Shown here: positions 1-36,252 of the stretch, piece by piece | How positions within the stretch are numbered: position 1 is the first letter of the stretch | Layout: the number at the start of each line of letters is the position of its first letter | Assembly: GCA_947258415.1 (NCBI GenBank) | Contig: CAMYIF010000006.1 | Span: 1 to 36,252 of the forward strand | From: an uncultured Pseudomonadales bacterium | Lineage (GTDB): Bacteria > Pseudomonadota > Gammaproteobacteria > Pseudomonadales > IMCC2047 | DNA: 36,252 nucleotides | Reading direction: 5' to 3' | Notes under the pieces: generated by a model | Told to the model about the DNA's origin: nothing | What the model saw: the letters and a program-made list of their open reading frames with translations, nothing else | Databases searched by the model: none | Program-made: the position numbers and the translations under genes

Positions 1-1
1 C

Positions 2-916
2 AGCCTGGCCCTGAGCTACCTCCTGCGGCCCTACCGGCCGCGGCCGTCGCTGGCCCGGTTCGCCGACATCTTCGGCTTCAGCGGCTGGCTGTCGCTGACC
101 ACCATCGTCACCACCCTGTCGATGCAGACCGACAAGCTGATTGTCGGCCGGCTGCTGGGAGTCGCCGACGCCGGGCTGTACTTCATGACCCAGCGCATCG
201 GCGCGCTGCCCACCGCCGAGCTCGTCAGCCCGCTGCAGCGGGTGCTCTTCCCCTCGTTCAGCGAGCTCGTCGGCGACCCGCGACGGTTGCGCCGGGTGGT
301 CCGCGAGTCGATCAACGTTCTGGGCAGCCTCAGCCTGCCGGCGGGTTGCGGCTTCGCCCTGGTGGCCGCCGACTTCGTGCCCCTGGCGCTGGGCGACCGG
401 TGGGCCGCCATCGTGCCGCTGCTCGCCGTGCTGACGCCCTATCTCGGCCTGCGCGCCACCCTGTCCATGACCCTGCCGTGCGTCATGGCCCTGGGCAGGA
501 CCCGCATGCTGTTCCAGGTCAGCCTGGTCTACGCGCTGGTCCACCTGCCGGCGTTCATCGCCGGCACGGCGCTCTACGGCCTGACGGGCACGATCTGGAG
601 CATCGTCGTCGCCGGCGTGCTGTACTCCTACCTCAACGCCTGGATGCTGCGCCGCACCGTGGGCATCGGCATCGGCGAGATCCTCGTCCAGCTGGCGCGG
701 CCGCTGGGCGCCGCCGCCGCGATGGTCGGCAGCGTGTTGGCGCTGGCCGCGGTCCAGCCGTTGGGCCTGCTCGCCGAGACCGGCACCTGGGAGTCGCTGC
801 TGCTGCGGATCGTGGTGGGCGGCGCGGTCTTCTGCGGCGTCCAGTACGCCCTCTGGCGGCTCCAGGGCCGGCCCGACGGGATCGAGCGCCGCCTGCTTCA
901 GCTGCTGTCGCGCTGA
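2..916 (+). CDS. Polysaccharide flippase (MOP superfamily, Wzx/PST family), 5' end cut by window edge
   Basis: Frame stays open from base 2 (SLALSYLLRPYRPRPSLARFADIFGFSGWLSLTTIVTTLSMQTDKLIVGRLLGVADAGLYFMTQRIG...), upstream of the listed Met at 122. Multiple hydrophobic segments; the 'DKLIVGRLLGVADAGLY' pattern is typical of the family. Confidence 0.8.
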   Translation, partial: SLALSYLLRPYRPRPSLARFADIFGFSGWLSLTTIVTTLSMQTDKLIVGRLLGVADAGLYFMTQRIGALPTAELVSPLQRVLFPSFSELVGDPRRLRRVVRESINVLGSLSLPAGCGFALVAADFVPLALGDRWAAIVPLLAVLTPYLGLRATLSMTLPCVMALGRTRMLFQVSLVYALVHLPAFIAGTALYGLTGTIWSIVVAGVLYSYLNAWMLRRTVGIGIGEILVQLARPLGAAAAMVGSVLALAAVQPLGLLAETGTWESLLLRIVVGGAVFCGVQYALWRLQGRPDGIERRLLQLLSR

Positions 917-2086
917 TCGGCGAGCAGCCTGCCCAGGGCGGCTTCGGTGCGCTCGGCGATGGCCGGCCAGGAGTGCTCGCGGGCGACGCGGCGGCCGCCG
1001 TCGGCGAGGCGCCGGCGCAGCTCGGCGTCGCCCAGCGCCCGAGCCAGCGCCTCGGCCAGGGCGACGGGCGACTCGGGCGGCACCAGCAGGGCCTCCTCGC
1101 CGTCGCGCAGCGTCTCGGGCAGCGCCCCCACCCGCGTGGCCACCACCGGCAGGCCCAGGGGCCAGGGCGAGGTAGAGCACCCCCGACTGGCTGATCCGGC
1201 GATAGGGCATGACCAGCAGGTCGGCGGCGGCGAAGTAGCGAGACACGTCGTCGAACGGCACGTAGCCGAAGCGGTGGACCGCGCCCAGCCGTTCCGCCCG
1301 GTCCTCGAGCTCACGCCGCCGCGCCGGCTCGAGACGCACCGGGTCGCCGGCCACCATCAGTCGCGACCTGGGCCGGGCCTCGGCCACCGCGGGCCAGGCG
1401 TCGAGCAGCACGTCGAGTCCCTTGTACTCCCGGATGTAGCCGAAGAACAGCGCCACCTCGTCCTCCGCCGACAGGCCCAGGCCGGCCCGCGCCGTCTGCC
1501 GGTCGGGAGATTCGCCGGTGCCGGCGAAAAAGCCGTACTCGCCGTGGGGGATCACCTCCAGCCGGTCCTCGGCGACGGCGAGCTCGTCTCGCAGGCGCCG
1601 GCGGTCGAACCGCGAGTGGGCGATCACCAGGTGGGCGAGCCGGTGGATGCGTCCCCAGACGGCGCCCGCGAGCGGCATCGGCTCGTGCGGCGTGACCACG
1701 TGCGCCGTCACCACCAGGGGCAGGCGCAGCAAGCGCAGCAGCACGACATGGACCAGGGCGATCGAGTTGGTGCAGTGCAGGTGGACCGCGTCGGGCCGCA
1801 GGCGGCGGGCCAGGCGGGCCACCGCCAGCGCGTCGATCACCGCCTCGAAGCGGCGGGCGAGCCGCAGGGCGAAGGCCGGCCAGCCGGGTCGGGGCCGTCG
1901 CGAGAACCGACCGAGCATCTCGACCAGGCGCAGGTTGGCCGGCGGCCGCGCCCGGCCGGCGAGCTCCCAGCCCTCGGTGGTCACCAGGGTCACCTCGTGG
2001 CCGCGCACGGCGAGCGCCCGGGACAGGTTGTAGGCGTAGTGGATGAGGCCGCCGCGGCCGAAGGTCTCCACCTCGAGAAGCCGCAT
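898..2086 (-). pseudogene. Glycosyltransferase family 4/group 1, interrupted by an apparent 1-nt frameshift near 1158-1161
   Basis: Reverse strand reads MRLLEVETFGRGGLIHYAYNLSRALAVRGHEVTLVTTEG...YGFFAGTG...FFGYIREYKGLDVLLDAWP...YFAAADLLVMPYRRISQSGVLYLALA, then the frame shifts to ...LGLPVVATRVGALPETLRDGEEALLVPPESPVALAEAL. The two frames join at a G4 run (plus strand). Confidence 0.75.
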
Positions 2087-2240
2087 CGGCGGCAGTATGG
2101 CATTCGTGCGCTAGGGCGTCTTCGCCACAAATGGTTTGGGCGCCCTGCCGACCTGAACGTAGGAGCTGAAATTATGGCGCTGGTGATAGAAAAGAGCCTG
2201 AACACCAATAACACAGGGCTGAGCGAATAAACAGCCTGAC

Positions 2241-3179
2241 TTAACCCGCTGCATTAAGGCGATTCAATTCCTCGCCAAGGAAATTCGCGACTGCACGCAT
2301 CCCCGATATCTTTGCCTTCGCTTCGGCCTGCGGGTTGTAATTCGTGTTGGTATTAACATCGTAGGTAAAAATATTATTATTGGCATCACTGATAAATTCA
2401 ATACCGGCAATATCGATACTGTTAGCCTTCAGGAAACGCTGGTAGTTGTCGAGGACAGGGTGCTCGAACCCTGCAATGATTTCAAACCTGGATGTGCTTG
2501 TCTCGGTAGTCGGGCAAAAAGCATCGTCGATCTGGCACACGTCGGCAGGACATAATTCAAAGCCCTCGGACGTATTAACACGCACGGCATAGATAAATTT
2601 GCCGCCGACAAACTCGCAGCGGGTAATAAAAGGTTCCGGCGCTTCTATGTATTGCTGAATCAGGGTGATTCCGTCGATCGAGCCCTCGAAATCGGGACCG
2701 AAAACGTATTCCTCAAGCGCCTCGCTGGACCTGAACAATTTGACGCCCAGGCCTTTCCCGGCGCGGTTATGCTTGGTGATAAAGGGTCCCTCGAAGGCTT
2801 GCGAGGCCGCCATAATCGCCTTGCTGCCAATGGCCGCAACCGTATGTGGTGTGCGAATTCCATGTACACGTAACGCCTCGTACTGGGCGACTTTACTGAC
2901 CTCGAGCTGCAGGGCACGACCCGAATTCATCACGCGCCGCCCATGGCCTTCCAGCCAGGCCAGTACAGCGGCTGTATATTCCGGCGCATACCGGTGTCCG
3001 CGGGTGTGCGATGAGGCACTCATGCGATTATAGAAAACACCTGCCGGAGGTGACTCTTGCAGATCCAGATGCCCTTCGTCCAGAAACCATTCATGGTATG
3101 GAAGGTCCAGTTGTTTAAGCTGCTCGGTCAATGGCTCTGTCCATTCATTGTTTTCGTGAATTATGTAGATATGCGACAT
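2241..3179 (-). CDS. ATP-grasp domain protein (RimK/alpha-L-glutamate-ligase-like)
   Basis: 312 aa ORF with ATP-grasp-type segments GPFITKHNRAGKGLGVKLF, RCEFVGGKFIYAVRV, IAGIEFISDANNNIFTYDVNTNTNYN. Confidence 0.75.
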   Translation of the reverse strand: MSHIYIIHENNEWTEPLTEQLKQLDLPYHEWFLDEGHLDLQESPPAGVFYNRMSASSHTRGHRYAPEYTAAVLAWLEGHGRRVMNSGRALQLEVSKVAQYEALRVHGIRTPHTVAAIGSKAIMAASQAFEGPFITKHNRAGKGLGVKLFRSSEALEEYVFGPDFEGSIDGITLIQQYIEAPEPFITRCEFVGGKFIYAVRVNTSEGFELCPADVCQIDDAFCPTTETSTSRFEIIAGFEHPVLDNYQRFLKANSIDIAGIEFISDANNNIFTYDVNTNTNYNPQAEAKAKISGMRAVANFLGEELNRLNAAG

Positions 3180-3480
3180 AAGATCTCTTTTCCTTTATCC
3201 ATCAAAAGAAACTATAAACGCAATCCGAGGTTGAAGACAACCGGCTAATATTTTGGCACAAGTACAGGTATGTTTCCCCGGAGCCGTTAACGATAGGCCG
3301 TTCACGGGCATCGATATCCATCCCGCTTGTAACCGGATCAGTCAGGTTATTTTAGGATTTCACACACGTTTATTCAGGATGATATAATAGTAAACCCATT
3401 CGGAAATAACTGGATTATTTGTCCGTAATTCAAGTCGGTTATTGGATTCATACCGACCGTCATCAAAAGGAGTGATACGA

Positions 3481-3726
3481 ATGAAACGTTTAATTTTTGC
3501 TTTTGTCATGCTTTTCCTTTCCTCTTCAGCATTCGCTTTCCATTGCCCTGCCGACGCCAAGGCAATCGATGCGGGTCTTGCCAAGGCCAAACTAACCGAA
3601 GAACAGAAGTCGGAAATCACCAAACTGCGTGATAAGGGACTCGAGCAACACAATGCCGGAGACCATAAAGCTGCCGAAGACACCTTGTCCGAGGCAATGC
3701 GCAAACTGCTGAACGACATGCAATAG
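3481..3726 (+). CDS. Small exported helical protein of unknown function
   Basis: Signal peptide MKRLIFAFVMLFLSSSAFA followed by a short charged helical region. AAGGAG ribosome-binding site lies just upstream of the ATG at 3481; the ORF track extends further upstream from 3442. Confidence 0.7.
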   Translation: MKRLIFAFVMLFLSSSAFAFHCPADAKAIDAGLAKAKLTEEQKSEITKLRDKGLEQHNAGDHKAAEDTLSEAMRKLLNDMQ

Positions 3727-3737
3727 CCTGTTGAGAC

Positions 3738-3770
3738 GACGCTGGTCGATGGCCAGCGTCTATCACTTTT
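3738..3770 (+). terminator. Probable rho-independent terminator after the small exported protein
   Basis: Perfect 8-bp stem GACGCTGG/CCAGCGTC (3738-3745 / 3753-3760) with a 7-nt loop, followed by TATCACTTTT. Confidence 0.5.
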
Positions 3771-3850
3771 AGAAGCGAATGAATTGTTCCCGGTTATCTA
3801 GCTGGACCCGGGAAGCGGATAGCCTCGTGTGAAAATGACATACCGGGCGC

Positions 3851-4912
3851 TCAAACGGGCCCCATCACACCTGTCTCGTAGAACTCTTCCAGTTGCCCGA
3901 GGTACGGCGCTATATCGAAGCCCTTGTCCTCGAGCCATTGCTCGCTGTAATAGGTATTCAGGTATCGTTCCCCGGCGTCGCAGATCATCGACACAACACT
4001 GCCCTCCTGGTTCTGCGCAATCATCTCGGCAATAATCTGGAATGCCGCGTAGACGTTGGTGCCCGTTGAACCCCCGCAGCGACGGTTTAGCAATTTTTCC
4101 AGGAAATGTATGGTGGCGTAGGATGCCACATCGGGTACCTGGATCATCCTGTCCACAATAGACGAAACAAATGATGGCTCGACACGCGGCCTGCCGATAC
4201 CCTCGATTCTTGAACTGTGTTCGGAAACCAGGGTCGCATCCCCGGTTTGAAAGTAATCGAAGAACACCGAATTTTCCGGATCAGCCACACACAGTTTCGT
4301 TGACAGGCACTTGTAGCGAATAAATCGACCGATGGTAGCCGACGTCCCGCCTGTCCCGGCGCCTACTACAACCCAGTCGGGTATCGGGGCAGGCTCCATG
4401 CTCATCTGCGAAAAAATGGATTCGGCTATATTGTTGTTTCCACGCCAGTCCGTGGCACGTTCGGCATAAGTAAACTGGTCCATATAATGCCCGCCCATCT
4501 CGGCTGCAAGCCTTGCAGATTCGGAATAAATATCCCTGGGCTCGACAAAGTGACACCGGCCATCGTAGAAAGTAATTTTGTCGATTTTCTCCCTGGAAGT
4601 ACCTTTGGGCACCACCGCGATAAAAGGCAGATCAAGCAACTTTGCAAAATAGGCTTCCGAGATAGCCGTGCTTCCGGACGAGGATTCGATAATAGGCGTA
4701 TTTTCTTTAATCAGGCCATTACACAGGCCATACAAGAACAGGGAACGCGCCAAACGATGCTTGAGGCTTCCGGTGGGATGCGTGGATTCGTCTTTAAGGT
4801 AAAGGGCGATGTTTTTTGCCGCGTGCAACTCAACCTTGAACAAGTGCGTATCTGAAGATCGTTTGAAGTCGGCTTCTATTCGGGTTATTGCCTGGTTGAC
4901 CCAGTCTCTCAT
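3851..4912 (-). CDS. PLP-dependent cysteine synthase family protein (CysK/Cds1-like)
   Basis: Fold-type II PLP motifs: LKDESTHPTGSLKHRLA (Lys site), ESSSGSTAISEAYFAKLLDLPFIAVVPKGTS, VVVGAGTGGTSATIGRF, GGSTGTNVYAAF. Confidence 0.8.
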   Translation of the reverse strand: MRDWVNQAITRIEADFKRSSDTHLFKVELHAAKNIALYLKDESTHPTGSLKHRLARSLFLYGLCNGLIKENTPIIESSSGSTAISEAYFAKLLDLPFIAVVPKGTSREKIDKITFYDGRCHFVEPRDIYSESARLAAEMGGHYMDQFTYAERATDWRGNNNIAESIFSQMSMEPAPIPDWVVVGAGTGGTSATIGRFIRYKCLSTKLCVADPENSVFFDYFQTGDATLVSEHSSRIEGIGRPRVEPSFVSSIVDRMIQVPDVASYATIHFLEKLLNRRCGGSTGTNVYAAFQIIAEMIAQNQEGSVVSMICDAGERYLNTYYSEQWLEDKGFDIAPYLGQLEEFYETGVMGPV

Positions 4913-5115
4913 TATTTTCCTCGTTATTTTATCGGTTAATGGTTTAACGCTTTATTCTGTCTATCAGTATCTCGATGGCAAACACTGGCTTACAGATTAC
5001 ACTTCAATGTATTAAAAAAGCCAATTACAAAACATGAATAACCATTATAAAAATTCGCCGGTTAACAGCTTAGCCTTTGCTGAGAAAGATCTGAATCGAT
5101 GTTATTCTCAACCCT

Positions 5116-5904
5116 ATGTTATATATTTCCCCGAAATACCAGTCCTGGTTTCAACAGAAAAATATTAATACCTATGCACAGTTGTTAACCCTGGGCAAGG
5201 GTGAAGTCATCAATGATTCCGGCAAGAACACCACCTGGCGAGACCGCTGGCAGCTGGATAGCGAAGATTTCCGTGTCTATGTCAAGCGATACCAGTATCC
5301 ATTCTCACCAAGGTACATGTACCCTCGCGTGCCGCGTGCACTGGTGGAAATGAAAAGTTACCTTTACTGGCAAGATTGCGGTATACCGGGGCCGGAAGTC
5401 ATTGCTGCCGGAGCCTATAGTCCTTTAGGGTTTCATCGCAGCTCTTTAATTATTACCCGGGAAATCAGCGACGCCCAGGACCTGGTACATTTATGCCAGC
5501 AGCCCGAATTTCGCGAAAACAAGGCATTACTGGCATCGGTTTTTGATCAGCTGTCGGATATGCTGGCAACGGCCCACAAGGCCCACTTTTATCATTTTGA
5601 TCTTCATTTTCGAAACATCATGGTAAAGCAGCCAGATGATATTGAATCGGCGAAAGTTTTCTGGATCGACTCTCCCAGGGGCAAATGTAAACGTTCTGCC
5701 AGCAGTTACCTGCAGGCAAAAGACCTGGCCACCATATACCGTGCCTGCCACGAACAGCAATGGCCGACTATCTGGCAAGGATTATCGGCACGTTATTTCG
5801 AAACCATGGGCTACGATGATAAAACGGTTCAACGTCTGAAAAAAATGATCGGCGAACGCCTGGGCAGGCGTGTCGACACACGCAGCATGAGTGACCCCAT
5901 CTAG
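5116..5904 (+). CDS. Lipopolysaccharide kinase InaA/WaaP-like family protein
   Basis: Kinase-like: FRVYVKRYQYP (catalytic Lys region), HFYHFDLHFRNIMV (HxDxxxxN catalytic loop), VFWIDSPRGK (DFG-equivalent Asp). Confidence 0.7.
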   Translation: MLYISPKYQSWFQQKNINTYAQLLTLGKGEVINDSGKNTTWRDRWQLDSEDFRVYVKRYQYPFSPRYMYPRVPRALVEMKSYLYWQDCGIPGPEVIAAGAYSPLGFHRSSLIITREISDAQDLVHLCQQPEFRENKALLASVFDQLSDMLATAHKAHFYHFDLHFRNIMVKQPDDIESAKVFWIDSPRGKCKRSASSYLQAKDLATIYRACHEQQWPTIWQGLSARYFETMGYDDKTVQRLKKMIGERLGRRVDTRSMSDPI

Positions 5905-5979
5905 CATTTCTGCCAAGACACCTGTCACACTGGCTGATAAAATTCAGGTTTATAAGCCAATGCCTGTTGAGAGACTCTT

Positions 5980-6762
5980 TTGATTCAAGCCCAGCAACTT
6001 CAGAAGTTAACGCCAACAACCGGCTCACTGATCTGCAAGCTGGATAATCCGGTCGGCAGTATTGAAGTTCGCCAGTTGAATGATATTCGCTGGTTGCACC
6101 AGGGTGGCGATGCTATCCAGGCGGTTATGTCGCTAAATGACCCGCATAACCTGATGTTGCCATATTCACGCGCAATGCTGCTGGCCTTATGCCTGGCTCC
6201 TTATCCGGATAAGCTGTTAAACCTTGGCTTGGGTGGCGGCATGTTCGTCCGTTTCTTTGAGGAAGTGGCACCCCGGTTGAAAATTGTTTCCGTTGATAAC
6301 CGGCGTGAAATGCTCGATATCATGCAAAAGCATTTCCCCACGCAAACCAATTCTAAAATCCACATTATCGATGCCGAGGCTTTTGTATCAATTGATACAG
6401 AAACCTACGACATGATCCTTTGCGACCTGTTTGATGGTAGTTGCATACCGGACTGTCTTTTTGAGGGAGGCTTTTTCAAGGATTGCGCGGCACGCCTTGC
6501 CACTAAAGGGATTTTGAGCATCAACATACTGGCGATTGATCAGCAGGAATTAACAAGACTGCTGGTCAGTTTGAGGCAATCCCTGCCTTGTGTAGCCATA
6601 TTGGAAGTGGCAGATTTTCAGAATATTATTCTGTTTGCCTCGAGACAGCCTTACCCGTCGATGCGCCGAATCCGCAAACAAGCGAGGATTCAGGGCAAAC
6701 TCCAGGGCATCGATTTCAGTGCCATGCTGGACAAGCTGGTAATGTTGCCGGAAAGGCAATGA
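5980..6762 (+). CDS. Spermidine synthase-like class I methyltransferase fold protein
   Basis: PDKLLNLGLGGGMFVRFFEEVAPRLKIVSVDNRREMLDI and YDMILCDLFDGSCIPDCLFEGGFFKDCAARL are SpeE-like. Starts at TTG. Confidence 0.7.
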   Translation: MIQAQQLQKLTPTTGSLICKLDNPVGSIEVRQLNDIRWLHQGGDAIQAVMSLNDPHNLMLPYSRAMLLALCLAPYPDKLLNLGLGGGMFVRFFEEVAPRLKIVSVDNRREMLDIMQKHFPTQTNSKIHIIDAEAFVSIDTETYDMILCDLFDGSCIPDCLFEGGFFKDCAARLATKGILSINILAIDQQELTRLLVSLRQSLPCVAILEVADFQNIILFASRQPYPSMRRIRKQARIQGKLQGIDFSAMLDKLVMLPERQ

Positions 6763-6832
6763 GCCGCGCATCTTGAATAATACAGGCAGGGATTAACGCA
6801 AATATGTTTCCAGACGTCACTCCAGGGAACCA

Positions 6833-9800
6833 TTGAAAGCCATGACCCTAAGAAAAATCAGAGGCGCCATCCCCTACTTGCTGGTCGTTTTCCTTAACGC
6901 TTTTATCGACCTTGGACACAAGATCACCGTCCAAAATACAGTGTTCAAGGTCTACGACGGCGATACGCAAATAATTTTAACGGCCATTCTGAATGGCCTG
7001 ATCCTGCTACCCTTTATTCTGCTATTTAGCCCGAGTGCCTTCGTCGCCGACAAATACCCCAAAAACCGGGTAATACGTTTTACCGCCTGTGCAGCCGTTG
7101 TCCTCACCATTGCAATTACTGCCTGTTATTACCTGGGCTGGTTCTGGCCGGCATTCGTGATGACCTTTTTGCTGGCTGTTCAATCGGCTTTCTACTCGCC
7201 AGCCAAGTACGGTTATATTAAATCACTGTTTGGCAAGGACAATCTCGGCGAAGCCAATGGTTACGTACAAGCGGTTACCATCGTTGCCATATTGCTTGGA
7301 ACCTTTACTTTCTCGATCTTTTTCGAATCCCTTTACCCGGCCAGTTCAACCGATTCAAGTGATATTCTAAAAGCCATAGCGCCGGTCGGCTGGCTGCTGA
7401 TAATTAACAGCCTGTTCCAACTCGTTTTGGCTTACCAGCTACCAAGGAAAGAAGAGAAAGACGAAGCCAGCCGGTTCAACTGGAAAGCCTATATCAGGGG
7501 CGGACTGGTCGTTGAAGACCTGGTACCGGTCATTTCGCGTGAAACCATACGCCTGTCAATGATCGGTCTTGCCGTATTCTGGTCGGTCGGCCAGGTGTTG
7601 CTTGCGTCATTTCCTGCCTTTGCCAAGGAAACGATGGGTGTTTTCAACACGGTTACGATACAGGGCACACTGGCGGCGACCGGTGTCGGCATTGCCATTG
7701 GCGCTTCCCTGGCGGCCCGCTGGTCACGTCATCATATCGAAACCGGATTGATCCCCATGGGTGCTACCGGTCTTGGCCTGGGACTACTTATGCTGCCCAA
7801 TATTACGTCCGTTCCCGGGCACGTGGCTAATTTCCTGTTTATCGGCATAACGGGAGGATTATTTGTTGTCCCGCTCAACGCGTTGATCCAGTTTTATGCC
7901 CGCGAAAATGAAATTGGCAAGGTACTTGCGGCCAACAACCTGGTCCAGAATATCTGCATGTTCAGCGCACTGACGTTGACAGTTGTATTCTCTCTCGCCG
8001 GTCTGGGCGGAAAAAACATCCTGGTCCTGACTGCGATCGCTGCAATTCTTGGCAGCGGATATACCATCTATAAATTACCCCAAAGTCTGGTCCGGCTGGT
8101 CCTGGGGGCGCTGGTTTCCGGTTTGTACAAGGTTAACGTCCAGGGTCTTAAAAATATGCCCGAGGACGGAGGCGTACTCCTGCTTGGCAATCATATCAGC
8201 TGGGTTGACTGGGCCATTGTCCAGATAGCCAGTCCACGCCCGGTACATTTTGTCATGCTCAAAAATATCTATGATCGCTGGTATTTGAACTGGTTTTTCA
8301 GGTTATTTGGCACCATTCCCATCGCACCCGGTTCGGGCAGTGGCAAATCCTTGCAACAGGTTAGCGGGTTGCTCAATAAAGGCCACGTGGTTTGTCTTTT
8401 CCCGGAAGGTTCTATCAGTCGGAATGGTCACCTCGGTGAATTCAGGCGCGGCTATGAAAGAGCCTGCGCCGAGGCGAATCAGCATGTAGTGATACTGCCT
8501 TTTTACCTGCGTGGCCTCTGGGGCAGCCAGTTTTCCCGTTCATCCCGGAAGCTGAAAAGTATTCGCAGTCACTTACTCGGCATGCATATTATTGTTGCCT
8601 TTGGCAAACCCTTGCCCAGGGATATTAAAGCTGACGTACTCAAGCGTCGCGTACTGGACCTGTCAATTAGCTCGTGGCAGGAATATGTAAACACCCTGCC
8701 CAGCCTTCCACACGCCTGGATCGAAACCGTCAAGCGCCTGGGCAATGACATGATGATAGTCGACTCGTCGGGAACCATGTTGTCCGCGAACCAGTCACTT
8801 GCCCGGGGAATAGCTTTCTCGCGGCGTATTCGTAAAAACAGCTCCCAGCTTAATATCGGGCTGATACTCCCCACCGGCATTGATGCCATATTGGCCAATA
8901 TGGCCACCCTGTTGTGTGGTAAAACCGCGGTAAACCTGAACTATACGGTGAGTGATGAACTGATTAGGGCAGCTATTGAAGAGGCTGAAATTCGCACCGT
9001 TTACACAACAAAATCTTTTCTGGAAAAACTGGAAAAAAAAGGCACGCACCTGACTCCGGTGCTGGCGGGTATCCGTGTGGTTTGCCTGGACGAGCTTAAT
9101 CTCGGTATTGGTAAAACAGAAAGGCTGAGCACATTGACCGCGGTCAGGCTGTTGCCGGCCTGGGGTTTGAAACGGCTCTATTGTCACCCGGTCGACGCAA
9201 ATTCAGCGGCGGCTATCCTTTTTACCGGTTCTCCCGACGGACCCACCAACGGCGTTATGCTAAGCCACCGCAATATCATGGCTAACCTGAAACAGGTTTC
9301 CGATGTGCTTAACACCCAGGAGCAGGACGTTATCATGGCTTCGCTGCCCATGTTTCACCCTTTTGGGTTAACCGTGACTCAGTTTATGCCGCTGATCGAA
9401 GGCTTACCCATTGTCTACCACGACGAGCCCACGCAGGTTCTGAATATTGCCAGGGCAATTGCAAAATACAGGGTAACAGTGCTCTGTAGTACAACGACCT
9501 ACCTGCGTTTGTTTATACGCAACGAGAAGGTACACCCGCTGATGCTTGGCAGCCTGCGTGTGGTGGTAGCGGGTGGAGAAAAACTGAGACTCGGTGTTCG
9601 GGACGCCTTCAAGGCAAAGTTCAACAAGGATATCCTGGAGGGTTATGGCACCACCGAAACGACACCCGTCGCCAGCGTGAACCTGCCTGACACGCTGGAC
9701 CTTAATTACTGGAAAGTCCAGGTTGGCGGCAAACCCGGCACGGTTGGCATGGCCTTGCCCGGTTCCAATTTTAAAATAGTCGACCCCAAAACATTAGAGG

Positions 9801-9994
9801 AATTACCTACGGGGACCAAAGGTATGATTCTTATCGGTGGGGCCCAGGTGATGCTGGGTTACCTTAACAACCCCGAAAAAACAGCCAGGGTAATCAGGGA
9901 AATCGATGGTAATCGCTGGTTTGTCACCGGTAACAAAGGCAGCCTCGATGAGGATGGTTTCCTGACCATTAGCGATCGTTATCCCCGTCAGTAA
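6833..9994 (+). CDS. LplT-like MFS transporter / PlsC-type acyltransferase / AMP-binding (Aas-like) fusion, adenylation domain degenerate and truncated
   Basis: N-terminal MFS (LNAFIDLGHKITVQNTVFKVYDG...SPAKYGYIKSLF); PlsC motifs NHISWVDW (HX4D) and FPEGSISRNG; AMP-binding motifs VNLNYT and EGYGTTETTPVASVNLP. Ends at TGNKGSLDEDGFLTISDRYPRQ*. Confidence 0.85.
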   Translation: MKAMTLRKIRGAIPYLLVVFLNAFIDLGHKITVQNTVFKVYDGDTQIILTAILNGLILLPFILLFSPSAFVADKYPKNRVIRFTACAAVVLTIAITACYYLGWFWPAFVMTFLLAVQSAFYSPAKYGYIKSLFGKDNLGEANGYVQAVTIVAILLGTFTFSIFFESLYPASSTDSSDILKAIAPVGWLLIINSLFQLVLAYQLPRKEEKDEASRFNWKAYIRGGLVVEDLVPVISRETIRLSMIGLAVFWSVGQVLLASFPAFAKETMGVFNTVTIQGTLAATGVGIAIGASLAARWSRHHIETGLIPMGATGLGLGLLMLPNITSVPGHVANFLFIGITGGLFVVPLNALIQFYARENEIGKVLAANNLVQNICMFSALTLTVVFSLAGLGGKNILVLTAIAAILGSGYTIYKLPQSLVRLVLGALVSGLYKVNVQGLKNMPEDGGVLLLGNHISWVDWAIVQIASPRPVHFVMLKNIYDRWYLNWFFRLFGTIPIAPGSGSGKSLQQVSGLLNKGHVVCLFPEGSISRNGHLGEFRRGYERACAEANQHVVILPFYLRGLWGSQFSRSSRKLKSIRSHLLGMHIIVAFGKPLPRDIKADVLKRRVLDLSISSWQEYVNTLPSLPHAWIETVKRLGNDMMIVDSSGTMLSANQSLARGIAFSRRIRKNSSQLNIGLILPTGIDAILANMATLLCGKTAVNLNYTVSDELIRAAIEEAEIRTVYTTKSFLEKLEKKGTHLTPVLAGIRVVCLDELNLGIGKTERLSTLTAVRLLPAWGLKRLYCHPVDANSAAAILFTGSPDGPTNGVMLSHRNIMANLKQVSDVLNTQEQDVIMASLPMFHPFGLTVTQFMPLIEGLPIVYHDEPTQVLNIARAIAKYRVTVLCSTTTYLRLFIRNEKVHPLMLGSLRVVVAGGEKLRLGVRDAFKAKFNKDILEGYGTTETTPVASVNLPDTLDLNYWKVQVGGKPGTVGMALPGSNFKIVDPKTLEELPTGTKGMILIGGAQVMLGYLNNPEKTARVIREIDGNRWFVTGNKGSLDEDGFLTISDRYPRQ

Positions 9995-10050
9995 AGCCCG
10001 CGATAGCGAACCCGATACATTAGCCGGGCATAAGGGGTGCCCGTCAATCG

Positions 10051-10299
10051 TTAGTCATCTTTAGACCGGATAACGTCTATGGTTTGACCGTTAAACGCTA
10101 CCCGGTCTCCGACACTTATTTTTTTTCGTTTTCTTGACTCGATAGCGCCATTAACTCGCACCTGGCCCTCGGCAATAAAATACTTGGCTTCACCACCGCT
10201 TGACGCCAGATTAGCGGCCTTTAGCAGCTTGTATAGTTCGATATACTCGCCCTTGATCGCAAGAGCGGAATCCGCATGATTATTATTTTTAGTATTCAT
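10051..10299 (-). CDS. S4 domain RNA-binding protein, YbcJ-like
   Basis: 82 aa with S4 core LYKLLKAANLASSGGEAKYFIAEGQVRVNGAIESRKRKKISVGDRVAF. Confidence 0.75.
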   Translation of the reverse strand: MNTKNNNHADSALAIKGEYIELYKLLKAANLASSGGEAKYFIAEGQVRVNGAIESRKRKKISVGDRVAFNGQTIDVIRSKDD

Positions 10300-10357
10300 T
10301 CAGTCCCGGCTAGCCTGTTCTATACTCTGGTGATGGAAATGTGGCCCTCGACGGGCC

Positions 10358-10966
10358 GTGAAACCTGTATCCGTGAGTGTGCTTATGCAAAATAAAACTT
10401 ATATCACAGCCCGGCAATTATTACGCGATTCCTTTGAGCTGGGTATCAAAATACTGGAAAGCGGTTTCAGGCCGAGCTTTATTATCGGCGTATGGCGAGG
10501 CGGTACCCCTGTAGGTATTGCCGTTCAGGAATTACTCGAATTCTGCGGCGTGCCCTCGGATCATATTTCAATACGCACGTCTTCCTACACCGGTATAGGT
10601 AAACGCAAAAACAGGGTTCGCGTGCACGGCCTGGATTATATCGTCGACAATATTAATGCCGAAGATTCATTGCTGATTATCGATGATGTGCATGATACCG
10701 GTCACAGCATCCAGGAAATTATCCGGCAGATAAAACTCAAATGCAGGAAGAACACCCCCGAACAGATCCGTGTGGCCACCCTGTATTTCAAACCGGAAAT
10801 TAGCCGGGTTGATTTCGAGCCCGATTACTATATTCATGCCACCAATGACTGGCTGATATTCCCGCACGAATTAGCCGGGCTGAACCAGTACGAGGTAAAT
10901 GCAAACAAACCGGATATAGACCATATCAAAAGCTGGCTGCTCGAACATGCGAAAACCAACGACTGA
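10358..10966 (+). CDS. Phosphoribosyltransferase (hypoxanthine PRT-like)
   Basis: PRPP-binding loop SLLIIDDVHDTGHSI and GVWRGGTPVGIAVQELL. Start may be GTG 10358 or ATG 10385. Confidence 0.8.
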   Translation: MKPVSVSVLMQNKTYITARQLLRDSFELGIKILESGFRPSFIIGVWRGGTPVGIAVQELLEFCGVPSDHISIRTSSYTGIGKRKNRVRVHGLDYIVDNINAEDSLLIIDDVHDTGHSIQEIIRQIKLKCRKNTPEQIRVATLYFKPEISRVDFEPDYYIHATNDWLIFPHELAGLNQYEVNANKPDIDHIKSWLLEHAKTND

Positions 10967-11017
10967 ATATAAACCTTTCGTTATACCGGCTGGTTACAAC
11001 CGGGGATGATTTAATAT

Positions 11018-11045
11018 GGGTGACAGGTACGGATTCCCGTCACCC
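11018..11045. terminator. Possible hairpin between convergent genes
   Basis: GGGTGAC (11018-11024) pairs with GTCACCC (11039-11045) between the convergent PRT and ald genes. No strong T-tract. Confidence 0.3.
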
Positions 11046-11062
11046 CTTGATTCCGTTGGCTT

Positions 11063-12181
11063 TCAGCTATTCAGGGCTTCTACTGCCGGCACGTAAGGGT
11101 AGCCCAGGGCATCCGAAACTGCCTTGTAGGTAACCATGCCGCGATGGACATTCAGGCCATTTAACAGGTTTGCGTTTTCGAGCAGGGCCTGTTTAGGCCC
11201 CTTGTTGGCCAGCGCCACGGAAAAGGGCATGGTTGCATTATTCAGGGCAATCGTCGAGGTACGCGCGACACCACCGGGCATGTTGGCCACGCAGTAGTGA
11301 ATAATGTCATCGACGACATAGGTTGGGTCTCGATGAGTGGTCGCTTTCGAGGTTTCAAAACAGCCGCCCTGGTCAATGGCAACGTCGACGATCACGGACC
11401 CGGCACGCATCCTTGAAAGATGTTCTTTGCGAACCAGTTTGGGCGCAGCAGCACCGGGAATAAGCACGCCGCCAATAATGACATCGGCGGTGGCAGAGAA
11501 TTTATCGATGGCATCGACGGTAGAATAGGCTGTCTTGATACTGTTACCGAAAATATCGTCCAGCTCGCGCAGGCGATTAAGTGATCGATCCAGCAGGGTA
11601 ACATCAGCACCCATGCCCACCGCCATTTTAGCCGCGTTGGTGCCGACAACGCCGCCGCCAATGATAAGCACCCTGCCCGGGGTCACACCCGGAACGCCAC
11701 CGAGCAGCACACCGGATCCACCCTGGGCTTTTTCCAGGTGATGCGCCGCTGCCTGGATAGACATTCGGCCGGCGACTTCACTCATGGGCGCCAGCAATGG
11801 CAATCCGCCCCGGCCATCGGTAACCGTTTCGTAGGCAATACAGGTTGCGCCGGAAGCCACCAGCAGCTCCGTTTGCCCGGGGTCTGGTGCCAGGTGCAAA
11901 TAGGTATAAAGCAGTTGGCCCTCGCGCAGCATCTTGCATTCATTCGGCTGCGGTTCTTTGACCTTGATGATCATTTCTGCGGAAGCAAATATTTCTTCCG
12001 GTGTATTACTGATGGTTGCACCTGCCGCAATATAGTGTTCGTCCGTGAAATCAATGGCTTTGCCGCCGTTAGTTTCAATCATCACCTGATGACCGTTGGC
12101 AACTAGTTCCTTCACTCCAGCAGGCGTTAAACCGATGCGGTATTCGTGATTCTTTATCTCTTTTGGAACTCCGATTAGCAT
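11063..12181 (-). CDS. ald: Alanine dehydrogenase
   Basis: [36 protein letters not shown]..., nucleotide-binding [30 protein letters not shown]; full length 372 aa. Confidence 0.95.
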
Positions 12182-12372
12182 GATGGGCCTCTGTATTTAT
12201 TTGTTGTTGAAACAGATGTGTTTGCTAGATTAACCCATTTTCGATTGCATTTACCTGTTTTTTTTGGCTTGACCATGATCGGCTTTTAAACCGGGGCTTG
12301 CCCCTTTATCAGGGCACAGGCAGAAGCCCTTGATTTAGCAGGGACAACGAATTTTCGTGCGTATCGATGAGA

Positions 12373-14115
12373 CTACATTCTTTCCATGACTTCGATGCCC
12401 AGCAGGTCCAGACCGGTCGACAACGTCCTTTCGGCCAAATAACAAAGTTCTAGCCGGCTATCACGGGTCTCGGGTTCGATGCCCTCTTTGAGTATCGGAC
12501 AGGCTTCGTAAAAGCGCATGAACTCGCTTGCCAGTTCGTACAAATAAGTACACAGGAAATGCGGGCTGCAATCCCTTGCAACCTGTTCGATAACTTCTTC
12601 AAACTGCAGCATTTTCAGGGCAATGGCGCGCTCGTTATCCGCCTCTACAATTATCTTTCCGGATATCAATGTCCGTGGGTCAATCTGCGCTTTGCGAAAG
12701 ATACTCCGGATCCGGGTATAGGCATACTGCAGGTAAGGCGCGGTATTACCATCAAAACTCAGCATCGAATCCCAGTTAAAAATGTAATCGCTGGTGCGAT
12801 TCTTCGAAAGGTCGGCGTACTTTACCGCACCAATACCAACTTTTCTTGCGACTTCCAGGCTGGTTTCCCCGGTCATTTGCGGGTTCTTGGAGATGACCAG
12901 CTTGCGGGCCCTTTCAACGGCTTCGTCCAGAAGGTGCGCAAGTTTGACACTTCCACCCGCCCTGGTTTTAAACGGTTTGCCATCTTGCCCCATCATTGTC
13001 CCGAAGGCCAGATGTTCAAGCTGAACGCCTTCCCTGGCTAACCCTGCCTTTCGACCAATGGTAAACACCTGCTGCAAATGCAGGGTCTGGCGAGCATCGA
13101 CAAAATAAAGCACCCGGTCGGCCGCCAGCACATCATTTCGATACCGCAAAGCGGCCAGGTCAGAAGTCGCATAAAGGTAGCCACCATCCGATTTTTGCAC
13201 GATGACAGGTGACGGTTTGCCGTCCTTGTCGGCGAATTCATCAAGGAATACCACCTCGGCACCCTGGTCTTTGACCGCCAGCCCCTGCGCCTTGAGATCG
13301 GCGACGACAGCGGGCAAGTCATCGTTGTATTTACTCTCCGGGTAGATATGTTCATGCCCGAGCGTAACATTCAGGCGGCGGTAGATTTCTTCGCTGTGTT
13401 CAACCGAGACGTCGATAAACTGTCGCCAAAGATCCTGGCAATGTGCGTCGCCCGATTGCAGCTTGACTACATTGGATCTGGCTTTATCTGCAAACGCAGG
13501 ATCGGCGTCAAAATGTAACTTTGCTCGCTGGTAAAAGGACTCAAGATCTGCCAGTTCCATGGCCAAATCTGTTTCGCTACTCAGCGTTTCTTCCAGCTCG
13601 GCAATTAACATACCGAACTGTGTACCCCAGTCACCCATATGATTCTGGCGGATGACCTTGTCACCGACAAACTCGAGCACGCGCACTACGCAATCGCCAA
13701 TGATAGTACTTCGCAGGTGGCCCACGTGCATCTCTTTGGCTAAATTGGGGCCCGAATAATCGACCACAACAGTGGCCGGCTTGTTTCGACGGGTAATTCC
13801 CAGATGCTCATCTTTCAGGGCCACCGAGCATTGCTTCGACAGCCATTCGCGATTTAAATGAAAATTGATAAAGCCAGGGCCGGCTATTTCTATTTTTTCG
13901 AAAATATCTACCGACGCCAGGTGATCGATAATCTGGCCCGCAATCGCCCTGGGGGCAGTTTTCAATTTTTTTGCGGCTGGCAAGGCGCCATTTGCCTGGT
14001 AATCGCCAAACTCGGGTTTCGTACTCCGGGTAACCATGGGCGCACAATCACCGGGTAAACCGGCCCTGGACATTGCCCGTTTTACCTGTTCGGATAATAA
14101 TAATCTTAGATTCAT
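12373..14115 (-). CDS. argS: Arginyl-tRNA synthetase
   Basis: [56 protein letters not shown]; 580 aa. Confidence 0.97.
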
Positions 14116-14355
14116 TGGTACTATTTACTCTTCGGGATACTCGTCCGGGCTGGCTCTGCAAACCGGTTTTTATTACCTTATTTTATACAGCCTGATCAGG
14201 CCGCGTCGCCGCAGGTTCCTGAAAGGGCGGTTAGTATACCCGAAGCAATTCGTATAGGAAATTTGATCGTTATAACTCGCACCAGGTTGGCTAAACGACC
14301 CATATTTGCTTTAAAATGATAACCCGTTAAATGAAAGTTTCGGTATTAAACAGAA

Positions 14356-14763
14356 ATGAGAGATGTACGTTATCGCATAATATTCAGCGGTAAAATAACC
14401 GATGGTTACAATACTGAGGAAGTAGCGAAAAAACTGGCTGCAATGTTCAACCTGAAAATGGATAACCATGAGCACACGGCCAAACTGGCCAAGCTGATGT
14501 CGCCCTGGCCCGTGGTAGTCAAGCAAGACTTGACCAGGCAGGCGGCATTGAAATACCGGGAAGCATTGGCCAGCGCCGGGGCCATTTGTTCGATTCAAAA
14601 CATGGATGAAGCCTGGGAGATAACCCTCCCCCACAAGGAAAGGCGCAAGGAGCAACGCAGAAAATTCAGGGACCGGCGAGGCTCTCGAAGATCGTCTGCA
14701 ATTATGCCCGATCGCCGCAGAAAACCCGGAAATCGTATAACCGATATACCCTTCGAAGGTTAA
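14356..14763 (+). CDS. Hypothetical protein with a strongly basic C-terminal tail
   Basis: 135 aa: RYRIIFSGKITDGYNTEEVAKKLAAMF... then ERRKEQRRKFRDRRGSRRSSAIMPDRRRKPGNRI. Confidence 0.6.
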   Translation: MRDVRYRIIFSGKITDGYNTEEVAKKLAAMFNLKMDNHEHTAKLAKLMSPWPVVVKQDLTRQAALKYREALASAGAICSIQNMDEAWEITLPHKERRKEQRRKFRDRRGSRRSSAIMPDRRRKPGNRITDIPFEG

Positions 14764-16292
14764 GCGCCGGCACCAGCCTCGGTTTTTATTTTCAATTTTG
14801 CCGGTTTGACGTCCGGGTGAAGGACATTCAACGGAACAGAAAGCCCATAATCACCGACAATTCGTGCGTGCTCGCGCTTAAGCTGCCGAGGTTCCTTTAC
14901 ACCGCAGGAGTGGGCAATAACGCCAACCTCGTATTCCATGTTCTTCTCGTAATTCATCACTCGCACGGCTTTATTTGCTGGGTTAAGCCCTTTTTGCAGT
15001 TCCTTGTTATGCGTAGTGATGCCAGTTGGGCAGGTGTTCTTGTTGCATTGCAATGCCTGGATGCAGCCCAAAGCAAACATAAAGCCACGAGCAGAAACGA
15101 CAAAATCGGCACCCATGCATAGCGCCCACGCCACGTTGGATGGAATTATCATCTTACCGGAACAAATTACTTTAACCCGCTGACGTAAACCGTATTCATT
15201 TAACTTGTCGACCACCAGCGGCAGGCTTTCTTTTAACGGCAAGCCCATATAGTCAATCAGGCTTTGCGGAGCTGCTCCCGTACCGCCTTCGGCGCCATCG
15301 ACCACGAAAAAATCGGGGGCGCAATCAATGCCACGTTCCAGGATTCTTGTGCATAGTCCATCCATGGTCTTGGCGGAGCCTATCACTGTCTTTATGCCAA
15401 CCGGTTTGCCGGTAACTTCGCGCACATGAACAATCATGTCGAGCAGGTCATCATCGCTACGGATATCCTGGTGCCGGTTCGGGCTTATCGAATCGGTCCC
15501 CGGGGCAATACCCCTGATGGCCGCTATCTCGGGTGTGACCTTGCCACCTGGCAACATGCCACCCTTGCCCGGTTTTGCGCCCTGGGCAAGCTTGATTTCA
15601 AACATTTTAACCTGTTCGATTTCCGCTATTTCCCGCAATTTGTCATCGTTCAGGTTGCCGTCAAGGTCTCGCACACCGTACTTGGCCGTACCTATCTGGA
15701 AAACGATGTCCGCACCGCCCTCCAGGTGATAGGGTGACAAGCCGCCTTCACCGGTAGACATCCAGCAACCGGCCATCCGCGCTCCATTGGACAACGCCAG
15801 TACCGCCGGCTTTGAAATGGCACCGAAACTCATTCCCGAAATATGGAAAAGCGAATGCGTCGTATAGGGTTTCCTGCAAGCTTCCCCAATGGTTACGTTT
15901 CCAATTGGCACTGCATCTTCACGCTGGGTCGGATATGGGCAGTTTACAAAATGAACCGAACCGGCAGGCTCTACGTTACGCGTCGATCCAAAGGCAACGG
16001 TGCTGTCGATATTCTTGGCTGCCCGGTAAACCCAGGAACGCTCGGCCCGGTTAAAGGGTAACTCTTCCCGATCCTGGGCAAAGAAATATTGACGAAAGAA
16101 CTCGCCCATGTGTTCAAACATGTAGCGAAATCGACCGATAACCGGATAATTATGCCGTATAGCCTGTACCGTTTGGCTCCGATCCGCTATGTACATGTAG
16201 ACGACGGCTATGATCAATGCCAATATGCCAAAAATAGTTATCAAAACAATGGCGTCGATAAAAATATCGATGAAACCAGCTTCTCTTAACAT
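14760..16292 (-). CDS. FMN-binding glutamate synthase family protein with N-terminal membrane segment
   Basis: GltB central/FMN domain motifs: GMSFGAISKPAVLALSNGA, GEGGLSPYHLEGGADIVFQIGTAKYG, AKPGKGGMLPGGKVTPEIA, DGAEGGTGAAPQSLIDYMGLPL, NKNTCPTGITT. Confidence 0.93.
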   Translation of the reverse strand: MLREAGFIDIFIDAIVLITIFGILALIIAVVYMYIADRSQTVQAIRHNYPVIGRFRYMFEHMGEFFRQYFFAQDREELPFNRAERSWVYRAAKNIDSTVAFGSTRNVEPAGSVHFVNCPYPTQREDAVPIGNVTIGEACRKPYTTHSLFHISGMSFGAISKPAVLALSNGARMAGCWMSTGEGGLSPYHLEGGADIVFQIGTAKYGVRDLDGNLNDDKLREIAEIEQVKMFEIKLAQGAKPGKGGMLPGGKVTPEIAAIRGIAPGTDSISPNRHQDIRSDDDLLDMIVHVREVTGKPVGIKTVIGSAKTMDGLCTRILERGIDCAPDFFVVDGAEGGTGAAPQSLIDYMGLPLKESLPLVVDKLNEYGLRQRVKVICSGKMIIPSNVAWALCMGADFVVSARGFMFALGCIQALQCNKNTCPTGITTHNKELQKGLNPANKAVRVMNYEKNMEYEVGVIAHSCGVKEPRQLKREHARIVGDYGLSVPLNVLHPDVKPAKLKIKTEAGAGA

Positions 16293-16345
16293 TCCTTAAC
16301 CCTCAATTTTTATTCTGTTTTAATTATTATTATATTTTATAACAT

Positions 16346-16963
16346 TTAGTGCCTGTCCGGCGAGAGAGAGCACTGTCCCCGATCAGGATTGGGCTCTACA
16401 TCGGTATGCAATCGCTTACTCAGATCCGAGGCACCGCCGACGTAAGTACCGTCTAGCCATATCTGCGGTACTGTGACGGGTGTTTTTGCGCCAACAATAG
16501 GTTTTACCCGTGCCAGCATCTCGTATAACGCCCTGGGTTCCCTGACAACATCATAATACGTATAGGCAATACTGGCATCCCCAAGGTATTTTTTTGCCCG
16601 CCGGCAATGAGGACAGGAGTCTTTACCGAATACGACATTACCCTGGACAGGCGCCTCAGCCGCGTAAGCCACGACAACTGCTTCGGTAAGCAAACCCCGG
16701 TTCAGCGCACGACCCTGGCTGATAACCTTTCCCTCAACCATGACAATAGGCGCGTGCCAGCCGCCTTTAACCAGCGGTTTCCACCATTCGCTCAACCAGT
16801 CGCGTGTCTCCAGTTCAACGGAGATACCGTCCAGTTCGTGCTGAATAGTATCCGCAATCACATCCTTGGTTAACGAGCATTCACCGCACGGAATGGTTAC
16901 CCTGAAGGGGCCCCAGGCACCGGCCCAACGAAAAACTGTAATTTTTATCGGTCGTACAGTCAA
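16346..16963 (-). CDS. Tandem thioredoxin-fold/glutaredoxin-domain protein
   Basis: Two redox-type motifs: N-terminal IPCGEC and C-terminal KDSCPHCRRAKKYL; TVPQIWLDGTYVGGASDL is a glutaredoxin cis-Pro/GG signature. Confidence 0.75.
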   Translation of the reverse strand: MTVRPIKITVFRWAGAWGPFRVTIPCGECSLTKDVIADTIQHELDGISVELETRDWLSEWWKPLVKGGWHAPIVMVEGKVISQGRALNRGLLTEAVVVAYAAEAPVQGNVVFGKDSCPHCRRAKKYLGDASIAYTYYDVVREPRALYEMLARVKPIVGAKTPVTVPQIWLDGTYVGGASDLSKRLHTDVEPNPDRGQCSLSPDRH

Positions 16964-17249
16964 TTTATACTCGCTGAATTCTCACGGCCGTTGACTGTAA
17001 TTGATCCAAAGGCCGGGAAATTCATCCGCCACCTTCGGGCAGTTGGCTATATCTTATTTTTTCGATCTATGCGCAGCCCGGTTATCAGATTAAATTCATA
17101 CCCCGTATTGGCTTAACATTATTATATTTTCAAGTCGCCTGTGTTCATTAGGCCACAACAGCAATAATTTTAAAAGAAATCTGCGGGTTTTAGTCCTTTT
17201 TTGGGTTTATTTTTTCAGGTAAAACCTGCCAGAGTATGACCCGACTGGT

Positions 17250-17762
17250 TTATCCACGCATGCGCGCCAGAACAAGTTCGTTGGCGGATTGGCGCTCACT
17301 GTCCTGGTCTGTAATTGCCTTTACACTGCTTATTGCCTGCAGGTAATGGTCGGGAAACCGGTGGTACCCTGCGCCAAGATAAACAAATTCCTTGTACCAT
17401 TGAAATGGACTAAGGCCATCGTCTATAAAGGGCTCATGGGCAACGTACATGAATGCTTCAAGGAACCGGTTTCCTACCTTGATATTGACCGATTCAGCGT
17501 TATACCCCTCCCCTTCGATGTTATCCAGCAATGACTTCTCGGACAACTTCATATTGAATACGGCGCCCAAAACCAGGTGTTCCTTTTCGCCTGTATGGGC
17601 GGCATTACACTTGGCGGACTGGTCTTCACCCCGTTTGTGAAAACGTAGCTGGTAACCGGCAAGCGGGGCAATGCAAATGAATCGGCTCGAAGGGATCCTC
17701 GCCCTGAGGCGCTCGGGATGCAGGTTCGACCCGTAGGCGTAATATAAAACGTGCTCGTTCAT
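17250..17762 (-). CDS. Gamma-glutamylcyclotransferase family (AIG2-like) protein
   Basis: Starts LYYAYGSNLHPERLRARIPSSRF; DNIEGEGYNAESVNIKV. Confidence 0.8.
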   Translation of the reverse strand: MNEHVLYYAYGSNLHPERLRARIPSSRFICIAPLAGYQLRFHKRGEDQSAKCNAAHTGEKEHLVLGAVFNMKLSEKSLLDNIEGEGYNAESVNIKVGNRFLEAFMYVAHEPFIDDGLSPFQWYKEFVYLGAGYHRFPDHYLQAISSVKAITDQDSERQSANELVLARMRG

Positions 17763-17895
17763 TTAACATTACCCGGTTTAGGTGTCATCAACGGATATAT
17801 TTTCAGGCTTCGCTACGGTACTTACAAATGTATCCCTGTCCGGGAAAACCGAAATTACCCGTTAAAAATAAAACGGTTTCAATCGTCAGTGGTTA

Positions 17896-18537
17896 TTATT
17901 TTAAAGACTCGATAAAGGTATTTGAAGCATCGATCGATTTCTGCATCTCATTAATCAATAACTTGATGTCAGATTGTACACTGACCATTTCGCTTTTCAG
18001 CGAAGCCACTGCCTGGGCATTTAGACTGTGTTTTAAAAACAACACCTGATCTTTAAACGCGGAAAGCACAGGGTCCATCCTCTTCTCCGCCCGTCGCATC
18101 GATTTAATCAACGAGGCATAACGTTTCTTCGCGTCTCTCAATTCTGCCGCCTTGAGACGACGATACTTGTCATTGGTGTATTCGGCTAACTCGGATTCCC
18201 ACTCGTCAAAAAGGGCCTCGGATACATTTTCCACCGCATCGATTCGGTCACGTATTTCCTCTGCCTTTTCCTCGCTCTCCATATATTCTTTATTCAGAGC
18301 ATTGTATTTTTCTTCCAGGTCCTTGCCATCAAAATTAATCACCGACTTGAATTTCTCCAACGCCGATTCAAATTGTTCCTTGCCTTCCACCTGGCTATCA
18401 CGGGCTTCCTCAACGCGATCAATTAAAATCTCACGCTTGTGAATACCGAATTTTTCCATGGTTTTGTAATAAGTCTGCTGACAACCCGTCGCAAACAACA
18501 ATGCCAGCATCACCAGCCAGATATTTACTAGTCTCAA
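17896..18537 (-). CDS. DUF2959 family lipoprotein, coiled-coil
   Basis: Lipobox-type signal LLFATGCQQTYYKTMEKFGIHKREILIDRVEEARDSQVEGKEQFESALEKF; Glu/Lys-rich helical body. Confidence 0.75.
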   Translation of the reverse strand: MRLVNIWLVMLALLFATGCQQTYYKTMEKFGIHKREILIDRVEEARDSQVEGKEQFESALEKFKSVINFDGKDLEEKYNALNKEYMESEEKAEEIRDRIDAVENVSEALFDEWESELAEYTNDKYRRLKAAELRDAKKRYASLIKSMRRAEKRMDPVLSAFKDQVLFLKHSLNAQAVASLKSEMVSVQSDIKLLINEMQKSIDASNTFIESLK

Positions 18538-18560
18538 AATTTACTCTCCTGCCATTTTTA

Positions 18561-19376
18561 TCAGTTTTGAAGCTCGCTGGTATCTTCAAACAATACCCGT
18601 AATTTTTCTCCCGGCTCCCTGGCCCGCATAAAAGCTTCGCCAACCAGGAAGGCATTCACCTTGCAGGCCCGCATCCTGGCCACATGTTCACGCGTTAAAA
18701 TACCACTCTCGGTGACAACAATGCGATCTTCAGGGATATACTTGAGCAGATCAAAAGTCGTGTCAAGGGATGTCTCGAAGGTATGCAGGTTGCGGTTATT
18801 GATGCCTATCAAGCGGGTATCGAGCGAAAAAACGCGTTCCAGCTCATTTTGGTCGTGAACCTCGACCAGTACATCCAGGTCAATTTCACCGGCCAGGCTA
18901 TTAAGCTCGGCCAATTGAGCATCGGTGAGTGCCGAGGCAATCAGTAAAATACAATCGGCATTAATAGCCCTCGCTTCGTACACCTGGTAGGGGTCAATGA
19001 TGAAATCCTTACGAATAATCGGCAATGTGCAAGCTGCGTGTACCGCCCGCAAATATTCATCGCTTCCCTGGAAGAAATCGACATCCGTTAACACCGAGAT
19101 ACAGCAGGCACCCCCTTGCTGGTAACTTCGGGCAATCTGAGCCGGGTCAAAGTTTTCACGAATCACGCCTTTGCTGGGTGAAGCCTTTTTCACTTCGGCA
19201 ATGACGGCGGCCTTTCCCGACGATATGGTGGCGTCAATGGCATTTACAAAGCCCCTGGGCGCATCAACCCGGTCGATCTCGCGTATTAAATCGGCGAGTG
19301 GTTTGCGGGATTTTCGATCGGCCACCTCTTCAAGCTTGCGATCAATAATCTTTTTTAAAACCGTGGGCCTGTTCAT
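18561..19376 (-). CDS. trpC: Indole-3-glycerol phosphate synthase
   Basis: [66 protein letters not shown]. Start chosen at [10 protein letters not shown]. Confidence 0.96.
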
Positions 19377-19399
19377 AACATGGTTGCTGACTGAATGGC

Positions 19400-20431
19400 T
19401 TATGCGAAACACTGGGTAAAACTGACCAGTTCCTTCATTTTTTCCCTGGCTATACCACTGCCGATAGCATCCTGGGCCAGGATCACACCTTCCTTGAGGG
19501 AACCGCTCAAACCCGCAGCATAAAATGCAGCGCCGGCATTCAGGGCAATCAGGTCGGATGCTTTTTCCTCGACAGCTCCGGCTTCCTTGGTCAACGCGGC
19601 CTTAATCAATGCCAGCGATTCAGCGGGGCCTTCAACCGACAGACCTGCCAATGACCTGCGTTGGATGGAAAAATCTTCCGGCTTGATCGTATATTCCGTG
19701 ATCGCACCATGATTCAATTCAGCCACATAGGTAGCCCCGGCAAGGCTGATTTCGTCGAGTCCATCTTCCGAATGCACCACCAGCACGTGCTCACTGCCCA
19801 GCCGCTTCAATACCTCGGCTATAGGGCGACACAAATCGGCAGAAAATACGCCGATCACCTGGTTGACGACCCCGGCGGGGTTGGTCATGGGTCCAATCAT
19901 ATTGAAAATGGTTCTCATCCCCAGTTCTCTACGCGGACCGATCGCGTGTTTCATGGCGCTATGATGCGCAGGCGCAAACATAAAACCAACCCCCAGTTCT
20001 TCAACGCAACGGGCGACCTGTTCCGGACTAATATCAATTTTCACACCCAGCTCACGTAACAGATCGGCGCTACCGCTCGAGCTCGAAACTGACTGGTTAC
20101 CATGTTTGGCGACATGCCCACCGCCGGCTGCTACTACAAAGGCAGACGCCGTGGAAACATTAAACAGGCTGGCACCATCGCCGCCAGTTCCGCAGGTATC
20201 GACCAGGAAGGGTGCATTAATTTTCACCGGCACTACCAGCTCGCGCATTACCTGCACGGCACCGGCTACCTCGTCAATGGTTTCACCCTTGATGCGCATC
20301 GCTACCAGGAAGCCGGCAATCTGGGCATCGGTTGCCTTGCCCGACATGATGTCGCGCATCACGGCTATCATTTCATCGTTACTGAGGTTTTGTCGATCGA
20401 CAACTGCGGCTATGGCTGTTTTGATATCCAT
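19400..20431 (-). CDS. trpD: Anthranilate phosphoribosyltransferase
   Basis: [53 protein letters not shown]. Confidence 0.97.
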
Positions 20432-20449
20432 GTGGAAGACCCTGACAGG

Positions 20450-21043
20450 TTAGCGTTTTAAATGCGTGTTTTTTAAAAAGTTATTGAGCAAGTCGTGGCC
20501 ATGCTCGGTCAATATTGACTCGGGGTGAAACTGTACCCCCTCGATGTCATATTTTTTGTGTCGCACACCCATAATCTCATCCATATCGCCTTGCGCATCT
20601 TCGGTCCAGGCAGTTATTTCCAGGCTGTCTGGCAATTGCTCCCTGCTAACCACCAGAGAATGATAACGAGTTGCTTCGAAAGGGTCGGGTAAGTTGCTAA
20701 AAACACCTTTCTTATTGTGATGAATCATTGACGTTTTGCCGTGCATTACTTCCTTGGCTCGCACTATTTCGCCGCCGAAGGCCTGGGCGACTGCCTGGTG
20801 CCCCAGGCAAACCCCCAGGATGGGTTTCTTACCGGCAAAATGCCGGATTAACTCGACAGAGATACCCGCTTCGTTGGGAGTGCAGGGTCCGGGCGAAATA
20901 ACTATTTGCGCAGGCTGAAGCGCCTCGATCTCCTCAATGGTTATTTCATCATTCCGGTAAACCATTACATCCGCGTTCAGTTCACCCAGGTACTGCACGA
21001 CGTTATAGGTAAAGGAGTCGTAATTATCGATCATTAATAACAT
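20450..21043 (-). CDS. trpG: Anthranilate synthase component II (glutamine amidotransferase)
   Basis: [76 protein letters not shown]. Confidence 0.95.
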
Positions 21044-21103
21044 GCTATTTTCCAGAATAATCCAGTGGGTCCGGCAACCCTTAATCAAGCCTTATTTTCA
21101 TGT

Positions 21104-22630
21104 TTAAGCCTGCCCGGCCAAATTTTTTCGACCGGTTTCGGGAGGATGCGCCATCGCCACCGCCCGGAACATCGCCCGCGCCTTGTTAAGCGTTTCTTTC
21201 CATTCCAGCAGCGGAATGGAGTCGGCAACAACGCCACCGCCAGCCTGGACGTATAATGTGCCGTCTTTGATAACCGCTGTGCGAATGGCAATCGCCGTAT
21301 CCATATTACCGGTCCAGGAAATATAACCGACAGCACCGCCGTATACGCCGCGTTTTACCGGTTCCAGTTCATCGATAATCTCCATTGCCCTTATTTTAGG
21401 GGCTCCGCTCAGGGTGCCGGCCGGCAATGTTGCCCGAAGCACGTCGATCGGTCCCAGGCCCGACTTGAGTTTTCCGGTCACGTTAGAGACGATATGCATT
21501 ACATGCGAATAGCGCTCAACCACCATTTTATCGGTCACTTCGACACTGCCAACTTCCGACACTCGCCCCGCATCGTTTCGGCCAAGATCAATCAGCATCA
21601 GGTGCTCGGCAATTTCCTTCGGGTCAGCCAGCAACTCTTTTTCCATGACAATATCTTCGGCTTCATCATGACCACGACGCCTGGTACCGGCAATCGGGCG
21701 CACCGATATAATACCCTCTTCAACCCTTGCCAGTATTTCCGGTGATGAACCAACAATGTGAAAATCTTCCAGGTTCAGGTAGTACATGTAGGGCGACGGA
21801 TTCAGGTTACGTAATGCCCGGTAAAGGTTGATAGGCTCAACAGCAAACGGGATTGACATTCTTTGCGAGGGAACTACCTGCATGACATCCCCGGCCAGCG
21901 TATATTCCTTGATACGCTCAACGGCTCGCTCGTATTCTGCCTGGGTAAAATCGGAGCTGAAATCCGACTCGCTGATATTTAACTGGTCATTGCTCAATTC
22001 CGCCGCCGCCAGGTTAATGTCCGGTAAATCCGGCCCCGGTTTTGGCAATCTTTCCTCAAGTTCGTCCAGGCGAGCCTGTGCTTTATTCAAGGCATCCTGT
22101 TCTTCAGGATTGGCATGGACTATCAGACTCAAGGTGCCCGCCAGGTTATCAAATACCAGCACTTCATCAGAAATCATCAGCAGGATATCGGGTGTACCCA
22201 ACACGTCTTTGGGTGCGGAATTTTTTAACTTCGGCTCGATATAGCGTACCGTGTCATAGCCAAAATAGCCTACCAGGCCTCCGTTAAATCGGGGCAAGTT
22301 GTCCGGTTGTGCTACCCGAAAGCGTTTCTGGAATTCCTTTACAAACTCCAGCGGGTCGTCATTTTCATGCGACTCAACGACCTGCCCCCCGGTTTCGACG
22401 ATTACCCGGTTGCCGAATACCTTCAGCACAGAGCGGCAGGGCAGACCAATGATCGAGTAGCGCCCCCATTTTTCACCACCATGCACCGATTCGAACAGGT
22501 AGGAATAGGGACCATCGGCCAGCTTCAGGTAGGCGCTCAACGGCGTATCCAGATCCGCCAGGATACGACGATAAACGGGAATCCTGTTAAACCCTTCCCT
22601 TGACAGTTGCTCAAAACTTTTTGCGGACAT
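21104..22630 (-). CDS. trpE: Anthranilate synthase component I
   Basis: [84 protein letters not shown]. Start chosen at MSAKSFEQL. Confidence 0.97.
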
Positions 22631-22640
22631 CAAGACCTGT

Positions 22641-23330
22641 TTACCCCTTGCCTGTTGAATCGGCAATCCTGGCCAGTTCTGCCCGCATTTTTGCTATGGT
22701 TTGCTTATAGTTTTCGCTATTAAATATTGCAGATCCGGCAACGAAAGTATCCGCGCCCGCTTCGGCAATTTCGGCAATGTTGTTAATGCCTACACCGCCA
22801 TCCACTTCCAGGCGAATGGGTAATCCACTGGCGTCGATCAACTGACGTGCAGCGCGTAATTTTTTCAGCGTTTGCGGGATGAATTTTTGCCCGCCAAATC
22901 CGGGGTTTACCGACATCAGTAATATCATGTCCAGCTTATCCATTACGTGCTCAAGGCTGTTCATCGGGGTAGCCGGGTTAAGTACCAACCCGGCTTTACA
23001 TCCACCGGCCCTGATTAATTGCAGGGATCGGTCGATGTGATCCGAGGCTTCCGGGTGAAAGGTAATATATGTGGCGCCGGCATCGATAAAATCACCGATG
23101 ATGCGGTCAACAGGCTTTACCATCAGGTGAACATCGACCGGCGCCGTGACGCCATGATTCCTGAGCGCCTTGCAGACCATCGGGCCGATGGTGAGATTGG
23201 GTACATAATGATTATCCATCACATCGAAATGGATAATATCGGCACCGGCAGCCAGCACCGCGTCCACCTCTTCCCCAAGGCGGGCGAAATTTGCCGACAG
23301 GATTGACGGGGCTATCAAATAGTCGTTCAT
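22641..23330 (-). CDS. rpe: Ribulose-phosphate 3-epimerase
   Basis: [66 protein letters not shown]. Confidence 0.96.
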
Positions 23331-23625
23331 TTACCAGAACTCTTTTTTAAAAAAGGCTCGGATCAACTTAATGATCACAAACAAAAAATGAGCAGGGTAT
23401 TCTACACAGAAAAAACCCGGCCGTATATTTAGCCGCCAGCAGAAAGCCCGCTAAATAAAACCTTTTTCGAGAGTTCCACTTCATTTTCCAGGATTACTTC
23501 GCCGGGACGATATTCAATCAAGAATTATGACCCAAACATGCACTCTGGCCGCGTGGAAGTGACCGCCTGACCCTGTCATTCCGGGGGATTACCCGGTAAC
23601 TGGAATTTACCAGTTAGCCAAAATG

Positions 23626-23650
23626 AAAAAGGGCGCGAAACCGCGCCCTC
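23626..23650 (-). terminator. Rho-independent terminator downstream of phbB
   Basis: Minus strand GAGGGCGCGGTTTCGCGCCCTTTTT: stem GGGCGCG/CGCGCCC followed by T5, just after the stop of the minus-strand reductase. Confidence 0.85.
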
Positions 23651-23682
23651 TTCCTGTAAACCTTTGACCGCAAGGCAAAGGA

Positions 23683-24405
23683 TCAGTACATGTGTTGACC
23701 ACCGTTAACAGAAACTACAGAACCGGTGATAAAGTCGGCGTCATCTGCCGCCAGGAATAATACCGAACGGGAAATATCATTGGTACTACCGATACGACCG
23801 CGTGGAATCTTAGCGATAATTTTTTCCAGTACATCCGGTGGTACGGCCTGTACCATTTCGGTATCGCAGTATCCCGGGGCAATGGTGTTGACGGTTATAT
23901 TCAGCGCCGCACCTTCTTGCGCCAATGCCTTGGTGAAACCAAAAATACCGGACTTGGCAGCCGAATAGTTAACCTGCCCGAACTGACCGGCCTGGCCGTT
24001 AATTGAACTGATGTTGATAATACGGCCAAACTTTCTTTCACGCATGCTTTCGATTACGCCACGGCACATGTTGAACAGTGAGGTGAGGTCAGTATCGATA
24101 ACGGCATTCCACTTTTCAGGTGTCATGCGGTGGAATGTACCGTCCCGGGTGATGCCCGCGTTATTAACCAATACATCAACAGGACCCATTTCACCGACTA
24201 TTTGTGCAATTCCTGCCTGGCAGGCATCAAAATCGGCGACATCAAATTTGTAGGATTTAATACCCGTTCTTTCGGTGAACTCCCTGGCCCGCTCTTCGTT
24301 GCCGGCATAGTTTGCCGCAACAGTATAACCGGCATTTTTCAAGCCCAATGAAATAGCTTCACCAAGACCCCGGGTTCCCCCGGTCACAATTGCAACTCTA
24401 GACAT
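23683..24405 (-). CDS. phbB: Acetoacetyl-CoA reductase (short-chain dehydrogenase)
   Basis: MSRVAIVTGGTRGLGEAISLGLKNAGYTVAANYAGNEERAREF, GRIINISSINGQAGQFGQVNYSAAKSG, VNTIAPGYCDTEMVQAV. Confidence 0.92.
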   Translation of the reverse strand: MSRVAIVTGGTRGLGEAISLGLKNAGYTVAANYAGNEERAREFTERTGIKSYKFDVADFDACQAGIAQIVGEMGPVDVLVNNAGITRDGTFHRMTPEKWNAVIDTDLTSLFNMCRGVIESMRERKFGRIINISSINGQAGQFGQVNYSAAKSGIFGFTKALAQEGAALNITVNTIAPGYCDTEMVQAVPPDVLEKIIAKIPRGRIGSTNDISRSVLFLAADDADFITGSVVSVNGGQHMY

Positions 24406-24760
24406 TTTATTCTCTCCTGACTTAATTTAATAATTCTGATTATTCTTGCCGGGCATAACCTGAAAACACTTATAAAAGGCATTAACCAGAGCAAATTTCG
24501 TATTCTCTATTTCGGCTCTGCCTGGACCGAAACACGGTGTCGAGGCAGTTTCCCCGATCTATTCTATTCCCGCTGTAGACCAAACACCAAATATTAAAAT
24601 TTGGATCCAGAGGGAAAGTATTCCAGGCTCCTTACTTGCCAGCACTAAACAATAAGTGAGGCAAATCAAAATTACCACCCCCAATATCAAACAAATGGCC
24701 GCTTTATTGAATTTGTTCGCTGGTTTAAGGCAACTTCATCCGTGTTACAGTCATAGGCGG

Positions 24761-27302
<2,542 letters not shown>

Positions 27303-27429
27303 CTAACAGGAGGTCAACTCCGGGAATCCCTTACCTCGCGCTATTAATGCATACACTTTTCGGCGGATGAAAAATTAAACGGCCAATATCCCGGCCACCA
27401 ATGAAAGGCAGGATTTTACATCAGTTTAA

Positions 27430-27469
27430 AGTAAAAGTGACCCCGGTTTTACATCCGGTCTATTTTACT
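27430..27469 (-). terminator. Possible terminator hairpin at the 3' end of the TRIC-family gene
   Basis: AGTAAAA (27430-27436) complements TTTTACT (27463-27469), with an inner imperfect GACCCCGG...CCGGTC pairing. Confidence 0.35.
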
Positions 27470-28082
27470 CTTGTAGTCCTTTATGCACGGGCATCTTGAG
27501 ATGAATGGTAATACCCAATGCCCGAATACCAAAAGCAACTGAGCAACCAACCAGGATACAGATCGCTTCCGGAATTTCGAAAAATACAGTCATCGTGCAA
27601 TAAGCCAGCACACCGGCCAAAGAGGCGGTCACGTAAATCTCCGGTTCAAAAATCATCGGTAACTTGTTAAAAAAGGTATCCCGGATGGCGCCGCCCAGGC
27701 AGGCACTGAATACTCCCATGATAATCGCCACGGGCATAATGACACCGAATGACAGCGCCTTTTGTGCGCCCAGCACTCCGAACAGGGCCATTCCCAATGC
27801 ATCGGCCCAAAGCAATGCCTTCGAGATTTTGTGAACAGGATGCGCGGCAAAGAAGGTGATTACGGCTATAACGGTGCATATTAACAGGTATTTCCACTCC
27901 GTCAGCCAGAATACGGGGACGTCGAGCAACAGGTCGCGCACAGTACCACCCCCAACTCCGGTAAGGTTTGCTGCAAAGATAAAACTGGTAATGCCCAACC
28001 TGTGCCTTGCCGCCAGCAAGGCACCACTGGCTCCAAATGCTGCGGTGCCAATAAAATCAATTATGTCGATCGGGTTAAACAT
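27465..28082 (-). CDS. Trimeric intracellular cation channel (TRIC/UPF0126, YadS/YicG-like) family membrane protein
   Basis: IIDFIGTAAFGASGALLAARHRLGITSFIFAANLTGVGGGTVRDLLLDVPVFWL and second repeat GVFSACLGGAIRDTFFNKLPMIF. Start chosen at MFNPIDIIDF. Confidence 0.88.
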   Translation of the reverse strand: MFNPIDIIDFIGTAAFGASGALLAARHRLGITSFIFAANLTGVGGGTVRDLLLDVPVFWLTEWKYLLICTVIAVITFFAAHPVHKISKALLWADALGMALFGVLGAQKALSFGVIMPVAIIMGVFSACLGGAIRDTFFNKLPMIFEPEIYVTASLAGVLAYCTMTVFFEIPEAICILVGCSVAFGIRALGITIHLKMPVHKGLQE

Positions 28083-28436
28083 AGATATTCTCAATAATTA
28101 TCGGGAGCCATACGGTCCGAGCCAAAGACTAGCATACTGATGCCCCTGTGTTACCCAAATTACAATCCACTGTCGATCAATCGTTTACCGATTACGAGGC
28201 AACCAGGTACTGGACCAGTTTTCGCTAATAATCAGGATTTGATCTTATCGTTAACCGCCGCTGATTAATAGCACCTGCTCTGAGGGAATATGAACCCATG
28301 ATATCAACAAGGCCAAGGTCGGCGTCTGGTTCATTATCATATCTGCCGGGAAACACGCAGATGCACTCGCATCCTGGACCAAAATCAGGTTAAATCAGAT
28401 TCCATATCCGTTGAACACTATTACTGGAGCCACTGA

Positions 28437-29627
28437 ATGTTTTCACGATTGGAACAGCTGCCACCCGACCCGCTATTGGGGCTAATGGAATTATACCGGA
28501 ATGACACCAATCCGAATAAAATCGATCTGGGTGTGGGTGTTTATAAAAATGAACGTGGCGACACACCAATTCTTGCTGCAGTAAAGCAGGCAGAAAAAAA
28601 TATCTTCGATGAAGAAGCCACAAAAGCCTACATCGGACCTCCGGGTGCCGCCAGTTTTAACCTGGCGATGCAACAGCTGCTGTTTGGCAAAGGCCATGCT
28701 GCCCTGAGTGAAAACAGGGTTCGCACGGTACAAGCACCGGGGGGCTGTGGTGCACTGCGTGTCGCCGCCGAATTTATCAAGCGATGCGACGGCAATTCCA
28801 ATATCTGGGTCAGCGATCCGACCTGGGCAAACCATGTGCCGTTACTGGGTGGTGCCGGTATAAAGCTTAAATCCTATCCCTATTATGATTACCAGAAGCA
28901 TGAAGTAAAGTTTGACGCCATGCTCGAAACATTGAACCAGGCCAGTAATAACGACCTGGTACTTTTGCATGGTTGTTGCCACAACCCGTCGGGTGCGGAC
29001 TTGACCAACGAGCAATGGCAACAGGTTACCCTACTGGCAGAACAAAAAGGATTTGTACCTTTTATCGATCTTGCCTACCAGGGTTACGGTGAGGGCTTGT
29101 CCGAGGATGTCTACTCAATTCGCCTGATGTCCGAGCGCCTTCCGGAAGTCATTATCGCCAGCTCGTGTTCGAAAAATTTTGGCCTGTACCGCGAACGAGT
29201 CGGTTCATTATCGGTTATTGCCGCCAACAGGAAAGAAGCAGATGCCAGCCTGAGCCATTTAACCAACGTAATTCGCGGCATTTACTCCATGCCGCCGTCT
29301 CACGGTGCGGCGATCGTCAGCACCATCCTGGAAGACGACGAGTTAACCAGGCTGTGGCACCAGGAACTGAAAGAAATGCGCAACCGCCTGAATGGGATGC
29401 GCGCTCTTCTGGTCGATAAACTCAGCAGTGCCGGTGCTTCGCGTGATTTTTCATTTATCGTCAACCAAAAAGGCATGTTCTCCTTTCTTGGTCTCTCGGG
29501 TGAGCAAGTGACCGCCTTGCAAAAAAATCATTCCGTCTACATGGCTTCCTCAAGCCGGATTAATATTGCCGGTATTAATCATAACAATGTCAATTATTTG
29601 ACCCGGGCCATCATCTCGGTACTGTAA
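28437..29627 (+). CDS. Aromatic amino acid/aspartate aminotransferase (class I)
   Basis: MFSRLEQLPPDPLLGLMELYRNDTNPNKIDLGVGVYKNERGDTPIL, HGCCHNPSGADLTNEQW, SSCSKNFGLYRERVGSL. Confidence 0.93.
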   Translation: MFSRLEQLPPDPLLGLMELYRNDTNPNKIDLGVGVYKNERGDTPILAAVKQAEKNIFDEEATKAYIGPPGAASFNLAMQQLLFGKGHAALSENRVRTVQAPGGCGALRVAAEFIKRCDGNSNIWVSDPTWANHVPLLGGAGIKLKSYPYYDYQKHEVKFDAMLETLNQASNNDLVLLHGCCHNPSGADLTNEQWQQVTLLAEQKGFVPFIDLAYQGYGEGLSEDVYSIRLMSERLPEVIIASSCSKNFGLYRERVGSLSVIAANRKEADASLSHLTNVIRGIYSMPPSHGAAIVSTILEDDELTRLWHQELKEMRNRLNGMRALLVDKLSSAGASRDFSFIVNQKGMFSFLGLSGEQVTALQKNHSVYMASSSRINIAGINHNNVNYLTRAIISVL

Positions 29628-29636
29628 TTTCCCGCG

Positions 29637-29663
29637 GGGGCCAAAACGCTATTTTTGGTCCCC
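29637..29663 (+). terminator. Probable terminator after the aminotransferase gene
   Basis: GGGGCCAAAA...TTTTTGGTCCCC near-perfect stem (one bulge) immediately after the stop codon. Confidence 0.6.
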
Positions 29664-29817
29664 GTAGACCTACCAGAATTTTAATTATGGCTTTACCGGT
29701 CTACAGAACTGGCCTGCCTGTGGCTAATGCATTATTATCTGTTGCTTTCGAGTGCCTGCAAATCTCTGCCGAATACAACCAGTTTGGATGAAATTAATAA
29801 TTATTCCGGTCCTTGTA

Positions 29818-32679
29818 ATGCAAAAAAAATTAAAACAGCGATCGAAGTTAACAGTTTCTTTTCTTTACATCGCTCTGAGCACTTTGAGTATTAGCGCTTC
29901 ACCGGTTAGCGCGCAAACATCAACCGGTAGCAATACAAACAACTGGCACTGCCAGGCCAACGACAAGGGTCGCTGGGTCTGCTCGGAGCCGCAAGACCTG
30001 ACAGCAGGCAAACGCACTGAAGTACCACTGCTGGCGGCCAACACGACCCCGGGTGCATCACCGGGTGAAGACCCGCTAGCCAAAACCCCGGAAAATAGCG
30101 ATACAGCGACCGGGAATAATCCCGGGAAACCAGCCGGTGCCCAGGCCGAAGAAGTAGTTCCGGAGACAGAACAACCCGCACCGGCAACAGCCGATTCCAA
30201 ACAGAAAAACGAGACACAAATCCGCAAGGCCATCGTCGCCCAACCCAAAAAAGGCTCACCGGATGAACGCTGGAATTGCAAAAGTGACGCTTCCGGTAAC
30301 TGGCTGTGCGAATCGGCGCCACCGGCACCCGTTATCAAAGGTTACGAGCCCGCCGCTACCCCGATAATCGCACCCGCTGCTACTGCCGGGAAAAAAGCCG
30401 AAGATAAACCGGTTGCTGCAGAACAGAAATCAATTCGCTACACCCGGCTCGACTGGGTAGAAAGAGAGCATTTAAGCGCCGAGCAACTCGAAAATGTTCC
30501 TTCCTATTGCCCGGGGGCCTATATCGAACCGGAATATGTAGACCCCAAGCTGCGTGATGTTGACCCGACCACACAGCCGCTGCTTGCCTCGTCGGTCAGT
30601 TCGGAAACCACGGCAACCGGCAGGAGTACGCTCACCGGTGACGTCGTCGTCAGGCAGGGTTATCGCCAGGTAAAAAGTGACAAGGCTATTATCGACCGCG
30701 ATACCAATATTGTTGAATTTGAAGGCAGCACCGAGTTCAGGGAACCCGACTTCCTGCTGATCGGCGATAACGCCAAAATGAATATTGAAACCAGGGAAGT
30801 GGATATCAATAATGCGGAATTTGTCTCGCATTCAAAGCACATGCGTGGCAAGGCCCAACAACTACGACGCGATGAAAACGGCGTGTTTCATGTAGTTCGG
30901 GGTAAATTCACCCATTGCCAGCCTGGCTCAAATATATGGATTCTCTCGGGCAAGAAAATCGAGCTTAACCAGGAAACGGGCATCGGCAAGGCCAAGCACG
31001 CGGTATTACGCGTCAAGGGTGTACCCGTTCTTTATACTCCTTATATCCAGTTCCCCATAGGAGACCAGCGCAAGAGTGGCTTACTGTTTCCATCCTTTGG
31101 CACGTCAGACGACGGCTTTGATACGGCCATACCCTATTATTTTAATATCGCACCCAATTACGATGCGACACTGACACCCCGTTATATTTCCGACCGTGGC
31201 GTCGGGGCCGAACTCGAATTCCGTTACCTGCATACCAATAATGAGGGAACACTCGGCGGCGCCTATTTGCCGGATGACGACGCCTTTAATAAGGAGGATC
31301 GCTGGCTGGGTACGGTGATGCACGATGGCACCGTATTTGACAACGTCAATACCCTTGTCGATTTCACATCTGTTTCAGACGATGATTATTTCAGTGACCT
31401 GGGTACCGACCTGAGTGTTTCCAGCCAAACCCACTTGCTGCAACTGGCCGAGGCATCCTATGACCATGAATTCTGGGACATTACCACCCGGGTACAGGGT
31501 TATCAGACCATTGACGAGGCGATCATGGATGTCGATAAACCCTACGATCGTTTACCGCAAATTTTATTGAATGCCCAATACCCGTTCGATAATGGTATCG
31601 AGGTGGGTATAAGCAACGAATACGTTTATTTTGACCGGGACAACAGCATGTTAACCGGCCTGTCCCGCGCAACGGGCCAGCGTATCCATGTCGAACCGGC
31701 TATCAGCTGGACCGTGCAATGGCCGTATGCCTATATCAAGCCCGAAGCCAAGTACAAGTATACCCAGTATCACCTGAAAGAACTTGCCAGCACGTTTGAC
31801 GATACACCCAGCATATCCGTGCCGGTTTACAGCCTCGATACCGGGTTATTCTTCGAGCGTGACTCGAACCTGGGTGATGGCATGATACAGACCTTTGAAC
31901 CCAGATTGTTTTACCTGAATGTCCCCGAAGAAAAAGGCCAGGGCGCCATTCCAAATTTTGACACCAGTGAATTAACCTTTAGTTACAACCAGCTGTTCAG
32001 GGACGACCGCTTTATCGGTGGTGACCGGGTCGGTGACGCCAACCAACTGTCGGTGGGTGTCACCACGCGTTTTATTAACGGTACCGGGGTTGAACGCTTT
32101 CGCTTTAGTGCTGGCCAGATCTTCTATTTCGAGGACCGGGAAGTAACCCTCTCGGGAGCCCCTACCGCCGCTGACATGACCTCGGAATCGGCCTACGCAG
32201 CAGAATTCCTGTACGCTATCAGCCCGGCATGGAAACTCGGCGGCGATATCATATGGGACCCGGAATTAAGCCGAACCAACGAGAGCAGCATAAACCTTGG
32301 CTATCGCGGCGACTCGGATCATATTTTTAATATTGGTTACCGCGTTCGCAAGGACCGGGACCGCATAGAACAGACAGACGTGTCATTGATCTGGCCTCTG
32401 TCCAGCCAATGGTCGATGTTTACCCGCTGGAACCAGGACCTGATCAAAAACCGGATCGTCGAAGCACTGGCCGGCGTTGAATACCAGAACTGTTGCCTGA
32501 GTGTACGTTTCGCGGCCAGGCGCTGGATAAATAATACTGATCCTTTGGCAGCCGACGGTGTCTCAGAGAAGGATGCCATTTACATCCAGGTTCAGCTGAA
32601 AGGGCTTGCCGGTATCGGCCAGTCACTCGAAGGCGTTATAAGCAACAGTATTCCAGGTTACGAAGAGCGAGTTGACTAA
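29818..32679 (+). CDS. lptD: LPS-assembly protein LptD
   Basis: Signal-like N-terminus; LptA-like segment (LTGDVVVRQGYRQVKSDKAIIDRDTNIVEFEGSTEFREPDFLLIGDNAKMNI); LYTPYIQFPIGDQRKSGLLFPSFGTSDDGFDTAIPYYFNIAPNYDATLTPRYISDRGVGAELEFRYL; C-terminal CC pair; followed by surA and pdxA. Start could also be 29752 or 29788. Confidence 0.95.
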   Translation: MQKKLKQRSKLTVSFLYIALSTLSISASPVSAQTSTGSNTNNWHCQANDKGRWVCSEPQDLTAGKRTEVPLLAANTTPGASPGEDPLAKTPENSDTATGNNPGKPAGAQAEEVVPETEQPAPATADSKQKNETQIRKAIVAQPKKGSPDERWNCKSDASGNWLCESAPPAPVIKGYEPAATPIIAPAATAGKKAEDKPVAAEQKSIRYTRLDWVEREHLSAEQLENVPSYCPGAYIEPEYVDPKLRDVDPTTQPLLASSVSSETTATGRSTLTGDVVVRQGYRQVKSDKAIIDRDTNIVEFEGSTEFREPDFLLIGDNAKMNIETREVDINNAEFVSHSKHMRGKAQQLRRDENGVFHVVRGKFTHCQPGSNIWILSGKKIELNQETGIGKAKHAVLRVKGVPVLYTPYIQFPIGDQRKSGLLFPSFGTSDDGFDTAIPYYFNIAPNYDATLTPRYISDRGVGAELEFRYLHTNNEGTLGGAYLPDDDAFNKEDRWLGTVMHDGTVFDNVNTLVDFTSVSDDDYFSDLGTDLSVSSQTHLLQLAEASYDHEFWDITTRVQGYQTIDEAIMDVDKPYDRLPQILLNAQYPFDNGIEVGISNEYVYFDRDNSMLTGLSRATGQRIHVEPAISWTVQWPYAYIKPEAKYKYTQYHLKELASTFDDTPSISVPVYSLDTGLFFERDSNLGDGMIQTFEPRLFYLNVPEEKGQGAIPNFDTSELTFSYNQLFRDDRFIGGDRVGDANQLSVGVTTRFINGTGVERFRFSAGQIFYFEDREVTLSGAPTAADMTSESAYAAEFLYAISPAWKLGGDIIWDPELSRTNESSINLGYRGDSDHIFNIGYRVRKDRDRIEQTDVSLIWPLSSQWSMFTRWNQDLIKNRIVEALAGVEYQNCCLSVRFAARRWINNTDPLAADGVSEKDAIYIQVQLKGLAGIGQSLEGVISNSIPGYEERVD

Positions 32680-33989
32680 TGAAAGTGCAGTTCTTATTTT
32701 CTTTTCAATCGATCCGTCACGCATTATTTTCCGGCATTATCTTGCTGACGGCGTTTCAGGCTGAAGCCGCGCTAACACCACTCGACCGAATCGCGGTGGT
32801 CATTAACGATGACGTCATTATGCAAAGCCAGGTACAACAGCGTATCGAATCGGTGCTTGTCAATATCAAGCGGCAGAATGCCAAACCCCCGCCAATTGAG
32901 AAATTACGCGAGCAGGTCGTTGAGCAACTCATCCTTGAAAATATTCAAATGCAAATCGCCGAACGTGCCGGCGTCAGGATCGATGACAACACGCTAAACA
33001 GCACCATGGAGCGTATCGCTGAGAAAAATGGCCTGACGCTTTCCGAATTTCACGACGCCCTGGCTAAAGATGGTTCTTCCTACCAGGAGGCCCGAGAACA
33101 GGTTCGCCGCCAGATGATAACAACCCGGGTACGCGAGGGTAGCGTAGGTCGGCGCATCAATGTAACCAACCAGGAAATATTGAATTACCTCGAATCGGAA
33201 TCGGGCCAAGAGGAGCTGCAAGCGGCCTATCATATCGCCCATATCCTGGTTAAAGTGCCACCCGGTGCAGCATCCGGGAAAGTCCTCGAATTTGAAAACA
33301 AGGCGAAGCAGCTCTACCAGCAACTCCGTCAGGGGGCCGATTTTGCCAATTACGCGACCGCCCACTCCGATGGCCCCAACGCCAGCAAGGGTGGCGACAT
33401 GGGTTGGCGCAAGGAAAACCAGTTGCCTTCACTGTTTGCCGAGGTTGCCCCGGGGCTGCAAACCGGTGAGGTCTCCGAACCCATCAGGAGTTCCAATGGT
33501 TTTCATATTATAAAAATGCTCAACCGACGTGGTGGTGAAAATATCCTGATGGCACAGACCCGGGTGCGCCATATTCTTATCAAACCCAGCGCTATCCGGG
33601 ATGAAGCACAATCACAGGCTTTTGCCGAGGAGTTACGGGCACGCATCATTGCAGGTGAAGAATTCTTCGCACTTGCGCAGGCACACAGCGATGATACCGG
33701 TTCTATCAATAGCGGCGGCGACCTGGGTTGGGCCAACCCGAATGACCTGGTACCCACATTCCGGGAAGTCATGGAAGCCTCGACGGTAAATGTCATCAGC
33801 GAACCGTTTCGTACCCGCTTTGGCTGGCATATTCTTGAGGTGCTGGAAAGACGCAAGGAAGACGTCAGCGAAGAAATCCGGCGTAAAAAAGCCCGGGAAG
33901 CGATTTATCAACGCAAATACGACGAAGAATTGCAACTCTGGCTTCGTGAGCAACGTGAAAATGCCTATGTGGATATCAAGCTCTTTTAG
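32679..33989 (+). CDS. surA: Periplasmic chaperone/peptidyl-prolyl isomerase SurA
   Basis: [25 protein letters not shown] and two parvulin domains ([13 protein letters not shown]..., [12 protein letters not shown]...[20 protein letters not shown]). Confidence 0.96.
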
Positions 33990-34036
33990 CCATAGTTCCG
34001 CGCCCATTCCAGAGCAATCACAACAAGACCCGGAAT

Positions 34037-35044
34037 ATGAGTAATTACCCGACACTGGCCCTGACCCCCGGAGAACCCGCCGGCATCGGCCCGGACCTGG
34101 TCGTCCAGATTGCCCAGAAGCAGCACAATGCCAGGCTGATTGCAGTTGCCGACCCGGACATGCTGGAACAGCGCGCCGAACGATTAAACCTGCCCTTGAC
34201 GCTGCGCGAATGCCGGCACGAACAGGCTAACCCTGTATTGCCAGCGGGCGAACTTTACATTTCCCCGATCAAACTCGATGCGCCCTGCACCCCCGGTGTG
34301 CTGAATTCAGCGAACGCCGAATACGTGCTCAGAACCCTTTCGGCTGCTGCCCAGGGTTGCCTCGACGGATGTTACGATGCCATGGTAACCGCGCCTGTTC
34401 ACAAGGGCATTATTAACGACGCCGGCATTTCCTTCAGTGGTCACACCGAATTTTTGGCCCATTACACCGATACCAAACAGGTTGTCATGATGCTGGCGGC
34501 AAAAGATCTGCGTGTTGCGCTGGTCACTACTCATTTACCGCTCGCGAAAGTCGCTGCCACGATCACCCCGGAATTGCTGACCCGCGTGCTGCGAATCCTG
34601 CACCAGGATATGGTAAACAAATTTGATATTCGACACCCCAGGATTCTGGTCTGCGGACTCAACCCGCACGCCGGCGAAGGCGGCCACCTGGGTCGGGAAG
34701 AAATCGATATCATTGAGCCGGTTATCGAAAAGTTGAAACTGGAAGGCATGCAATTAACCGGGCCGTTACCGGCCGATACATTGTTCACCCCCAAGTACCT
34801 TGATCAGGCAGACGCCGTACTGGCCATGTACCACGACCAGGGCTTGCCTGTGCTTAAATATACCGGCTTTGGCAATGCGGTTAATATCACCCTCGGCTTG
34901 CCCATTATCCGCACATCCGTGGACCACGGTACCGCGCTCGACCTGGCCGGAACCAGAACGGCCGATACTGGCAGCCTGTTGGTAGCCATCGATAATGCCA
35001 CCGCTATGGCGCAGAAATCGAAGCAAAAGCAGCCATTCCAGTAA
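34037..35044 (+). CDS. pdxA: 4-hydroxythreonine-4-phosphate dehydrogenase
   Basis: [107 protein letters not shown]. Confidence 0.97.
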
Positions 35045-35321
35045 AAATTTCTGGCGTACAGTAACGGTGAAAAAGATTGGCCAGGACCCTTCATGATTTA
35101 GAACTTCGACCTTATTTAGTGGATTAAATACCTGTGTAAAATGATCGATGCCATTTTTACCGACAGTTAATAGACATTGAACATAATGTCGCCCAATCAT
35201 CTGTAAATTTAAAATGGATAATGCAACAGATTAATTTTCTGGTATAAGCACGCTTCTGAACTTGAATATAATATCTCTGCGATAAAATTGACGATTATGT
35301 ATAACCGAAAACCTGAACACT

Positions 35322-35900
35322 ATGTCTAAAATTAAACAGGGAATTTTATTTCCATTGATCTCCCTGCTTGCCGGATCAAACCTGATCTGTGCTGCAGAGC
35401 ATGAACACGAAAAGCATGAGGCACACGTCCACGGTGAGGCACAACTGCTGGTTGCACTGGAGGACAATACCCTCGAAATCGAGTTTCTCAGTCCCGCGAT
35501 GAATATCCTGGGATTCGAGCATCAACCAGCCAATGAGGCCCAATCCCATGCAATCGAATCAGCGCTTGAGACTCTGAAGCAACCCGGCCTGTTATTTAGC
35601 ATCCCATCCGCCGCCAAATGTGCCTCGGTGTCGGTCGAGGTGGAGTCTCCACTTGCCGAGCATGGCAAGCACGATCATAAGGCCCCCAAAGTGACTGGCC
35701 ACGATCACGAAGAGAAGACTCATAGTGACTTCACGGGGCACTACAGTTTCCATTGCGCGGAAATGTCCAGGTTGAACCGTATTGATATCGATATCTTCAA
35801 ACGGTTTCCAGGCACAGAGGTCATTGAGGTACAGAGCATTTCAGAACAGGGCCAGCAGAAAGTCGAGTTGACCCCGAACTATAAATCCCTGGAACTCTAG
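35322..35900 (+). CDS. DUF2796/ZrgA-family periplasmic zinc-associated protein
   Basis: Signal peptide, then His-rich AEHEHEKHEAHVHGEAQLLVALEDNTLEIEFLSPAMNILGFEHQP and HGKHDHKAPKVTGHDHEEKTHSDFTGHYSFHC. Confidence 0.8.
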   Translation: MSKIKQGILFPLISLLAGSNLICAAEHEHEKHEAHVHGEAQLLVALEDNTLEIEFLSPAMNILGFEHQPANEAQSHAIESALETLKQPGLLFSIPSAAKCASVSVEVESPLAEHGKHDHKAPKVTGHDHEEKTHSDFTGHYSFHCAEMSRLNRIDIDIFKRFPGTEVIEVQSISEQGQQKVELTPNYKSLEL

Positions 35901-35908
35901 GTAATTTC

Positions 35909-36252
35909 ATGTCAAAAACACTGGCGATAAAAGTCAGGGACCTTCGCTTCGAATGGCGCAGAGGTCTTCCGGAGGTGTTACATATCTCCAAACTCGACGT
36001 GATACGCGGTGAACGCATCTTTATTCGGGGCGCCAGTGGCAGTGGCAAGAGCACCCTGCTGTCACTGCTGGCCGGCGTCAATCTGCCGACCCGGGGCGAA
36101 GTAGAGATCCTGGGAGAGGTGATCAACCAGCTCCCGAGTTCCAGGCGGGATCATTTTCGCTCTGACCACATCGGCTTTATCTTCCAACTATTCAACCTCA
36201 TTCCCTATCTATCCGTACTGGAGAACGTCACCCTGCCATGCCGTTTCTCCCG
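35909..36252 (+). CDS. ABC transporter ATP-binding protein (LolD/MacB-like), 3' end cut by window edge
   Basis: MSKTLAIKVRDLRFEWRRGLPEVLHISKLDVIRGERIFIRGASGSGKSTLLSLLAGVNLPTRGEVEILGEVINQLPSSRRDHFRSDHIGFIFQLFNLIPYLSVLENVTLPC; Walker A GASGSGKST. Confidence 0.88.
   Translation, partial: MSKTLAIKVRDLRFEWRRGLPEVLHISKLDVIRGERIFIRGASGSGKSTLLSLLAGVNLPTRGEVEILGEVINQLPSSRRDHFRSDHIGFIFQLFNLIPYLSVLENVTLPCRFS

Follow-up and report, generated by a model that had tools for sequence, protein, structure and literature searches.

In Escherichia coli, LplT (NF008397) and Aas (NF005959/PRK08043) are two proteins that in principle supply a flippase, a 2-acyl-GPE acyltransferase, and an acyl-ACP synthetase with an active ligase. 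The two proteins form a complex, and the transferase domain of Aas is sufficient to bind LplT (PMC11416262). LplT–Aas fusions are described in the same work as uncharacterised (PMC11416262). The Pseudomonas aeruginosa Aas protein PA3267, described as homologous to both LplT and Aas, aids resistance to type VI secretion lipase effectors (PMC12663445); judged by its published description, it is apparently of the same fused kind as the protein analysed here. Intact fusions of the NF006386/PRK08633 family, which carries the name acyl-[ACP]--phospholipid O-acyltransferase, are found in the nearest relative of the present protein, in Pseudomonas, and in Halomonadaceae. They share its domain order, and the closer ones are 57–69% identical to it over about 1047 residues.

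The window (the whole 36,252-base stretch of DNA analysed) encodes such a fusion, with the following features:

6833–9994, + strand: LplT(MFS)–PlsC–AMP-ligase fusion ORF, a lidless NF006386/PRK08633 member (1053 aa, TTG start)
6833–8092, + strand: LplT-like MFS domain, residues ~1–420 (Pfam MFS_1, partial NF008397 match, conserved-site table)
8093–8707, + strand: PlsC acyltransferase domain, residues ~421–625 (Pfam PF01553, conserved-site table)
8189–8212, + strand: acyltransferase motif NHISWVDW (HX4D) (translation, comparison with relatives)
8399–8413, + strand: acyltransferase motif FPEGS (translation)
8750–9979, + strand: AMP-binding N-terminal core, residues ~640–1049, with a predicted intact fold (PF00501, AlphaFold2, Foldseek)
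9215–9268, + strand: degenerate P-loop ILFTGSPDGPTNGVMLSH with K806N, ILFSSGSEGxPKGVMLSH in intact relatives (alignment)
9635–9667, + strand: A5-type motif LEGYGTTETTP, kept (comparison with relatives)
9914–9940, + strand: degenerate motif III RWFVTGNKG with Y1030F and D1034N, RWYxTGDKG in the intact form (alignment)
9974–9994, + strand: hinge DRYPRQ, then the stop codon; the lid of ~104 residues that would carry the catalytic Lys is missing (translation, alignment)
9995–10050, no strand: 56-nt gap between the fusion stop and the next gene, without a lid remnant (tblastn)

The Pfam domains MFS_1 (PF07690, residues 51–377), Acyltransferase (PF01553, residues 433–558), and AMP-binding (PF00501, residues 656–1011) lie on one chain. 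Homologues align from residue 5–6, so the ATG at 6842 may be the true start. The protein scored 1331.6 bits against NF006386/PRK08633, above the cut-off of 1221, and the alignment halted at profile position 1043 of 1147; the lid, positions ~1044–1147, is absent. The LplT profile NF008397 gave 108.7 bits over residues 49–399, its cut-off for stand-alone proteins being 297. The preliminary description of this DNA had taken the MFS and acyltransferase parts to be intact, which agrees with the retention of 46 of 47 MFS and 43 of 43 PlsC conserved sites, including both PlsC motifs, HX4D and FPEG; the motifs that it had read (NHISWVDW, FPEGS, ILFTGSPDGPTNGVMLSH, and WFVTGNKG) and the DRYPRQ end are all present in the translation. 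The next gene (10051–10299, minus strand) encodes an S4-domain protein, its end facing the fusion stop. The other ORFs scanned with Pfam, at 14760–35044, have an ordinary housekeeping look: they include a glutamate synthase domain, trpC, trpD, trpE, ribulose-phosphate epimerase, TerB-DnaJ, an aminotransferase, lptD, surA, and pdxA.

By contrast with the intact NF006386 fusions, the window protein lacks the lid, and its P-loop and motif III are degenerate; where E. coli has two proteins and an active ligase, the window has one chain and a ligase predicted to be dead. The same two differences, a missing C-terminal subdomain and a degenerate ATP-binding signature, set the ligase apart from the ANL superfamily (acyl-CoA synthetases, luciferase, and NRPS A domains), with which it shares the N-terminal core fold. 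We consider it probable that the protein is a once trifunctional lysophospholipid-repair fusion with two working parts and one dead ligase that has been kept.

Motif losses and the missing lid

Four changes distinguish the ligase domain from those of intact relatives: (i) the P-loop reads ILFTGSPDGPTNG, with TGSPDGPTNG in place of the Lys-bearing SGSEGxPKG, and the near-invariant to invariant sites S799, G800, S801, E802, and P805, conserved in 84 of 84 and 46 of 46 intact sequences, are all changed; (ii) K806, which is Lys in 83 of 84 and 46 of 46 intact sequences (the two overlapping alignments in which P-loop conservation was scored), is Asn; (iii) motif III has lost both its Tyr (Y1030F) and its Asp (D1034N), which turns TGD into TGN; and (iv) the chain ends at the hinge, ahead of the lid Lys, as seen both in the translation and in the end of the NF006386 alignment. 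In acetyl-CoA synthetase, no positions of motif III are more sensitive than its Tyr and Asp (PMC3438747), and mutation of the lid Lys of FadD13 abolished ~95% of activity (PMC2793005). The domain has thus lost its catalytic residues, as a pseudoenzyme does. With no lid to carry the catalytic Lys, no P-loop Lys, and no motif III Asp, the ligase is predicted to be dead, and we infer that it can no longer make acyl-ACP.

The preliminary description had already pointed to the lost P-loop Lys, the TGN, and the hinge end, and these readings stand, as does its argument that the missing lid is not simply frameshifted downstream. The gap to the next gene is 56 nt (previously given as ~57), and tblastn with the lids of intact relatives detected no lid remnant in any frame of the window (best E 0.15). 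A lid hidden in another downstream frame was rejected for the window and for nearly all the other lidless loci, the only clear fossil being that of Halomonas sp. QHL1 (L044/L196). A lid profile, which gives 160–172 bits in intact control genomes, found no lid elsewhere in the window genome (95.8% complete) and hence no candidate for a lid supplied in trans.

The window genome is fragmented (229 contigs) and is the one genome of its genus in the analysis, and its nearest relative has the lid, all of which would suit an assembly or sequencing artefact. However, the truncation site lies inside the 36,252-base contig, far from both ends, the stop is preceded by point losses in two separate motifs within one open frame, and some lidless relatives are represented by whole chromosomes (L111, for one, is a complete genome record). 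An artefact is therefore scarcely credible.

AlphaFold2 modelling with 55 homologues gave a mean pLDDT of 89.4 and a pTM of 0.85, with a confidently folded ligase core, and Foldseek matched the modelled core to ANL-superfamily cores, including entries of ~400 residues. The model suggests that the core sequence is compatible with the fold but does not imply stability, as the alignment includes intact homologues; given homologues, AlphaFold would be likely to return the core fold for a destabilised sequence too.

Recurrence of lid loss at the hinge

In most relatives the P-loop reads ILFSSGSEGxPKGVMLSH, motif III is Y-x-TGD, and a lid of ~100 residues ends in a PKLGSGK-type sequence. The nearest relative found (G001/L092), which is 69% identical and belongs to the same GTDB family but to another genus, has the lid and the canonical motifs; because of this, the lid loss is taken as derived in the window's own lineage and not inherited family-wide. 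Inheritance of the truncation within the family is not supported, the sole relative with the gene being intact; a further genome of the family (83% complete) gave no fusion match. No conserved gene neighbourhood was found in six relatives.

Besides the window protein, hinge-ended proteins occurred among 80 related loci in 12 Halomonadaceae and in 1 Sulfurovum (a MAG). In a class-wide survey of 369 genomes, the three species of one genus (f112) all lacked the lid and had P-loops like ILFPNRQNEKVKG, and the 19 other near-complete PRK08633-type fusions were all intact. Of 275 Halomonadaceae genomes surveyed, 70 had a match to the fusion; of the 64 complete fusions, 25 were lidless and 39 intact, and one lidless clade with degenerate ATP-binding motifs spanned 14 species. 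All lidless endpoints fell within a span from roughly 2 residues ahead of the hinge Arg to 16 past it. The class-wide survey also yielded a PRK06814-like fusion of ~30% identity (L165) that stops at the hinge with FLYYKGRI and whose P-loop is degenerate, the same lid loss in a sister fusion family. In a Sulfurovaceae MAG (L100, ORF 4860–8627), the ligase core is cut near the equivalent of window residue 985 and the frame continues into sequence that by eye resembles RsmG, the 16S rRNA methyltransferase; a frame similar to this one overlaps the fusion stop of the lidless L095.

Phylogenetic trees were built without the motif and lid columns and by short searches, so that the exact number of changes is unsure. 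The whole-protein tree of the broad set (18 lidless rows) required 10 changes under parsimony, at least 7 of which were forced by well supported branches; the Halomonadaceae tree required 8 counting the window, 5 of them forced. Trees were also made from the MFS and PlsC domains only, so that decayed ligases could not attract one another. For the broad set, the tree of this kind required 12 changes, at least 8 of them forced, that is, more and not fewer, and attraction among decayed ligases was rejected as the source of the count. We read the changes as losses because regain of a lid would require horizontal transfer. On this reading, the lid has been lost at the same hinge at least seven or eight separate times in related bacteria.

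The preliminary description had set strain-specific decay or an assembly error against a pseudoenzyme shared by relatives. Its alternative holds insofar as a close relative is intact and the loss is specific to the window's lineage. Strain-specific decay or an assembly error is nevertheless insufficient, because the truncation arose repeatedly elsewhere and is conserved within some other lineages. Stages of ligase decay are visible: in Halomonas sp. QHL1 the back half of the lid is still present out of frame, and the P-loop and TGD are intact, whereas in the larger lidless clades the lid is wholly gone and the P-loops are decayed. Two other lidless proteins (L056 and L111) also keep the P-loop and TGD.

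The searched literature, which covered few subscription papers, held no description of lid loss in such fusions. The fusion and its parts were already known; recurrent lid loss at one hinge, with the core kept as a selected pseudoenzyme domain, was not among what the searched papers describe. Like the window protein, the lidless L064, L149, L095, and L061 clear the curated NF006386 cut-off, which makes the family name an annotation trap.

Selection on the lidless core

We tabulated the sites that reach 97% conservation or more across 80 intact fusions and used the MFS and PlsC sites as internal controls for ligase decay. The window protein has lost 1 of 47 such sites in the MFS domain, 0 of 43 in PlsC, 9 of 24 in the ligase motifs, and 5 of 68 in the rest of the ligase core. 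The corresponding losses across lidless proteins were 0–2 of 47, 0–2 of 43, up to 9 of 24, and 1–15 of 68. Of the lidless rows in the two overlapping alignments, 13 of 18 and 18 of 26 had Phe at the Tyr1030 position; no intact row did.

Between the window protein and its nearest relative dS is saturated; the selection figures come from lidless Halomonadaceae, and the core of the window lineage is represented by its open frame and confident model. In disjoint Halomonadaceae pairs, the median dN/dS of the ligase core was 0.152 for lidless and 0.081 for intact proteins (Mann–Whitney p = 0.012), whereas the MFS (0.049 and 0.057) and PlsC (0.046 and 0.034) domains showed no difference. Neutral evolution over the lidless Halomonadaceae pairs would have produced ~85 nonsense mutations in the core and none was seen, in a count that did not class genes with a stop inside the core as lidless; in Halomonadaceae, the only genes with a stop inside the core were damaged in several domains or interrupted where a contig ended. 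Since dN/dS is higher than in intact proteins and nonsense mutations are nevertheless lacking, selection on the lidless core in Halomonadaceae is relaxed but still present.

These results bear on the main rival explanation, the slow erosion of an unneeded domain, in which the gene would be dying from its 3' end by stepwise loss of the ligase, the core being a roleless remnant and an MFS–PlsC protein the end state. Its best argument is that such proteins exist: relatives in the GTDB families f121 and f148 (L159, L160, and L163) consist of the MFS and PlsC parts only (605–628 aa, no ligase domain), so that proteins of this type can persist even without a dead core; no separate Aas was found in their genomes. 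The roughly twofold dN/dS of the core relative to intact relatives and the fresh case of Halomonas sp. QHL1, with half of its lid still out of frame, also fit erosion. However, the core, at a dN/dS of ~0.15, has stayed open throughout the 14-species lidless clade and the three species of f112, the endpoints cluster at the hinge, and no well-assembled Halomonadaceae gene stopped within the core. We therefore regard erosion as unlikely and retention of a dead core as the better account. The preliminary description had proposed an ancestral transport and reacylation fusion with a pseudoenzyme ligase, and this proposal gains support from the intact relatives, the decay at catalytic sites, and the purifying selection in lidless clades.

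Acyl donor and the retained core

The retained core might instead be partly active, in acyl binding or transfer, or its lid might be provided by another protein. When the lid Lys of a related ligase is mutated, a few percent of activity remain (PMC2793005), some losses (L044, L056, and L111) have spared the P-loop and TGD, and f112 also has a separate intact Aas. Yet the ATP-binding motifs are degenerate in the window, in f112, and in the 14-species Halomonadaceae clade, the window genome yielded no lid-like protein, and in the lidless Halomonadaceae genomes searched the lid profile had only weak matches, none above 23.5 bits apart from the L044 fossil. Residual or complemented activity is therefore very improbable, and the dead ligase remains the reading that we follow.

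The preliminary description had suggested acyl donors supplied in trans, which is plausible. The fusion is present as a single copy in the window genome, in the genome of L095, and in each of the 12 lidless Halomonadaceae genomes; an intact second copy was sought in all of these and not found. No separate Aas was found in the window genome or in the lidless Halomonadaceae genomes tested; a FadD-like ligase (L002) and a second gene resembling acyl-CoA ligases (L003) were seen in the window genome, but nothing Aas-like. Because of this lack of a separate Aas, ordinary acyl-ACP of fatty-acid synthesis would be the simplest and most likely donor in the window lineage and the lidless Halomonadaceae. 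Only genus f112 has full-length standalone Aas ORFs (L208, L209, and L210; 725–740 aa) beside the lidless fusion, and L208 has canonical motifs on reading.

In the mechanism that we propose, the LplT-like part would flip lysophospholipids to the inner leaflet, and reacylation by PlsC would follow, most likely with acyl-ACP from normal fatty-acid synthesis; both activities of the lidless fusion are predicted from its sequence. The dead core would be kept because it helps the other domains to fold, make contacts, or oligomerise, or because it docks acyl-ACP. The wider form of this proposal, that Aas synthetase cores were converted convergently to a non-catalytic scaffold, acyl-ACP dock, or regulator as repair switched from free fatty acids to the acyl-ACP pool, is one to which we give slightly less than an even chance. 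Repeated lid loss at the hinge amounts to a natural experiment on a flippase–acyltransferase–ligase fusion, which suggests that the ligase activity is dispensable and the core not readily so, and that lysophospholipid repair is separable from the recycling of free fatty acids. Cultured Vreelandella and Halomonas include both lidless and lid-bearing species, in which the question can be tested directly.

Two relatives with intact fusions carry additional related sequences. The Dasania genome (L034) encodes, besides its intact fusion, an extra 443-aa LplT-like protein without acyltransferase or ligase domains (G075:C20:198518-199738). Another genome (G077:C38:16088-16234) contains, away from its intact fusion, a 56-aa frame similar to the latter half of a ligase lid (63 bits), which is perhaps a duplicated fragment.
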